64,000 nt of DNA, from contig CP014609.1 in assembly GCA_001586195.1 (NCBI GenBank), forward strand, positions 160,001 through 224,000. The letters run 5' to 3'. The translations under genes were made by a program, and so were the position numbers. The notes under the pieces were generated by a model. That model was not told the origin of the DNA, searched no databases, and saw nothing but the letters and a program-made list of their open reading frames with translations. The stretch's first letter is position 1. Each line of letters starts with the position of its first letter. The stretch is from Solibacillus silvestris. Lineage in GTDB: Bacteria; Bacillota; Bacilli; Bacillales_A; Planococcaceae. Shown here in pieces: positions 1 to 64,000 of this stretch.

Positions 1-2326
<2,326 letters not shown>

Positions 2327-2400
2327 CATTTTATTGCTCAATTCAATGAAACGTTTATCCAGTTTTGAAAGAATGAAATTTCTTTTAACTAAATAATTAA

Positions 2401-2517
2401 GTGAAGTGATGATGGCAAAGAGGTCACACCCGTTCCCATACCGAACACGGAAGTTAAGCTCTTTAGCGCCGATGGTAGTTGGGGGCTTCCCCCTGCGAGA
2501 GTAGGACGTCGCTTCGC
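2401..2517 (+). rRNA. 5S ribosomal RNA
   Basis: This has the Bacillus-type 5S core with CCCGTTCCCATACCGAACAC and GAAGTTAAGCTC. The ends pair as AAGTGAAGTGATG with CGTCGCTTCGCTT, so the boundaries are good to a few bases. It sits about 75 bases after 23S and 11 before the first tRNA, as expected for one rrn transcript. Confidence 0.96.
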
Positions 2518-2528
2518 TTATTTTTTTT

Positions 2529-2604
2529 GGAGGATTAGCTCAGCTGGGAGAGCACCTGCCTTACAAGCAGGGGGTCGGCGGTTCGAGCCCGTCATCCTCC
2601 ACCA
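2529..2604 (+). tRNA. tRNA-Val (TAC)
   Basis: This is a full cloverleaf with a 7-bp acceptor stem and anticodon loop CTTACAA. CCA is encoded. It is first in the cluster after 5S, as in the large Bacillus rrn-linked clusters. Confidence 0.97.
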
Positions 2605-2614
2605 TTTTAATCAA

Positions 2615-2690
2615 GAGCCATTAGCTCAGTTGGTAGAGCATCTGACTTTTAATCAGAGGGTCGAAGGTTCGAGTCCTTCATGGCTCACCA
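2615..2690 (+). tRNA. tRNA-Lys (TTT)
   Basis: The acceptor stem GAGCCAT pairs with ATGGCTC, the anticodon loop is CTTTTAA, and CCA is encoded. Confidence 0.97.
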
Positions 2691-2740
2691 GTTTATAATC
2701 ATTATATATACTGTCAGAGTAAAAATATCTTAAGCATTTT

Positions 2741-2815
2741 GCGGAAGTAGTTCAGTGGTAGAACACCACCTTGCCAAGGTGGGGGTCGCGAGTTCGAACC
2801 TCGTCTTCCGCTCCA
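2741..2815 (+). tRNA. tRNA-Gly (GCC)
   Basis: Cloverleaf with anticodon loop TTGCCAA between CCACC and GGTGG. CCA is encoded. Confidence 0.97.
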
Positions 2816-2820
2816 AAAAT

Positions 2821-2909
2821 GCCGGGGTGGCGGAACTGGCAGACGCACAGGACTTAAAATCCTGCGGTGAGTGATCACCGTGCCGGTTCGATTCCGGCCC
2901 TCGGCACCA
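2821..2909 (+). tRNA. tRNA-Leu (TAA)
   Basis: Class II tRNA of 89 bases with a long variable arm (GTGAGTGATCAC). The anticodon loop is CTTAAAA and CCA is encoded. Confidence 0.97.
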
Positions 2910-2929
2910 TCTTTTTAAATAAACAATAT

Positions 2930-3006
<77 letters not shown>

Positions 3007-3027
3007 TATAACTCAATTGGATAGAGC
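3007..3027 (+). pseudogene. tRNA D-arm remnant
   Basis: The bases ACTCAATTGGATAGAGC match the D-arm of the tRNA-Arg just upstream, in the same orientation, but no anticodon arm, T-arm or acceptor stem follows before tRNA-Met. It reads as debris from deletion or unequal recombination inside the tRNA cluster. Confidence 0.7.
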
Positions 3028-3065
3028 TTACATTGCTTTAACTAGTAGAGATAACTATTGATCTT

Positions 3066-3139
3066 GGCTACCTAGCTCAGCTGGCTAGAGCATTCGGTTC
3101 ATACCCGAAAGGTCGTGGGTTCGACTCCCTCGGTAGCCA
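3066..3139 (+). tRNA. tRNA-Met (CAT), elongator
   Basis: Acceptor GGCTACC pairs with GGTAGCC and the anticodon loop is TTCATAC. There is a normal first base pair, unlike the initiator at 3286. No CCA is encoded; the discriminator A is followed by T residues. Confidence 0.93.
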
Positions 3140-3151
3140 TTTTAAAATTTT

Positions 3152-3244
3152 GGAGGTATACCCAAGTCTGGCTGAAGGGATCGGTCTTGAAAACCGACAG
3201 GCGGGTAACACCGCGCGGGGGTTCGAATCCCTCTACCTCCTCCA
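3152..3244 (+). tRNA. tRNA-Ser (TGA)
   Basis: Class II tRNA of 93 bases with a long variable arm. The anticodon loop is CTTGAAA and CCA is encoded. Confidence 0.97.
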
Positions 3245-3285
3245 TTTTAACTAAGTTATTAAAACAGGTTCAAACATAATATTGT

Positions 3286-3360
<75 letters not shown>

Positions 3361-3363
3361 AAT

Positions 3364-3439
3364 GGTCCCGTGGTGTAGCGGTTAACATGCCTGCCTGTCA
3401 CGCAGGAGATCGCCGGTTCGATCCCGGTCGGGACCGCCA
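3364..3439 (+). tRNA. tRNA-Asp (GTC)
   Basis: Acceptor GGTCCCG pairs with CGGGACC. The anticodon loop is CTGTCAC and CCA is encoded. Confidence 0.97.
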
Positions 3440-3449
3440 TTTTTTTTAT

Positions 3450-3525
3450 GGGTTTGTAGCTCAGTTGGTAGAGCATTAGATTGAAGCTCTAAGTGTCGGC
3501 GGTTCGATTCCGTCCAAACCCACCA
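3450..3525 (+). tRNA. tRNA-Phe (GAA)
   Basis: Acceptor GGGTTTG pairs with CAAACCC. The anticodon loop is TTGAAGC and CCA is encoded. Confidence 0.96.
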
Positions 3526-3528
3526 TAT

Positions 3529-3602
3529 GCGGGTGTAGTTTAGTGGTAAAACCTCAGCCTTCCAAGCTGATGTTGTCGGTTCGATTCCGATCACCCGCTC
3601 CA
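3529..3602 (+). tRNA. tRNA-Gly (TCC)
   Basis: Acceptor GCGGGTG pairs with CACCCGC. The anticodon loop is CTTCCAA and CCA is encoded. It is the second glycine tRNA of the cluster and reads the GGA/GGG codons. Confidence 0.96.
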
Positions 3603-3613
3603 GTTTTTAAATA

Positions 3614-3690
<77 letters not shown>

Positions 3691-3701
3691 TATATAATTA
3701 T

Positions 3702-3777
3702 TCCGAAGTAGCTCAGTTGGTAGAGCATCCGGCTGTTAACCGGCAGGTCGCAGGTTCGAGTCCTGCCTTCGGAGCCA
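3702..3777 (+). tRNA. tRNA-Asn (GTT)
   Basis: Acceptor TCCGAAG pairs with CTTCGGA. The anticodon loop is CTGTTAA, the discriminator is G and CCA is encoded. Confidence 0.97.
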
Positions 3778-3778
3778 T

Positions 3779-3850
3779 GGCCCGTTGGTCAAGTGGTTAA
3801 GACACCGCCCTTTCACGGCGGTAACACGGGTTCGAATCCCGTACGGGTCA
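3779..3850 (+). tRNA. tRNA-Glu (TTC)
   Basis: Acceptor GGCCCGT pairs with ACGGGTC and the anticodon loop is CTTTCAC. No CCA is encoded. It is last in the cluster, one base after tRNA-Asn. Confidence 0.95.
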
Positions 3851-3855
3851 TTTCT

Positions 3856-3887
3856 AAGCATGTAGCAGAAGCTGCATGCTTTTTTTT
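3856..3887 (+). terminator. terminator of the rrn-tRNA transcript
   Basis: The stem AAGCATGTAGC pairs with GCTGCATGCTT around an AGAA loop and is followed by a run of T. Confidence 0.9.
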
Positions 3888-4124
3888 ATTTGTAAAGGAT
3901 TTTAAATTTCTTATAGTACGTAGTCCTTCTCGAAATAGGATATTAGTTTAACGATATAGAGGTTATTGTGAAAAAGGGGAGAAGCGACAAATCCTAACTA
4001 TAATTTTGAGTGGTCATGAAAAGGATGAACAATCCATTACTACCAAAAAGTTAATTTAAATACTATTCAAAAATAACTTTCTTTCTTTATTAAAAAATCT
4101 ATAATAAATAAGGGAGGTTAGAAA

Positions 4125-5693
4125 ATGAAAAAAGTATTTAGTCTATTATTAGTGTTTCTTCTAACTATATCCTCGATGTTATATGCTACACCAACAAGTG
4201 CGGAACAAGTGTTTACCGATGTATCGCCAAAGCATAGTAACTATCAGGATATAGCTTTTTTATTGGATAAAGGTATTATTAGTGCCGATAAAAAGATATA
4301 CGGTGTAAAGGACATTGTGACACGCGAAGAAGTGGCTGTCATGGTCGCAAAGGCTGTTGGTCTTGACGGCACACAGCGAGCTACGAAGTTTAAAGATGTT
4401 CCCAAGTCTCATAAAAACAGCGGGTATATTCAATCAGCTGTGGAGGCCGGTATCATTAACGGCTATACGGATGGTACATTTAAGCCGACGACAAAAGTGA
4501 CACGTGGTCATATGGCAGCATTTATTGCACGTGCATTTGATTTACCGAATGGCACCAAAACCTTTAAAGATGTGAAAAAAGGACATACGGCGTATGAAGC
4601 AGTGAGCCAATTAGCTGCAGCCAATATTACAACTGGTTATGAGGATGGTACATTTAAGCCTGCGAATAATTTAACGCGTGCTCATATTTCTGCATTTTTA
4701 GCACGTGCAGTGAAATATCAGGAAGGTTTAGGCTCAACATCTTCTAAATTGAACGTACACTTTTTAGATGTTGGACAAGGAGACTCGATTTTCGTTCAAG
4801 CACCAAATGGAAAAACAATGCTTATTGATGCAGGGACGAAAGAATACGGTAGCACGGTTGTTGCTTATTTAAAATCTAAAAATGTGAAGAAGCTTGATTA
4901 CATAGTAGCAACACATCCAGATGCCGATCATATCGGTGGATTAGCTGCAGTACTGGAAAACTTTACGGTTGGCGAGTTTATTAACAGCGGGAAAGTCCAT
5001 ACAACGGTAACATATGAAAATTTACTGCAGATGGTAGTCGATAAAAAAATTCCTTATACAGAGCCGAAAGCGGGAGACTTGATTTCATTGGATTCAAATG
5101 TGAAAACTCAAGTTTTAGCTGTCAATGCACAAGCAAGTGATATGAATGATGCTTCCATCGTATTAAAACTGACGTATCAAAATATGTCTTTCTTATTGAT
5201 GGGCGATGCGGATGCAGGAATCGAAGAGCAAATTGCGAAGAAATATGATGTTTCCGCAACGATTTTAAAAGCGGGTCATCACGGTTCAAGTTCAAGTAGT
5301 TCGCTTGGATTTTTACAAAAAGTAAATCCGAAAGCGGTTATTTTAAGTTATGAAGAAGGCAACAGCTATGGCCATCCTCATAAAGAAGTGCTTTCAAACA
5401 TTAAAACGGTTGGTACAAAAGCTTACGCAACTGCACAGGATGGAACAATTGTTGTGACAACGAACGGTCAATCCTACTCGATTAGTGCGAAAGAGTTCAT
5501 CGTGCCGAATACGACACCTGAAAAACCAAAAGGTGATGTGAATTCAGGGACGTATGTCATTCCAGGAGCACCGACTGCATTTAAAAACTGTACGGAAATG
5601 CGTGTTTATTATCCGTCAGGTGTCAGCTCATCGCATCCTGCATACGCAACAGCAAGAGACGGCGATAAAGATGGCTGGGCTTGTGAATTATAA
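4125..5693 (+). CDS. S-layer-anchored metallo-beta-lactamase (ComEC-type) / Excalibur protein
   Basis: This is a 522-residue exported protein. A signal peptide (about 1-27) is followed by three SLH domains (about 28-75, 88-138 and 147-197), which bind secondary cell-wall polymer. Next comes a ComEC/Rec2-type metallo-beta-lactamase domain (about 209-455) with LDVGQGDS, the metal motif HPDADH and GHHGSSSS. The C-terminal 40 residues are an Excalibur calcium-binding motif ending DGDKDGWACEL. The start follows GGGAGG. The likely role is a cell-surface phosphodiesterase or nuclease. The domain calls follow known families, the substrate is inferred, and no ComEC membrane domain is present, so it is not the DNA-uptake channel. 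Confidence 0.9.
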   Translation: MKKVFSLLLVFLLTISSMLYATPTSAEQVFTDVSPKHSNYQDIAFLLDKGIISADKKIYGVKDIVTREEVAVMVAKAVGLDGTQRATKFKDVPKSHKNSGYIQSAVEAGIINGYTDGTFKPTTKVTRGHMAAFIARAFDLPNGTKTFKDVKKGHTAYEAVSQLAAANITTGYEDGTFKPANNLTRAHISAFLARAVKYQEGLGSTSSKLNVHFLDVGQGDSIFVQAPNGKTMLIDAGTKEYGSTVVAYLKSKNVKKLDYIVATHPDADHIGGLAAVLENFTVGEFINSGKVHTTVTYENLLQMVVDKKIPYTEPKAGDLISLDSNVKTQVLAVNAQASDMNDASIVLKLTYQNMSFLLMGDADAGIEEQIAKKYDVSATILKAGHHGSSSSSSLGFLQKVNPKAVILSYEEGNSYGHPHKEVLSNIKTVGTKAYATAQDGTIVVTTNGQSYSISAKEFIVPNTTPEKPKGDVNSGTYVIPGAPTAFKNCTEMRVYYPSGVSSSHPAYATARDGDKDGWACEL

Positions 5694-5701
5694 TTTACGT
5701 G

Positions 5702-5738
5702 AAGCAGCTTAAGTGATATTTACTTAAGCTGTTTTTTT
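5702..5738 (+). terminator. terminator after the SLH/MBL gene
   Basis: AGCAGCTTAAGT pairs with ACTTAAGCTG(C/T) around GATATT, then seven T. It lies just before the 21-base repeat array. Confidence 0.9.
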
Positions 5739-5749
5739 ATTGGGCGTTT

Positions 5750-6066
5750 TTATTAGAACAATGGTGCGGGATATTAGAAGAATTTGAGGCGATATTAGAA
5801 GAAATCAGAAGGGTATTAGAAGTTGCGCCGGTTTCATCTATTTTTTAGTCTCGTATGCGGTTGAATTCGCAAAACTGTAATGCGATCAGATTTATATTAG
5901 AACAATTGGACCGGATATTAGAAAAAGTTAGAGAGATATTAGCTAATCAAAAGGGGATATTAGAACAAAGCGGATACTTATTAGCACAACACACAGTTAT
6001 ATTAGAAAATTGCAACTTTATTAGAATAAATAAAATTATATTAGAACATTCTCGAACATATTAGAA
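5750..6066. repeat. 21-base-period array of ATATTAGAA cores
   Basis: The 9-base core ATATTAGAA (small variants) starts at 5750, 5771, 5792 and 5813, then at 5894, 5915, 5936, 5957, 5978 and 5999, each exactly 21 bases after the last within its block. Three more copies follow at 6018, 6038 and 6058 with 19-20-base spacing. The 12 bases between cores are not conserved. Read in one frame the units give a heptad ILExxxx, open from 5855 to 6064, but no ribosome site precedes that frame. The array fills the space between two converging genes. Confidence 0.9.
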
Positions 6067-6125
6067 CACTGCGACCAACCTAAAAAGTGTATACCGTTAA
6101 GCAAAGGGGGATAACAAATTAAATG

Positions 6126-6170
6126 AAAAAACGAAACACCAGCAGCCACGGCCGGTGTTTCGTTTTTTAT
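6126..6170. terminator. bidirectional terminator
   Basis: AAAAACGAAACACC pairs with GGTGTTTCGTTTTT, with A-rich and T-rich flanks, so it can end the protease transcript from the right and anything arriving from the left. Confidence 0.85.
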
Positions 6171-6181
6171 TACATTCTATA

Positions 6182-7483
6182 TTACTGAACACGGGCGAAC
6201 CCAAATCCTGAAGCGTAGTCATCGCCTGTAGCGGCACCGTATCCGCCTTTAATATCTACAGCTTTTGCGCGTGTTTGTAAGTTTGAGCGCAGTTGCGTGT
6301 GAGACCAAGACGGGTTTTGAGCCCAGATTTTTGCTGCTAAACCTGAAACGTGAGGTGTAGCCATCGATGTTCCGCTAATTGTATTGTAGCTGCCGTTATA
6401 CCATGTAGAATAAATCGCTGAACCTGGAGCTGAAATTTCAATATCACCTTGCTGGATGACATAATCGCCATCCGTTGAAGCATACCCGCGTGAAGAGTAG
6501 TCAGCTACACGGTAAGTTCCGTTTTGCTGTACATTTTCTAATGCTGCTACAGCAATAGCATTCGGTAATGCTCCCGGATAGCCAATTGTTCCTTGTGCAT
6601 AACCTGAGTTACCGGCTGCCGCAACAATAAGTACGCCTTTGCTGTATGCATAGTTGACAGCACTTGAAATTAGGCTGTTATTCGCTGAAGAACCTAATGA
6701 CATGTTGATGATTGTTTTTGTACCAGTAGATGTTGCTTGATCAGCAGCATGGCGGATCGCAGCAGCAATATCATCCGAGTAGCCAGAACCGCTGTCTGTT
6801 AATACTTTGTATGCCCAAAGATCTGCATCTGGAGCAACACCATAAACACCGCCTCGGTCACTTCCGCCATCAGCCAGTGCTGACCCGGCAACATGCGTAC
6901 CATGACCGTTTCTATCAGTACAGCTATTATTTACAACGGCTGTCGCTGTCGTAAAGTCTTTACATTGCTCCACAGTATTGGCAAGGTCAGGATGGGAAGT
7001 GTTAACTCCTGTATCAAGTACAGCGATATTTACGCCGCTTCCTCCAGATGTAGATGTTAATGAACTATTATTATAAATCGCTTTAATTCCCCATGGTACT
7101 TGCTGGGAAGCTCTTGCGTAAGCAGATGCATCCGGTGTTCTATCTTCTGTTGTATAATCCTCGCCCAATTCCAGATTGATCGGATCTAATGAGACGACAG
7201 GAACTTTTGTGACTGTGAAATTTTTATTCTTTTGTAATGCCTGGAATTGCTTTTCATTCATTTCCGTTGAAAATCCGTTCTCTGTTAATTCCCAACGAGC
7301 CGAATATTGTGCTTTTGCTGATTGTTTTGCAGACTGGTTGTTTGCTTCAATGTACACACGGAACTTTTCTTGGCCAACATTGTTTGTTGAATTATCTTCG
7401 CTACCTAAAGTTGCCGCATTAGCCGGACTCATTAATGATCCTGCAATCAATAGACTGAATAATGTACTCTTCACTTTTTTCAT
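6182..7483 (-). CDS. secreted subtilisin-like serine protease (S8 family)
   Basis: A 433-residue preproprotein. The signal peptide (about 1-23, ending ANAA) is followed by a propeptide to about residue 125 and then an S8 catalytic domain. The triad is visible: Asp157 in AVLDTGVN, His194 in NGHGTHVAG and Ser373 in GTSMATPHVSG. Two cysteines at 174 and 188 could form a disulfide. The start follows AGGGGTCAGG. It is an extracellular alkaline protease for nutrient scavenging. It is divergently transcribed from the HTH-TPR regulator and its peptide gene, the arrangement expected of a quorum-controlled protease. Confidence 0.95.
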   Translation of the reverse strand: MKKVKSTLFSLLIAGSLMSPANAATLGSEDNSTNNVGQEKFRVYIEANNQSAKQSAKAQYSARWELTENGFSTEMNEKQFQALQKNKNFTVTKVPVVSLDPINLELGEDYTTEDRTPDASAYARASQQVPWGIKAIYNNSSLTSTSGGSGVNIAVLDTGVNTSHPDLANTVEQCKDFTTATAVVNNSCTDRNGHGTHVAGSALADGGSDRGGVYGVAPDADLWAYKVLTDSGSGYSDDIAAAIRHAADQATSTGTKTIINMSLGSSANNSLISSAVNYAYSKGVLIVAAAGNSGYAQGTIGYPGALPNAIAVAALENVQQNGTYRVADYSSRGYASTDGDYVIQQGDIEISAPGSAIYSTWYNGSYNTISGTSMATPHVSGLAAKIWAQNPSWSHTQLRSNLQTRAKAVDIKGGYGAATGDDYASGFGFARVQ

Positions 7484-7546
7484 TTTCCTGACCCCTTTTC
7501 AAAGTATATTTGGATTACATATTGAATTTATCACATTACTAGTTTT

Positions 7547-7575
7547 TTGATTATTGGGAAAATATTAAGTATACT
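7547..7575 (+). promoter_or_regulatory. sigma-A-type promoter of the RNPP-like regulator
   Basis: TTGATT and TATACT separated by 17 bases, ending about 40 bases before the regulator start. The 132-base divergent gap must also hold the protease promoter and any regulator binding site. Confidence 0.6.
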
Positions 7576-7615
7576 AGATAAACTATCCAACTATTTAAAG
7601 GGGTGTGGTATTTGA

Positions 7616-8830
7616 ATGAAAATAGGTTCTTTAATAAAGTACTACCGTACAAAGCTTGGAATGACTCAAAATGAGGTAGCAGCGGGAATTTGCTCGATTC
7701 CACATTTAAGTAAAATTGAGAATAACAATAAAGAAGCAAACTGCGAGACAATTCGACTACTCTTGGAACGTTTAAATATTAATAGCCGTGATGTAGAAAA
7801 TAGCGAACACCATATCATAAAGTTATTGAAAGACTTACAAAAACAGATCAATTACCTAGAAAACGAAAAAGCTATTGCGACAATGGGACTATTAAAAGAT
7901 TATGAAGAGATCATTGGTTTTACAGAATCAGTTTATTTATATGAACTTTATAAATTACGTTACTACGTGTTTATTAACGATTACAAAATGGCAGAACATC
8001 AGTTGAAGTGGCTAAATGCCCACCGTCAGAATTTTTCCCAACATGAGAGATATTTACATTCTTACTATTATGCATTAGTTTTAATAACAAGGGGTAAGTA
8101 TGCAGAAGCAGCTGTAGAACTAACTAATATACTTAAGACAAGCTCGGAACTTGGGTCACTGGAAGGGGAGTTTTACTATCACTTTTCGTTAATAAAAGGC
8201 CGGCTGGATGAACCGAGCCAGGCGATTCTTTATGGGAGAAAAGCACTGCATTATTATAAGGATCAGTTTAATTTTAAGCGGATTATTTATACTTCCATGT
8301 CGCTCGCTCTTTATTACGCGCAGGGGAAAGTATTCCATGAAGCAATCGAAATTTATGATCATCTCCTGAGAAATGTGGAACTGATGCAGCAACAGCAGTT
8401 ATTGCCTGCTATATATCATAACCTTGGGGATTTATATCAAATGAGAGGCGAATATGAAAGAGCCCTCGTTTATTTTGAGCAAAGTGCTTCGTTAATGGAA
8501 AATAACAGCGATAACTATTTATTTTGTTTATATAATTTGGGCATGACACAATTTCGCCTTGATCAAAAAGTAGAAAGTTTCAAAACCTTTACTATGTTAA
8601 AGGAAGAAGCAAAAAGCAAGAGAAAATTAAGTTTTAATTTATTTGCTTCTTTTTATTTATATTTGCTAGGTGGACAAGAAAAGAAAGCAATGGAATTTTT
8701 GGAGGGGAGGTTAATTCCGTTTACAGCAAACAGTGAAGAGTTTAAAGAAATGCACCAGCAGTTTTCTTATTTACTGGGCGAGTACTACAGGCAAGAAAAG
8801 AAATTTGAAAAAGCAATCCAATTCATTTAA
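7616..8830 (+). CDS. RNPP-type HTH-TPR regulator (NprR/PlcR-like)
   Basis: A 404-residue cytoplasmic regulator. An N-terminal XRE-type HTH (about 5-60, with GMTQNEVAAGICSIPHLSKI) is followed by an all-helical TPR array (about 70-404), including clear units such as YHNLGDLYQMRGEYERALVYF. The length is close to NprR and longer than PlcR. In this family the TPR domain binds a re-imported signalling peptide that switches DNA binding. A 29-codon exported-peptide gene begins 20 bases downstream and a secreted protease lies divergently upstream, which strongly supports a peptide-responsive role. Family membership is confident. The cognate peptide and targets are inferred. Confidence 0.88.
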   Translation: MKIGSLIKYYRTKLGMTQNEVAAGICSIPHLSKIENNNKEANCETIRLLLERLNINSRDVENSEHHIIKLLKDLQKQINYLENEKAIATMGLLKDYEEIIGFTESVYLYELYKLRYYVFINDYKMAEHQLKWLNAHRQNFSQHERYLHSYYYALVLITRGKYAEAAVELTNILKTSSELGSLEGEFYYHFSLIKGRLDEPSQAILYGRKALHYYKDQFNFKRIIYTSMSLALYYAQGKVFHEAIEIYDHLLRNVELMQQQQLLPAIYHNLGDLYQMRGEYERALVYFEQSASLMENNSDNYLFCLYNLGMTQFRLDQKVESFKTFTMLKEEAKSKRKLSFNLFASFYLYLLGGQEKKAMEFLEGRLIPFTANSEEFKEMHQQFSYLLGEYYRQEKKFEKAIQFI

Positions 8831-8850
8831 TTATAAAGGAGACGAGGAAT

Positions 8851-8940
8851 ATGAAGAAAAACGTTAAATTATCGCTATTATTATTAAGTGTGGCATTGGT
8901 GACATTGTCTATCCCAATTTATCCCCCAGTTTTATCATAA
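8851..8940 (+). CDS. signalling pro-peptide (Phr/PapR/NprX-like), 29 residues
   Basis: A small gene with a strong ribosome site (AAAGGAGACGAGG) and an ATG start. The product begins MKKNVKLS, continues with a hydrophobic stretch of leucines and valines (about 7-20) and ends with the short polar-poor tail IPIYPPVLS. That is the layout of exported pro-peptides paired with RNPP regulators: positive N-terminus, secretion segment, mature pheromone at the C-terminus. The last 7-8 residues (IYPPVLS or PIYPPVLS) would be the signal. It is in one operon with the regulator just upstream, with a terminator directly after. A secreted peptide with no receptor function cannot be excluded. Confidence 0.75.
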   Translation: MKKNVKLSLLLLSVALVTLSIPIYPPVLS

Positions 8941-8941
8941 T

Positions 8942-8989
8942 AAAAAGCGCCATTCAGAAGCTTTATTTAAGCTGCTGGATGGCGTTTTA
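8942..8989. terminator. bidirectional terminator
   Basis: AAAAAGCGCCATTCAGAAGC pairs imperfectly with GCTGCTGGATGGCGTTTTA. It separates the peptide gene from the converging DUF779 gene. Confidence 0.85.
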
Positions 8990-8991
8990 CA

Positions 8992-9318
8992 TTATTTCAT
9001 TACCTTTGATTTCATCAAAAAAGCATATCCTTCTGCACTCTCCAATGAAAAAGATGCGCCCTGACCTTCCATTACATCAACAAGAACTTGCATATGCTTC
9101 AAATACTCCGACTGATGCTTATCAATATAATACGGAACATCCGCAATTTCCCCGAGAAGTACAAGCTGGCTGCTAATATAATGCCCATCCTTTGTAAAAC
9201 AGATTGGCACCGTACCATCGCAGCAACCGGAAGACTGCTCAAACACCAAGTTTCCATGCTTTGCCTTCAACAGCTCGATAACCTCAATCGCTTTTTCAGT
9301 CACGACTAACTTTTCCAT
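8992..9318 (-). CDS. DUF779 family protein, aldehyde dehydrogenase partner
   Basis: A 108-residue soluble protein with the family motif SSGCCDGTVPICF, whose cysteine pair may bind metal. The chosen ATG follows TAGGAGG with normal spacing; a longer reading upstream has no ribosome site. DUF779 genes are typically found next to aldehyde dehydrogenases, and here the dehydrogenase lies directly upstream on the same strand, so the two are likely co-transcribed. The molecular function of the family is not established. Confidence 0.88.
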   Translation of the reverse strand: MEKLVVTEKAIEVIELLKAKHGNLVFEQSSGCCDGTVPICFTKDGHYISSQLVLLGEIADVPYYIDKHQSEYLKHMQVLVDVMEGQGASFSLESAEGYAFLMKSKVMK

Positions 9319-9390
9319 AAAGCATCCTCCTATAAAAAAGAGGATGTACTGTAAAAGCACATCCTCTAATAGTTCGCTTCTCGCTTTGGC

Positions 9391-10911
9391 TTAGAAGAAA
9401 CCTTGAGCGTTTTTGTTGTAGCTTACTAACATACATTTTGTTTGTTGGTAGTGATCTAACATCATTAAGTGGTTTTCGCGACCGATACCTGATTTTTTAT
9501 ATCCGCCGAATGCAGCGTGAGCAGGGTATTGGTGGTAAGTGTTTGTCCAAACACGACCAGCTTGGATACCACGTACAGCGCGGTAAGCTGTATCCATGTT
9601 ACGTGACCATACACCAGCACCTAGACCGAATTCAGTGTCGTTAGCGATTTCCATAGCTTCTTCGAAAGTAGAGAAAGTTGTTACAGAAAGAACTGGACCA
9701 AAGATCTCTTCTTGGAAGATACGCATTTTGTTGTGACCTTTGAATACTGTTGGTGCCACATAGTAGCCGCCTTCTTGGTCAGCATCTAATTGGTTTTGGT
9801 AGCCGCCGATAAGTAGCTCAGCGCCTTCTTCTTTACCGATTTCGATGTAAGATAAGATTTTTTGTAATTGCTCATTTGAAGCTTGAGCACCCATCATTAC
9901 TTCTGTATCTAACGGGTTACCAATTTTGATTGCTTTAACGCGTTCTAATACACGTTCCATGAATTTGTCATAGATAGATTCGTGAACTATTGCACGTGAA
10001 GGACAAGTACAAATTTCGCCTGAGTTTAATGCGAACATTACTAAACCTTCGATAGCTTTATCCAAATACTCATCGTCATGATCCATTACGTCTGGGAAGA
10101 AGACGTTTGGTGATTTACCGCCAAGCTCTAATGTTACAGGGATAATATTCTCTGTAGCGTATTGCATAATTAAACGACCAACACCAGTAGAACCAGTGAA
10201 CGCCACTTTGTTGATGCGTGGGTTCGTAGCAAGTGGTTTACCAACTTCAATACCTAAACCATTAACGACGTTGAATACGCCTTTTGGTAATAAGTCTTGA
10301 ATTAATTCGATTAATACCATGATTGAAGCTGGTGTTTGTTCAGCAGGCTTCATCACGATTACGTTACCAGCTGCTAATGCCGGTGCGATTTTCCAAGAAG
10401 CCATTAATAATGGGAAGTTCCAAGGAATAATTTGACCGACAACCCCGATTGGCTCGTGGAAGTGGTATGCTACTGTATCGTTGTCGATTTCAGAAATTCC
10501 GCCTTGTTGTGCACGAATCGCACCAGCAAAGTAACGGAAATGATCCACTACTAAAGGAATATCAGCGTTTAATGTTTCACGTACTGCTTTACCGTTGTCC
10601 CAAGTTTCAGCAACAGCGATTTTTTCTAAATTTTCTTCAATGCGGTCTGCAATTTTATTTAAAATATTCGCGCGGTATGCAACAGAAGTTTGTGCCCAAG
10701 CACCTTTAGCTGCATGTGCTGCGTCTAATGCTAATTCAATATCTTCTTCAGTTGAACGTGCAACTGAAGTAAATACTTTACCAGTTACAGGTGATTTTAC
10801 ATCTAGGTATTGTCCTTTAACAGGAACTACCCATTCGCCACCGATAAAGTTATCGTATTTTTCTTTAAAGTTAACTACTGCACCAGCAGTATTAGGGTTT
10901 GCATAGATCAT
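9391..10911 (-). CDS. NAD-dependent aldehyde dehydrogenase (AcoD/ExaC-like)
   Basis: A 506-residue cytoplasmic enzyme that oxidises aldehydes such as acetaldehyde to acids. Motifs seen are the cofactor region PWNFPLL and FTGSTGVGR, catalytic glutamate in [11 protein letters not shown], catalytic cysteine in [11 protein letters not shown] and [10 protein letters not shown]. The C-terminus ([13 protein letters not shown]) is the type paired with DUF779 proteins. The start follows AGAGGTG. A perfect palindrome lies 26 bases upstream. The exact aldehyde substrate cannot be told from sequence. Confidence 0.95.
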
Positions 10912-10936
10912 CTATTAACACCTCTATTATTGTTTT

Positions 10937-10953
10937 AAAGTTATAGTAACTTT
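10937..10953. promoter_or_regulatory. palindromic operator candidate upstream of aldehyde dehydrogenase
   Basis: A perfect 7-3-7 inverted repeat, AAAGTTA-TAG-TAACTTT. Its position just upstream of the start suggests repressor control. The binding protein is unknown. Confidence 0.5.
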
Positions 10954-11193
10954 ATGTCCTCATTATGCAACTAAGTACGAAAAATAGCAAATGAAAATGC
11001 TTACATACTTAGTTATGTCGTTATACTTGTAAAATGAAATCGCATGGAAAAATCATTTTTGGTGAAATTATTTATGTACTGATACAGAGGAGTTAGGTGA
11101 GTGAGGTGATGAAAAAAGTGGATTAAACCTTATATCATTATAATAAGTGGTTATTATATAACAAAAATATACAGTGGAACTATATGTATGAAA

Positions 11194-11213
11194 ATTCATA
11201 AATATTTATGAAT
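11194..11213. promoter_or_regulatory. 20-base perfect palindrome
   Basis: ATTCATAAATATTTATGAAT is its own reverse complement. It lies in the AT-rich 457-base gap between the divergent aldehyde dehydrogenase and AbrB-family genes. It may be an operator or a cruciform-prone site. Nothing else recognisable was seen in this gap. Confidence 0.45.
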
Positions 11214-11368
11214 ATTTTTTATTATATGTTATATTTTCTATTTAATTAGTGGTTTTATAAGGTTGGAATTGTACACATTCTATTGTATTACAGTTTAATA
11301 AGTTGTTCGCATTACGAAATAATTTAAGTTAAAATGAACGTATTCATTAAAAGGAAAGGGGAGAAATT

Positions 11369-12391
11369 ATGCTTCTTGTATTCGTCATTGCACTTTTTGG
11401 GGCACTTCTATTCTCCACGCTTTCATTTCCGATTCCATGGCTGATCGGTCCTATTTTTTCGGTGCTGGTTGCACAGTTTTTCATTAAAGATAGGCTGCGA
11501 TGGCCGGCTGTTTTGCGAAATACAGGACTTGTAATCGTCGGTGTCGCAATTGGTCAGCAATTTGATTTCTCACTATTTTCCGATTTCAAATCCTTGCTGT
11601 TTTTTATGGTCATCGTGAATGTTCTATTGTTTGCGTTTTGTTTAGGTATTGCATGGGTGATTGCTCGATCAACGGGTCTTACATTTAAAACAGCCGTCGC
11701 TGCCAATGTGCCAGGTGGATTATCTCAGCTTGTATTGTTTGCAGAAGAAGAAGGGGACGTCCATTTAACAGCAGTCACTTATTTTCATATTGTGCGTGTG
11801 TTGGGGGTCGTGCTGCTCATTCCGTTTTTAGTATCTGGTCACGTTGTTGGGGGGGCGAGTATTCCGTTAACATGGGATGTTTGGCAAGTGATCTTGGTCA
11901 TTTTGCTCGCTGCTGTTGCCGTTCCGCTTGGCAGAAAATTAAAGCTGCCTGTCGCGCACTTTTTAACGCCAATCATCATTGTTATCGGATTAAAATTCTT
12001 TGGAATTGAAGCGCCGACAATGCCAAGTGATGTTCTTCATATTGCGCAAATTTTAATCGGTGCCTATATCGGGCTGTTATTAAAGCCGGAAACATTGCGT
12101 CTTCCATTGAATGTTTTGATCGGTGGGATTGCCAGTACGGTTGCGATGATTATTCTCACATACGGCACAAGCTTGCTCATAGCCCGGTTTTTAGATTTAA
12201 GTTTTGCAACAAGCTTTTTAAGTACAGCACCTGGTGGACTCGATCAAATGGGGCTTTTAGCGGCTGCGGTTAAGGCGGATATTTCCGTTGTAACGGTTTT
12301 CCAGCTGTTTCGTTTGCTGTTTATATTCTTATGTGTATTACCTATTATTAAGTGGGTTTACCGAGAGCGGGAAGAGTCTGTACAACAATGA
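11369..12391 (+). CDS. AbrB-family (AmoR-type) membrane protein
   Basis: A 340-residue integral membrane protein with about ten hydrophobic segments in two similar halves. Each half ends in a PGG motif (ANVPGGLSQL near 115 and STAPGGLDQM near 288), the hallmark of the AbrB duplication domain once annotated as ammonia monooxygenase regulator. It is most likely a transporter; the substrate is unknown. It is unrelated to the DNA-binding AbrB. The start follows AAGGAAAGGGG. It appears monocistronic. Confidence 0.85.
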   Translation: MLLVFVIALFGALLFSTLSFPIPWLIGPIFSVLVAQFFIKDRLRWPAVLRNTGLVIVGVAIGQQFDFSLFSDFKSLLFFMVIVNVLLFAFCLGIAWVIARSTGLTFKTAVAANVPGGLSQLVLFAEEEGDVHLTAVTYFHIVRVLGVVLLIPFLVSGHVVGGASIPLTWDVWQVILVILLAAVAVPLGRKLKLPVAHFLTPIIIVIGLKFFGIEAPTMPSDVLHIAQILIGAYIGLLLKPETLRLPLNVLIGGIASTVAMIILTYGTSLLIARFLDLSFATSFLSTAPGGLDQMGLLAAAVKADISVVTVFQLFRLLFIFLCVLPIIKWVYREREESVQQ

Positions 12392-12562
12392 ATGATAAGC
12401 CGTTTAGTTAATTGTCTGCCCAGCAATCCAATCATTAATTGTGACAGGATTATCACGACATTTTAAATGGGAAAATGAGAAAAAAAGCCTGGATGCTAAC
12501 CCTTTACGTCCTGATTAGGTTATACTAGAGAAAGTGATTAATTAGGAAGTAGGATTAAGAAC

Positions 12563-13459
12563 ATGCAAACGCAATCGAATCGACAGTTGTGGGCGCAAGC
12601 AGTGAAGACCGGCATTATAAAATCTAACTTAATTCCGATGATCGCGGCATTAATGCTCGCCCTGTATACGTATGAATTAAATTTTATTGATCATATTCCC
12701 GCTATTATTTATGCAATTATTGGTTCTGCGGCTGTTATAGCTGCAGCAGGTGCATATAATAACGTCTATGACCGGGATATTGATCAAATTATGCCCCGTA
12801 CAAAAACTCGTCCAACCGTTACTGGAGAACTTTCTGCGAAGTTAGTGCTAATCGTTGCGACGATTTTATTAATACTAGGATGTACGGCGCTTTATTTAGC
12901 ATCACCGTTAGCTGCTTTGTTAGGGTTTTTAGGTGTATTTTTCTATGTTGTCCCTTATACAATGTGGACAAAACGCCGTACAATCTGGAATACAGAAGTT
13001 GGTAGTATTTCAGGCGCTATGCCCCCACTCATTGGATGGGCAGCCGTCGCTCCGGATCTGTGGCATCCGGCTGCATGGGCGCTGTTTCTAATTATGGTCA
13101 TTTGGCAAATGCCTCATTTTTATGCCATTGCCATTCGTAAAAAAGAGGATTACGCCGCGGCGAATATCCCAATGCTACCTGTAGCAAAAGGGGAAAAGCG
13201 CACATATATTCAGTCGAATATTTATCTCGTGCTGCTAATTTTATCGAGCTTTTTGTTTTTACCGCTTAGCTTAGGTTTAACAATCGTTTCACTTGTCCTT
13301 GGTGTCATTTGGCTATGCATGAGTATTGCTGCGTCAAAAAAACAAGGTGAGAAGAAGTGGGCGAATATTATGTTCGGTTATTCGCTCTTCCATATGATGG
13401 CTGTATTTGGGACAGTCTTTATTTATGCAACAGTTGGCATGATTTTAAATGCGCTTTAA
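12563..13459 (+). CDS. ctaB: heme O synthase (protoheme IX farnesyltransferase)
   Basis: A 298-residue polytopic membrane enzyme of the UbiA superfamily. It adds a farnesyl group to protoheme to give heme O for cytochrome oxidase assembly. The diphosphate-binding motif NVYDRDIDQIMPRTKTRP (about 66-83) and the second conserved loop near residue 200 (MLPVAKGEKRT) are present, with about nine membrane spans. No ctaA or oxidase genes adjoin it here, so it may be a second, stand-alone copy. The start follows a modest GAAGTAGGA site. Confidence 0.95.
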   Translation: MQTQSNRQLWAQAVKTGIIKSNLIPMIAALMLALYTYELNFIDHIPAIIYAIIGSAAVIAAAGAYNNVYDRDIDQIMPRTKTRPTVTGELSAKLVLIVATILLILGCTALYLASPLAALLGFLGVFFYVVPYTMWTKRRTIWNTEVGSISGAMPPLIGWAAVAPDLWHPAAWALFLIMVIWQMPHFYAIAIRKKEDYAAANIPMLPVAKGEKRTYIQSNIYLVLLILSSFLFLPLSLGLTIVSLVLGVIWLCMSIAASKKQGEKKWANIMFGYSLFHMMAVFGTVFIYATVGMILNAL

Positions 13460-13472
13460 AGTTGTAGAATCA

Positions 13473-13779
13473 AAAGAGGGCGGGACATAACCCAAAAATG
13501 CTATTTTTCTCTCAGAGAAAAATAGCATTTTTTTGCTGAGCGTTAAAAATTGATTTCCATTTCGGGACGCTTTCCGCGGGCGTGAGGCCAACAGGATGTT
13601 GGTCACAAAAGCGTTGCCACAGGACGTGGCGTTCTTAGCTTTTGTTCCTAGTCTCAGGCGTCACGCTATTCCCGCAGGAGTCGCCCTCCATTCCAATCAA
13701 TTTTATAAAATATCTGTTTCTTAATAAGGATTTTCTCCTTATTTAATGAAATTTCCACTTCTGTCCCAACCTCTTTTTT
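13473..13779 (+). repeat. modular interspersed repeat, copy 1
   Basis: About 307 bases. The left end is AAGAGGGCGGGACATAACCC and the right end is the near inverse CTGTCCCAACCTCTT. Inside are a terminator-like hairpin (ATGCTATTTTTCTC with GAGAAAAATAGCAT plus T tract), a GCGGGCGTGA block pairing with TCACG and CCCGC, a block with two small hairpins (CCAACAGGATGTTGG and GCCACAGGACGTGGC), and CATTCCAATCAATTTTATAA. The block AAGCTTGCTTGTAGCG found in the other copies is missing. The first hairpin probably terminates ctaB. Confidence 0.9.
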
Positions 13780-13930
13780 GTTATATAGGTTAAGCACTTG
13801 TATAATCTTCTTTTTTATTTAGTAATAAATACTTATATGGAATAGACTTTTCTTATATATTATAGGATTTCGTCAAAAATCAATTAAGAAACATCAAAAT
13901 ATTATTATTTTCTATCCGCTTGTTGAGAAA

Positions 13931-13958
13931 TTGTGAACAGAAAATGTGAGCATAATAT
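13931..13958 (+). promoter_or_regulatory. promoter of a candidate small RNA
   Basis: TTGTGA and TAATAT with a 16-base spacer. No convincing protein gene lies downstream before the terminator at 14142. Confidence 0.55.
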
Positions 13959-13964
13959 GACAAT

Positions 13965-14183
13965 GATAGCCCACGTATTTTTTGCTTGAAGGAGACATGC
14001 TATCATTGGTTTATCAAGTAGAGCGGTGTGCATGGAAGGCAAACTTGCTCACTCATTGATATGCTATGTTACTCATAAATCTCGTACATGACTTCGACAA
14101 CATATAACCCCCCTATTTTTATATGGTCCCGTACGGATTCCAAAAGACGCCAATGCTGTAGTGAGCATTGGCGTCTTTTTTGT
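13965..14183 (+). ncRNA. candidate small RNA of about 215 bases
   Basis: The segment runs from the predicted start of the promoter at 13931 to a strong terminator, with no ORF of useful length. A ten-base inverted repeat (CAATGATAGC at 13961 and GCTATCATTG at 13999) flanks a loop that holds GAAGGAG, a ribosome-site-like string, followed by possible 17-20-codon reading frames. It could therefore be a leader peptide or small regulatory RNA. I did not recognise it as 6S, SRP, tmRNA or RNase P RNA. Confidence 0.4.
14142..14183 (+). terminator. strong intrinsic terminator
   Basis: AAAAGACGCCAATGCT pairs with AGCATTGGCGTCTTTT around GTAGTG, followed by T. It is the only strong reason to expect a transcript in this gene-free stretch. 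Confidence 0.9.
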
Positions 14184-14199
14184 TTATCGTCCAGGCTAG

Positions 14200-14323
14200 G
14201 CTAAAGCGCCAACTCCTCAGACATTTCGGTCCCTCCAAAAGAGGCGCACACGATGTGAGTCATTGGGGGGCATGCCACAGGGACGTGGCGTTTTGCCCAC
14301 TAGGAGTTGGACTGGCGCTTTAG
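14200..14323. repeat. inverted-repeat (MITE-like) element
   Basis: A 124-base element. The left end is CTAAAGCGCCAACTCCT. The right end is its inverse with an extra four or five bases (AGGAGTTGG ACT GGCGCTTTAG). The interior contains GCCACAGGGACGTGGCGTT, closely matching the GCCACAGGACGTGGCGTT block of the large modular repeat. It lies between converging ctaB and M20 genes. Confidence 0.75.
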
Positions 14324-14334
14324 CACTTTTGTTT

Positions 14335-15717
14335 TTAAAATTTAATTGTTGCTACTTCATGCATGTAATCGCCAAGTACTCGCAAGCCTTGGTCGAAGTT
14401 TTCAAGATGGAAGTGTTCGTTTGGTGCATGGAAGTTTTCGCTTGAAAGACCGAAGCCCATTAACACTACAGGCAAACCTAAAATTTCATCGAATGCTGCA
14501 ACGATCGGGATTGATCCGCCACCGCGCGTATAAGCTGTAGGTACTTCATATACTTTTTCATATGAACGACCTGCCGCCTGAATTGCCGGGTGATCGAATG
14601 GTGTTAAGTAAGGTTTTCCTTTATCAAATTCAGAAATCGTCACTTCGACACCAGTTGGTTTATGCTTTTCAATATGCGCTTTCAGTAAAGAAACGATTTC
14701 CTCAGGGTCTTGATCCGGTACTAAGCGGCATGTAATTTTTGCACCCGCTTCAGCAGGTAAAACTGTTTTAATGCCTTCACCAGAGAAGCCGCCGAATACA
14801 CCGTTTACTTCCAATGTTGGACGTGCCCATGTTTGTTCCAAGTAAGAATAGCCAGCTTCACCGAATAATTCTTTCACACCGACTTCTTCTTTTAATGCTT
14901 CTTCATCAAAGTTCAAATCACGGTAAGCTTGGCGCTCTTCTTCCGATAGGGGACGAACTGAATCATAGAAGCCTTCCACTTGAATTGTCCCGTGCTCATC
15001 ACGGAAAGAAGCTAAAATTTCTGCAAGTGCATGGATCGCGTTTTGAACACCACCGCCATAAAGGCCAGAGTGCAGGTCACCTTTTGCACCGCGCACATCA
15101 ATCTGCACACCTGTTAGTCCGCGTAAGCCATAGCATACTGCGGGTTTTCCTTTTGCGTATAGACCTGTATCGGAAATGACGATTAAGTCAGCCGCTAATT
15201 TTTCTTTATTGTCTTCTGTATACTTCGGAAGAGACGGACTGCCGATTTCCTCTTCACCTTCGTAAATGAATTTCACGTTTACCGGTAATGTACCTTCTGT
15301 CGCAAATAATGCTTCGATCATTTTTAAATGCATGAACACTTGTCCTTTATCATCCGAAGAACCACGTGCAAACAGTTTATTGTCGCGGATGGCCGGTTCA
15401 AAAGGAGGTGTTTCCCATAAGTTTAATGGATCAACTGGTTGTACATCATAATGACCGTAGAACAGAATTGTCGGTTTGCCTTCAGCATGAAGCCATTCCC
15501 CATAAACGACCGGATGACCCGCTGTTTCATCTACTGATACGTTTTCGATGTTTAATGATTTTAAGTGGTCCGCCAGCCAGTTTGCCGCTGACAACATATC
15601 TGCCTTGTGCTCAGATAAAGCAGAAATACTAGGAATACGTAAAAATTCGTTTAACTCCGCTAAATGACGTTCACGGTTTTCCGTAAAGTAACCGTCTAAC
15701 TTTTCTAAATGACTCAT
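14335..15717 (-). CDS. M20 family dipeptidase
   Basis: A 460-residue cytoplasmic zinc peptidase of the CNDP/DUG1-like M20 branch. Metal and catalytic motifs are FYGHYDVQPVDP (His/Asp), ARGSSDDKGQ (bridging Asp), YEGEEEIGSPS (general-base Glu-Glu) and DTGLYAKGKPA; a dimerisation domain sits in the middle. It hydrolyses dipeptides or related amides; the exact substrate is unknown. The start follows GGGAGG at 11 bases. It is a single gene, convergent with the repeat region. Confidence 0.93.
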   Translation of the reverse strand: MSHLEKLDGYFTENRERHLAELNEFLRIPSISALSEHKADMLSAANWLADHLKSLNIENVSVDETAGHPVVYGEWLHAEGKPTILFYGHYDVQPVDPLNLWETPPFEPAIRDNKLFARGSSDDKGQVFMHLKMIEALFATEGTLPVNVKFIYEGEEEIGSPSLPKYTEDNKEKLAADLIVISDTGLYAKGKPAVCYGLRGLTGVQIDVRGAKGDLHSGLYGGGVQNAIHALAEILASFRDEHGTIQVEGFYDSVRPLSEEERQAYRDLNFDEEALKEEVGVKELFGEAGYSYLEQTWARPTLEVNGVFGGFSGEGIKTVLPAEAGAKITCRLVPDQDPEEIVSLLKAHIEKHKPTGVEVTISEFDKGKPYLTPFDHPAIQAAGRSYEKVYEVPTAYTRGGGSIPIVAAFDEILGLPVVLMGFGLSSENFHAPNEHFHLENFDQGLRVLGDYMHEVATIKF

Positions 15718-15779
15718 ATGGTTGAGTGCCTCCCTTTATTTCGGTTATAGAAATAATTATAGCATAGAACATCTGGAAA

Positions 15780-16181
15780 TCAGCTTCTCATCTTTCCTTT
15801 TTTTGAGCCTGCATCAAACACCCAATACATTGTCGCTGTCGCAATGGCAAAGACAATTCCGCCATATAAAGGCAAGTAAATGGATTCCATTATGAGTGAA
15901 ATTGTCATTAAAAGCGTAAAGGAGATAAGTAAGTGCGCAAAGTATTTGTGGAACCGGTGATTTTGCGTTGTTTTTAATTCAATCAGGACATCAGAAAACA
16001 TAACAAACGCAAATTCAATGACTCCATAAATTAGAATGAACCAAATTAAGTTTCCCCAACCTTCAAATTCAATTCCGACAAGCAGTAAAATGCCTACTTC
16101 CACAGAAATTGCGATTCCGATGATCGCTATAAATAGTAATCCGATAAAAATAAAGCCTATAAATCCTCCGAAATTCTTCAT
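15780..16181 (-). CDS. small membrane protein, possibly YrvL-like
   Basis: 133 residues with four hydrophobic segments (about 5-27, 33-62, 82-104 and 106-122) and a basic C-terminus (SKKGKMRS). The ATG chosen follows TAGGAG; the frame is open further upstream but has no ribosome site. The middle motif EFAFVMFSDVLIELK resembles, from memory, the YrvL family, whose B. subtilis member modulates the SigO system. This is a weak assignment. No sigO-like genes adjoin it. Confidence 0.6.
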   Translation of the reverse strand: MKNFGGFIGFIFIGLLFIAIIGIAISVEVGILLLVGIEFEGWGNLIWFILIYGVIEFAFVMFSDVLIELKTTQNHRFHKYFAHLLISFTLLMTISLIMESIYLPLYGGIVFAIATATMYWVFDAGSKKGKMRS

Positions 16182-16453
16182 ATAAACTCCTAACAAATTT
16201 GAATAGATAATAGTAAGTATAAATGATTTTCGGAAAAAAGAGGAAAGCACGCTCCGTCAGGAAATATAAAAGTACACTTTTTTCAATTGTTCTCTAAATG
16301 ATTATATGGAGTACCCGCGAATAATCATTTTATAAACCCATTTAAAGTTAAGAAATACTGTATTGTGTTTTTGATAAATATGGAAAGCAATCGGTGCAAC
16401 TTCTGCTCAAATACGCTACGATAAAAATAATAAATCCAAAAAGGGTGATTAAA

Positions 16454-17008
16454 ATGTTCTATATACTGCTAAGTTATTTACTCGGTACAATCCTTTTTGC
16501 GGTCGTTCTAGGGAAAGTAAAAAGAATTGATCTTCAGCATGCGAATAGCGGTAATCTTGGGGCACGAAATGCCGGGCGTACATTAGGGAAGTGGGCTTTT
16601 ATCTTTGTGGCAGTAGGGGATGGTTTGAAAGGGCTTCTTGTAGTAGTTGTAGGACGAATGCTTGAGCTTCCTGAACTGACGATTGCACTTGCTGTTATTG
16701 CTGTAGTGCTTGGCCATTTGTACCCGTTTTGGAATCGCGGAAAAGGTGGAAAAGGAGTCGCAACGGTAATTGGAGCAATGGTCGCTTTTTCACCGTTATT
16801 AATTTTCGTATTTTTAGCTGGCTTTTTATTGAGCCTGCTCGTAACAAAAAGTGCAACACTTAGTATGACAGGCGGGTTTATCTTGTATGGACTAATTATG
16901 AGTGTATATATAGAAGCAGGAATCATCGTAACAATCGCACTTGTTCTCGTTATTTGGAAACAGCGTCATAGTATTGTAGAAAGGGTGAAACCAAATGTAC
17001 TGGAGTAA
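16454..17008 (+). CDS. PlsY-like acyl-phosphate:glycerol-3-phosphate acyltransferase
   Basis: A 184-residue membrane protein with five hydrophobic segments. Family motifs are NSGNLGARNAGRTLG (cf. GSGNxGaTN in PlsY), GHLYPFWNRGKGGKGVAT and a terminal basic segment. Classical PlsY makes lysophosphatidate from acyl phosphate. Here the first motif has Asn for Gly and Arg for Thr, and the gene overlaps by 14 bases a GNAT-aminotransferase fusion, so it may be a specialised paralogue acylating another acceptor. The start follows AAAGGGTG; a longer frame upstream is unsupported. Confidence 0.85.
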   Translation: MFYILLSYLLGTILFAVVLGKVKRIDLQHANSGNLGARNAGRTLGKWAFIFVAVGDGLKGLLVVVVGRMLELPELTIALAVIAVVLGHLYPFWNRGKGGKGVATVIGAMVAFSPLLIFVFLAGFLLSLLVTKSATLSMTGGFILYGLIMSVYIEAGIIVTIALVLVIWKQRHSIVERVKPNVLE

Positions 17009-18512
17009 AATTGCAGCAACAGATGAAGAATTTGATGCAATCGCAGCATTAAACTATGAAACTTTTGTAGAGGAAATTCCTCAGCATGAGCCCAATCCGT
17101 TGCGACGGCTTATCGATAAATTTCATGATGAAAATGTGTATGTAATCGTTTATAAAAATACGGAAATGGTCGGCATGGTCGCATTCCGCGATACACGACC
17201 ATTTTCAATCGATCGAAAAATCGGGAATGTGGAAAAATACTTGGATGCAGAAGTTTGCGAACATTTATGTGAAATCCGGCTGCTTGCGGTGAAAAAGAAT
17301 CACCGGAACGGACGTGTTTTTACGAAGCTTGCAACAGCGATCTACCGCTATTTTTATGATGCGGGATATACGGCATGCGTCATTTCCGGTACGGTGCGTG
17401 AAGAGAAAATGTATACGCAAATGGGGTTCAGGCAATTTGCGTCAGCTGTTGGGACTGAGGAAGCACGTTATTTGCCAATGGTTTTAACACGGCAGGACAG
17501 CGCGGTTTTCCGTGAGCGTCTACGTGAACAGAATAGGGTGTTTTTCCCGGGACCAGTTGCATTGGAAAATCCGCTGATTCCGTCCACCATTTCCCATCGC
17601 TCCGTAAAATTCCAGCAGGAGCTTGATGATATGAAAAGCGGGTTATGTAAACTTGCAAAGGCAAATTACGTTATACCACTTGTCGGTACAGGGACACTTG
17701 CCAATGATGCGATGCTCGGCCAGCTGAAAAGTGAATTTCCTCATGAAGCCGGACTAGTATTGGTAAATGGGGAATTCGGTCAACGTCTTCATAACCAGGC
17801 GAAACAGTGGGGACTACATATTGAAAAGATTGATGTTGGATGGGGAAATCCATTCGATATTGCAGAAATTGAAGCGTATTTACATAAGGGGGGTTATCGA
17901 TACATTTTATTTGTGCATGGCGAAACATCAAACAGTACATTAAATCCGCTTGACTCGTTAGGAGAGTTGGCGGAAAAATATGAGATAAAGCTATGTGCAG
18001 ACTGTATTAGTTCGTTTGGTTCCATGCCGTTTTCGATGCAGGGGCTTCACTATGCAACAGCAGTCAGCGGGAAGGCGCTCGGCACTGTGGCGGGACTTGC
18101 TTTCATCTTTTGTAAGGAACAACCGATTTCTAGTGATGCACCGCTGTATTTGAATTTGCCTTATTATATTGAAAAGCAAATTCCGTTCACATTGCCGCAT
18201 AGTTTTGTAGAGGCGGTAAGCGATGTACTAAAGTTGTATCCGGAGCGCTTTGAAGTATTGGAAAAGCGGATGGAGGCAATTAAGAATTCAACGCTTGATG
18301 TAACAGCAACTTATCCCATGATCGCTACATGGGAGCACCCAAAAATGGCTGAAATCCTTACTGCATGCGAATTAAATGGTTTTTATCTGCATGGCGACAG
18401 CGCATATTTAAGAGAACGCAATATCGCTCAAATCAGCACAATCCAACCGAATTTTGAAAAAGATTTTAAAAAGTTAAATGAATTGCTTACTTATGTAATG
18501 GAAACTTTGTAG
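16995..18512 (+). CDS. GNAT N-acyltransferase / class V aminotransferase fusion
   Basis: 505 residues. The N-terminal part (about 1-175) is an N-acyltransferase-like GNAT domain (CEIRLLAVKKNHRNGRVFTKL, YTQMGFRQF). It resembles the acyl-amino-acid or autoinducer-synthase type more than small acetyltransferases. The C-terminal part (about 180-505) is a PLP aminotransferase of class V: FFPGPVAL at its start, GTGTLANDAML, CADCISSFGSMP and the PLP lysine in AVSGKALGTVAG. It is translationally coupled to the PlsY-like gene (14-base overlap). Joint production of an acylated amino compound or aminolipid is inferred. The domain architecture is seen directly. Confidence 0.85.
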   Translation: MYWSKIAATDEEFDAIAALNYETFVEEIPQHEPNPLRRLIDKFHDENVYVIVYKNTEMVGMVAFRDTRPFSIDRKIGNVEKYLDAEVCEHLCEIRLLAVKKNHRNGRVFTKLATAIYRYFYDAGYTACVISGTVREEKMYTQMGFRQFASAVGTEEARYLPMVLTRQDSAVFRERLREQNRVFFPGPVALENPLIPSTISHRSVKFQQELDDMKSGLCKLAKANYVIPLVGTGTLANDAMLGQLKSEFPHEAGLVLVNGEFGQRLHNQAKQWGLHIEKIDVGWGNPFDIAEIEAYLHKGGYRYILFVHGETSNSTLNPLDSLGELAEKYEIKLCADCISSFGSMPFSMQGLHYATAVSGKALGTVAGLAFIFCKEQPISSDAPLYLNLPYYIEKQIPFTLPHSFVEAVSDVLKLYPERFEVLEKRMEAIKNSTLDVTATYPMIATWEHPKMAEILTACELNGFYLHGDSAYLRERNIAQISTIQPNFEKDFKKLNELLTYVMETL

Positions 18513-18719
18513 GGGGGACTAAGAGGGGAATGCAGAAACATTTATTTCGTTCAAATGATTACAACCAATCTTACAGCATTGTAAGGTAATTGAAAGCCAA
18601 TCCGATAGAGTGTAATTGTTTAATTTGGCACAATAAGGTCATAAGGAAATTTAACATACACATACGATGTAATTATGCCAAGGGCGCACTTCATATAAAA
18701 TCTATCGGAGGACTTTCAA

Positions 18720-19265
18720 ATGAATGAATTATTAACGACTATTTATGATGAATACAACCGCTACATTTACCATCTTTGTTTAAAGCTTACACGCAATCAA
18801 AACGAAGCAGAAGATTTAATGCAGGAAGTTTGGGTAAAAGTTGTACGCTATGAAGAATCAGTATCAAAAGTAGACCATGTAAAAGCATGGCTTACAACAA
18901 TTACGATGAATACATTCCGCGACCGCTATCGCAAAAATGTACGTCGCAGTAAATACATGATGAATCAACCTGAACAATTAGACGTACCGATTTTAGATTT
19001 GGTTCCCAACAATGATTTTACGACAGAAGAACTTGTGGAAAAAACAGAAATCACAAAAATCGTGCAGGAGAAAATGGCACAGCTTGATAGCATTTACCAA
19101 AAAACATTATGGTATTTCTATGTGGACCAATTCTCATTAGCCGAAATTTCCGAATTGATGAAAGTGTCAATCGGTACGGTGAAATCTCGTCTATTCCGCG
19201 CAAAAGCACGCTTAAAAGAAATTTTACTATCCGATAATGGTGTCGCAGAAGCAGTATTGGCTTAG
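18720..19265 (+). CDS. ECF-type RNA polymerase sigma factor
   Basis: 181 residues. Region 2 spans about 8-75 (CLKLTRNQNEAEDLMQEVWVKV, the core-binding and -10 part). Region 4 spans about 120-172 with HTH AEISELMKVSIGTVKSRLFRAKARL. The start follows TCGGAGG. No anti-sigma gene follows; a terminator comes at once and the next genes form a separate unit. Control must therefore be encoded elsewhere or be transcriptional. The regulon is unknown. Confidence 0.92.
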   Translation: MNELLTTIYDEYNRYIYHLCLKLTRNQNEAEDLMQEVWVKVVRYEESVSKVDHVKAWLTTITMNTFRDRYRKNVRRSKYMMNQPEQLDVPILDLVPNNDFTTEELVEKTEITKIVQEKMAQLDSIYQKTLWYFYVDQFSLAEISELMKVSIGTVKSRLFRAKARLKEILLSDNGVAEAVLA

Positions 19266-19279
19266 TAAAAGATAGGACG

Positions 19280-19313
19280 AAAGCTATGGCAGAAAGTTGC
19301 CGTAGCTTTTTTT
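19280..19313 (+). terminator. terminator after the sigma factor gene
   Basis: AAGCTATGGC pairs with GCCGTAGCTT around AGAAAGTT, followed by a T tract. Confidence 0.85.
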
Positions 19314-19349
19314 AATTGCCTGGAGATCAAACCTTTATTAATACGTGAT

Positions 19350-19396
19350 TTGCTTTCAATAATATAATATGATAAATTATGAATGAACGTCAGTCA
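19350..19396 (+). promoter_or_regulatory. SMR operon promoter with TetR operator
   Basis: TTGCTT (19350) and TAAATT (19373) at 17 bases. The predicted start site is covered by TGAATGA-ACG-TCAGTCA (19380-19396), which matches the operator in front of the downstream TetR gene at 15 of 17 positions. Confidence 0.65.
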
Positions 19397-19416
19397 TTAA
19401 TTGTAGGAGGTAAGAG

Positions 19417-19764
19417 ATGAAAAAGTCATGGATTTATGTAGGGTTAACAAGTTTGTGCGAATTATTATGGATTTACGGCTTCAATGTAGCAAGTGCGTCA
19501 TGGCATTGGGCAATTATTATCCCACTTATCACTGTTGATTTTTATTTTTTAGCAAAAGCGTGTGAAGGACTACCGACTGGAACAGTTTATGCAATTTTCG
19601 CTGCTATTGGGACAATTGGTACGGCATTGATGGATGTTTATTTATTTGGTGAATCCTTTACAACATTGAAAATTGTATTCATAAGTATCATTGTAATAGG
19701 TGTGATGATGTTAAATATAGCGGATACATTGTCTGAACGGAAGGTAGAAAAGGGGGCGCTATAA
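19417..19764 (+). CDS. SMR family efflux subunit A (paired type)
   Basis: 115 residues, four membrane helices, with the SMR signature WIYVGLTSLCELLW, where Glu14 is the proton/drug-binding acidic residue. It is followed with no gap (stop codon then TTG) by a second SMR gene. The two would form an obligate heterodimer like the EbrAB or YkkCD type, exporting cationic drugs or guanidinium-like compounds. No guanidine riboswitch was seen upstream. Instead a TetR-type operator covers the start site. Confidence 0.92.
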   Translation: MKKSWIYVGLTSLCELLWIYGFNVASASWHWAIIIPLITVDFYFLAKACEGLPTGTVYAIFAAIGTIGTALMDVYLFGESFTTLKIVFISIIVIGVMMLNIADTLSERKVEKGAL

Positions 19765-20079
19765 TTGGGATGGATATTTGTAATTTTAGCTGCAATATTA
19801 GAAACAATTGGGGTTATTGGACTTAAGAAATTTAGTACCTCGAAGAAGCCGAAAGATTTAGTAACACTTGTTGCGGGTTTCGGTAGTGCTTTTTACTTTT
19901 TATATGCATCTTTTGAATATTTGCAGGTAAGTATTGCTTACGCTGTTTGGATTGGTCTTGGAACAACAGCAGCAGTCATTATTAATATGCTTTTTTTCGG
20001 CGAGTCAAGGAGCATAGGAAGAATGGTGGCTGTGTTTGTGATTGTTATTGGAGTTTCCGGATTAAAATATGTTTCATAG
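19765..20079 (+). CDS. SMR family efflux subunit B (paired type)
   Basis: 104 residues, four helices. The conserved glutamate is in ILAAILETIGVIGLK and a typical loop appears in VSIAYAVWIGLGT. TTG start directly after the stop of subunit A, with AAAGGGGG upstream inside the first gene, so translation is coupled. It is the partner of the preceding protein in an inner-membrane dimer. Confidence 0.92.
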   Translation: MGWIFVILAAILETIGVIGLKKFSTSKKPKDLVTLVAGFGSAFYFLYASFEYLQVSIAYAVWIGLGTTAAVIINMLFFGESRSIGRMVAVFVIVIGVSGLKYVS

Positions 20080-20143
20080 CATAATATTATTGTTTTGGTA
20101 CATTGTTTCTTCTTTGAACTTTCGTTATCATGAAAGTAGTTTC

Positions 20144-20160
20144 TGAATGAACTTCATTCA
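20144..20160. promoter_or_regulatory. TetR autoregulatory operator
   Basis: TGAATGA-ACT-TCATTCA, a perfect inverted repeat 20 bases before the TetR start, with the same spacing as the SMR operator at 19380. Confidence 0.7.
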
Positions 20161-20180
20161 ACAAGATAGGGGATGGCGTA

Positions 20181-20747
20181 TTGAATAAAAAACAAAAAAT
20201 TATTGAAGCAACAATTGAGCAATTTATAAATAAAGGTGTAGAAGGCACAAAAATTTCAGATATAGTTAAGGCCGCTGGAATTGCTCAAGGCACATTTTAT
20301 TTGTACTTCCCTTCAAAATTTTCAGTCATGCCTGAAATTGCTAAATATGCTGTAGATGAAATTATGAAAAGTATCGAAGAAAATGTTAATTTAGATGAAT
20401 CTTTTGACCAAAAAATTGAGCAACTTATTAAAGCAGTGTTCCAAATTAATGAGCAGAAAAAAGAGCTGTTTGCGATTTTATATGCAGGTCTTGCACAAAG
20501 TGAACATTTAAAACAATGGGAATCAATATATGCGCCGTTCTATGAGTGGGTGTATAATTTCTTGAATGAAGCATTGCAAAAAGGCGAAATTCGTTCGACT
20601 ATTGATGCTTCACGTACATCGCGAATTTTAATCGGCTTATTCGAGTCGACAGCGGAGCAATTATATCTATATGATTCTACGACAACTGAAGAAATTCAGG
20701 CCCAATATGAGGAACTTGTTAAATTTACGAAAAGCGCATTGAAATAG
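20181..20747 (+). CDS. TetR family repressor of the SMR pump
   Basis: 188 residues. The N-terminal HTH (about 8-50) contains GTKISDIVKAAGIAQGTFYLYF; the helical ligand-binding domain follows. TTG start, with AGGGGATG upstream. The gene follows the SMR pair and shares an operator motif with it, so it very likely represses both and is released by a pump substrate. The motif is seen directly; the regulatory link is inferred. Confidence 0.9.
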   Translation: MNKKQKIIEATIEQFINKGVEGTKISDIVKAAGIAQGTFYLYFPSKFSVMPEIAKYAVDEIMKSIEENVNLDESFDQKIEQLIKAVFQINEQKKELFAILYAGLAQSEHLKQWESIYAPFYEWVYNFLNEALQKGEIRSTIDASRTSRILIGLFESTAEQLYLYDSTTTEEIQAQYEELVKFTKSALK

Positions 20748-20759
20748 ATGCGTTTTTTA
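20731..20759 (+). terminator. terminator overlapping the TetR gene end
   Basis: AAAGCGCAT pairs with ATGCGTTTT, followed by T. The left arm lies within the last codons. Confidence 0.75.
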
Positions 20760-20855
20760 TTTTATATCTATAAGACTAATGGATTTTTCTAGAAAATAAT
20801 TTGATAAAGCAGAAATTAAACTGTAGTCAGAGCAACAAACATTTTGTTTCAACAG

Positions 20856-20887
20856 AAAAAAGCGAGCAAAGAGCTGCTCGCTTTTTT
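20856..20887. terminator. bidirectional terminator
   Basis: AAAAAAGCGAGCA pairs with TGCTCGCTTTTTT. It ends the MarR gene from the right and backs up the TetR terminator. Confidence 0.88.
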
Positions 20888-21311
20888 AAAACTTCGTACA
20901 TTTTTCAAAGATTGCCGTTAAAGTTTTAATTTCATCTTCTGTTAACATGCCGAACAGATTTTCGAAAAGATTGTCTACTTGCTGTTGAGAGCGTTCGAGC
21001 ACTTCGATTCCTGCTTCGGTAATATGAATTTGCGAAGCGCGGCGATCCGTTTCATTTTGTGTTTTTTCAATGAGCCCCGCCTTAATGAGCTTCGTCGTCA
21101 AAACAGTCACGCCACCTGTTGTCACTTTCAGCTTTTCTGCAATGGCAGAAGGGCGCTTTGGTCCGTCTGTATGCAAATAAGCCAAAATTAAAATATGTGA
21201 TTTCGAGAAGCCTAACTGATTTTGACTGTTCCATTGATTAGCAATTTTGCGTTCCAACGATGTCATCTGTTCAAAAAGTTCGGTTAACTGCTCGCGTTTA
21301 TGCTCATTCAT
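20886..21311 (-). CDS. MarR family transcriptional regulator
   Basis: 141 residues with a winged HTH (about 45-110, including RPSAIAEKLKVTTGGVTVLTTKLIKAGL and the wing DRRASQIHIT). ATG chosen nine bases after GGAG; a TTG five codons earlier is the alternative. It lies 24 bases downstream of the Spx-like gene on the same strand, so the two form an operon. The promoter region of the pair carries a CTTAC-CA-GTAAG palindrome suited to MarR autoregulation. Confidence 0.9.
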   Translation of the reverse strand: MNEHKREQLTELFEQMTSLERKIANQWNSQNQLGFSKSHILILAYLHTDGPKRPSAIAEKLKVTTGGVTVLTTKLIKAGLIEKTQNETDRRASQIHITEAGIEVLERSQQQVDNLFENLFGMLTEDEIKTLTAIFEKCTKF

Positions 21312-21335
21312 CAGTGTCAACTCCAAATATTATCA

Positions 21336-21737
21336 CTATTCTACGGCTAATTTTTGAAGGGCATTTAATTCAAATGCACGCACTTTACGAGGGATGAAAC
21401 GACGAATGTCCATTTCGTTATAGCCGATCTGAATGCGTTTTTCATCAAGTAAAATAGGGCTGCGCAACATACGAGGATGCTGTTGAATTAAGTTGTACAA
21501 CTCTTGAATGGATAACTGATCAATATCAATGTCCAGATTTTTGAAATCATTCGAGTTTGTCGCAATAATTTCATCCGTACCATCTTCAGTCATACTTAAA
21601 ATATGTTTAAACTCTGCTAAAGTCAAAGATTGAGAAGTTGTTCTTTTTTCAGTATAAGTAATATTATTTTCGTTTAGCCATTTCAATGCTTTTCGTGATG
21701 AGGAACAGCTCGATTGTGTATAGATTGTTACTGTCAT
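21336..21737 (-). CDS. Spx/ArsC family protein lacking the second redox cysteine
   Basis: 133 residues with the thioredoxin-like Spx/ArsC fold. It begins MTVTIYTQSSCSSSRKA. Typical Spx has CxxC at this point; here only the first cysteine remains (CSSS), so the intramolecular disulfide switch is not possible. RSPILLDEKRIQIGYNEMDIRRFIPRKVR matches the Spx C-terminal region that contacts RNA polymerase. It could be a redox-insensitive Spx-type RNAP-binding regulator. Co-transcribed with the MarR gene downstream. Confidence 0.88.
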   Translation of the reverse strand: MTVTIYTQSSCSSSRKALKWLNENNITYTEKRTTSQSLTLAEFKHILSMTEDGTDEIIATNSNDFKNLDIDIDQLSIQELYNLIQQHPRMLRSPILLDEKRIQIGYNEMDIRRFIPRKVRAFELNALQKLAVE

Positions 21738-21812
21738 AATTAATTTCCTCGCTTTCCCATAATCAATAATTTGGTGATAGCTTAGTTGTAAGACATTTAC
21801 TTATAATAATAT

Positions 21813-21824
21813 CTTACCAGTAAG
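21813..21824. promoter_or_regulatory. operator candidate of the Spx-MarR operon
   Basis: CTTAC-CA-GTAAG, a perfect short palindrome 76 bases before the Spx-like start. A second half GTAAG occurs at 21788. The rest of 21825-22313 is AT-rich with scattered ATTAGAA/TTCTAAT strings but no gene that I can support. Confidence 0.4.
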
Positions 21825-22313
21825 CTATTAGTAATGCAACAAGTTTATTATATGTTTCCCTATATCTGTATACCCATTCTTCTAATAAATTATACGTATA
21901 AAACTATAAAAAGTTTCTAATTTAATATTACAGTTTTGTAAAGTAGAAATTAGAAGAGGGAGGGGATTACTGGGCGCGGTGAGTTTTAAATAGGAAATTA
22001 TTCTAATATGTAGTTGGAGAGTGCTCTAAAATACCGCGACTTTTTAATATATTCCTGAATTATGCCAGTTAGAACTTTCTGTAAAAAAATTTTTTTGAAA
22101 TTCAGAGGATATTGAACTGAAATTACCAATAAAACAGCATTTGTTTCAATAAAATTGGCAGTGTTTCTAATAAATGCTCGAACATTTAATATATTCGTTA
22201 GTTATAATAAAAAGTCCTTGCCAAGCGCTATTATATTGGCGTAAAATTCCGAAAACTAAAGGCAATTTTCAAATATTTGCCACATTTATTCTGAGTAAAA
22301 CAAACCGAAACTC

Positions 22314-22347
22314 AAAACAGCGCACTCCGTAAAAGAGTGCGCTGCTT
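22314..22347 (-). terminator. terminator of the ABC-F gene
   Basis: On the minus strand GCAGCGCACTC pairs with GAGTGCGCTGT around TTTTACG, followed by TTT. Confidence 0.85.
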
Positions 22348-22357
22348 CATTAAAAAA

Positions 22358-23938
22358 CTATTTAAATTCGTTTAATTCCTTTGTTTCACGCGTCGTGAAC
22401 CAATCTTGCACGTTCCACACTTTCGTAGCCAAGCCCTCATAGAATTCCGGTTCATGCGATACAAGAACGATTGTACCTTTGAATTCTTTCATGGCGCGTT
22501 TAAGCTCTTCTTTCGCATCAACGTCCAAGTGGTTTGTCGGTTCGTCAAAGATCAGCCAGTTTGTTTGATCCATCATCAGCTTGCAAAGACGTACTTTTGC
22601 CTGCTCACCACCAGAAAGAGAATTCAGTGGGCGAGTAATATGGTCCGTTTTTAGACCGGCACGTGCCAATGCAGCACGAACTTGTGCTTGTTCCATAGAA
22701 GGGAACGCATTCCATACATCATCGATCGGTGTGATTTTATCTGCTTTTACTTCCTGTTCGAAGTATGATGGCTCCAAATAGTCACCTAAAATCACTTTAC
22801 CGTCCAACGGTTGAACTTTGCCTAACATTGTTTTCAGTAATGTCGATTTCCCGACACCATTCATGCCGACTAACGCAATTTTTTCACCGCGCTCGATTTG
22901 GAATGTAAGTGGCGGCAATAATGGTTTTTCTTTATCATAACCAATTACCAAACCTTCCGCTTCCACTACGTAACGGCCAGGTGTACGCGCTTCTTTAAAG
23001 CTGAACTCCGGTTTTACGGCAGTTTCTGGGCGATCAATGCGCTCCATACGATCCAACTGCTTCGCACGTGATTTTGCACGACCACTTGTTGAGTAACGTG
23101 CTTTGTTGCGCGCAATGAAATCTTCCTGCTGCTTAATAAATTCCTGCTGTTTTTCATATGCATCGATATGCTGGCGCTTGTTAATTTCAGCAAGCTCAAT
23201 AAATTTCTCATATGTGGCAGTGTAACGCGTCATTTTAGCAAATTCTAAATGTAAAATCACATCGACAACATTGTTCATGAATTCCGTATCATGCGAAATT
23301 AACAGGAATGCATACGGATAGTTTTTCAAGTAGTTTTTCAGCCAAGTAACATGCTCTTCATCAAGATAGTTCGTCGGCTCGTCCAGTAATAATACTTTTG
23401 GCTTTTCAAGTAAAAGCTTAGCAAGTAAAACTTTTGTACGCTGTCCACCAGATAATGCGGCAACATCACGCTCCAGGCCGATTGCATCCAACCCTAAACC
23501 ACGAGCAATCTCATCAATTTTCATATCGAGGCTATAGAAGTCACCGGCATCCAATGCATCCTGGATTTCAGACATTTCTTCCAATAGGCTGTCGTAATCT
23601 GCATCAGGCTCGCCTAATTCCACAGAAATTTCATTTAAACGCTCTTCCTTCTTATATAAAGGTGCAAACGCGTCACGTAATGCATCACGCATTGAACGGC
23701 CGGCAGTTAAAACCGTATGCTGATCCAAATAACCGTAATGTGTGCCAGGCAGCCATTCCACTTTTCCTTCATCATGAATTGCTTGCCCTGTAATGATGCT
23801 CATCAATGTTGATTTCCCAACACCGTTTGCACCAACAAGTCCGATATGATCGCCTTCAACAAGACGGAACGAAACATCTTTAAATAACGTACGGTCACCA
23901 AATGAATGACCTAAATTTTCAACAGTTAATATTGCCAT
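22358..23938 (-). CDS. ABC-F family ATPase (ribosome-associated type)
   Basis: 526 residues, two ATP-binding cassettes and no membrane segments. First cassette: Walker A GANGVGKST and signature ALSGGQRTK. Second: GMNGVGKST, SLSGGEQAK and FDEPTNHLD. A charged linker (about 235-310) between them is the P-site tRNA-interaction motif region of ABC-F proteins. It resembles the YkpA/YbiT-type housekeeping ABC-F group involved in translation on stalled ribosomes, not a drug exporter. The start follows CGGAGG. Monocistronic. Confidence 0.93.
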   Translation of the reverse strand: MAILTVENLGHSFGDRTLFKDVSFRLVEGDHIGLVGANGVGKSTLMSIITGQAIHDEGKVEWLPGTHYGYLDQHTVLTAGRSMRDALRDAFAPLYKKEERLNEISVELGEPDADYDSLLEEMSEIQDALDAGDFYSLDMKIDEIARGLGLDAIGLERDVAALSGGQRTKVLLAKLLLEKPKVLLLDEPTNYLDEEHVTWLKNYLKNYPYAFLLISHDTEFMNNVVDVILHLEFAKMTRYTATYEKFIELAEINKRQHIDAYEKQQEFIKQQEDFIARNKARYSTSGRAKSRAKQLDRMERIDRPETAVKPEFSFKEARTPGRYVVEAEGLVIGYDKEKPLLPPLTFQIERGEKIALVGMNGVGKSTLLKTMLGKVQPLDGKVILGDYLEPSYFEQEVKADKITPIDDVWNAFPSMEQAQVRAALARAGLKTDHITRPLNSLSGGEQAKVRLCKLMMDQTNWLIFDEPTNHLDVDAKEELKRAMKEFKGTIVLVSHEPEFYEGLATKVWNVQDWFTTRETKELNEFK

Positions 23939-24054
23939 ATATAATCCTCCGAGTGTTTAAGTGTTTGCTACTAATAACGTTGATTTTTGTTTGGCGGAAG
24001 CTTTACTCACCGCCTGCATTCCAATCAACTAGATTCTTCTAAAAAATTTATCCA

Positions 24055-24085
24055 TTAAAAAACCCGCAACATTAAAGTGCTGCGA
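24055..24085 (-). terminator. terminator of the SE1832-like gene
   Basis: On the minus strand CGCAGCA pairs with TGTTGCG around CTTTAA, then GGTTTTTT. The left arm lies within the last codons of the gene. Confidence 0.8.
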
Positions 24086-24260
24086 GCTGTTTGTTTAGTT
24101 CTGCTAGCCGTGCTTCCATATTTTCAAGGCGTGCGAGCGCTTGTTTTACTGAGTCTGCATGGCCAAGTGATTCTAGCTTTTCCATGTCGCCTTGAAGATT
24201 GATGTAATCATTCTTTAATTCGGCGATTTGCTGCTGAAGCTGGTCTTTTGTTAGCATCAT
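24072..24260 (-). CDS. small coiled-coil protein (SE1832-like)
   Basis: 62 residues, almost entirely helical with heptad-spaced Leu/Ile (QQQIAELKNDYINLQGDMEKLES). It resembles the short SE1832 family of Firmicutes by pattern and length, from memory. No catalytic residues are visible, and its role is unknown. The start follows AAAGGAG. Own terminator; not obviously coupled to neighbours. Confidence 0.78.
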   Translation of the reverse strand: MMLTKDQLQQQIAELKNDYINLQGDMEKLESLGHADSVKQALARLENMEARLAELNKQLAAL

Positions 24261-24348
24261 TAATTACTCCTTTATTTTCGGAAATTAATCTTTTCATATT
24301 GTAACATAATGCATACATTTATGTGATGGGGAAAGCCTAATTTTTTAG

Positions 24349-25383
24349 TTAAATATGGGCCATATTATGACGGGCATAAGCTAAATCGAGCAGCAGGTTT
24401 TTGAGGATTTCATTATTTGTTAAAATTTCAAGACTGCGCTGCTTGCGTACAGCTCGTTCACGGCGCTGCTCATGAAGTAAAAGCTCCATCACGGCATTTT
24501 GAATAATGGATTGCTTCATTTTCCGACCTAGGCCAATATGGATAAAGCCGTTCATTTCGCGTGTGAATGCATAGTTCAGCTCATTATCCTGCTGGGCCGT
24601 TGTAATACAAGGGATCCCGGCTGCTGCCACTTTGTATGGTGTATAGTTGGCATTGCAAATAATCAAGTCTGCTTGTGGCATCAACTCGAGCAGGGCATCA
24701 GCTTTTTGAACGATGACAGTATTCTTCCGGCTTAGTGCCATCATTTTTAGACTATCAATGTCATGATGGTATTCATCGTCAATCGCGACTGAAATTTTTA
24801 ATGGAATTTGCAATTGTGTTAAGTGGCGTAAAGTGCGGTAAGTCAGGTTGTTGCTATCCCCATCTTCAAATGCGACAACAATATGGGGTAGCGAATCTTT
24901 AATCGAGCTGTCAGGTTTTTCAAGGATTTGGTGTGCGATTTTTTCTAAATTTGGCGGGACGGCAAACGCATAGCTGCCTGCCAGTTCATGTGTATGCGGC
25001 TCTTCATGGGATTCCCCAAACAACGAAACGATATGACAGTCGCTAAGCTGTGCACCCATGCCAAAATCGTCAAAATGAACAATCGTCGAGCAAAACGGTT
25101 TAATCATTTCAATTTGTTCAACTTGGGTATCTTTACCTTCATGGATAATTAAATGAGGCTCCAATTCACGCATTTTCTTTTTAAGTTCGATAAAACGATC
25201 AAATTTTACAATATTTAAGCCTGTTTGGGCCAATTTATCAAGAAGCTGTTCGTTTGCAGTTTTTACAAAGAGAATGACCTCTTCATCCTGCAACAGATTT
25301 GCCAAAGTTACTGCACGCTCAAAAGGATATGTTCCTTTAATCTCACAATGCTCGATAATCCATATAATTTTTCTTTTTTGCAC
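24349..25383 (-). CDS. glycosyltransferase-like (PseG/SpsG-type fold) protein
   Basis: 344 residues from a GTG start that follows AAAGGATGG; an upstream extension overlaps the divergent gene and has no ribosome site. The N-terminus (IIWIIEHCEIKGTYPFERAVTLANLL), FDDFGMGAQLSDCHIV in the middle, and CNANYTPYKVAAAGIPCITTAQQDNEL near the C-terminus fit the two-domain GT-B/PseG-SpsG pattern of UDP-sugar hydrolases. No pseudaminic or legionaminic acid genes adjoin it, so the substrate is unknown. Divergent from the TIP30-like oxidoreductase. Confidence 0.7.
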   Translation of the reverse strand: MQKRKIIWIIEHCEIKGTYPFERAVTLANLLQDEEVILFVKTANEQLLDKLAQTGLNIVKFDRFIELKKKMRELEPHLIIHEGKDTQVEQIEMIKPFCSTIVHFDDFGMGAQLSDCHIVSLFGESHEEPHTHELAGSYAFAVPPNLEKIAHQILEKPDSSIKDSLPHIVVAFEDGDSNNLTYRTLRHLTQLQIPLKISVAIDDEYHHDIDSLKMMALSRKNTVIVQKADALLELMPQADLIICNANYTPYKVAAAGIPCITTAQQDNELNYAFTREMNGFIHIGLGRKMKQSIIQNAVMELLLHEQRRERAVRKQRSLEILTNNEILKNLLLDLAYARHNMAHI

Positions 25384-25494
25384 GTAAATCCCATCCTTTC
25401 CACTATCTCTATAAAATATGGTGGGATTGCCGAAATTATGAATGAAAGAGCTTTCTACATATACATACATCAAAATAAAGAAAAGAGGAAACAT

Positions 25495-26301
25495 ATGAAA
25501 ACCATGCGTTCAGCGTTGGTCGTAGGTGCAACAGGATTGGTCGGTTTTTCCCTTGTGAAGTTATTATGCGAGAGTGAGGAGTATGCAGCTGTCAATGTCC
25601 TTTCGAGAAGACCGCTTGATTTTACGCACCCAAAATTAGTTGTAAAGCTGTGTGAATTTGATCAGATTGCAGATAAGGATATTGAATTTGCTCATGAGGT
25701 ATTTTGTTGTTTAGGAACGACGATGAAAAAAGCCGGGTCAAAGCAACAATTTGAAAAGGTCGATTTTGAGTATCCATTAACGATTGCAGCCATCGCAAAA
25801 AACCGAGGAGTTGGTCATTTCATTGTTATTTCCGCAATGGGAGCAAATGAGAAGGCACTTGCTTATTATAGTCAGGTAAAGGGAAAATTGGAGGCAGAAC
25901 TTATTAAAATAGATTTCCCGCGACTATCCATCGTACGTCCATCACTTATTACAGGAGATCGCCAAGAATTCCGTCTAGGAGAAACAATAGGCGATAAAGT
26001 ATTAAAGGTGCTGAACCCAATCTTAGTCGGACCGTTGAAAAAGATGCATTCCATTCCGGCAACGCAAATTGCATTGGCAATGAAAGTAATTGCACTACAC
26101 GGGAAAAAGCAAAAAGTGGCGATATACTTATCCGATGAACTGCTGGAAATGCAAATGCCCATTATTGAAGAGAAGGAAGCTTTAGAAGAGGAAGAAGTGA
26201 GCTTTAACTGGGATAAATACAAAGAAGAAGTGCTATCGCCAGTAGGTATTGAGGACGAAGAAGTCAATCGGAAAAACGAAAACCCAAATAATAGGGAGTA
26301 A
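25495..26301 (+). CDS. NAD(P)-binding oxidoreductase (HTATIP2/TIP30-like SDR)
   Basis: 268 residues. Rossmann motif VVGATGLVGFSLVKLL at the N-terminus, CCLGTTMKKAGS, and VISAMGANEKALAYYSQVKGKLE with the SDR Tyr and Lys (YSQVK). This is the atypical short-chain group that includes TIP30. The ATG follows AAGAGG; an in-frame extension upstream runs through the neighbour's divergent promoter and is unlikely. The acidic C-terminal tail (EEKEALEEEE) is unusual. Substrate unknown. Confidence 0.88.
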   Translation: MKTMRSALVVGATGLVGFSLVKLLCESEEYAAVNVLSRRPLDFTHPKLVVKLCEFDQIADKDIEFAHEVFCCLGTTMKKAGSKQQFEKVDFEYPLTIAAIAKNRGVGHFIVISAMGANEKALAYYSQVKGKLEAELIKIDFPRLSIVRPSLITGDRQEFRLGETIGDKVLKVLNPILVGPLKKMHSIPATQIALAMKVIALHGKKQKVAIYLSDELLEMQMPIIEEKEALEEEEVSFNWDKYKEEVLSPVGIEDEEVNRKNENPNNRE

Positions 26302-26523
26302 TGCTGGTTATAAGGCTAATCTTATCCGCTATTTCTGAAACCGGCCAAGAAACGAAACCGTAACGAAACTTAGCAATGCTAGTGGGAAATTATTCTAATC
26401 CCTTTCCCGATATAACAATGTAAGACGAAAGACTGAAATTGAACTTAACTAAGCAACTACCTATTAAAAAGCAATGTTATTCTGATACAATATGAGTACA
26501 ATGATTTACATGGAGGAACATTT

Positions 26524-27078
26524 ATGAAAATATTACTTGTCGATGGAACCATTTTTGGTCGTAAAACCGGCGTTCTTTTGGAACAGGTTCAACAATATAT
26601 TCAAGCTTTCAACCCTTCGCTAGAATTGGAGATTTTATATTTCTCGAAATTACAGCATCAAATTTTAGATGGCAGTCCGCTAAATGATGATATGAAAAAA
26701 ATGATTCAAAAATTTGAAGAAGCAGATGCTTACATTTTCGCGTCGCCGATTTTCCAGGCATCAATTCCAGGCGTACTGAAAAATGCCTTTGATATGATTC
26801 CACCAAAAGCGTTACGCTACAAGCCGGCAGCAATTATCGGCAATGGCGGAACATACCAGCATCATTTAGTACTGGAAAACCAGCTGCGTCCGATTCTTGA
26901 TTACTTCCGCTGCCTAGTTACACCAAACTATGTATACACACATGCGGACCACTTCGATAAAGAAAATAAAATTATTGATGAAGATGTACACAACCGCCTG
27001 CGCGAACTTGCACGCGTATTCGTTCAATATTGCGAAATGACAAAAACATTATCAAAACAAGCAGTTGATATGCAATAA
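26524..27078 (+). CDS. NADPH-dependent FMN reductase-like flavoprotein
   Basis: 184 residues with a flavodoxin-like fold. FMN phosphate loop VDGTIFGRKTG, ASPIFQASIPGVLKNAFDMIP (the hallmark SPxYxxxxPxxLKN region of the family) and IIGNGGTYQHHL. It reduces FMN, quinones or azo compounds with NAD(P)H. The start follows TGGAGG. Monocistronic, with a strong terminator. Confidence 0.9.
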   Translation: MKILLVDGTIFGRKTGVLLEQVQQYIQAFNPSLELEILYFSKLQHQILDGSPLNDDMKKMIQKFEEADAYIFASPIFQASIPGVLKNAFDMIPPKALRYKPAAIIGNGGTYQHHLVLENQLRPILDYFRCLVTPNYVYTHADHFDKENKIIDEDVHNRLRELARVFVQYCEMTKTLSKQAVDMQ

Positions 27079-27083
27079 CCATT

Positions 27084-27120
27084 AAGAAGCCTCCGTTTAA
27101 ATACGGAAGCTTCTTTTTTA
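27084..27120 (+). terminator. terminator of the FMN reductase gene
   Basis: AAGAAGCCTCCGT pairs with ACGGAAGCTTCTT around TTAAAT, followed by T. Confidence 0.9.
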
Positions 27121-27263
27121 TTACCCTCAGCAAATGCATCATAACTCCTCAAAGATTCATGTATATAAACTTGCGTATAATATATTTCTTTATTCAACAT
27201 AATTTAGGATTAGGAAGATGCTATAATAGGATTGTTAAAATTTGTAATGAGGAGGATTCGTAA

Positions 27264-27359
27264 ATAGTTTCAATTGAATCCAACGTCATTTTGAAGTACC
27301 ATGAATATTTATGTAAAGAGAAGATTTTACTTCCGGAGCATTTGGAGGCGAACCGATAG
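27264..27359 (+). CDS. possible 31-codon leader ORF with ATA start, coupled to helD
   Basis: A GAGGAGG ribosome site (27249-27255) has no ATG, GTG or TTG at the proper distance, but an ATA eight bases on opens a 31-codon frame. Its TAG stop overlaps the GTG start of helD (TAGTG). The product ends CKEKILLPEHLEANR and looks protein-like. Either this is a rare AUA start (which would keep expression low), an ATG lost by mutation, or chance. Function unknown. Confidence 0.35.
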   Translation: MVSIESNVILKYHEYLCKEKILLPEHLEANR

Positions 27360-29551
27360 TGGAACAAACGATATGGCAACAGGAAGAGACACATTTAAAG
27401 GAAATTAGTGCACTTCTAAAACAACAAATAAAGATTCAGTCCAATCATTTAAAAAAGCAAAAAGGCGACATTGTTGAGGAACGCTCACAAGCATCTTCGG
27501 AGTTTAACGATGTGTCAGGAGAAAGTGCCATCCAGTTTTCGCAAATGCTGCAAACGATGCAATTGCGTGAACGAGAGTATCTAAATGCAAGCGAACAATT
27601 AAGCAAAATGCAAATTTTATATAAAAGTCCGTATTTCGGGCGTATCTCAATTGAAAATGAAGAAGGCGAACGTGAACATTTATATATTGGCCTATCGACA
27701 TTCCGCGAACCTAAAACGGATGATGTGCTGATCTATGACTGGCGAGCACCGATCTCCAGCCTTTTTTATGAAAATAAAGTCGGAAAGGCGCGCTATCAAA
27801 TTCCAGACGGGGAATATATTCCGGTTACAATACAAGGCCGCCGTCAGTATAAAGTAAAGTACGATGAGCTATTGCAAGTACTGGATGCGGATATTTATGT
27901 AGGCGATGAAGTGCTGCAAAGCCTGCTGTCGGATACGGCAAAAGAAAAGATGAAATCGATTGTCGCAACGATTCAAAGTGACCAGAATATCGTCATTCGT
28001 TCATCAAATAAAGATAATTTAATCGTACTCGGACCACCCGGCAGCGGAAAAACATCTGTTGCGATGCAGCGAATTGCTTATCTACTGTATGAATACCGCC
28101 AAACAATGAATGCACGTAGTATTTTGCTTATTTCGCCGTCCGATTTGTTCAATGACTACATTTCTAATGTATTGCCAGAGCTCGGTGAGGATAATGTTCA
28201 ACATACGACGTATTACCGTTTATTGCGCGATTTGAAATTATCTTATTACAAAGCAGAGACAAGCTACGAAAATATTGAACGTCTTCAAAAGGGGAGCAAG
28301 GAGGAACGCGAGCACTATGCATTCAAAGGCTCGCATGCATACGTAAAGCAGCTGCTGAAATATATTGAAAGTCTAAAGAAGAGTGGCATGCCATTTTATA
28401 ATTTGAAGGTGGAAGAAAAGCTGTTTGTTTCCGCTAAAAAACTGACCGACCTGTTTTATGACAAGTTCGGCACATTGGATATAGATTTTCGCCTAAAAAA
28501 AATTCGTACAGTACTGCTCGAAAAAATAGAGCAGGAAAAAAAGAAAGACCGCAAAGTATTAATGAAGGAATTAAAGGCGGTCAATACGTATATCGGCACA
28601 GATAAGGAAATCGAGCAACAGGCAAATGAAAAGCTGCAAAAAAAGTACGGCAAACTTGAAAATGCGATTCATCAGCTAGGTTTTGTGAATTTAAATAAAA
28701 TGTATCTTCATTCGTTAACATTCCAAAACGATAATTTAAAAACACAAATGATTCAGGCTGTAACGACTGAAACGCTGAAACAGCGCATATTATATTACGA
28801 AGATTTGGCCCCAATCATGTATATGCAAGCGGTTGTAAAAGGCTTGTATACGGATAATACAATTAAACATATTGTCATTGATGAAATCCAGGACTATTCG
28901 TATTTGCAATTGTTGACGATTAAAGCAATGCATCCAAAAGCGCATTACACGTTGCTGGGTGATAAAAACCAGGTTGTGCATCCGCAAATGAAGGATTCGC
29001 TGGCAGGTCCATTGTCCAAGCATTTCAAAGCTGTCGAGCTGAATAAATCATATCGTTCGACAAATGAAATTACCGATTTTATGAGCGCGATTTTAAACAA
29101 CACGACAACCGAGTCGCTTGGTGTATCTGGAGATAAGCCACAAATGATCGAAACGAAATCAGTGGGTGAAACAATTGCTCGTCTTGTTGGTTCGCATTAT
29201 AAAGAAGAGGAAAGCTTCGTCATCTTATGCAAAAATAAGCTGGCATGCGAACAATTATACAATGAATTAAAACCGCTTCTTCCACAGCTTCAGCTCGTTA
29301 CAGAAGAACAGAAAGTTTATATGAAAGGGCTGCTCATCATGCCAGGCTATATGGCGAAAGGCTTTGAATTTACAACTGTTCTTGTAGCAGATGCCAATGC
29401 CCATGCATACCGGGAAGAGATGGATGCGTATTTACTGTATACAATTGCTTCTCGAGCGACCCGCCAATTATTTTTAGTAACGGACGGAACAATGCCAAAA
29501 GCGCTTGCACACATCAAAGAACAGTATTATCGTAAGGAAGTGAACATTTAG
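27359..29551 (+). CDS. helD: RNA polymerase recycling motor HelD (copy 1)
   Basis: 730 residues, an SF1 UvrD-like ATPase that removes stalled RNA polymerase from DNA. An N-terminal antiparallel coiled-coil arm (about 1-90) is followed by Walker A GPPGSGKTSVAMQRIAYLLY (near 225), Walker B VIDEIQDYS, then GDKNQVVH and the motif with YRSTNEI. GTG start, GGAGG 11 bases upstream. A second HelD lies at 49395. UppP follows 48 bases downstream, perhaps co-transcribed. Confidence 0.93.
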   Translation: MEQTIWQQEETHLKEISALLKQQIKIQSNHLKKQKGDIVEERSQASSEFNDVSGESAIQFSQMLQTMQLREREYLNASEQLSKMQILYKSPYFGRISIENEEGEREHLYIGLSTFREPKTDDVLIYDWRAPISSLFYENKVGKARYQIPDGEYIPVTIQGRRQYKVKYDELLQVLDADIYVGDEVLQSLLSDTAKEKMKSIVATIQSDQNIVIRSSNKDNLIVLGPPGSGKTSVAMQRIAYLLYEYRQTMNARSILLISPSDLFNDYISNVLPELGEDNVQHTTYYRLLRDLKLSYYKAETSYENIERLQKGSKEEREHYAFKGSHAYVKQLLKYIESLKKSGMPFYNLKVEEKLFVSAKKLTDLFYDKFGTLDIDFRLKKIRTVLLEKIEQEKKKDRKVLMKELKAVNTYIGTDKEIEQQANEKLQKKYGKLENAIHQLGFVNLNKMYLHSLTFQNDNLKTQMIQAVTTETLKQRILYYEDLAPIMYMQAVVKGLYTDNTIKHIVIDEIQDYSYLQLLTIKAMHPKAHYTLLGDKNQVVHPQMKDSLAGPLSKHFKAVELNKSYRSTNEITDFMSAILNNTTTESLGVSGDKPQMIETKSVGETIARLVGSHYKEEESFVILCKNKLACEQLYNELKPLLPQLQLVTEEQKVYMKGLLIMPGYMAKGFEFTTVLVADANAHAYREEMDAYLLYTIASRATRQLFLVTDGTMPKALAHIKEQYYRKEVNI

Positions 29552-29599
29552 GCGTCTTTTGCGTCTAACAGAGGAGAACTACTTTTTTAGGAGATACAA

Positions 29600-30415
29600 A
29601 TGGAAAATTTTGATTTAATTTTAGTGTTAAAGCATTTTATTATCGGTATTGTCCAAGGCTTAACTGAACCAATTCCGGTGTCATCAAGCGGGCATGTCAT
29701 GATTGTAAGTGAACTTCTGGGAATGGGTGAACAGGGCTTTACATTCGCGATTCTAACGAATACGGCATCATTGATTGCGATTATGTTTATTTACCGTGAA
29801 GATATTATTCGATTAATTACTGGATTTTTACTGTATATTAAAACACGAAATGCGCGATACCGTACAGACTTTAATTTTGCACTGTATGTCATTATCGGTT
29901 CGATCCCAGCAGGTGTTTTAGGTGTTTTGCTGAGTGATGTTATTGCAGATAGTGTGAGCATGACGACGATCGCGATTATGCTGTTTGTGACAGGTATTGC
30001 CTTATGGTTAATTCGAAATTTACGCGGAACGAAACGTGATGGGGATTTATCAGCAAAGGATGCCTTATTAGTAGGTTTTGGGCAGGCTGTAGCATTAACA
30101 CCGGGAATTAGCCGGTCAGGTGCAACAATTATTTCCGCAATTGCTGTTGGAATGAAACAGGAGACGGCACTGCGTTTCTCATTCATGCTGTATATTCCGG
30201 TAAGTTTAGGTGGTGTCGTATTAGGGTTTACGGACTTCCTCGATGAGCCAAACAAAATGGATTTAGCCATTCCGTATACAGTTACATTCCTTGCGACATT
30301 GTTTATGACATATTTCGCTATGCGATGGTTCATGGGGATTATGAAAAACGGAAAGCTCCACTACTTTACGTATTACTGCTTTTTAGTAGGTATTTTATTA
30401 TTAATATTCTTTTAA
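29600..30415 (+). CDS. uppP: undecaprenyl-diphosphatase UppP (BacA)
   Basis: 271 residues, about eight membrane helices. The two BacA signatures are present: GIVQGLTEPIPVSSSGHV with the catalytic Glu and Ser near residues 17-27, and ALTPGISRSGATI near residue 170. The enzyme dephosphorylates undecaprenyl diphosphate to recycle the cell-wall lipid carrier, and gives bacitracin resistance when raised. It lies just after helD. Terminator-like hairpin follows. Confidence 0.95.
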   Translation: MENFDLILVLKHFIIGIVQGLTEPIPVSSSGHVMIVSELLGMGEQGFTFAILTNTASLIAIMFIYREDIIRLITGFLLYIKTRNARYRTDFNFALYVIIGSIPAGVLGVLLSDVIADSVSMTTIAIMLFVTGIALWLIRNLRGTKRDGDLSAKDALLVGFGQAVALTPGISRSGATIISAIAVGMKQETALRFSFMLYIPVSLGGVVLGFTDFLDEPNKMDLAIPYTVTFLATLFMTYFAMRWFMGIMKNGKLHYFTYYCFLVGILLLIFF

Positions 30416-30423
30416 AACGAATG

Positions 30424-30460
30424 AACACGCTCGTAGTCTTTAAGGCTATGAAGCGTGTTT
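30424..30460 (+). terminator. terminator of uppP
   Basis: AACACGCTCGTAG pairs imperfectly with CTATGAAGCGTGTT, followed by an interrupted T tract. Moderate strength. Confidence 0.65.
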
Positions 30461-30617
30461 ATTTGTTTTAAGGAGAAGGAGGAGCTAATTGAGGTTTTTC
30501 TCAATTTCTCGATTTGGCCGAATATAGTTTCTATTTTTTAAGTGCGTGTATAACTTGATTTATCAGCTTTTAAAAGCATCTTGCAATGCCAATTCAATAC
30601 CGTTCAGCAAAAAAAGA

Positions 30618-30662
30618 TTGACAAATGAAGTAGAGTCCTATTTAATTAGTTAGGTTAACTAA
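30618..30662 (+). promoter_or_regulatory. promoter and MarR operator of the MarR-MFS operon
   Basis: TTGACA (30618) and TTTAAT (30641) at 17 bases. They overlap the perfect inverted repeat TTAGTTA-GGT-TAACTAA (30646-30662), which sits on the predicted start site, as expected for MarR autorepression. Confidence 0.7.
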
Positions 30663-30695
30663 CCATTATAGAAAATAAAGGGAGGTAATCTGATT

Positions 30696-31112
30696 ATGAC
30701 TTTCTTTTTACAATTGCACCGTTTTCATAAACGTTATATGCAGCGTCTTACTAGTATGCTGGCAGGGCATGAACTGTCCAATGCCAACTGGTCTTTGATG
30801 CAATATTTGGCGAATGAAGAGCTGGCTACAATGAGTCAAATCGCGAAATATTGGGATGTCGAGAAGCCAACTGTTTCTGCAAATGTTAAGACATTGACGA
30901 AACGAGAGCTTATCCAACTGAAACAAGGCAATGACAGACGTGAAAAATATATAAGTTTGACGGAAAAAGGAGAAAAATTGTATGAAAATATTTCCCCGGA
31001 AATTAAATTTCTACAAGATCAGCTATTAAATAACCTGACAGACGAACAACAGGAGCTTTTCAAAAAAGCGCTGTCTGATATGGAGAAAATATTGAAAGAA
31101 GGGCTAGAATGA
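30696..31112 (+). CDS. MarR family regulator of the adjacent MFS gene
   Basis: 138 residues with winged HTH (about 30-105): TMSQIAKYWDVEKPTVSANVKTL and wing GNDRREKYISLT. The start follows GGGAGG. Its last four bases overlap the first of the MFS gene (ATGA), so the two are translationally coupled. A TTAGTTA inverted repeat at its promoter is the likely binding site. It probably senses a substrate of the exporter. Confidence 0.93.
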   Translation: MTFFLQLHRFHKRYMQRLTSMLAGHELSNANWSLMQYLANEELATMSQIAKYWDVEKPTVSANVKTLTKRELIQLKQGNDRREKYISLTEKGEKLYENISPEIKFLQDQLLNNLTDEQQELFKKALSDMEKILKEGLE

Positions 31113-32296
31113 AGGAAATAAAAGAACCTATATGGACGAAAGATTTTATTATTGTATCGATCATTAACTTTGTATCCATTTTAATGTTCTTTCTTTTAAT
31201 GGTGACTATTTCAAGTTATGCAGTAGATACATACCATGTTTCTACAAGTATTGCGGGGCTTGTTTCGAGTATTTTTATTATCGGTTCATTGATCGGCCGG
31301 TTAGGGGCTGGGCGTCTTATCGGTAATATCGGGCCACAGAAGATGCTTTTAATTGGCCTTGTCTTATTTTTTGTTACAACAACACTCTATTTAATGGAGT
31401 GGGGCGTTGTCTATTTATTGATCATCCGCCTATTGCAAGGGATTGCAGTCGGGACGATCGGGACAGCGACAGGTACGATTGTTGCTATGATTTTACCGAT
31501 CTCACGTAAAGGAGAAGGGATTGGATACTTTAGTCTTAGCGCGGTTCTGGCAACAGCCATTGGTCCATTCGTCGGCATGTTCATGCTGAAGCTTGAAAAT
31601 GGCTTTGATGTCATTTTCTATATGAACACCGGTCTTTCGCTTATGTTACTAATTGCTTATTTCTTTGTTAAAATCTCTTTACCACCAGTGAACAAGCAAA
31701 ATGGGCAACAGACAGAGAAGTTATCGTTTATCGAAAAATTTATTGAACCAAAAGCGCTTCCGATTTCATTTATTGCCTTATTAATCGGTTTTGCGTACTC
31801 TGGCGTCATGACGTTTATTACGTTTTATGCAAGAGAAATCAACTTAGTGGAAGCGGCAAGCTATTTCTTCTTGGCATATGCAGGAATTGTCATTATTTCC
31901 CGCCCGTTTACAGGGAAATTAATGGATGTTCGCGGTCCCAACGTGATTGTATATCCATGTCTTGCTGTATTCGCAGTAGGAATGCTGCTGTTTAGCCAGG
32001 CATCTGCAGGCTGGATGCTGTTAGTAGCAGCTGTCCTAATTGGTTTTGGCTACGGGAACTTCAATTCCATCGCTCAAACAATTGCGGTTAAAGTAACGGA
32101 GCCTCATCGATTCGGCTTAGCAACATCGACATATTTTATTTTGTACGATTTAGGATTAGGGGTAGGGCCTTTTATTCTTGGAATGATCGAACCCCATACA
32201 ACATACCGAACAATCTTCGTTTCCATGATTCCGCTAATTCTTATTTGTATCCCGCTTTACTATTTATTAGTAGGAAGAAAGCAAAAGCTAGCGTAA
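31109..32296 (+). CDS. MFS transporter (efflux type)
   Basis: 395 residues, 12 predicted membrane helices. The motif A variant GSLIGRLGAGRLIGNIGPQKM in the first loop and GRK-type basic end are seen. It resembles the YfhI/Bcr-like MFS group with FITFYAREINL and GFGYGNFNSIAQTIAV in the second half. Coupled to a MarR regulator, which suggests drug or toxic-metabolite export. A hairpin without a T run follows at 32361-32401. Confidence 0.92.
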   Translation: MKEIKEPIWTKDFIIVSIINFVSILMFFLLMVTISSYAVDTYHVSTSIAGLVSSIFIIGSLIGRLGAGRLIGNIGPQKMLLIGLVLFFVTTTLYLMEWGVVYLLIIRLLQGIAVGTIGTATGTIVAMILPISRKGEGIGYFSLSAVLATAIGPFVGMFMLKLENGFDVIFYMNTGLSLMLLIAYFFVKISLPPVNKQNGQQTEKLSFIEKFIEPKALPISFIALLIGFAYSGVMTFITFYAREINLVEAASYFFLAYAGIVIISRPFTGKLMDVRGPNVIVYPCLAVFAVGMLLFSQASAGWMLLVAAVLIGFGYGNFNSIAQTIAVKVTEPHRFGLATSTYFILYDLGLGVGPFILGMIEPHTTYRTIFVSMIPLILICIPLYYLLVGRKQKLA

Positions 32297-32458
32297 GTTA
32301 TGACAGTTTATCAGTTTAGGTAAATAATCGGAATAACAATTTCATGTCAGGATCTTACTAGCAATAAGCATGTATCTTCTAAAATGGTACATGCTTATTG
32401 TGTATTTAGTTGAAAAGTGATAAAATTTTGAAAATTACAAAAAGGAAGAGAGTTCACT

Positions 32459-33625
32459 ATGCAATATTCTGATAGTATTTTAAAAACACCGTCATCATTC
32501 ATCCGCAATATTTTAAAGGTAACGGATGCATACGACGTCATTTCATTTGCGGGAGGCTTGCCAAATCCAATTTCATTTCCAATTGATGAGTTAAAACAGT
32601 CGGTAAATGATGCGATTGATGCGAATGGTGCAAAGGTATTCCAATATTCTACGACACAAGGCTATTTGCCGCTACGTCAGTATATTGCAGACAAGCTTAA
32701 TAACAAGCAATCGAATTTAAATTATACAGCAGAGGATGTCCTTATTACGACAGGATCCCAGCAAGCATTGGAGCTAATTTCCAAAGTTTTGCTGAACAAA
32801 GGGGACGGCGTTGTTATTGAAGAGCCAGGCTATTTAGGCGCGATCCAGGCTTTTACATTACGTGAACCAAGTTTCTACGGTGTCACACTGGAAACAGAAG
32901 GGCTGAATGTTGAACAGTTTAAGGATGCGCTAAAACAGCCAAATGTGAAAATGGTATATACAGTACCAAATTTCCAAAATCCTACTGGGTTAACGTATAC
33001 GAAAGAGCGCCGTGAAGAAGTGTTTGAGGCGGTAAAAGATCAAGATGTCATTTTTATTGAGGACGATCCATATGGCGAGCTTCGTTTTACTGGTGAACAC
33101 TTGCCGTATATCGCAGCAGGGAAGATGACGAACAGTGTCGTATTAGGTTCGTTTTCAAAAACGGTTACACCAGGTATGCGCCTAGGTTATATTTTGACGA
33201 AAAACCATGAACTACTAAATCATGTCGAAACAGCGAAGCAGGCAACGGATTTACATACTAATATTTTTGCACAATATATTTTGCACCAGTATTTAACGAA
33301 TAATGAATATGAAGCGCATGTTGAAAAAATTATAGCGCTATACAAAACACAAGCAGATGCAATGCTGGCGGCAATGGAAAAATATTTCCCACCATATGTG
33401 AAATATACAAAACCTGAAGGCGGTATGTTCGTATGGGTCACACTTCCGGAAGGAGTAAATGCGCTTGATAAGTTTACGGAGGCGATGGAGAAAAAAGTGG
33501 CATTCGTGCCGGGAAATCCATTTTACACGGATAAAGAATCAGTTAACACACTACGCTTGAACTATACAAATGCAACACCGGAAACGATCGAAGAGGGTAT
33601 TAAACGTTTAGCAGAAATATTATAA
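32459..33625 (+). CDS. PLP-dependent aminotransferase (2-aminoadipate/aromatic type, fold I)
   Basis: 388 residues. Motifs: ISFAGGLPNPISFP at the N-terminus, TTGSQQALELISKVLL (cofactor phosphate), VPNFQNPTG, the PLP lysine in LGSFSKTVTPGMRLGY, and MFVWVTLPEG. It belongs to the LysN/MocR-like branch of class I aminotransferases but lacks the GntR HTH domain, so it is an enzyme rather than a regulator. The amino donor cannot be fixed from sequence. The start follows AAAGGAAGAG. Own terminator. Confidence 0.92.
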   Translation: MQYSDSILKTPSSFIRNILKVTDAYDVISFAGGLPNPISFPIDELKQSVNDAIDANGAKVFQYSTTQGYLPLRQYIADKLNNKQSNLNYTAEDVLITTGSQQALELISKVLLNKGDGVVIEEPGYLGAIQAFTLREPSFYGVTLETEGLNVEQFKDALKQPNVKMVYTVPNFQNPTGLTYTKERREEVFEAVKDQDVIFIEDDPYGELRFTGEHLPYIAAGKMTNSVVLGSFSKTVTPGMRLGYILTKNHELLNHVETAKQATDLHTNIFAQYILHQYLTNNEYEAHVEKIIALYKTQADAMLAAMEKYFPPYVKYTKPEGGMFVWVTLPEGVNALDKFTEAMEKKVAFVPGNPFYTDKESVNTLRLNYTNATPETIEEGIKRLAEIL

Positions 33626-33638
33626 GAAAATGTGGAGG

Positions 33639-33675
33639 AGCTATTGCTCGGAGAAATTCGAGTGATAGCTTTTCT
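33639..33675 (+). terminator. terminator of the aminotransferase gene
   Basis: AGCTATTGCTCG pairs with CGAGTGATAGCT around GAGAAATT, followed by TTTCTT. Confidence 0.82.
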
Positions 33676-33834
33676 TATTCTGTGTATTTATACAATGATA
33701 AAAGGATATGTGAACTTAAGAAACCGTTGCACCATTTCACCTTTTTCCACTAACACCGTTCCTCTATCGTTAATTTGCAAAAAGTAAGGGAAATAATTAC
33801 ATACACTCGCAATAGTTACATACAGCTTATCCCT

Positions 33835-34083
33835 TCAAAGTACAAATAAATCAGAAGTGCCGTTATCATGAACAAAAATTACGGAGTTAAAAGAGATTGT
33901 CGGATTATAATGGATTTCCTGGGAAATAGGGTATACGATACATCGATTTACACTATATAATTTCAATTTGCGACATTTCACCGTCGATATGATGCCTTCA
34001 TCAACTTTCTTCATTAAATGTACTCGTGAAAGTGGTTGAATGGTTGCCAAGCACACAGTTACCGCAAATAGCAGAACTTTCAC
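33835..34083 (-). CDS. hypothetical small protein, doubtful
   Basis: An 82-codon frame from GTG. The N-terminus is signal-peptide-like (MKVLLFAVTVCLATIQ) and the rest alternates hydrophobic and polar residues (YSVNRCIVYPISQEIHYNP). No ribosome site precedes the GTG, and the only AGGAGG nearby is on the other strand. It may be a truncated gene or chance. I do not recognise a family. Confidence 0.3.
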   Translation of the reverse strand: MKVLLFAVTVCLATIQPLSRVHLMKKVDEGIISTVKCRKLKLYSVNRCIVYPISQEIHYNPTISFNSVIFVHDNGTSDLFVL

Positions 34084-34110
34084 AAGCAGGAGGGGGACCT
34101 TCCGGAGTTA

Positions 34111-34200
34111 ATAAGTACATTTATCATCATCGCGATTTGGGCAGTAATAGCTGTTATCAAATCGATTATATTATTCAAGAAACGAACAAAACATGAATAG
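34111..34200 (+). CDS. possible 29-residue membrane peptide, start uncertain
   Basis: A short frame ends at TAG before a strong plus-strand terminator. It encodes one hydrophobic helix (STFIIIAIWAVIAVIKSII) and a basic tail (KKRTKHE). AGGAGGGGG lies 15-20 bases before ATA at 34111, but no ATG, GTG or TTG is in frame, the frame being open back to 34072. The start could be a rare codon or the gene may be broken. The terminator argues for a real transcript. Confidence 0.3.
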   Translation: MSTFIIIAIWAVIAVIKSIILFKKRTKHE

Positions 34201-34214
34201 GTGTGAAAAATAGA

Positions 34215-34257
34215 AATAGCCGTGCCGAAAGTTAATCTCCGGCACGGCTATTTTTTT
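34215..34257 (+). terminator. strong terminator
   Basis: AATAGCCGTGCCG pairs with CGGCACGGCTATT around AAAGTTAATCTC, followed by seven T. Nothing confidently annotated on the plus strand feeds into it except the doubtful peptide at 34111. Confidence 0.9.
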
Positions 34258-34273
34258 CATCATTATGAAACTA

Positions 34274-34307
34274 TAAAAAGAAGCATACCCGATAGAGTAT
34301 GCTTCTT
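34274..34307 (-). terminator. terminator of the cold-shock gene
   Basis: On the minus strand GAAGCATAC pairs with GTATGCTTC around TCTATCGG, followed by TTTTT. Confidence 0.88.
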
Positions 34308-34339
34308 GCAACTAACTATGTGAACTTAATTCGTTAGAA

Positions 34340-34540
34340 TTAAAGTTTTGTTACGTTAGTAGCTTGTGGGCCACGGTTGCCTTCTTCAACGTCGAATTCA
34401 ACTTTTTGACCTTCGTCTAAAGTTTTGAAACCTTCGCCTTGGATAGCTGAGAAGTGTACGAATACATCGTTACCGCCTTCAACTTCGATGAAACCGAAAC
34501 CTTTTTCTGAGTTAAACCATTTTACTGTACCTTGTTGCAT
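34340..34540 (-). CDS. cold-shock protein (CspA family)
   Basis: 66 residues, a single cold-shock domain. RNP1 is in KGFGFIEV and RNP2 in VFVHFSAI; it opens [14 protein letters not shown]. It binds single-stranded RNA or DNA and melts structured mRNAs. The start follows TGGAGG. The mRNA has a leader of about 130 bases with two strong nested stems (see the leader feature), as in cold-inducible csp genes. Confidence 0.97.
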
Positions 34541-34672
34541 GAGAGAAAACCTCCAAAAAATTAATTAATTGAATTGCTAAATGTATAAAAAATTCACACA
34601 TTAAAAAAGGGAGCGTACACGTTCACTTTTTTAATATGTGAATTGATCGTAAACAGCTTAAGCAATTTAATT
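34541..34672 (-). promoter_or_regulatory. structured csp mRNA leader (candidate RNA thermosensor)
   Basis: The inner hairpin is AATTCACATATTAAAAAA pairing with TTTTTTAATGTGTGAATT. It is enclosed by TTAATTAAATTGCTTAAG, which can pair with TTAGCAATTCAATTAATTAA just before the ribosome site. Such leaders in csp mRNAs change fold with temperature. The structure is read by eye; thermosensing is inferred from the family. Confidence 0.6.
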
Positions 34673-34678
34673 AAGTTT

Positions 34679-34707
34679 ATTGTATAACAACATTATCCAA
34701 ATGTCTA
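34679..34707 (-). promoter_or_regulatory. csp promoter
   Basis: On the minus strand TAGACA and TACAAT are separated by 17 bases, placing the start about 130 bases before the ATG. Confidence 0.6.
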
Positions 34708-35085
34708 CTAAAAATTCTCGAAATACAGTAGAGAATTTTGATTTTTCGTACAAATGAAGGGATAGTATGAGTTGAATATACCGATTTAATAGTGCTTTTA
34801 TATTGTTTAAAAGGAATAATAAGTAAAAATTTATGTATTTAATAATTTTTTTACCTTTTATTAAAAAATATTCGTTATCAACTACCCAAAATCATTTTTG
34901 AATAATTTGTTGCTTAAAACTAATATACCCGTCCTTTCAAAAGCTAAACATCATATTATATTCTTATACAAATTTATTGTGACATTCAATTATATTTTTT
35001 CAAAAACGGACGTAAAGCAAATACGTCTAGGTACTATTGATGTATGGTATAGTTGGTTCAAAGAGTTACGAAAGGATTGTTTACA

Positions 35086-37275
35086 ATGGTTAAAAGCTTA
35101 GTACTAGCAGAGAAACCTTCAGTTGCACGGGATATTGCGAATGTGCTGAAGTGTCATAAAAAAGGTAATGGATTTTTAGAAGGAGACAAATATATCGTCA
35201 CATGGGCTTTAGGACATTTAGTAACGCTGGCAGATCCGGAAAGCTACGACGAGAAATATAAGAAGTGGGATTTAGCAGATTTACCGATGCTGCCCGAACG
35301 TCTGAAACTAACAACAATCAAGCAGACAAGCAAACAGTACAATGCCGTAAAATCACAGCTTACACGTAATGATGTTAATGAAATTATTATTGCAACAGAT
35401 GCCGGTCGTGAAGGAGAACTTGTTGCACGCTGGATTATTGAACGCGCAAAAGTAAATAAACCGGTTAAACGTCTATGGATTTCTTCGGTTACCGATAAAG
35501 CGATTAAAGAAGGCTTTGCGAATTTAAAGCCAGGGAAAGCATATGAAAATCTATATTATGCAGCGGTTGCCCGAAGTGAAGCTGACTGGTATATCGGACT
35601 GAACGCAAGTCGCGCATTATCGACGAAATTTAATGCACAGCTTAATACAGGTCGTGTACAAACACCGGTTGTTGCAATGGTTGCCGCTCGTGAAGATGAA
35701 ATAAAGAATTTCAAACCTCAAACGTATTACGGAATCGAAGCTCAAACGAAAGAGCTGAAATTGACATGGCAGGATCAAAACGGCAATGCACGTAGTTTTG
35801 ATAAAGAAAAGATCGACAAAATCGTTCATACATTAGATAAGCAAAATGCGAAAGTTATCGATATTGAACGTAAACCGAAAAAGACATTCTCTCCTGGACT
35901 TTATGATTTAACTGAATTACAACGTGATGCAAATAAGCTATTCGGATATTCGGCAAAAGAAACGTTGAATATTATGCAAAAGCTATATGAATCACATAAA
36001 GTGCTCACATACCCGCGTACGGATTCACGTTATCTTTCATCCGATATTGTCAGCACATTGCCTGAGCGTTTGAAAGCTTGTTCTGTAGGGGAATATCGTA
36101 CGTTAGCAAACAAAGTACTAACAAAGCCAATTAAAGCAAGTAAATCGTTTGTTGATGATAGTAAAGTATCCGATCACCATGCGATTATTCCAACTGAAGA
36201 ATATGTGAATTTTGCGAACTTCAATGATAAAGAGCGTAAAATTTACGATCTGGTCGTAAAACGTTTCCTTGCAGTTCTTTTCCCTGCACATGAGTATGAG
36301 CAATTAACAGTTCAAGCCGAAATCGGGAAAGAGAAATTTATCGCACGCGGTAAGACGGTTATTTCTGCTGGGTGGAAAGAAGTATACTCGAATCGTTTTG
36401 ATGACGAGGAAACTTCAGAGGATGTGAAGGAACAGCTGTTGCCGCGTCTTGAAAAAGGACAAGTGCTAAACGTGACATTACTTGCCCAAACATCTGGACA
36501 AACAAAACCGCCAGCGCGTTTTACAGAGGCGACAATACTGACAGCGATGGAAAATCCGGCGAAATATATGAACACGCAAAACAAAGCTCTTGCCGATACA
36601 TTAAAATCGACAGGTGGGCTAGGGACTGTTGCGACACGTGCCGATATTATCGATAAATTGTTCAATTCGTTCCTTATTGAGAAGCGTGGAAAAGACATTC
36701 ATATTACGTCAAAAGGCCGCCAGCTGCTGGATTTGGTACCGAATGAACTAAAATCTCCGGAAACAACGGCACAATGGGAGCAAAAGCTTGAGCAAATTGC
36801 TAAGGGCAAGCTGAAAAAAGATGTCTTCATTAATGAAATGAAGCAGCATACAAAAGCAATCGTTGCCGATATTAAAAACAGCGATAAAAAGTTCAAGCAT
36901 GATAATATTTCAACGAAGTCCTGCCCGGATTGCGGAAAGCCAATGCTTGAAGTAAACGGAAAAAAAGGAAAAATGCTCGTATGCCAGGACCGTGAGTGCG
37001 GTCACCGTAAAAACGTCTCGCGTGTAACGAATGCCCGTTGTCCGCAATGTAAGAAAAAGCTGGAGCTGCACGGACAAGGTGAAGGCCAAATTTTCATATG
37101 TAAATGCGGTTACCGCGAAAAATTATCCGCATTCGAAGCGCGCCGTAAAAAAGAAGGCGGCGGTAAAGTTGATAAACGCAGTGTTCAGAAATATTTGAAG
37201 CAGCAAGAAAAAGAAGTAGAGCCAATTAATAACGCATTTGCGGATTTATTAAAAGGCATGAAATTTGATGAGTAA
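35086..37275 (+). CDS. topB: DNA topoisomerase III
   Basis: 729 residues, type IA topoisomerase that relaxes negative supercoils and unlinks recombination or replication intermediates. Toprim domain: VLAEKPSVARDIA, ATDAGREGELVAR. Catalytic tyrosine in LTYPRTDSRYL. Two C-terminal zinc-ribbon segments: CPDCGKPML with CQDREC, and CPQCKKKL with CKCG. ATG chosen just after AAAGGA; an upstream in-frame ATG has no ribosome site. The 350 bases upstream are AT-rich with no supported gene. Confidence 0.96.
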   Translation: MVKSLVLAEKPSVARDIANVLKCHKKGNGFLEGDKYIVTWALGHLVTLADPESYDEKYKKWDLADLPMLPERLKLTTIKQTSKQYNAVKSQLTRNDVNEIIIATDAGREGELVARWIIERAKVNKPVKRLWISSVTDKAIKEGFANLKPGKAYENLYYAAVARSEADWYIGLNASRALSTKFNAQLNTGRVQTPVVAMVAAREDEIKNFKPQTYYGIEAQTKELKLTWQDQNGNARSFDKEKIDKIVHTLDKQNAKVIDIERKPKKTFSPGLYDLTELQRDANKLFGYSAKETLNIMQKLYESHKVLTYPRTDSRYLSSDIVSTLPERLKACSVGEYRTLANKVLTKPIKASKSFVDDSKVSDHHAIIPTEEYVNFANFNDKERKIYDLVVKRFLAVLFPAHEYEQLTVQAEIGKEKFIARGKTVISAGWKEVYSNRFDDEETSEDVKEQLLPRLEKGQVLNVTLLAQTSGQTKPPARFTEATILTAMENPAKYMNTQNKALADTLKSTGGLGTVATRADIIDKLFNSFLIEKRGKDIHITSKGRQLLDLVPNELKSPETTAQWEQKLEQIAKGKLKKDVFINEMKQHTKAIVADIKNSDKKFKHDNISTKSCPDCGKPMLEVNGKKGKMLVCQDRECGHRKNVSRVTNARCPQCKKKLELHGQGEGQIFICKCGYREKLSAFEARRKKEGGGKVDKRSVQKYLKQQEKEVEPINNAFADLLKGMKFDE

Positions 37276-37302
37276 TTCGCTTTATTGATTACATGCAGGA
37301 AT

Positions 37303-37334
37303 GGAAACCGTACTTTAACAAGTGCGGTTTTTAT
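37303..37334 (+). terminator. weak terminator after topB
   Basis: AAACCGTACTT pairs with AAGTGCGGTTT, followed by TTATG. One mismatch and a short T run. Confidence 0.5.
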
Positions 37335-37369
37335 GTTTTAAATGGGTACCATAGTTTCTTCAAATTCAT

Positions 37370-37948
37370 CTAATATAGCGTAAGAATCGAATCCATTGGC
37401 GCAGTACCATTCGCAACGGCATTCACTTTGTTAACGTATTGCTTGTTGATTAAATACTTTAACGGCTGCTCTACGGCATTGAAATATTTGAAAGTATCCC
37501 GTGCCATTTCATCCCATTCTTCATAATAGGTTAAATAGTCATTTGCCGTTACTTTAGTTCTCGATGTGCCTTCCTCAGAGATGCACTCAAAATCCTCAAC
37601 ACCTTTTAAAGTTCCATAATCACATGTTAATTGCTCGCCAGGTTGAATGTCTTTTGCGGCCATTTGAAAATTATAAGCTGTATCGACACAATTTGGTTTG
37701 AAACTGTGATTCATATATTTAGCGTGATCCCAATGAAGGACATAGACACCGTCAGTTTCTAAGTACGCATATTTATAGACATCCGCTTTTTGCAAATCAC
37801 CAAGGCTTTCGATAAACTCCTCTGTCAGCATCAAGTCTAAGTCATCTTTAATCCAAACAATCGTCCCTTTAGGGATTAGTTTAGTTGCAAAGACACCGAC
37901 GCCTACCTGCTCACTGACAAATTGAATTTCTGTATGTGGATGCATCAT
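37370..37948 (-). CDS. SET-domain protein (putative protein-lysine methyltransferase)
   Basis: 192 residues. SET motifs: GVGVFATKLIPKGTIVW at the N-terminus, KYMNHSFKPNC (cofactor-binding NHS) and GEQLTCDYGTL (catalytic Tyr). There is no histone-associated pre-SET region. The C-terminal 60 residues are an unassigned extension. Bacterial SET proteins of this compact type are mostly uncharacterised; methylation of a bacterial protein is inferred. The start follows AAGGAGG. Convergent with topB, so the roles are unlikely to be linked. Confidence 0.85.
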   Translation of the reverse strand: MMHPHTEIQFVSEQVGVGVFATKLIPKGTIVWIKDDLDLMLTEEFIESLGDLQKADVYKYAYLETDGVYVLHWDHAKYMNHSFKPNCVDTAYNFQMAAKDIQPGEQLTCDYGTLKGVEDFECISEEGTSRTKVTANDYLTYYEEWDEMARDTFKYFNAVEQPLKYLINKQYVNKVNAVANGTAPMDSILTLY

Positions 37949-38212
37949 TTGTTATTCCTCCTTAAAAGTAAAACCCATTTAAATGTTATGTTGAATAAGA
38001 GACAAGTTATTTCCTTGAAATCAGATTGTTTTAATATGTTTATGTCATTACTTTCTATTTGGAATAGGCTTTAGTCAGTATTTATAATGCTTTGCTGCAT
38101 TGGATTTTATTGTAGAGGAAGAATTTCATTTCATTACAAAATCATGCGGATAGGGATGTTTTTGATGGGGGTATGTATGAGCTGTTGGATGAAGGAAATT
38201 AGTTTTAAACAC

Positions 38213-38252
38213 AGCAAAAATACCATTTTCTCCTTAGAGAACAATGGCATTT
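38213..38252 (-). terminator. terminator of the M20 operon, derived from the modular repeat hairpin
   Basis: On the minus strand TGCCATTGTTCTC pairs with GAGAAAATGGTA, then TTTTTGCTG. The stem and the following TTTTTGCTG match the first hairpin of the three modular repeats, so a solo module serves here as terminator. The rest of 37949-38212 shows nothing I can support. Confidence 0.75.
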
Positions 38253-38260
38253 AGGCAACT

Positions 38261-39451
38261 TTATTTTAAGCAATATTTAGCAACGACTTCTGCACCAGCT
38301 TTTGCTGCAACTAATAATGCCCGTTCATCAATATCAAACTTTGGATGATGGTTCATATAAGGTACATCTAAGTACGTTGGTTGGCAGCCAATATAATAAA
38401 AAGTGGATGGCTTTGCGAGTGCATAATACGCAAAATCCTCTGACCCTGAAAACAACGGTGCTTCTTCAATCGCAATGATTTCTTCCTGTTCCGAAGCTTC
38501 CAATGTTTCAACGACAAAGTTTGTCAGGTCCTTATCGTTAACTAACGGTGGATAATCCTTTTCGTAAGTGAGCGTGCAAGTAACACCAAACTGGACTTCT
38601 AAACCGTCTACTAACCGTTTGATTTCCTTTTCAATCGTAGCGTGAACAGTGTCGTTCATATAACGTACATCACCTTCAAGCGTTACGGCATCTTTAATAA
38701 CATTAAACGTTCCTTTTCCATCAAATGAACCGATTGTAACGACACCCATATCATACGGGTTTAACCGTCTGCTAATAACAGTTTGTACAGTCGTTATAAA
38801 GTTCGAGGCTGCAACAATTGCATCATTCGCCAGGTGAGGGGACGAACCATGCCCTCCTGTACCATGTACGACCAATTTGAAAAATGAGCGGCCGGCCATT
38901 GCAGCGCCAGCACGATATCCGATATGTCCGACTTTAAATGTTGGGAATAAATGTGCCCCAACAATAATTTCACAGTCATCGAGTAAACCGGAAGCCATCA
39001 TACTTTTGGCACCACCAGGCGGTTTTTCCTCTGCATGCTGATGAATAATTTTCACTGATCCGTGCAATTCATCTTTTAACTGGATGAGACAGTCTGCTAA
39101 AATGAGCAAATACGCGGTATGACCGTCATGACCGCAAGCATGCATGACACCCGGGTTTTTCGATTTAAATGGGACATCTGTTTCTTCTTCAATCGGTAAA
39201 GCATCAAAATCTGCACGTATCCCGATGACAGGACCTGGATGTTGCCCTTGAATTTCTACAATAATTCCGTACCCATTGCCGACATTGCGATGGACCTTTA
39301 CGTCTTTATTTGCATAGAAATCCGCGATATACTGTGCTGTTTGCTGTTCTTCAAAGGAGAGTTCCGGATGTTCGTGTAGATGACGGCGAATAGCAATCAT
39401 CTCATCGTTTCGTGCTGCTAACTTATCCATTAACTGTTGTTTAATTGTCAT
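38261..39451 (-). CDS. M20 amidohydrolase (N-acyl amino acid / aminobenzoyl-glutamate type)
   Basis: 396 residues, cytoplasmic metallohydrolase. Motifs: HEHPELSFEE, GIRADFDALPIEEET, MHACGHDGHTAYLL, HQHAEEKPPGGAKSM and SEDFAYY: the M20D pattern of amidohydrolases that release amino acids from N-acyl or amide conjugates. Its start overlaps by four bases the stop of the preceding membrane protein gene, so it is the last cistron of a transport-hydrolysis operon. The divergent PucR-type regulator probably senses the substrate. Substrate unknown. Confidence 0.92.
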   Translation of the reverse strand: MTIKQQLMDKLAARNDEMIAIRRHLHEHPELSFEEQQTAQYIADFYANKDVKVHRNVGNGYGIIVEIQGQHPGPVIGIRADFDALPIEEETDVPFKSKNPGVMHACGHDGHTAYLLILADCLIQLKDELHGSVKIIHQHAEEKPPGGAKSMMASGLLDDCEIIVGAHLFPTFKVGHIGYRAGAAMAGRSFFKLVVHGTGGHGSSPHLANDAIVAASNFITTVQTVISRRLNPYDMGVVTIGSFDGKGTFNVIKDAVTLEGDVRYMNDTVHATIEKEIKRLVDGLEVQFGVTCTLTYEKDYPPLVNDKDLTNFVVETLEASEQEEIIAIEEAPLFSGSEDFAYYALAKPSTFYYIGCQPTYLDVPYMNHHPKFDIDERALLVAAKAGAEVVAKYCLK

Positions 39452-40155
39452 GATGTTTGTTCACTCGCTTTCATTTTTTCAAGAATTACGGCAAAGAGGA
39501 CTGTTCCTGCAATACAAATAAATGTTTGGAACGACGGCGGAATGGGGCCAAGCGCTGCAAAAATCCCTAATCCAATAGCACCGATTCCCCAAACGGGTTT
39601 TTTTAATGCGAACTGCGCAAGCACTCCACCAAAGATAGCCGGCAATACAAAGCTGAAGCTGGCGCGGATTGACTCAGGCAACGCATTAATTAAGTAAGAC
39701 CCCCCTAAAATCACAGCTATAAGCATTGTTGTATTCACAATGGAAGCGGCAGAAATCGCTAATGTTGCGGTAACTTCACCTTTGCGCGTCCCTGGCTCTG
39801 CTTTTACGATGGATTGGGCAATAGATGCGCTAGGTAAGCACATATTTCCGATATTACCTGTTAGAAAGGCCAAATACGTGCCCGACACACCTAAAATAGG
39901 GTAGTAGCTAATTGGCTCGACAAACCAGATGATCGATACAACGGCCCCGTAACTTAAAAAACCTGTTAAGATAACAGACCAACCTGGATGGTACCCTAGA
40001 CCAAATGATAAATAGAGGGGAAGGGCTATCGTACAAATGATGACACTCCAAATAGTAAGACGACCCCAGAAATGTGCCTGACTATGAAACGTTGCAAAGT
40101 TTTCCTCGCTTTTTGTAGGTGAAGCATCTGTTGTGTGACGCTCTAAAACGACCAT
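39448..40155 (-). CDS. membrane protein, partner of DUF5058 in a putative transporter
   Basis: 235 residues, about six membrane helices after a cytoplasmic N-terminus. The ATG chosen is nine bases after AAGGAGG; an earlier in-frame ATG lies too close. A conserved-looking loop is GNIGNMCLPSASIAQSIVKAEPGTRKGE. It lies between the DUF5058 gene (19 bases upstream) and the amidohydrolase (4-base overlap). I do not recognise a named family with confidence; context suggests one half of a two-part carrier. Confidence 0.8.
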   Translation of the reverse strand: MVVLERHTTDASPTKSEENFATFHSQAHFWGRLTIWSVIICTIALPLYLSFGLGYHPGWSVILTGFLSYGAVVSIIWFVEPISYYPILGVSGTYLAFLTGNIGNMCLPSASIAQSIVKAEPGTRKGEVTATLAISAASIVNTTMLIAVILGGSYLINALPESIRASFSFVLPAIFGGVLAQFALKKPVWGIGAIGLGIFAALGPIPPSFQTFICIAGTVLFAVILEKMKASEQTS

Positions 40156-40174
40156 TTTAATCATCCTCCTTCAA

Positions 40175-40885
40175 TTAAATTAAGAAATACCCGACGCTCA
40201 TACCGATTAAAATAACTAGTCCTAGTGACCACTCACGGAGCCAATTCTGGTTAAAGTGTTGAGCTGCCCACATAATAACCGGCATTATAAGTAAAGCGAC
40301 TATAAAAATAATCGTTTCATTCATACCTTTTGCGATCTGGCCACCACCAAAATATCCGAAAGCACCAATCATTGCTGCAGTCGAAATGACACTTAACCAT
40401 TTTGCCCGATTGCCGCCACCGCTCGTTAACTTACTTTGAAGGCGACCAAGAGATTTCGTAAACAATGCTGTAACAATCAACCATCCCATGCCGCCTAAAC
40501 ACATTGTCCAAACTGCTGCTGTAAATGCTTGTGCTGAGAAGCTTTTGTCACTTAACTCTTCACCTGCTGCTTCGGCCCCAAGACTTGCTCCTACTGTTTC
40601 GATTGGTGCTGATCCGACAATACCAATTCGCATCATTGTCGTTGGTTCACCAATTAAAGTAATTAAAGAAATGGCCACGATAATAATGGCAAATGATGGA
40701 CCTAATGAACTAATTGCACCTGTTCGAATAATTGAAGTGACTTCCTTGTTCGTTAAGCCTACTTCTGGTGCTACTTTCTTTGAAATACGTATAAAGACAA
40801 TGGCTTGGAAAATTACAATGAGTACAACGACAAATGCTATAACCCATAAAATTGGATGATCCATAATCTCTGATGCTAAGTTCAA
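40175..40885 (-). CDS. DUF5058 family membrane protein
   Basis: 236 residues, six or so helices. TTG start after AAAGGAGGGG. Motifs such as RTGAISSLGPSFAIIIVAISLI and GSAPIETVGASLGAEAAG match my memory of the DUF5058 family, which has no proven function. First cistron of the operon with a second membrane protein and an M20 amidohydrolase. A substrate carrier is the simplest reading. Confidence 0.8.
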   Translation of the reverse strand: MNLASEIMDHPILWVIAFVVVLIVIFQAIVFIRISKKVAPEVGLTNKEVTSIIRTGAISSLGPSFAIIIVAISLITLIGEPTTMMRIGIVGSAPIETVGASLGAEAAGEELSDKSFSAQAFTAAVWTMCLGGMGWLIVTALFTKSLGRLQSKLTSGGGNRAKWLSVISTAAMIGAFGYFGGGQIAKGMNETIIFIVALLIMPVIMWAAQHFNQNWLREWSLGLVILIGMSVGYFLI

Positions 40886-41028
40886 TAAAACCCCTCCTTT
40901 AAATTGACGAACAATTCAGTTTTTTAATACTATACTTTGTTTTCTTGTTGCGAAACAATGTGTAATCCTCTATATTTATAAATAAAATTATGGAATATTC
41001 TATATATTTCAGAAAGAGGGGAATGTCT

Positions 41029-42846
41029 ATGTCAGATGGACAAGAAGCAATTCTACGTCACTTAACACTTTCAAATAAACAGTTATCTATCCTCGTGGAA
41101 AGTATCCGGACAATCACTTCCAAACTTCATATTGATGAAGTATTACATACAATCATGCGGCATGCACTGAACGTTATTCCTGAAGCAGATGCAGGGTATT
41201 TAATGCTTTTTGATGAACAGAAACAGTGTCTAATTCCGAAAACCTATATTCATTTCCCGCCACTTATTGAACAATTTCAAACAAAGCCGAATGAGGCCAT
41301 TACTGGTCGTGTATTTGCGACAGGAATCGGTGAGTTCTTTAACAGTTACGAAGAAATTATGGCTGCTATGTACCATCAAAATGTAAGCCCGCGTAATTTA
41401 CAGACAATATTAAAGAGCGCACATGTTCCGCAAGCAGCTCTTTGTGTACCGATAACTGTTGATGCTAAGCCAATCGGCATCATGATCCTTCACCAACTTC
41501 AAAAGAAAAGAGACCTCACACAAGAAGATCTATTATTTTTTCAAGCCTTTGCCGATCAGGTAGGGGTGGCAATTCAAAAAGCCCAGTATTATGAACAGAT
41601 GACTGAGAAAGTAAAAGAAGCGCACGAATTATCTCTGGCATTAGAGACAAAACATACCCTTCTTAAACAGCGCTATGATGTGCATGCTACATTAAATCAA
41701 TTGCTCTTACAAAACGAACCGATCTCCGTCATTTTAAATGAACTGAAAAACTTAACGCAATTACCAATTGGTTTTTATGATGCATATGATGATGTGTTTT
41801 TTGAAGATGATCAGTCCATTCCCCCTCACACAAAAGCTAAAATAAAAAAACAATTATTCTTGAAAATGAAGCCATTTGAGTATCGGCTTAAAAATGACCG
41901 CAGCTTTATTGTTTATCCTCTTTATAATTTGGATATTTGTTTAGGGAGTATGATTATTGAACAGAAAGGCATCATTTCCTACAAAGATCAGCAAACACTG
42001 GAGCAGGGGGCCAATATTTTAACACTGCAAATTTTACGCAATAAAAATGTTCTGGAGCACCATAACAAACGAATGCAGGAAACATTCCAGCAGATCATCG
42101 ATGCACCTAATCAAAAAACAGTTGCTTCTATGGCATATCAACTTGATCTAGATGTGCAGGACTACTACCGATTATGTATTTTCGAGTTCAAACAAACGGC
42201 CGACATGTTATCGGTTGAACAATATTTACATCAGTTCATCTCCATGCTAAAGGAACAATTTCCAGGTGAACGGAAATTACTTTTTTATGAAAAAAACAAA
42301 ATCACTCTTTTAATCGGTGTGCCGTCACCAGCAATGCTTACAACATTAAACGAAACACTCTCGCGCCTACAAAAAAAGTGGCAATCACAGCATAAACCGC
42401 TTTTTCGGTGCGCAATCAGTAAACAATATAAAACCCTACAGACAGTTTCTTCTCTATACGAAGAAGCGCTGCAAACATTGCGCTTTTTACATGTACGTGA
42501 TGAATGGACAATTACGAGCTACGATAAAATCGGACTCAACCAGCTGATTTTACAAGTCCCGCCAAAAGACTTGGCAAACTTCATTCATGACCAAATCGGT
42601 GAGTTATTGACTAAAGCCAATAAAAGTCACCTGTACGAAACATTGTTGGCCTATTTCAGATTTAATCGCTCCGTTCAGCAAACAGCACAGCATTTACATA
42701 TTCATACCAACACTTTGTACCAGCGATTAAGCCGAATTGAGCAAATATTAAATATCTCGTTTCAAATACAGGAAGATGCACTGAAAATACAACTAGCTTG
42801 TTATTTAAAAGAAAATTACTTAACGCCTGTAAAAAAACGAGAGTAA
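41029..42846 (+). CDS. PucR-type regulator with GAF domain
   Basis: 605 residues. A GAF sensor domain (about 20-190, with DAGYLMLFDE and QAALCVPI) is followed by a coiled linker (about 190-225), a central region, and a C-terminal PucR HTH (about 545-605, FRFNRSVQQTAQHLHIHTNTLYQRLSRIEQIL). Proteins of this layout are substrate-responsive activators of catabolic operons. It is divergent from the DUF5058-amidohydrolase operon, which is its likely target. ATG chosen after GAAAGAGGGG; two other ATGs lie just upstream. Confidence 0.88.
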   Translation: MSDGQEAILRHLTLSNKQLSILVESIRTITSKLHIDEVLHTIMRHALNVIPEADAGYLMLFDEQKQCLIPKTYIHFPPLIEQFQTKPNEAITGRVFATGIGEFFNSYEEIMAAMYHQNVSPRNLQTILKSAHVPQAALCVPITVDAKPIGIMILHQLQKKRDLTQEDLLFFQAFADQVGVAIQKAQYYEQMTEKVKEAHELSLALETKHTLLKQRYDVHATLNQLLLQNEPISVILNELKNLTQLPIGFYDAYDDVFFEDDQSIPPHTKAKIKKQLFLKMKPFEYRLKNDRSFIVYPLYNLDICLGSMIIEQKGIISYKDQQTLEQGANILTLQILRNKNVLEHHNKRMQETFQQIIDAPNQKTVASMAYQLDLDVQDYYRLCIFEFKQTADMLSVEQYLHQFISMLKEQFPGERKLLFYEKNKITLLIGVPSPAMLTTLNETLSRLQKKWQSQHKPLFRCAISKQYKTLQTVSSLYEEALQTLRFLHVRDEWTITSYDKIGLNQLILQVPPKDLANFIHDQIGELLTKANKSHLYETLLAYFRFNRSVQQTAQHLHIHTNTLYQRLSRIEQILNISFQIQEDALKIQLACYLKENYLTPVKKRE

Positions 42847-43068
42847 ATATAGGGGAGTGAGGGGGATAACTGTCATGCTAGAAAATTAATACATCTTAAT
42901 AAAAATGTATACTAAAATTTCAAGTGAGTATAAAATAGGACAAGTTAGCATGGGTGTAGGAAAGTGACTTTGTATTTAGGAGATGTTGGTGCAGAGTTTT
43001 AATAGTTGACGAAGTAGCACGGCCTACATACCAACAGAAAAAGTTGAAAAAATAGAGGAAGTGAAACA

Positions 43069-44499
43069 ATGGATTGGTTCGGTAATATATTGGGTGAAGT
43101 GAATACAATATTATATTCATATGTATTAATAATTTTATTAGTAGGAACAGGCATATTTTTAACGGTTAAAACAAAGTTTATTCAATTTCGATTAATCAAA
43201 GATATGTTCAAACTTATAACAGAAGCGGCGCCAACAGATAAGTCAGGGAAAAAAGGGATATCTTCTTTTCAGGCTTTTACAATTTCTGCTGCTTCTCGAA
43301 TTGGAACAGGTAATATAGCGGGTGTCGCGACGGCAATTGCTCTTGGCGGTCCCGGTGCGATATTTTGGATGTGGATGATTGCGCTAATCGGAGCGGCATC
43401 TGCACTAATTGAAAGTACATTAGCACAAGTATATAAAGTGAAAGATAAGAGTACTGGATTGTTTCGTGGTGGTCCTGCTTATTATATGGAAAAAGGCTTA
43501 AATAAAAGATGGATGGGTATTCTTTTTGCTGTTGTCATTACAATTACGTATGGCTTTATTTTTAATTCGGTCCAGGCAAATACGATTTCCATTGCATTTG
43601 AAGAAAGTTTTGGTGCCAATCGATTTGTAGTAGGTTTAGTATTGGCTGCTTTAACAGGGATTATTGTTTTTGGTGGATTAAAGAGAATTGTTAGCTTTAC
43701 TCAAATAGTTGTTCCTGTTATGGCAATTTTGTACATTATAATTGCTCTTATTGTTGTAATCCTCAATATTTCCGAAATTCCGGGTGTGTTTCTCCTTATC
43801 ATAAAATCTGCCTTTGGTTTGGAAGAAGCTTTTGCAGGAATGATCGGTGCGGCAATTATGAATGGGATTAAACGCGGATTATTCTCAAATGAAGCTGGGA
43901 TAGGTTCTGCACCCAATGCAGCAGCAACAGCAGCTGTTTCCCACCCAGTAAAGCAAGGGTTAATTCAAGCCCTTGGTGTATTTATAGACACATTAGTCGT
44001 TTGTACAGCAACAGCGGCAATCGTATTATTAGGCGATGCATACCTTCAATCTGACGCAACTTCAGTCAATTTAACGCAAGCCTCTTTAGTCGGAAGTTTA
44101 GGTGATTGGGCAGGTAGCTTCTTAGCGATCATTGTATTTATGTTTGCTTTTAGTACGGTTATTGGCAATTACTATTACGGTGAATCGAATATTAGTTTTA
44201 TAAAAGATTCAAAGACTGGTTTATTAGTATTCCGTATATTTGTCGTACTTTTTGTTATGTTTGGTTCCATTGCAAAGGTACAAGTTGTATGGGATTTAGC
44301 GGATCTGTTTATGGCCTTTATGGCGATCATTAACTTAATTGCTATTCTCCAACTTTGGAAAGTGGCCAAACCGGTTATTAATGATTATTTAACTCAACGG
44401 AAGCAAGGCAAAGATCCAGTATTCTATAAGAAAAACGTACCTAATTTAGGTGAGGTGGAATGCTGGGGCGAAGATGAAGAAATAGAAGGAAAACGTTAA
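43069..44499 (+). CDS. AGCS family sodium:alanine/glycine symporter
   Basis: 476 residues, about ten helices. Family signatures: AASRIGTGNIAGVATAIALGGPGAIFWMW near residue 75 and FSNEAGIGSAPNAAA near residue 275. It imports alanine or glycine with sodium. The start follows AGAGGAAGTG. The 220 bases upstream contain no riboswitch that I recognise. It is followed by a bidirectional terminator. No catabolic genes adjoin it. Confidence 0.94.
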   Translation: MDWFGNILGEVNTILYSYVLIILLVGTGIFLTVKTKFIQFRLIKDMFKLITEAAPTDKSGKKGISSFQAFTISAASRIGTGNIAGVATAIALGGPGAIFWMWMIALIGAASALIESTLAQVYKVKDKSTGLFRGGPAYYMEKGLNKRWMGILFAVVITITYGFIFNSVQANTISIAFEESFGANRFVVGLVLAALTGIIVFGGLKRIVSFTQIVVPVMAILYIIIALIVVILNISEIPGVFLLIIKSAFGLEEAFAGMIGAAIMNGIKRGLFSNEAGIGSAPNAAATAAVSHPVKQGLIQALGVFIDTLVVCTATAAIVLLGDAYLQSDATSVNLTQASLVGSLGDWAGSFLAIIVFMFAFSTVIGNYYYGESNISFIKDSKTGLLVFRIFVVLFVMFGSIAKVQVVWDLADLFMAFMAIINLIAILQLWKVAKPVINDYLTQRKQGKDPVFYKKNVPNLGEVECWGEDEEIEGKR

Positions 44500-44551
44500 A
44501 TTTGAGCTTTCATTCAGGAATACTACTTCGTAAATAGCTATTAAAATTTAA

Positions 44552-44587
44552 AATGGGGCAATCACTAAATTGGTGATTGCCCCATTA
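44552..44587. terminator. bidirectional terminator
   Basis: AATGGGGCAATCACTA pairs with TGGTGATTGCCCCATT around AAT. It separates the symporter and the converging SMP-30-like gene. Confidence 0.85.
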
Positions 44588-44606
44588 CATTATATTAGAA
44601 GCGAGT

Positions 44607-45587
44607 CTAGTTTAACCCGTATGGCTGTAGGCCCTTCATTTTCACTTGAATACGCCACACCTCGTTCTTTGATGATTCGGTTACGTACAGGTACCCATCA
44701 TGAAAAGCTAAGTTTGTTGCGAATGTTCCTGCATCTTCAGGAAGGCGAATGGTTCCGTATTTAAAACCATTGGCGTCAACCACTACTACTTCTCCAGCTT
44801 GGAAATGGGCTACGTACAGATTACCTTCAGCATCTACAGCTAACCCATCTGGACCGATTCCACCTTCAAAACGAGCAAAAATAAACGGTGATTCAGGAGA
44901 ATTTGCAGCATTTACAGAAGGTACTGATAGAATTTGATTTTTATCAAACTCTGATATATAGACGCGTTGGCCATTTGCCGAAATGGCAATTCCATTAGGA
45001 TAAGCAATATTCTCTGAGAAGAGGATTGCTTCAGTTTTACCAGGAGGTAAGTAGAAGACGCGACCTGTTGGATGAGTAGCACTAGAACCCATTGGCTCAG
45101 TAAAGTAAAGACCACCTGTTTCGTCAAAAACAAGGTCATTTAAACCGTTTAAAGGTTTCCCGTCGTAAGAATTGACAATGGTTTTGCGTTCGCCAGTAGC
45201 AGGATTGTAGGAATATAATTCACCTTTACCATCCGTAATAAATAGGCGACCATCTTTATGGAACTTAGCTCCAATTGGCATTAATTTATCTTTATCTCCT
45301 AAAACTTTTTCAACTTTGTCGCCTTTAATAGTTAAGATTTCGCCAGTTGTCGGGCTAACTAACCAGATGTTTCCTTTACGATCAAAGTTAATACCTTCCA
45401 TGAATCCACTACCTGTAGCAACCTTTTCCCATTTACTGCTTTGATGAATAATTTCAGAAATGTCATGTCTTTCCTTTGCCGGCACTGGCTTTGTTTCATA
45501 CAATGCCTTAGCACCAGTGAATGTGACCGTTATAAGGGAGAGAACAAGAACCAATATCCATACAAGTGCACCTTTTTTAGACCTCAT
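44607..45587 (-). CDS. SMP-30/gluconolactonase-like beta-propeller, membrane-anchored
   Basis: 326 residues. An N-terminal signal anchor (about 6-28) is followed by a six-bladed beta-propeller outside the cell. Metal-site motifs: GFMEGINFDRKGNIWLVS, GLNDLVFDETGGLYFTEP, YPNGIAISANGQRVYISE and GPDGLAVDAEGNLYVAHF. The family hydrolyses lactones with a divalent metal. The start follows AGGAGG. The promoter region carries an 18-base LacI/CcpA-like palindrome, suggesting sugar or carbon control. Confidence 0.9.
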   Translation of the reverse strand: MRSKKGALVWILVLVLSLITVTFTGAKALYETKPVPAKERHDISEIIHQSSKWEKVATGSGFMEGINFDRKGNIWLVSPTTGEILTIKGDKVEKVLGDKDKLMPIGAKFHKDGRLFITDGKGELYSYNPATGERKTIVNSYDGKPLNGLNDLVFDETGGLYFTEPMGSSATHPTGRVFYLPPGKTEAILFSENIAYPNGIAISANGQRVYISEFDKNQILSVPSVNAANSPESPFIFARFEGGIGPDGLAVDAEGNLYVAHFQAGEVVVVDANGFKYGTIRLPEDAGTFATNLAFHDGYLYVTESSKNEVWRIQVKMKGLQPYGLN

Positions 45588-45667
45588 AAATACCTCCTAA
45601 ATGACAGTGAATTTTTTTGAAACAGTATTCAAGAAGAAAGAAGTAATTAATTTATTAACCTTTTTAA

Positions 45668-45685
45668 AATATAAGCGCTTATATT
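45668..45685. promoter_or_regulatory. LacI/CcpA-type palindromic operator
   Basis: AATATAAGCGCTTATATT is a perfect palindrome with the AAGCGCTT core typical of LacI-family and cre sites. It is 81 bases upstream of the SMP-30-like start and also upstream of the divergent MBL gene. A separate TAGACTA/TAGTCTA pair lies at 45804 and 45857 nearer the MBL gene. Confidence 0.6.
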
Positions 45686-45899
45686 CTTGGTATCATATCA
45701 TTTGTTCAATGGTCTAAATAGCAGAAAAAGAACTCGAATGAAACTAATAAAAAGTAGTATTTTTAGCTATTTAGAAAATTCTTTATTTGTTATACTGGAA
45801 ATTTAGACTATTATAAAAAATACTTGCTATATAATTGGACTTTTTAACAAAGAATGTAGTCTATAATCGTTTGATTTAAAAGAAAGGGGGGCAACCTTT

Positions 45900-46748
45900 T
45901 TGCACTCTATACACAAAATAGGTAAAAGTTTTTGGTATATCACCCCAGTCTCGTTGACTGACCGCCCGATTTTAGGAATGGTGGTTGGCAGTAAAAAGAC
46001 ATTAATGATTGATGCAGGAAACTCGGAAGAACATATGCATTATTTTCTGAATGAACTTCAAAAAAGGGGAGTTCCTAATCCGGATTTAGTTGTCCTAACA
46101 CATTGGCATTGGGATCATATATTTGGTCTTTCCGCATTACCCGATACTGTTTCAATTGCCTCCAAAGAGACTGAAAGGGAAATGGAGAAGCTTATTCCAT
46201 TTTCATGGTCAGATGAAGCCATTGATGCGCGAGTAAATGAAGGTGTGGAAATTGAATTTTGTGCAAAAGCGATTAAGGAAGAATACACGAATCATCGAAA
46301 CATTAAAATTACTTTTCCGGATATTACAATAGAGAAAAGGGCAGAGATAAATCTTGGTGATGTGACTTGTATCGTACAACAAGTTGGAGGGGACCATGCT
46401 GCAGATTCTGTCATTGTGTATATAAAAGAAGAGAAGATTCTTTTCTTAGGGGACTGCATTTATCCAAGAATGTATGCCGAAAAAGTACACTATACAATTA
46501 GTGAAACTTTACGGTTATTAGATGTATTAGAAACGTTTGATGCGGAAACCTTTATCCCTTCACATCAAGAACCAATTTCAAAAGAAGCTTTCGATAAAGA
46601 AGTCGTTATGCTAAGAACGATTGCCAAATATACAGAGGTCTGTAAGGGAGATTTACCGACAATAGTGAAGGAATACGAAAACTATGTAAAAAGGGAACTT
46701 ACCGAAGATGAATTAGAAACCATCTCCCATTTTGCCGATGGATACTAA
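45900..46748 (+). CDS. MBL-fold metallohydrolase
   Basis: 282 residues, cytoplasmic. Metal motif LTHWHWDHIFG (HxHxDH) near 63-73, later ligands in GGDHAADSVIVY and LGDCIYP, and PSHQEPI near the end. TTG start after AAAGGGGGG. The family includes thioesterases, lactonases and glyoxalase-like enzymes; the substrate cannot be assigned. The adjacent divergent lactonase-like gene is suggestive but not proof of a shared pathway. Confidence 0.9.
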   Translation: MHSIHKIGKSFWYITPVSLTDRPILGMVVGSKKTLMIDAGNSEEHMHYFLNELQKRGVPNPDLVVLTHWHWDHIFGLSALPDTVSIASKETEREMEKLIPFSWSDEAIDARVNEGVEIEFCAKAIKEEYTNHRNIKITFPDITIEKRAEINLGDVTCIVQQVGGDHAADSVIVYIKEEKILFLGDCIYPRMYAEKVHYTISETLRLLDVLETFDAETFIPSHQEPISKEAFDKEVVMLRTIAKYTEVCKGDLPTIVKEYENYVKRELTEDELETISHFADGY

Positions 46749-46785
46749 CTGATTGCGCTCCTTTACGAAAAAAATTACAATTTTG

Positions 46786-46830
46786 AAAAACCACCTAATT
46801 GTTGATATACAACGAATTAGGTGGTTTTTT
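46786..46830 (+). terminator. terminator of the MBL gene
   Basis: AAAAACCACCTAATT pairs with GAATTAGGTGGTTTTTT around GTTGATATACAAC, with T at the end. The rest of 46831-46990 shows no gene. Confidence 0.88.
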
Positions 46831-46991
46831 CTGAAAAGAAGACGTTAGACCAAAGAAAAATTAATAGAGAGAACATTTATAAGGTATTCTCTTTTTATTT
46901 CCCCCTATATAAGTCAGCTGTTTCCTGTACTGTGCAACCCAAAAACCCCTTTGATTCTTAAAAATTTAAACCGTCTGTATTAATTGCCAAT

Positions 46992-47019
46992 TTGACAAAA
47001 GTAACAACCTATTTATAAT
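46992..47019 (+). promoter_or_regulatory. strong promoter of the betaine-binding lipoprotein gene
   Basis: TTGACA and TATAAT with 16 bases between. The inverted repeat AACAACCT with AAGTTGTT brackets the -10 box and may be an operator, perhaps for osmotic or choline control. Confidence 0.75.
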
Positions 47020-47078
47020 TATAAGTTGTTAGATGTTAATTTTTACATATAAGTAAAACAATCAGAAAGGAAGATTTT

Positions 47079-47942
47079 ATGAAACTCATTAGTTTATCGA
47101 AGCTAGGATTAATTTTAGTATTAAGTTTATTATTAGCTGCATGTTCTTCGGAGGCTGAAGGTACAGAAAAACAAGCTGTCAACTTAGCCTATGTTGAATG
47201 GGAGACTGAGGTTGCCTCCACTCATGTAGTAGGACAAGTTCTAGAAGATTTAGGATATGATGTAACGCTGACGCCTTTAGATAATGGAATTATGTGGGAA
47301 GCTCTTGCAAATGGAGAGGTTGATGGCATGGTTTCAGCTTGGCTACCGCAGACGCACGCCCCGCAAGTTGAGAAGTACAAAGGCCGTATAGATGATTTAG
47401 GTGAAAATTTGTTAGGCGGAAAAATTGGGTTAGTAGTCCCTAGTTATATGGATGTGGATTCCATCGAAGATTTAACAGATGAAGCGGGTAAAACGATAAC
47501 GGGCATCGAACCAGGTGCAAATATAACAGGAACTACAGAAAAGGCGTATGAGATATATCCGAATCTTGAAGGGTGGACAGTACTAAGCTCATCTTCAGTA
47601 GCAATGACAGGGGCTCTTAAACAAGCGATTGAGAACAAAGAAGAAATCATAGTGACAGGTTGGTCTCCTCACTGGAAATTTAACTTATTTGATTTGAAGT
47701 ATTTAGATGATCCTAAAGGGATGTACGGAACTGAAGAATATATCGGTACATTTGCACGTAATGGATTCAAAGAGGATAATCCTGAGGCATACAGTGTTCT
47801 CGATAATTTCCACTGGACTCCGGAAGATATAGAAAGTGTTATGTATGATATTATGGAAGGCATGGATCCGAAAGATGCAGCAAAAAAATGGATTGAAGAA
47901 AATGAAGCTAAAGTTGCCGATTGGACAAAAGAAGTTAATTAA
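47079..47942 (+). CDS. glycine betaine/proline-type ABC substrate-binding lipoprotein
   Basis: 287 residues. Lipobox LLLAACSSE gives a lipid-anchored mature protein. The OpuAC domain includes VNLAYVEWETEVASTHVVG and DGMVSAWLPQTH, and VTGWSPHWKFN, with tryptophans suited to a cationic quaternary-amine cage. No ATPase or permease gene is nearby, so it is an orphan binding protein serving a transporter elsewhere. The start follows AAAGGAAG. Strong promoter upstream. Confidence 0.92.
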   Translation: MKLISLSKLGLILVLSLLLAACSSEAEGTEKQAVNLAYVEWETEVASTHVVGQVLEDLGYDVTLTPLDNGIMWEALANGEVDGMVSAWLPQTHAPQVEKYKGRIDDLGENLLGGKIGLVVPSYMDVDSIEDLTDEAGKTITGIEPGANITGTTEKAYEIYPNLEGWTVLSSSSVAMTGALKQAIENKEEIIVTGWSPHWKFNLFDLKYLDDPKGMYGTEEYIGTFARNGFKEDNPEAYSVLDNFHWTPEDIESVMYDIMEGMDPKDAAKKWIEENEAKVADWTKEVN

Positions 47943-48088
47943 GTACCAAGTACCGGATGTACTCAATTTGATCGATCTCAGCATATAAGTCATCATGCTA
48001 AGGAGCGCTGGTTAACGGGAATGTCTGCTAGTCTCATTTCTATCGCTTTTATTTTTACCTTAGCAGAAAACATACTCTTATCCCCATA

Positions 48089-48153
48089 AAAAAACACCTC
48101 CATGTTGATTCTTGGTATTCAATACCCATTTTTCAACGAAAGGTGTTTTTTAT
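48089..48153. terminator. bidirectional terminator hairpin
   Basis: AAAAAACACCTCCATGTTGA pairs with TTCAACGAAAGGTGTTTTTT across a longer loop. Between the lipoprotein stop and this site is a coding-looking but start-less frame (see findings). Confidence 0.75.
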
Positions 48154-48274
48154 TTGTGTCATTACTTTAGGTCAGTGCAAAAATACATAAATTATTTCTG
48201 ATTGTTTTTTATATCTAATAACCCATGTCATACATTAGGAGTATACTAGGATATTTATGGAAAGGAGACAAAAC

Positions 48275-48820
48275 TTGAATAAAACCTTACTTAATGCACT
48301 TAGAAATGGGGGATTTATATTTTATGCAAGGCATGGAGAAGCGACTGTCGGAAGCGATTTAGCTAACTTAAACTTTCAAAACTGTTTAACTCAGAGAAAT
48401 CTTTCTGAAACGGGACGTAGGCAAGCAATTTACTATGGAGAAATACTTCGGTATTTAAGAATACCATTCGAAATCCCTGTTTCCTCAAGTCCCTATTGCA
48501 GGACAATCGAAACAGCACAGTTAGCATTTGGTAGTGGTAATGTTCAAATTAATCCTTTTTGGGTTGAGATAAATAGGTTAAGCGAAAATTTACCAAGTAA
48601 TGATAGGCAAATAATTTTGAGTAATCTTCAATCAATTTTAGAATATATCCCGGATAAGGGAAATAATAAAATGATTGTTGATCACATTTTCCCTGCAAAG
48701 GTTGGATTAGGTCCAATCCCTTATATGGGGACAGTTATTATTAAGCCAAAAGGGCGAGGTAACGGCTATGATATTGTTGGTCAACTATCTTTAGAAGATT
48801 GGTCTACATTAGATAGTTAG
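48275..48820 (+). CDS. histidine phosphatase superfamily protein
   Basis: 181 residues from a TTG start with AAAGGAGA six bases upstream; an ATG 18 bases earlier would place the ribosome site inside the gene. The catalytic phospho-histidine motif is ARHGEAT near residue 19, followed by LSETGRRQA and SSPYCRTIETA. The second conserved His appears to be in VDHIF. The substrate is unknown, and the family ranges from phosphoglycerate mutase to broad phosphatases. Confidence 0.87.
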   Translation: MNKTLLNALRNGGFIFYARHGEATVGSDLANLNFQNCLTQRNLSETGRRQAIYYGEILRYLRIPFEIPVSSSPYCRTIETAQLAFGSGNVQINPFWVEINRLSENLPSNDRQIILSNLQSILEYIPDKGNNKMIVDHIFPAKVGLGPIPYMGTVIIKPKGRGNGYDIVGQLSLEDWSTLDS

Positions 48821-48893
48821 AAGAACATTGTGTGAACAAAAAACCATGGAGACCTAAGCACGGTATTCCCGATTGAATGAACTGATTTACAAA

Positions 48894-49049
48894 TTAGTTA
48901 TCATCTATATTTAATTTTTCAAACCAGCCGAATGCAACTTCTGCTTTAACTATTTGATTATTAGGTGAAATTAAGAAAATTACAAATGAACTACCTGGGG
49001 GAAAAATAAATTTTCCATCTTCATCTAAATCTATATCTGAAAACCGCAC
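48894..49049 (-). pseudogene. C-terminal gene fragment (or 51-residue protein)
   Basis: A 51-codon frame reads like the end of a real protein: DIDLDEDGKFIFPPGSSF, then KAEVAFGWFEKLNIDDN. Its only start is a GTG without a ribosome site that lies inside a long hairpin (49039-49097). The likely story is a gene truncated when the hairpin sequence entered or the 5' part was lost. Family not recognised. The stretch from 49098 to 49394 has nothing else supportable. Confidence 0.5.
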
Positions 49050-49097
49050 TTAAATTTGTTACGGAAATGTACCGTATCATAAGTAAGTGCGGTTTTC
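49039..49097. repeat. long hairpin with terminator-like ends
   Basis: AAAACCGCACTT pairs with AAGTGCGGTTTT, and TACGG with CCGTA nested inside. It could terminate in either direction but stands next to no complete gene. Its outer stem shares the strings AAACCGT/C and GTGCGGTTT with the hairpin after topB. Confidence 0.6.
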
Positions 49098-49394
49098 TTT
49101 AATACCTTCAAGAAAATGAAATTTCTCCAATATAAATCTTAAAACCGAAAATTTATGTAGATTTAGTAATGTACAGTAAATCTTCAATGAGTAAGCAATC
49201 GTTGTTTATTTCTGCTACCTTATTTAAAGGCAAAAAAAATACACCTGCCAAATGCATTGTAAAAAATGCGGACACGTGGTAAGTTTATATAGATATACAT
49301 AATTAATTATACTTGTGTATATTATTCCCTATTCTAATTATATATAAAAATTCTTTATTAGTCAACTCTTAACTATTTTCAAGGAGTGAATGTT

Positions 49395-51743
49395 ATGAAA
49401 GCAGTTTTCTTGGACGAACAACAACGTTTAAATAGTGTTCTGAATGTAATTAATGATCAAACATTTCAACTGGAATCAGAAACGTTAAAGCTCCGAAACG
49501 AGGTAGTAAATACTCGTAAGCATTTTTGGGATGAAATCAAAGTGAATACGGATTCGTTTGATGACTTTCTGGAAACCGTTATTAATTTAAGACAAGAAGC
49601 GCAGGCATTAGCTGTTGGTGAAAGTACACACCACTATGCATCCAAAAGATTAGCTGTCCTTCATCGTATGAAGTCAGTACCTTATTTCGGGCGAATAGAT
49701 TTTCTTGAAGAAGGATTTTCAGAGCAGGAGAAAATTTATATTGGTATTTCATCTTTGATGGATGCAAGTGGTGAAGACTTCCTTATTTATGACTGGAGAG
49801 CACCGATTTCAAGCGTCTACTATGATTATGAGCCTGGTCCCGCACAGTATACAACGCCTGGGGGCAAGGTTTACGGTGATCTCAAGGAAAAGTGGCAATA
49901 CGTTATTCGTGATGGAAAACTGCAATCTATGTTTGACACAAGTCTCACGATTGGTGACGAAATTTTACAAAAGGTGCTTGGAAAAGGCGTGGATAAGTAT
50001 ATGCAAAGCATTGTAGCAACGATTCAAAAGGATCAGAACCGTATTATTCGCCATGATCAAGGGCGTATGCTTATTGTGCACGGTGCAGCGGGCAGCGGTA
50101 AAACTTCAGCTGCATTACAAAGAATCGCATTTTTATTGTATAAATACCGGGACCGTATAAAAGCAGACCAAATTATATTATTTTCACCGAATGCTATGTT
50201 TAATAGCTATGTTTCCAACGTACTTCCAGAGCTCGGTGAAGAGAATATGCAGCAAGTTACATTTCAGGAATATTTGGATCATCGCTTAAGTAAAGATTTC
50301 CATTTGGAAAACCCGTATCATCAATTGGAATATGTACTGACGGCAGCAAATAACCCTTCATATAGCGCAAGAATTAAAGGCATTCAATTTAAAGCATCTG
50401 TAAAATTTTTCGAGGCGATTAAACTATACAGAGAAACATTGGAAAAATCAGGCCTGCTATTTAAAGATGTCAAATTCAGAGGGAAAATGATCTTTTCCTC
50501 ACAACAATTGTCGGAGACGTTTTATAGAGAGCATATTTCACTGAGTTTCCAAAGCAGACTTGAAAAGCTGAAAGACTGGCTAATGAATAAAATTAAAGAA
50601 ATAGAAAAAGTAGAACGTTCTCAGCCATGGGTAGAAGAGGAAATTGAGCTACTAAGCGATGAGACGTATCATAAAATTCATAAATATTTAGCAAAGAAAA
50701 ACGGCTTTGAAAGAGAAGAGCAAGCTGATTATGAAATGGATCAGGATGCGCTTATTCAAGTAATCGTCCGCCTGAAATTGAAGGCAGTGAGAAAACAAAT
50801 TCAAACACTGGACTTTATTGATTTAGAAGGGATCTATAAGCAGCTATTTACAGATCCATTACTGATGCAACAGCAATTAAAAGTAGAAGTGCCAGATGAG
50901 TGGCAAGCTATATGTGAAGATACACTTCAAATACTGGAATCGGGAACCCTGTATTATGAAGACGCGACACCATTCCTATTTTTGCAGGAATTGATTCAAG
51001 GCTTTCAAACAAACCGTTCGATCAAGCATATCCTCATTGATGAGGCGCAGGACTATTCACCGTTTCAATTTGAATTTCTGAAGCGCCTATTCCCTTCAGC
51101 CAAAATGACAGTGCTAGGTGATTTTAATCAGGCCATTTTTGCTCATGCGAGTGGAGTGGGAGATTTTCAAACGCTCAACCATCTTTATGGAGAAGAACAA
51201 ACAGAAGTAATCAATATGACAAGAAGTTACCGTTCAACGAAACCGATTATCGAATTTACACGGAATCTGATAGCAAATGGAGAAAAAATTATCCCGTTTG
51301 ACCGTGCTGGCGAGTTGCCGGTGTTGACCGAAGTGGAGAATCATACAGACTTGCACCAATGCATACTGTCTAAAATTTCGGAATTACAAAGTAAAGGCTA
51401 TGGAAGTATTGCAGTTATTTGTAAATCAGCGGAGGAAAGTAAAGCGGCATTTGAGGCATTGAATAAAATTGATGGGATTAAGCTAATAAAAAGCGGTACA
51501 GTAGAATTTGAGAAAGGGGTAATAGTCATTCCTTCGTATTTAGCGAAGGGAATTGAATTTGAAGCGGTCATTATTTATGACGCATCCGAAAATGTATATG
51601 GTGATGAAAGTCTACGCAGGGTTTTTTATACAGCCTGTACAAGGGCAATGCACGTACTGCAACTGTATAGCGTAGGGAGACCAAGTTCTTTTATGCAAAA
51701 GGCTTTAGATGGAAATCTCCTACAACATGAATTGACTTCATAA
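49395..51743 (+). CDS. helD: RNA polymerase recycling motor HelD (copy 2)
   Basis: 782 residues. Coiled-coil N-terminus, Walker A GAAGSGKTSAALQRIAFLLY (near 228), Walker B LIDEAQDYSPFQFEFLKRL, GDFNQAIF and the YRSTKPI motif, the same architecture as the protein at 27359 but longer and clearly divergent. It dissociates stalled or idle RNA polymerase. ATG eight bases after AAGGAG. It is monocistronic; a modular repeat follows and probably supplies its terminator. Confidence 0.93.
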   Translation: MKAVFLDEQQRLNSVLNVINDQTFQLESETLKLRNEVVNTRKHFWDEIKVNTDSFDDFLETVINLRQEAQALAVGESTHHYASKRLAVLHRMKSVPYFGRIDFLEEGFSEQEKIYIGISSLMDASGEDFLIYDWRAPISSVYYDYEPGPAQYTTPGGKVYGDLKEKWQYVIRDGKLQSMFDTSLTIGDEILQKVLGKGVDKYMQSIVATIQKDQNRIIRHDQGRMLIVHGAAGSGKTSAALQRIAFLLYKYRDRIKADQIILFSPNAMFNSYVSNVLPELGEENMQQVTFQEYLDHRLSKDFHLENPYHQLEYVLTAANNPSYSARIKGIQFKASVKFFEAIKLYRETLEKSGLLFKDVKFRGKMIFSSQQLSETFYREHISLSFQSRLEKLKDWLMNKIKEIEKVERSQPWVEEEIELLSDETYHKIHKYLAKKNGFEREEQADYEMDQDALIQVIVRLKLKAVRKQIQTLDFIDLEGIYKQLFTDPLLMQQQLKVEVPDEWQAICEDTLQILESGTLYYEDATPFLFLQELIQGFQTNRSIKHILIDEAQDYSPFQFEFLKRLFPSAKMTVLGDFNQAIFAHASGVGDFQTLNHLYGEEQTEVINMTRSYRSTKPIIEFTRNLIANGEKIIPFDRAGELPVLTEVENHTDLHQCILSKISELQSKGYGSIAVICKSAEESKAAFEALNKIDGIKLIKSGTVEFEKGVIVIPSYLAKGIEFEAVIIYDASENVYGDESLRRVFYTACTRAMHVLQLYSVGRPSSFMQKALDGNLLQHELTS

Positions 51744-51782
51744 AGCATTAGTTAGACATTATTATTTCATTAAAAAGCTTAG

Positions 51783-52069
51783 AAAGAGGGTGGGACATAA
51801 CCCAAAAATGCCATTTTTCTCTTAGAGAAAAATGGCGTTTTTTTGCTGAGCGTAAAAATTGATTTCCATTCCGGGACGCTTTCCGCGGGCGTGGCCTGAG
51901 CCTGTAGTCTCAGGCGTCACGCTATTCCCGCAGGAAGCTTGCTTGTAGCGAAAGGCATAGCCGTCAGCTACACTCGCCCTCCATTCCAATCAATTTTATA
52001 AAATATCCGTTTCTTAATAAGGTTTTTCTCCTTAGTTTATGAAATTTCTACTTCTGTCCCACCCTCTTT
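51783..52069 (+). repeat. modular interspersed repeat, copy 2
   Basis: About 287 bases, same ends as copy 1 (AAAGAGGGTGGGACATAACC and GTCCCACCCTCTTT). The first hairpin is ATGCCATTTTTCTC with GAGAAAAATGGCGT, showing paired changes relative to copy 1. It lacks the GCCAACAGGATGTTGG to GGACGTGGCG block but has GAAGCTTGCTTGTAGCGAAA with the CGTCAGCTACACTCGCC block. Confidence 0.9.
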
Positions 52070-52109
52070 AATTTTAATCCGTTTCATTTTCTGAAGTCCA
52101 ATTTACCTG

Positions 52110-52589
52110 TTATTTCTTAATAATCGGAATCCACATTTCCCCATATACTTGGCCGTTTTGTTGATCCATTACAACTGCTGCGTTTGGACCTCCTACATAG
52201 GCATAATCAGTTGCTTCTTGTAAAACTTGTCCAAAGGCAATACCTGTAACAGTATTGACCAACTCTTCTGCAGTAGGAGCTTCCCCTTTAACAACTACGT
52301 AATCCCCTTTAGGAAATTGAATGACTCTAGTTGCCTCTGGTAATGTTTCTTCAGTCTGGACCCCGGCATAATGCATCATCTTATTATTAACTGCTTCGTT
52401 TACGATAAAAATATAATCGTTTGTAGCTAAAGTCCTTAATGTATCAAGTCTTCCATCCTGATTGACTGCATGCCAAAAATCAGCCTTTTCTTTATTTATC
52501 CCCATATAGTCTGTGTAATCGCTCTTTAGTTCTGTTCCAAAACCTAAAACAATAAAGCTTTCCTTTTCTTCAATCGTATAATTTGGCAA
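52110..52589 (-). CDS. GyrI-like/AraC effector-binding domain protein
   Basis: 159 residues, a stand-alone SOUL/GyrI-like small-molecule binding domain (opening TIEEKESFIVLGFGTELKS, and VIQFPKGDYVVVKGEAP). TTG start after GAAAGAAGG. Divergent from a WYL/HTH_11 regulator, a common pairing in Firmicutes, which suggests the regulator controls it. It may sequester or sense a hydrophobic ligand. Confidence 0.85.
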   Translation of the reverse strand: MPNYTIEEKESFIVLGFGTELKSDYTDYMGINKEKADFWHAVNQDGRLDTLRTLATNDYIFIVNEAVNNKMMHYAGVQTEETLPEATRVIQFPKGDYVVVKGEAPTAEELVNTVTGIAFGQVLQEATDYAYVGGPNAAVVMDQQNGQVYGEMWIPIIKK

Positions 52590-52698
52590 ATCATAAACCT
52601 TCTTTCAAATTTGTTTTAATCAAGATTTGTTTTTTTACTTGATAAGTTTATAATAGCCATAAATCATGTCAAAATATGATACTGTTTCGGAGGTGCCA

Positions 52699-53661
52699 AT
52701 GAAAAAAGTTGAACGGATTAATACGATCATGCGATATATCAACAATCGTGCTCACTTTACCATTTCTGAAATCATGCAAGAATTTAATATTTCCCGATCA
52801 ACGGCTATACGAGATATTAGAGAAATTGAAGCTATAGGAATGCCGCTTGTCGCTGAAGTTGGAAGAGAAGGGGGGTATAATGTATTACATAACTCTGTCC
52901 TTCCCGCTGTTCGTTTTACCGATAATGAAATTAAAGCTCTTTTTATCGCCTTTATGGCGACAAGAAATCAACAACTTCCATATTTAAAAAGTCGTCAGTC
53001 GTTAGCTGAGAAATTACTCGGTTTGATTTCAGAAAACCAGCAAGACGACCTTGTTCTGTTAAATCAGATCTTGCTTTTTGAAGGGACGAACCCTCATAAT
53101 CCGGATTTGCTGGATTTATCCGATTTACCTGATCCGGTGATAGAAAAGCTTATACAAACACTTCTGATTGACCGTTATTTAATCATTTCAGTCAAAGAAG
53201 GAAAGTTAACTAAAACATATTCAATTTATCTTTTTTACCTTCATCATGAAAAAGGTAACTGGCTGATAGAAGGATTTGATGTGGGTGAGAAAAAGAATCG
53301 AATTTTTCCTGTCTCGCATATTATCGATGTGAAACCGGACTCGGGGAAAAACAGAATCAGTAAGAAGGAGATTTTAGAAAAGCTTAGTGAACGGGATAAA
53401 GAGAGTAACCTTATCCTGGAGTTTGGTCCAAAGGCAATCGCACAGTTCAAAAAATATCATCCTTTAAAACTTTCTATTTCCTATACAAATCCCTACCAAA
53501 CTACAGCAGTTCTAGAGACTTTTATTAATACTGAGAACCAAGAAGACTTGGTCGAGATAACGAACTGGCTTTTGTTTCTGGGAGGGGACATAACAATTAG
53601 AGAAATACCAGAAGAAGTGTTAAAAGGGATACAAGAGAGAGTATCCGTATATTGCATATGA
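52699..53661 (+). CDS. WYL-domain transcriptional regulator (YafY type)
   Basis: 320 residues. N-terminal HTH_11 (about 3-60: INNRAHFTISEIMQEFNISRSTAIRDIREIEAIG), then the WYL domain with YLFYLHHEKGNWLIEGFD, and a C-terminal WCX-like extension. ATG after GGAGGTG; an upstream in-frame ATG has no ribosome site. Divergent from the GyrI-like gene with 109 bases between them. Ligand unknown. Confidence 0.9.
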   Translation: MKKVERINTIMRYINNRAHFTISEIMQEFNISRSTAIRDIREIEAIGMPLVAEVGREGGYNVLHNSVLPAVRFTDNEIKALFIAFMATRNQQLPYLKSRQSLAEKLLGLISENQQDDLVLLNQILLFEGTNPHNPDLLDLSDLPDPVIEKLIQTLLIDRYLIISVKEGKLTKTYSIYLFYLHHEKGNWLIEGFDVGEKKNRIFPVSHIIDVKPDSGKNRISKKEILEKLSERDKESNLILEFGPKAIAQFKKYHPLKLSISYTNPYQTTAVLETFINTENQEDLVEITNWLLFLGGDITIREIPEEVLKGIQERVSVYCI

Positions 53662-53702
53662 AAAACCCACTTAAAACGTATTTATTCATGCATAAGTGGG
53701 TT
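53657..53702. terminator. bidirectional terminator
   Basis: AAAAACCCACTTA pairs with TAAGTGGGTTT around a loop rich in A and T. It serves the converging WYL and hypothetical genes. Confidence 0.85.
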
Positions 53703-53715
53703 TCATCTTTGATGA

Positions 53716-54528
53716 CTAGTTTCCCCTAATTTCTTTTAAATACTGCTCCAAATCAGCTGGAGATTTTAGCTGATTCAGCTCCTTTATAGACTCTTCATCC
53801 TCTGAATCATATGAAAAATAAAATCGGACAGCTCTCTCATCCAGATGTTTGAAGAGGAATTCATTATAGGTAAGTTTGCTGTCCTTTTTCTTTAGCTGTT
53901 TTTTCAAATTTTCATTAAAGTACACAATTTCAATATTGAAATAATTTAAATTTTGCTTTTTAAAGTGTTGCATCATTTTATAGGCTTTTTCCAATTGATC
54001 GTCCATCTGATCAGGAGATTCCAGTAGGACATTGGCAAAGACAATATTTCCGATACCGTTAGCTTCCTTTTGCAAAATCTCCTCGTACGTGTCGTTATGG
54101 TTATATGCAGCTTTGATTTCCTCCGAAAACGATACATTCACCATATAGGAGTATTTTTCAACAGTTCCATACAGCTCTTCATACAGTAATCCGAATCTTG
54201 TTTTCAGTTCCTCGCGCCAATGCATTTCCAAATACGTATCGTTAAAGGGTTCCATATCCTCATCAACCGAAACCGCTACTTCCAGATCGGGATTCTTCTT
54301 TGGGTGAGCGATGATATGATAGTACCCGAAATCTTCGCCCAATGGTTTGGAGTAAGTTGATTCATCTATCACAAAGTCTATGTTATATTTTTCTTCAAGA
54401 GAAGCTTCGGCGGCGTTTTTTGCTTTGAAGCTTATAACTGGGTAGTAAAAATAATCAAATGAAGCAATCGTGAGAATTAAAATAAAGAAGCCTGGAATCG
54501 CTAGTAACGCAATCGTTATTATTCGCAT
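53716..54528 (-). CDS. hypothetical membrane-anchored protein
   Basis: 270 residues, one N-terminal membrane helix (about 5-27, TIALLAIPGFFILILTIASF), then a mostly soluble, acidic and lysine-rich extracytoplasmic part (EVAVSVDEDMEPFNDTYLE). I recognise no family. It follows the GNAT gene by 11 bases on the same strand, so the two are likely co-transcribed. The start follows AGGAGA. Confidence 0.75.
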   Translation of the reverse strand: MRIITIALLAIPGFFILILTIASFDYFYYPVISFKAKNAAEASLEEKYNIDFVIDESTYSKPLGEDFGYYHIIAHPKKNPDLEVAVSVDEDMEPFNDTYLEMHWREELKTRFGLLYEELYGTVEKYSYMVNVSFSEEIKAAYNHNDTYEEILQKEANGIGNIVFANVLLESPDQMDDQLEKAYKMMQHFKKQNLNYFNIEIVYFNENLKKQLKKKDSKLTYNEFLFKHLDERAVRFYFSYDSEDEESIKELNQLKSPADLEQYLKEIRGN

Positions 54529-54539
54529 CGGAGTTTCTC

Positions 54540-54983
54540 CTAATACGTATAGCGTGCTACTTGCTCACCTTCAATAACAAAGCCGTCTATTTCCCGGAAG
54601 CCCATTTTTTCATAGATGCGCTTTGCATGCTCATTGTCAGGTTCATAAGAAAGGCTAATCGTTTGGTTGTGAGGCTCTTTCATTGCTCGAATATCCTCTA
54701 TGACGAGCTGAACTGCTTCTTTCCCATATCCTTTTCCCTGATGTTTCTGGTCAATCATCATACGGTAAATCCAGTATTCATTGTCATCTTCATCAATACC
54801 ATAAAGTGTAAATCCGACCATTTCTTCACCGTAGTAAATTCCTTTTGCATGGAAATTTTCCAAAAAGTTCAGCTGCGCCAGTGACACCGTATTTGATGCT
54901 ACAAACTTTACTTGATCCTCCCGCACTTTTAATGAAATCGCTTTTATCCAATTGTCTTTTGTAATCGTTTTTAAATGCAGCAT
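54540..54983 (-). CDS. GNAT acetyltransferase (spermidine/BltD-like)
   Basis: 147 residues. Acetyl-CoA loop QKHQGKGYGKEAVQLV near 80-95, and the terminal motif NEHAKRIYEKMGFREI. The pattern resembles BltD/PaiA-type diamine or polyamine N-acetyltransferases, but the substrate is not proven. First gene of a two-gene unit with the membrane-anchored hypothetical protein. The start follows GAGAGGG. Confidence 0.87.
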   Translation of the reverse strand: MLHLKTITKDNWIKAISLKVREDQVKFVASNTVSLAQLNFLENFHAKGIYYGEEMVGFTLYGIDEDDNEYWIYRMMIDQKHQGKGYGKEAVQLVIEDIRAMKEPHNQTISLSYEPDNEHAKRIYEKMGFREIDGFVIEGEQVARYTY

Positions 54984-55092
54984 TTCTTTTACCCTCTCTC
55001 ATGTAAAGTGAAGTGTCGTGCATTACGCACTAATAATTAATACCATAAAAGGGAGTGGAATTGAATATTACATTTTACCGCATTTCATAAAA

Positions 55093-55554
55093 TTAAAAGG
55101 AGTTGGAAAAACTGCTGAAAGTCCCAAAAATCTCTTGTTTATATAACTGGGGGTATGTGGATATGAAGTTTACGATGATTAATCCATTGTCTAAAGCTGG
55201 ATAGACATTGAATAAAAAGCGGTCACCATACCGGATTGCCGTCAATGCGAGAGGCAATTCGCGCCGGAATACTTCATAACGCCGCATTGCTGTATTGAAA
55301 TCCTGACCTTCTTTGTTAACCATTACATAGGCATTGTAATATATACAGTGCCCATTCGTTTTCCATTCGCCGATTACTTCATCTCTCATATCATTATTCA
55401 CTTTGTCCCACGCAAACTGTGTTCCGATTGTTAAAAATAATTCTCCGGTGTCATCAGAATGGGTGAGTGTATGGTGTCTTGAAATAACGGGATCTGTTGC
55501 GGTAACACCATCCCTGTATTCAACGGACAGCCTTTCAGGATTAAATTTGTTCAT
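55093..55554 (-). CDS. staygreen family protein
   Basis: 153 residues. FNPERLSVEYRDGVT at the start, and RHHTLTHSDDTGELFLTIG, match the staygreen domain, known in plants as magnesium dechelatase of chlorophyll a. Bacterial members in non-photosynthetic Firmicutes have no settled role; metal removal from a tetrapyrrole or another ligand is only a possibility. ATG seven bases after GGAG; an upstream ATG is less likely. Confidence 0.82.
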   Translation of the reverse strand: MNKFNPERLSVEYRDGVTATDPVISRHHTLTHSDDTGELFLTIGTQFAWDKVNNDMRDEVIGEWKTNGHCIYYNAYVMVNKEGQDFNTAMRRYEVFRRELPLALTAIRYGDRFLFNVYPALDNGLIIVNFISTYPQLYKQEIFGTFSSFSNSF

Positions 55555-55724
55555 GTCATTGCTCCAATCATTTTCTATATTCATATGCGACTTTTTTATT
55601 GGAGGTGAAGAGGTCGTTACTATGAGTAATTAACGTTTCATCCGAGTATTTCAAATGTCTATATTGCGTAAAATCATGAACATATACTAGGTTAGATGTC
55701 AAACTTAGTAGGGAGGTGAATGAC

Positions 55725-56096
55725 ATGCCATTTTTTGGGCAAAATCCTAGAGCGGGGATGTTTCCGCCAAATGGACAACAATTTGGTCCTGCACCGCAAA
55801 TGGGCAGACAGCAGATGGGAATGCCTCGATCCAATGAATTTGCAAGACCGAGGGAAGCCTTTTATCCGCCATATCCAGTGAATCCTAGACAGGGGCAGGG
55901 GCAACAGCAGTTCAATCCATATCCACAACAGCAGCAACAACAATTCAACCCTTTTCCACAACAGCAACAACAGCAGGGTTCTCGCTTTAGCGGTCTTTCG
56001 GATAATTTAAATACAATGATGGGCCATGTGGGGACATTAACTAATGGAATTAATACGATGAGACAAGTAGGCGCAATGCTGAATCTCTTCAGATAA
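55725..56096 (+). CDS. VrrA/YqfQ-like Gln-Pro-rich protein
   Basis: 123 residues. The N-terminal half is rich in Pro, Gly, Gln and Met and contains tandem units FNPYPQQQQQQ and FNPFPQQQQQQ (about 69-90); the C-terminus is GLSDNLNTMMGHVGTLTNG to MLNLFR. This fits the VrrA/YqfQ family, whose B. anthracis member holds a variable-number repeat. ATG after GGAGGTG. The glutamine codon repeats (CARCAR) are likely to vary in number between strains. Confidence 0.8.
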   Translation: MPFFGQNPRAGMFPPNGQQFGPAPQMGRQQMGMPRSNEFARPREAFYPPYPVNPRQGQGQQQFNPYPQQQQQQFNPFPQQQQQQGSRFSGLSDNLNTMMGHVGTLTNGINTMRQVGAMLNLFR

Positions 56097-56125
56097 TTAA
56101 ATATAAAACTCGAAATATCAATTTA

Positions 56126-56160
56126 GCCTATCAATAGAAAATTATTGATAAGCTTTTTTG
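56126..56160 (+). terminator. terminator of the VrrA-like gene
   Basis: GCCTATCAATA pairs with TATTGATAAGC around GAAAAT, followed by TTTTTTG. Confidence 0.82.
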
Positions 56161-56219
56161 TTTCTGTAAATAAAAAGACGCTAACCAAAGGCTGTTTGCA
56201 CAGTTGATTAGCATCCTAA

Positions 56220-57149
56220 TTAATTTTTATTATGCTGATGAAGAATTGTTCTTTTTGATCGTTTTTTCATGCGAATGATGTTTGGACCGATTTCATTTAA
56301 TACAATCGCTACGAGGATTAGCACAATACCGAGCCATTGCACAGCTTTAACCGTTTCAGCCAAAATGATGCTCGCTGATAAAATTGCGACAGGCAGTTCA
56401 ACAGAAGTTAATATATTCGCCAAACCTCCTGAAATCAACGGTGCACCGACCGCGTAAAACAGTGGCGGCAATACAGCTCCAAATAATGAAACCCCTGCAG
56501 CGCTTGTCACCAAGCTTCCTTCAAGGGGAAATACAGGAGGGATGTCCTTCATAAATAGGATAAATACTAAAATCGTTGAACCTGTCACCATTAAAGAAGT
56601 ACGGGTTAATGGATTGACATCAACGGCGACTTTTCCGCTGAAAAAGATAAAAGCAGCATAAGTAAAAGCAGATAATATGCCCATAACAAAACCTTTAATC
56701 GGAAGGCCATGCATATCACCGTTTAAAATATTCGATGCGAAAAATACACCGACAAGAATGAGCACAATCGAAAAAATAGTAATCGGGGCGGGCTTAATTT
56801 TATTGAAGACCCATTCGAACAGAATGCCGATCCAAACGAACTGGAACATTAAAATGATGGCCAGTGAAGCAGGTAAATACTGCATCGCACCATAATAAAA
56901 AATACTTGTTAAACCGATAAAACATCCGGTAATCATAATTGGAATGATATTCTTTTTAGTCAGTCCTTTAGTCCCGTCGCCTTTTAAGAAAGCGATTGAC
57001 CACAAAAGCAAAAAGGAGATGACCATTTGGACAAGATTAATTTGTCCAAGTGAGTAACCGTGCCCAAACCCTAACTTAGCGAACACAGGTGTAAAACCAA
57101 AGCATCCTGCACCTAGCAGTACAAAGAATACTCCTTTATTTATCTTCAT
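56220..57149 (-). CDS. EamA/DMT family transporter
   Basis: 309 residues, ten helices in two EamA halves (about 5-135 and 150-290), e.g. GFTPVFAKLGFGHGYSLGQINLVQM and SVELPVAILSASIILAETVKAVQWLGIVLILVA. Probably a metabolite or drug exporter. The start follows GGAGG. The upstream gap holds copy 3 of the modular repeat, which separates it from the SDR gene on the same strand. Confidence 0.9.
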   Translation of the reverse strand: MKINKGVFFVLLGAGCFGFTPVFAKLGFGHGYSLGQINLVQMVISFLLLWSIAFLKGDGTKGLTKKNIIPIMITGCFIGLTSIFYYGAMQYLPASLAIILMFQFVWIGILFEWVFNKIKPAPITIFSIVLILVGVFFASNILNGDMHGLPIKGFVMGILSAFTYAAFIFFSGKVAVDVNPLTRTSLMVTGSTILVFILFMKDIPPVFPLEGSLVTSAAGVSLFGAVLPPLFYAVGAPLISGGLANILTSVELPVAILSASIILAETVKAVQWLGIVLILVAIVLNEIGPNIIRMKKRSKRTILHQHNKN

Positions 57150-57268
57150 ATCTATAAACCTCCGATAATGCTTGAGAATAACGATTTTATATTAACATAT
57201 ATAACTTGCGGTGGCAGGATTGACGGGTTTTGATGGAGATAAAAAAGTTTTTATATTTTAAATGGGAA

Positions 57269-57607
57269 AAAGAGGAGGGGACATAATCCAAAATGCCATT
57301 TTTCTCTGAGAGAAAAATGGCATTTTTGCTGAGCGTAAAAATTGATTTCCATTTCGGGACGCTTTCCGCGGGCGTGAGGCCAACAGGATGTTGGTCACAA
57401 AAGCGTTGCCACAGGACGTGGCGTTCTTAGCTTTTGTTCCTAGTCTCAGGCGTCACGCTATTCCCGCAGGAAGCTTTGCTTGTAGCGAAAGGCGCTAGCC
57501 GTCAGCTACACTCGCCCTCCATTCCAATCAATTTTATAAAATATCTGTTTCTTAATAAGGATTTTCTCCTTATTTAATGAAATTTCTACTTCTGTCCCAA
57601 CCTCTTT
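57269..57607 (+). repeat. modular interspersed repeat, copy 3 (most complete)
   Basis: About 339 bases. It carries both optional blocks: the GCCAACAGGATGTTGG to GGACGTGGCG block shared with copy 1 and the GAAGCTT..TTGTAGCGAAA to CGTCAGCTACACTCGCC block shared with copy 2. First hairpin ATGCCATTTTTCTC with GAGAAAAATGGCAT. Ends as in copy 1. It lies on the plus strand, between two minus-strand genes. Confidence 0.9.
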
Positions 57608-57621
57608 CCTTTTCTTTAAAT

Positions 57622-58392
57622 TTAAACATTGTATAATGCGCCATCTATCGTGAAGGAAGATGAACTTACATATGAAGCTTCATCAGAAAGTAAGAAAGCA
57701 ATAACATTTGCTACTTCTTCCGGTTCACCATAGCGTTTCATCGGTACAGCATCATTGTATGCTGCTTGAGCTGCCTCTGCAGCGCCCGGCGCAACATTTG
57801 CTTCAATTTTACGCATCATTTGTGTATTGATCACACCTGGATTTACCGTATTTACACGAACATTATACGCTGCTGCTTCTAAAGCGGCCACCTTATTAAG
57901 ACCCATTACTGCATGTTTAGATGAATTATATAGTGCCATACTTGGAGAACCGATTAAGCCGGCTACTGATGAAGTATTGACAATAGAACCGGATTTTTGT
58001 TCTTTCATTACCGGCAGTACATATTTTAGGCCGAAAAGAACACCTTTTACATTAATGCCATATACAAAGTCGAATTCTTTTTCTGTAATTTCTTCAAGGG
58101 GTTTTGCGGGGCCTTCTACACCAGCGTTATTCACAAAGCCGTCGATCCGGCCGAATTTCGAGATCGTTTGATCCACATAGTTTTTTACATTGTCTTCTTT
58201 TGACACATCGGCTTTTACAATTAAGCTGTTTTCATCTGTAAGTGAAAGTTCTGTTTGAACGGCTTTAATCGCATCTTCGTTTAGATCGACCAATACAACA
58301 TTTGCTTTTTCATTAACCAGTTTTCTTACAACCTCTTTACCGATACCTCCTGCAGCACCTGTGACAATAATAATTTTGTTTTCAAATTTCAT
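57622..58392 (-). CDS. short-chain dehydrogenase/reductase (classical SDR)
   Basis: 256 residues. Cofactor motif VTGAAGGIGKEVVRKL, NNAGVEGPA, the catalytic Ser in NTSSVAG, and YNSSKHAV with Tyr and Lys; PGVINT follows. The residues after the second strand (VDLNED) indicate NAD preference. ATG follows CAGGAG at nine bases; upstream in-frame codons lie over the palindrome at 58433. The substrate is unknown. It is likely co-regulated with the divergent nitroreductase. Confidence 0.92.
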   Translation of the reverse strand: MKFENKIIIVTGAAGGIGKEVVRKLVNEKANVVLVDLNEDAIKAVQTELSLTDENSLIVKADVSKEDNVKNYVDQTISKFGRIDGFVNNAGVEGPAKPLEEITEKEFDFVYGINVKGVLFGLKYVLPVMKEQKSGSIVNTSSVAGLIGSPSMALYNSSKHAVMGLNKVAALEAAAYNVRVNTVNPGVINTQMMRKIEANVAPGAAEAAQAAYNDAVPMKRYGEPEEVANVIAFLLSDEASYVSSSSFTIDGALYNV

Positions 58393-58432
58393 ATTCTGCA
58401 TCTCCTGTTTCTTTAAACTTATTGAATTGCCT

Positions 58433-58454
58433 ATAGAAAGTATGGACTTTCTAT
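58433..58454. promoter_or_regulatory. perfect 9-4-9 inverted-repeat operator
   Basis: Arms ATAGAAAGT and ACTTTCTAT are separated by four bases, 41 bases upstream of the SDR start and in the gap shared with the divergent nitroreductase gene. The size fits a dimeric MarR/HxlR-type regulator. No such regulator is encoded next to it. Confidence 0.65.
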
Positions 58455-58575
58455 TATTTCTCAACCGATTAAAAGAAATGAAATTATTGACAACTAAAAT
58501 CATAATATGGTAAATTTATCTCGAAATAAAGATATTTTAATTTGAAGTAAATATACAAGGAAGAGGTAGCACAAT

Positions 58576-59208
58576 ATGAACTTTGAAGACTTAGTAAAAT
58601 CTCGCCATTCCGCAATGAACTTTATAGAAACTGAACAAATGACAGAAGAAGATTTTAAAAATATATTTGAGCTGACAAAAATGGCTCCAAGCGCATACAA
58701 CCTGCAGTTTACGAATTACCTGGTCATTACAGATCAAGAGAAGAAGGAAAGAGTAAAAGAATTAAGCTACAACCAATATAAAATCCATACAGCAAGCGGT
58801 GTTGTAATTATTATGGGCAATAAGAACAGCATTGAAATGCCGGAAGTCGAAAGAATCTACAGTCCATTAAAAATGCTGAAGATGATGGATGAAGTGGAGT
58901 ATGATATGACGATGGAATTGATTAAAGGGTATAGTGACGGCTTAAAAAACAATCCGCATGAATTGAATTTAGAATTAGTGCGCAATGCCGGTATTCACGC
59001 TATGCTCTTTATGCTGAGCGCCAAGCATTACGGATTCGATACATGTCCAATGCATGTCCATAATGTCGATGAACTAAGAAAAGAGTTTAATATTCCGGAT
59101 CATTTAGAGCCGATTATGATGATTACGATAGGGAAAAGTGTTGATAAAGTACGTGCCCGTGGTTACCGTAAACCGGTCGGGGAATTTGTGAATTTCAATG
59201 GGTATTGA
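58576..59208 (+). CDS. NAD(P)H nitroreductase family protein
   Basis: 210 residues, FMN-dependent. N-terminal SRHSAMNF (FMN phosphate), MAPSAYNLQFTNYLVI, and GFDTCPMHVHNVDELRKEF near 155, as in the YodC/MhqN type that reduces quinones and nitro compounds. The start follows GGAAGAGG. TTGACA at 58487 upstream is its likely -35. Divergent from the SDR; the shared gap with an operator suggests a common inducer such as an electrophile. Confidence 0.92.
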   Translation: MNFEDLVKSRHSAMNFIETEQMTEEDFKNIFELTKMAPSAYNLQFTNYLVITDQEKKERVKELSYNQYKIHTASGVVIIMGNKNSIEMPEVERIYSPLKMLKMMDEVEYDMTMELIKGYSDGLKNNPHELNLELVRNAGIHAMLFMLSAKHYGFDTCPMHVHNVDELRKEFNIPDHLEPIMMITIGKSVDKVRARGYRKPVGEFVNFNGY

Positions 59209-59216
59209 TCAATAAA

Positions 59217-59261
59217 ATTAGGCGGCTGACCTCCATTTTGGATAATTCAGTCGCCTATTTT
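59217..59261. terminator. bidirectional terminator
   Basis: TTAGGCGGCTGA pairs with TCAGTCGCCTA around a 20-base loop, followed by TTTTAT. Confidence 0.8.
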
Positions 59262-59278
59262 ATATTGCCGAACTTCAT

Positions 59279-60136
59279 TCATAGCAAGGGTTTTTTTCCT
59301 TCTATTAAATCTTCATGAGGGTGTCCGATTGCATAGCCCTGAGCATAATGAACGCCAACTGATTGGATAAATTCATATTCCGATTTTGTTTCAATGCCTT
59401 CAGCAATTACCTTTGTCCCCGATTCAATCGCATAATTTAAAATGACCGTTAAAAGCTGCTGCTGTGTTTTATGCTGATCGATATTTTGAATTAGTGAGCG
59501 ATCCAGTTTAATAAATTCCGGCTTTAAGTAAATTAATGTTTTTAAACTATTGTAGCCGGAACCGACATCATCCACCGCAATGCGATAGCCTTGTGACCGG
59601 TAGTGGGAAAGGACCCGTGCAAACTCTTCGAAGTCCCCGACAGCACTGCGCTCCGTCAATTCGAAAACGACCTGCTCAGGGGAAATATTCAATTTTTCCA
59701 GCAAAGCTCTCGTTTCACCGCTATGATAATTTTTATCGAGCAAAACATTCGGATGTATGTTGATAAACAACGTGAAATCCTTTTTCCTATTGTAATTGAG
59801 CCATTTTTTATGATAGCGCACGAGCGAAAGATTACGGCAAAAACACTCAAACAGAAATACTTTATCCGTTTGTCCAACAAATTCATAGAAAATATCGGCC
59901 GATTGGAAAAGCTTCAGTGCCATCGGACGATTCAATGCTTCAAAACCAAATGTCGTGTTGCTTTTCACATCATAAATAGGCTGGAAATATGTATTCATCG
60001 CTTCTTGTGCAATGATATTTTTCAATGCTATTGACTGGGATAGATGGCGGATCATTTTGCTCTTTAAAAGAAACCGCTGCATCATTTCCTTGAAGTCGAC
60101 CGGATAGTTCAGTTTTGAATTTACTAAAGTTTTCAT
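59279..60136 (-). CDS. EAL-domain c-di-GMP phosphodiesterase
   Basis: 285 residues, an EAL domain preceded by a short N-terminal region (about 1-45) with no membrane segment. Active-site motifs are mostly complete: FEALNRP (EAL), FINIHPN, FELTERS, AVDDVGSGYNSL, IKLDRSL, AEGIET and QGYAIGHP. It is therefore likely catalytically active on c-di-GMP. There is no partner GGDEF in the window. The start follows AGGTAGGAG. A 270-base gap without features follows upstream. Confidence 0.9.
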   Translation of the reverse strand: MKTLVNSKLNYPVDFKEMMQRFLLKSKMIRHLSQSIALKNIIAQEAMNTYFQPIYDVKSNTTFGFEALNRPMALKLFQSADIFYEFVGQTDKVFLFECFCRNLSLVRYHKKWLNYNRKKDFTLFINIHPNVLLDKNYHSGETRALLEKLNISPEQVVFELTERSAVGDFEEFARVLSHYRSQGYRIAVDDVGSGYNSLKTLIYLKPEFIKLDRSLIQNIDQHKTQQQLLTVILNYAIESGTKVIAEGIETKSEYEFIQSVGVHYAQGYAIGHPHEDLIEGKKPLL

Positions 60137-60409
60137 GGAATGCTCCTACCTGAAGTTATTTATGATACTTAATTGTAAACAGCAATTGTTTTGGCATTAT
60201 AAAGGCGGTGTAAAGATTGGTTTTTCATTATAGGTAATGGGTACTTGAAATTAATGAAAAAATAGTCCATTTTATAGGTGAATAATGCAGAACAGGTTGG
60301 TAGGAAAGTTCTGAATATGAACAATTGTTGAATATCTTCTATATAAAAGCGGTATATGTTGATATATTAATTAAAAATTAATGCAACTTTTACAAATGGG
60401 GTGAAGAAG

Positions 60410-61024
60410 ATGAAGATTTCTAGCTTGGCACGAGGCTTTAGTTCAGAGTTAGATGAAAGAAGACGTTCCCAGCTTCGCAAAGAGGCAGGAGAAGTATATA
60501 AAAAGCATGCACAATATACAGATCCAAGTAAAAACCCGCTACTGAAGGTGCTTGAAAACCTTCTTTCCGGTAAAACAGAAAAAGATTTGCTGAAAAGCGA
60601 CAATGCCGATCAGGCAGAAAACCTTGCATTGCCAACTGACATCACGTATTCACAAACACCAACACTGGATAATGCACATCTAGCATCTGCTGTCCCTTCA
60701 TCTCAAGATTTACTTACAGCAGCAAATGTTTCAACCTCCATTCCGCAAACGCCGGCAAACACTCAAAAAGAACTTACAGAGCAAGAACAAGATGAGGAAG
60801 CAATTCCGTTGTCGAACGAAAATCTTTCTTTTACGATACCGGAAAAGTTCCAACAAGATTTTGCACGTAATCCAGATGAGAAAACGGTCTTTGGTCAAGA
60901 GTTGGAAAAGCGGTTATTTCAGCGTTCCTTCAACATAGCTGCACAAAAATACAGCGCTCATATTGCAATGGTGAATAACGGTTACCGTTTGACAGAGGAA
61001 TCGGTTTTTTCCCAAATTGCATGA
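60410..61024 (+). CDS. hypothetical protein
   Basis: 204 residues, soluble. A basic N-terminal helix (SSELDERRRSQLRKEAGEVY) is followed by a low-complexity middle part rich in Thr, Ser, Gln and Pro (about 75-140) and an ordered C-terminus (QELEKRLFQRSFNIAAQKYS and NGYRLTEESVFSQIA). I do not recognise a family; some pattern likeness to SprA-related proteins is not enough for a call. The ATG chosen follows GGGGTG. Own terminator. Confidence 0.75.
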   Translation: MKISSLARGFSSELDERRRSQLRKEAGEVYKKHAQYTDPSKNPLLKVLENLLSGKTEKDLLKSDNADQAENLALPTDITYSQTPTLDNAHLASAVPSSQDLLTAANVSTSIPQTPANTQKELTEQEQDEEAIPLSNENLSFTIPEKFQQDFARNPDEKTVFGQELEKRLFQRSFNIAAQKYSAHIAMVNNGYRLTEESVFSQIA

Positions 61025-61026
61025 AA

Positions 61027-61055
61027 ATAAGCCCGCTCATATAGAGTGGGTTTTT
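61027..61055 (+). terminator. terminator of the hypothetical gene
   Basis: AAGCCCGCTC pairs with AGTGGGTTTT around ATATAG, followed by T, with one mismatch. Confidence 0.7.
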
Positions 61056-61150
61056 TACATTTAAGTAAATCATAAAATTGCATTAAGCAGCACTTAGCAA
61101 ATCATTCAGTGGTATAATATTTCCAAAGTTTAGAATATGGAGTGGTCTTT

Positions 61151-61636
61151 TTGGCGAAGAAGCAGGCAAAGACGAATGCAGTTCGTTTAATTGAGCAAAA
61201 AAAAATTGCATATGAAATTTTTGAGTATACAATCAATGACGGGGAAGCGGTGGATGGATTGACTGTTTCCGGGAAAATTGGCCAGCCTGTCGAACATGTT
61301 TATAAAACATTGGTTGCCACTGCAGGAAAGGGCAATTATTTTGTTTTCGTTATCCCGGTCGATGCGGAACTGAATTTAAAGGCTGCCGCAAAAGTGGTAG
61401 GGCAAAAGAAAATTGAGATGCTGCCCGTAAAAGAGCTGCTCGGTTTGACCGGTTATATTCGGGGAGGCTGCTCGCCGATCGGGATGAAAAAGCTGTTTCC
61501 AACAATTATTGAGGAAGCGGCGACTGCACTTGACTATATAATTGTCAGTGCCGGAAAAATCGGGATGCAGATTAAGCTTGCACCGGAAGATTTACAACAG
61601 GCAACAAACGGGCAATTTGCATCGATTGTTTCTTGA
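61151..61636 (+). CDS. Cys-tRNA(Pro)/Cys-tRNA(Cys) deacylase (YbaK family)
   Basis: 161 residues, the prolyl-tRNA editing (YbaK/ProX) fold. Motifs: [20 protein letters not shown] with the catalytic Lys region, and [18 protein letters not shown]. It removes cysteine mischarged on tRNA-Pro. TTG start chosen at eight bases from GGAG; a GTG three codons upstream is the alternative. A YczE-like gene follows after 17 bases. Confidence 0.92.
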
Positions 61637-61653
61637 TAGAAAGAAGGATTGTT

Positions 61654-62271
61654 GTGTCGAAAAAATTTAAGTGGCAATGGGGAAGTTTTTTTGTAGGAAT
61701 GATGATCATGGCGCTTGGTATCACGATGACGATTAAAGGGAATGTTGTCGGGACCGCACCATGGGATGTTTTCCATATTGGTCTTTACAAACAAATTGGG
61801 TTGACGATCGGTTCCTGGTCCATTTTAACGGGTCTGACGATTATTATCGGGACATCGATTTATTTAAAGCGCATTCCGAAGCTTGCGACATTTTTAAATA
61901 TGCTGTTCATTGGTTCATTTATCGATTTGTTCAATTGGCTCCTGCCAGAGACAAGTATTTTTGTACTGGAACTTACGTATTTTACAGCCGGCTTTTTTGT
62001 GATGAGCATTGGCTGCGCGCTCTATATTGCGGCAAGTCTTGGCGAAGGCCCGCGTGACACGATTATGATGATTATTGCGAGTAAAGGCTATTCTGTGAAA
62101 ACAGGGCGGCTTGTTATGGAAGTATTTGCGACTGGCGCCGGCTGGCTGCTTGGTGGTCCTGTTGGTTTTGGGACGGTTATTTTAGCGCTCGGCACAGGTT
62201 ATGTCATTCAGCCTTCACTGTTTTTCTTTAAAAGAAAGCTTGAGGAAATAATCGGAGAGCCGCTTACATAA
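61654..62271 (+). CDS. YczE/YyaS-type membrane protein
   Basis: 205 residues, five helices. GIMMT-like opening MIMALGITMTIKGNVVGTAPWDVFHIGLY, and ASLGEGPRDTIMM and GPVGFGTVILAL. The family (DUF161-related) is widespread in Firmicutes and has no proven transport substrate. GTG start six bases after AGAAGG. It follows the YbaK gene closely and may share its transcript. Confidence 0.87.
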   Translation: MSKKFKWQWGSFFVGMMIMALGITMTIKGNVVGTAPWDVFHIGLYKQIGLTIGSWSILTGLTIIIGTSIYLKRIPKLATFLNMLFIGSFIDLFNWLLPETSIFVLELTYFTAGFFVMSIGCALYIAASLGEGPRDTIMMIIASKGYSVKTGRLVMEVFATGAGWLLGGPVGFGTVILALGTGYVIQPSLFFFKRKLEEIIGEPLT

Positions 62272-62329
62272 AAAATTCCCCCTCTGTGCTAAAATATAGT
62301 GGAAATAGATATCGAAAGGATGAACGCGC

Positions 62330-63520
62330 ATGTCAAACGTATTAAATACCTTTTTAGATGAAAACTTACTGGCACTACAAGCACAAGGTTTATACAACGA
62401 AATTGATCCGGTAGAAGGAGCAAACGGCCCGATTATCAAAGTTGGAGGCAAACAGCTTGTAAATCTGTCATCAAACAACTATTTAGGTTTGGCGACGAAC
62501 GATGAGCTGAAAAAAATTGCTCAAGACACGATCGCTTCATACGGTGTCGGTGCTGGTGCTGTTCGTACAATTAACGGCACACTTGATCTACATGTAAAAC
62601 TGGAAGAAACATTAGCAAAGTTTAAAGGTACAGAAGCAGCAATCAGCTATCAATCAGGCTTCAACTGTAATATGGCAGCAATTTCGGCTGTTATGGACAA
62701 AAATGATGCAATATTATCGGATGCATTAAACCATGCTTCAATTATCGACGGCTGCCGTTTATCAAAAGCAAAAATTATTCCGTTTGCACATGCGGATATG
62801 GATGATTTACGCGCAAAAGCAAAAGACGCAACAGAATCAGGCCTTTACAATAAAGTAATGGTCATTACAGATGGCGTTTTCTCGATGGACGGCGATATTG
62901 CCAAGCTTCCGGAAATCGTGGAAATCGCAAAAGAATTTGATTTAATTACGTATGTAGACGATGCACACGGTTCAGGCGTTACAGGTAAAGGTGCCGGAAC
63001 AGTGAAGCATTTCGGTCTGCAACACGATATCGACTTCCAAATTGGTACATTGTCAAAAGCAATCGGTGTTGTCGGCGGCTATGTGGCAGGGAAGAAAAAT
63101 CTGATCGACTGGCTAAAAGTTCGATCTCGTCCGTTTTTATTCTCAACAGCATTACCACCAGGGGATGTTGCGGCTATTACACGTGCTGTAGAGATGATTA
63201 TGGAATCAACTGAGCTGCATGACAAGCTTTGGGAAAACGGTCAGTATTTAAAAGACGGCCTAGCAAAACTTGGCTTTAATATCGGTGATTCGGAAACACC
63301 GATTACACCATGTATTATCGGCGAAGAAAAGCTGACACAACAATTCTCGAAACGTTTACTCGAAGAAGGTGTGTACGCAAAAGCAATCGTGTTCCCGACA
63401 GTACCAAAAGGAACAGGCCGCGTGCGCAATATGCCAACAGCGGCACATACGAAAGAAATGCTCGATGAAGCATTAGCGATTTACGAAAAAGTAGGCCGCG
63501 AGTTAGAAGTAATTAAATAA
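62330..63520 (+). CDS. kbl: glycine C-acetyltransferase (2-amino-3-ketobutyrate CoA ligase)
   Basis: 396 residues, a fold-type I PLP enzyme of the alpha-oxoamine synthase family. Motifs: [46 protein letters not shown] and the PLP lysine in [16 protein letters not shown]. It cleaves 2-amino-3-ketobutyrate to glycine and acetyl-CoA in threonine degradation. BioF is the close alternative; length and the ending favour Kbl, but no tdh lies next to it. The start follows GAAAGGATG. Confidence 0.88.
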
Positions 63521-63528
63521 AAGATGTT

Positions 63529-63563
63529 AAGCTCAGCGCTGTTTTTATGGTGCTGAGTTTTTT
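63529..63563 (+). terminator. terminator of kbl
   Basis: AAGCTCAGCGCT pairs with GTGCTGAGTTTT around a T-rich loop, followed by T. Confidence 0.85.
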
Positions 63564-63569
63564 GTGATT

Positions 63570-63683
63570 TGAGGATTATTTAGTGCATGCTGAGGATTAT
63601 AAAATAGAGACTGAGGATTAAGTGAGGGCAAGTGAGGATTATTAAGTGATGGTTGAGGATTACTGAGTCAAAACTGAGGATTA
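63570..63683. repeat. 21-base-period array of TGAGGATTA cores
   Basis: The 9-base core TGAGGATTA occurs six times, at 63570, 63591, 63612, 63633, 63654 and 63675, with no change and a strict 21-base period. The 12-base spacers differ. The frame that reads the core carries stops, so it is not coding. It lies between the terminators of the converging kbl and aminotransferase genes, the same setting as the array at 5750. Confidence 0.95.
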
Positions 63684-63688
63684 AAACA

Positions 63689-63716
63689 AAAATGCGGCGA
63701 ATAAAACACCGCATTT
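63689..63716 (-). terminator. terminator of the aminotransferase gene
   Basis: On the minus strand AAATGCGG pairs with CCGCATTT around TGTTTTATTCG, followed by TTGTTTT. Confidence 0.85.
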
Positions 63717-63742
63717 CTGATAGCAGAATCATACAATGAAAG

Positions 63743-64000
63743 TTATTTCAAAACCGTCTCCTCAAACAGACCAAGCTTCGCGACACGCTGCATTGCTTCG
63801 CGCAAACGTTCTTCATCGACGAGCAGTCCGACACGAATATAGCCTTCGCCGTATTCACCAAAACCATTACCAGCTGCAACGGCAATATCCGCTCTTTCCA
63901 GCAAATAGTCGGCAAATAGCTCGCTTGTATATGGTGCAGGTACAGGGAGCCATGCGAAAAACGAGCCTTTCGGAGCTGTAATTTCCCAGCCGATTTTATG
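63743..64000 (-). CDS. class I/II aminotransferase, C-terminal part (gene runs out of window)
   Basis: The last 85 residues are visible. APKGSFFAWLPVPAPYTSE, the GNGFGEYGEGYIRVGLL motif with the substrate-binding Arg, and an ending FEETVLK resemble the MtnE/YkrV or LL-diaminopimelate-type PLP aminotransferases. The PLP lysine and N-terminus lie beyond the window, so the exact family member is open. Confidence 0.8.
   Translation of the reverse strand, partial: HKIGWEITAPKGSFFAWLPVPAPYTSELFADYLLERADIAVAAGNGFGEYGEGYIRVGLLVDEERLREAMQRVAKLGLFEETVLK

Follow-up and report, generated by a model that had tools for sequence, protein, structure and literature searches.

In the NprR–NprX–nprA system of the Bacillus cereus group, the propeptide gene lies directly downstream of the regulator gene and a secreted protease gene adjoins the pair; nprA encodes an M4 protease. 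In PlcR–PapR, an HTH–TPR activator with extracellular enzymes as its targets is adjoined by a small exported propeptide, and in some systems subtilases mature RRNPPA propeptides. As described in passages of PMC4970707, the NprX signal is SKPDIVG, residues D107, Y118, E188 and Y223 of NprR act on Spo0F, R126 is needed for NprX binding and F225 is a tetramer contact. Passages of PMC12700828 give PlcR a five-TPR fold and lay out the receptor clans in a 2025 structural phylogeny. Rap proteins have no HTH domain according to part of PMC9765709, an HMM census published in mBio in 2022 that counted NprR in 21 genera, and they act on protein partners according to part of PMC11343458. RRNPP_detector yielded 21 new high-confidence receptor–propeptide clusters, as stated in part of PMC10075063, and these could include the family described here.

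We analysed a 64,000-nucleotide stretch of Solibacillus silvestris DNA (contig CP014609.1), hereafter the window; the genome it comes from is a single contig of 3.99 Mb. An earlier note on this DNA had proposed a three-gene quorum-sensing cassette, and each gene proved to lie where, and on the strand on which, it had been placed. The regulator gene (positions 7616–8830, plus strand) encodes an HTH–TPR protein of 404 residues and is followed, 20 nt past its stop codon, by an open reading frame (ORF) of 29 codons (8851–8940, plus strand), behind the ribosome-binding site AAAGGAG read from the sequence at 8835–8841 (plus strand), just as had been described. The product of this ORF, MKKNVKLSLLLLSVALVTLSIPIYPPVLS, has a basic start, a hydrophobic leader and a putative pheromone tail. 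The divergent gene (6182–7483, minus strand), called a secreted subtilisin in the earlier note, does encode a subtilase: a precursor of 433 amino acids, predicted to be secreted and, by its matches to Pfam Peptidase_S8 and to 1EA7, of the sphericase type. A hairpin at about 8944–8988 (−28.1 kcal/mol, z −7.50), not among the sites listed by a simple terminator scan, is a probable terminator closing the regulator–propeptide unit. We read the locus as a self-contained RRNPPA-type quorum-sensing module, in which a PIxPP pheromone, a TPR regulator, the DNA element TTTTCCCAA and a subtilase output would belong together, and we put the probability of this reading at roughly 80%. It draws on gene order and its conservation, a conserved peptide tail, a predicted fold, a conserved and oriented DNA element, and co-occurrence of regulator and protease.

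No Pfam family matched the small ORF, and its sole NCBIfam match was at E 0.11. To find relatives, we scanned named genomes with the regulator alignment and kept the best 80 of 176 as loci, which come from Solibacillus, Lysinibacillus, Ureibacillus, Psychrobacillus, Paenisporosarcina, Chryseomicrobium, Tetzosporium, Neobacillus, Mesobacillus, Robertmurraya and other genera. With start codon and ribosome site as the sole criteria for ranking the downstream ORFs of these best 80 of 176, the top ORF carried the tail in 76 of the 79 loci scanned, the exceptions being L066, L128 and L113, where the tail sits in another ORF; L104, which stops at a contig edge, was outside the 79. A pattern search for [P/A]IxPP in the same loci plus the window found the tail in 78 of 81 (77 of the 80 named loci and the window), and not in L066, L104 or L128. 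Conservation of the small ORF beside the regulator had been set beforehand as one of the tests on which the proposal could fail, and it held: in 78 of the 81 loci, window included, a short adjacent propeptide has a basic start and a hydrophobic leader, both judged by eye, and a conserved C-terminal tail. The best 80 of 176 loci hold 5,964 ATG ORFs of 20–110 amino acids, of which 75 have [PA]IxPP within reach of the C-terminus, with no more than eight residues after it; all 75 occupy the place after the regulator and none lies elsewhere, while a looser tail pattern gave 74 at this place and 23 elsewhere. The ranking, the pattern search and the strict ORF count together rule out a chance ORF.

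These tails form a class with the signature xPIxPP[V/I/A/L/M]. At the first position H, P, I, V, D, Y, L, F and R occur; the inner variable position holds L, Q, H, Y, R, W, F or D; and V, I, A, L or M stands at position 7. In the window, the tail reads IPIYPPVLS (8911–8937, plus strand), and we predict this peptide or a shorter form as the pheromone. As the earlier note had remarked, it resembles neither SKPDIVG of NprX nor ADLPFEF of PapR, and the sequences bear this out. Among the propeptides found in the 81-locus search, three or four different codons are used for each conserved proline and three for the isoleucine, a sign that selection acts on the protein; the constancy of the isoleucine and the proline pair is itself partly built in, because the 81-locus search selects by the reported pattern. 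The propeptides have a median length of 46 amino acids and lie a median of 13 nt from the regulator stop, and ribosome sites like AAAGGAG also precede them in relatives. In a joint set that holds some genomes twice, the pattern matched 133 of 141 loci; of the eight misses, L062, L070, L081, L181 and L189 have a tail by eye, and L066, L104 and L128 have none. Related tails occur in further genomes of the family (GPQVLPPL, IPTILPPL and TPPSVLPPQT). Some propeptides carry the tail in tandem, with four FPIHPPIL(T) units in a genome of the window's genus (G014) and three IPIHPPIG units in Psychrobacillus. The window's own tail could leave by signal peptidase alone, with a cut after VTLS.

The regulator has an N-terminal HTH_3 domain and TPRs by Pfam, and its AlphaFold model, built with 63 aligned sequences, has a mean pLDDT of 93.7 and a pTM of 0.84. 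The best solved fold matches to this model are NprR (5dbk, E 2.4e-10; 4gpk), with Rap proteins next, so that Pfam, model and fold matches agree on a receptor with the TPR superhelix of RRNPPA proteins. A profile search with the regulator matched NprR at E 1.2e-42. PlcR did not appear among PDB sequence matches up to E 0.1, or 1e-5 for the profile, and the regulator is thus not close in sequence to the PlcR subfamily. We made a quick tree from 76 of the 96 collected rows, with the TPR part of one NprR chain as outgroup. Tail-bearing regulators group on this tree, with three label changes as against a mean of 16.3 for shuffled labels; since at least two of the three are forced, we do not claim a single clean clade. 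Nested among the tail-bearing regulators are a duplicated Chryseomicrobium/Tetzosporium regulator that has no peptide of its own and one long-branch row. We place the family within RRNPPA, as a probable new subfamily close to NprR and Rap.

The protease matches Peptidase_S8 at E 9.6e-54, and its residues 124–433 match residues 1–310 of sphericase 1EA7 at E 7.5e-182, a similarity over the full mature enzyme. Its linkage to the regulator, claimed as a three-gene neighbourhood, is conserved in relatives in two gene orders. Among the best 80 of 176 loci, a subtilase stands beside the regulator in 52, divergently as in the window in 18 and directly upstream on the same strand in 34. The other 28 show no protease there, yet the peptide is retained in 26 of these, which leaves room for targets other than the protease; one of the 28, L080, begins 215 nt before the regulator, and the presence of a protease cannot be judged in it. 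Of 261 genomes in the family, 86 carry regulator and protease together, 6 only the regulator, 2 only the protease and 167 neither (regulator profile cut off at about E 1e-95, protease at about 1e-80; Fisher p 6.9e-59 with kinship ignored and the genome lists entered by hand). In the window's genus, 8 of 16 genomes have both and 8 have neither. Of the two protease-only genomes, G150 has its protease at a contig end, and G027 has it divergent to another HTH–TPR regulator, 2 nt past whose stop begins a different predicted exported peptide ending PGVPEIIVEG.

In the intergenic region shared by protease and regulator lies a conserved element, TTTTGATTATTGGGAAAA (7545–7562; TTTTCCCAA when read protease-ward), whose conservation in relatives makes it a candidate site for the regulator. 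The form TTTTG[A/T]TTATTGGGAAAA precedes the regulator with at most one mismatch in 18 of 19 Planococcaceae-type named loci (L051–L068 and L099; L051 is Solibacillus faecavium and L052 S. merdavium), the exception being L066, which also has neither protease nor tail. Read protease-ward, the element contains the octamer TTTCCCAA, chosen post hoc after the alignment and element scans; we relied on octamer counts because the palindrome-constrained motif matrices were not symmetrised. With protease starts set by a crude rule and a span of 260 nt considered at each, 48 of 51 loci from the best 80 of 176 have the octamer forward, at a distance of 78–113 nt, and none has it in reverse (the incomplete locus L053 was left out); its background frequency, both strands counted, is 0.32 per kb. 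Whether the regulator is divergent or co-directional makes no difference to how the octamer is oriented relative to the protease. The three loci missed, L065, L067 and L068, have longer intergenic regions and two copies closer to the regulator. In a second set, with starts chosen by the same crude rule, the octamer is forward in 33 of 35 loci and reverse in none, and forward in 27 of 28 once seven rows repeating named genomes are removed. Before the regulator of the 28 protease-less loci (best 80 of 176), it is forward in 20, reverse in 5 and absent in 3; it was not found in L128, L129 or L130. The octamer is still present before the protease of G150, and it was not found in the 7 kb around the protease of G027, a single genome.

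A promoter-like site found by a promoter scan, TTGATT-17-TATACT (7547–7575, plus strand), overlaps the element and could serve the regulator, although it is weak alone given seven sites of this type in the region as against 6.2 expected. For the protease, we read a probable −10 box, TATACT, by eye (7503–7508, minus strand); no good −35 box was seen by eye 17 nt upstream of it, and the promoter scan listed no promoter-like site there. We infer from this layout that the regulator binds the element, activating at the protease promoter and regulating itself at its own. In the window's own genome, the exact 18-mer occurs once, at this locus. Allowing three mismatches gave 26 element sites versus 19 for a reversed control pattern, and we therefore claim no regulon beyond the locus. 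Nineteen of the 25 near copies were examined, and 12 lie inside ORFs and 7 outside, of which one was opened.

Together, these data suggest the following mechanism. The small ORF would yield an exported propeptide whose C-terminal tail, IPIYPPVLS in the window, would be released extracellularly, re-imported and bound by the adjacent regulator in the concave groove of its TPR domain. Through TTTTCCCAA, the regulator would then govern how the gene of the sphericase-type subtilase is transcribed, most likely activating rather than repressing it in a peptide-dependent way, and it probably also controls its own gene. Longer or tandem propeptides would need a further protease, for which the subtilase is a natural candidate; it cannot be a general requirement for maturation, because almost all loci lacking it keep the peptide. 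A more far-reaching proposal is that the PIxPP signal has the subtilase as its main output and is itself freed by this enzyme, including from the three- and four-copy propeptides, so that signal and protease would amplify each other in a closed loop, and that the subtilase promoter is a plug-in site at which regulator–pheromone pairs are exchanged, as in G027. This extension is tentative, and we consider it rather doubtful.

Two alternatives concern what the genes are. The small ORF might encode a membrane microprotein or a leader peptide with no secreted signal, as its hydrophobic helix and the mere 29 residues of the window form would allow, but longer forms conserve the short tail after a variable linker, the tail recurs in tandem and the neighbouring gene has a predicted peptide-receptor fold, all of which make this very improbable. 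The system might also be an NprR–NprX ortholog that has drifted in sequence and has another protease alongside. NprR is the closest solved relative of the regulator; used as a query, it matched in 29 of 200 genomes of the order, in 23 of which this regulator was the best match, at 22–26% identity; the F225 column is kept (F in 59 of 63 aligned sequences); and the NprR of the 2022 census may include these regulators (part of PMC9765709). However, only 75 of 342 residues (22%) are identical to NprR over its TPR part, and the Spo0F-contact and R126 residues are mostly not kept: D107 aligns with F in 57 of the 63 sequences (a column that differs by one position between two alignments), Y118 with K in 61 and R126 with either G or N in 50, whereas the glutamate of E188 recurs in only 12, the regulator of the window among them, and the tyrosine of Y223 in only 9. 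In addition, all 78 propeptides found carry [P/A]IxPP rather than a tail of the SKPDIVG type. We reject NprR proper on the strength of these residues, and consider a drifted ortholog unlikely.

The remaining alternatives concern where the module acts. Receptor and peptide could be a true pair with its main target elsewhere, the protease being a conserved neighbour such as the enzyme that matures the propeptide; extracellular proteases mature RRNPPA propeptides according to part of PMC11343458, and the 28 protease-less loci, nearly all with a peptide, would fit. Against this, the octamer points the same way relative to the protease in either gene order, the only exact 18-mer in the window's genome is at this locus and most near copies examined lie within ORFs, and we judge this explanation quite unlikely. 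Alternatively, TTTTCCCAA could be bound by another regulator or be part of a promoter, with the module controlling the protease in some other way. Binding of the element by this regulator is a prediction, and some Neobacillus-type promoters also contain a stretch resembling the CodY-box consensus; yet the octamer also precedes the regulator in 25 of the 28 protease-less loci (best 80 of 176) and is missing beside the protease in G027, the one genome with a different regulator there, so that this, too, is improbable. On our best reading, the regulators form a new subfamily of RRNPPA whose pheromones, a proline-rich class, would control an extracellular subtilase. The proposal of a new pheromone type controlling a protease is thus supported by sequence: the PIxPP class across many genera sustains it and the likeness to the NprR–NprX layout stands, while membership in NprR proper does not.

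We also considered a mobile-element-borne system and rejected it, as there was no phage match (E 1e-10) and one plasmid match (E 1e-20), in Priestia koreensis at 25.6% identity. The leaderless peptide of L. sphaericus was rejected as the same system because, in the part of PMC10518010 that describes it, the receptor belongs to the RopB clan and the peptide is ultrasmall. The main text of PMC10075063 does not contain Lysinibacillus, Solibacillus, Neobacillus, Sporosarcina, sphaericus or Planococc-, and the same names are absent from the main texts of PMC9765709 and PMC12700828 (Neobacillus was checked in PMC10075063 only). Six tail strings were found in none of the open-licence PMC papers, taken without supplements, and a literature search of the same scope returned no paper recognisable as naming this system; members may already figure in published censuses, nameless or as ‘NprR’. 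In many genera of Planococcaceae and Bacillaceae, the module unites at one locus a receptor, its pheromone, a DNA site and a target gene, all of them predicted, and this conservation across many soil relatives of Bacillus makes the predicted signal, receptor and target directly testable. It also becomes possible to test whether sphericase, for which structures have been solved, is under density-dependent control. The class also offers natural variation for studying pheromone specificity, with one tail core, variable flanks and one variable inner position, and further variation in its tandem copies, protease-less loci and one regulator swap.

Compared with known systems, the module is closest to NprR–NprX–nprA, whose HTH–TPR regulator is its best match in both fold and sequence. 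It differs in the low identity of the regulator, in several Spo0F-contact residues and R126, which are not conserved, in a tail of the form xPIxPP rather than SKPDIVG and in its protease, an S8 subtilase rather than an M4 enzyme. PlcR–PapR is similar in its HTH–TPR regulator, its adjoining small propeptide and its extracellular enzyme, but it has the pheromone ADLPFEF, and PlcR was not among the PDB sequence matches to our regulator. Rap–Phr is predicted to share the TPR fold, whereas Rap lacks the HTH that our regulator has in its HTH_3 domain. Tandem pheromone copies are found both here and, according to part of PMC11343458, in phage Rap systems.

Directly after the propeptide gene, the Chryseomicrobium and Tetzosporium loci carry a second, 35%-identical regulator (L065:6518-7729, L067:6511-7728 and L068:6520-7731), and in L067 and L068 we found no peptide of its own in the DNA downstream of it. 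The second regulator is perhaps another listener to the same signal.

In one genome (G027; L199:2316-5270), the subtilase of the module lies divergent from a different HTH-TPR regulator, an arrangement that is possibly a natural regulator swap. This locus also encodes a 39-residue exported peptide, unlike the propeptide of the main module, with the C-terminal end PGVPEIIVEG, and the TTTCCCAA octamer of the conserved element upstream of the protease is absent from it. Small exported-looking ORFs were also seen downstream of other, matched HTH-TPR regulators in relatives (L030 and L032), with tails (LPRPTSI and IPRPTSI) that differ from that of the main module. The genome that holds the window has a distant HTH-TPR paralogue of 426 residues (C1:1376313-1380188), which is directly followed by a transporter-like gene; a small peptide gene was not found after it.

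Within the window, domain matches show one protein (4125-5693, + strand) in which SLH domains are joined with a metallo-beta-lactamase and an Excalibur domain. Beyond the protease gene, on its 3' side, lies a 69-residue ORF (5855-6064, + strand) without a match in a Pfam search, and the underlying DNA is rich in short repeats of the ATTAGAA type.

Elsewhere in the same genome (about C1:427766), a copy of the conserved element with two mismatches lies 121 nt upstream of what is probably the start of a surface protein that, by eye, is SLH-like; its gene is a possible, if weak, candidate for a second target. Near the protease promoter, upstream of the protease, three loci (L072, L094 and L104) have TTCTGAAAATT stretches that are similar to a CodY box.
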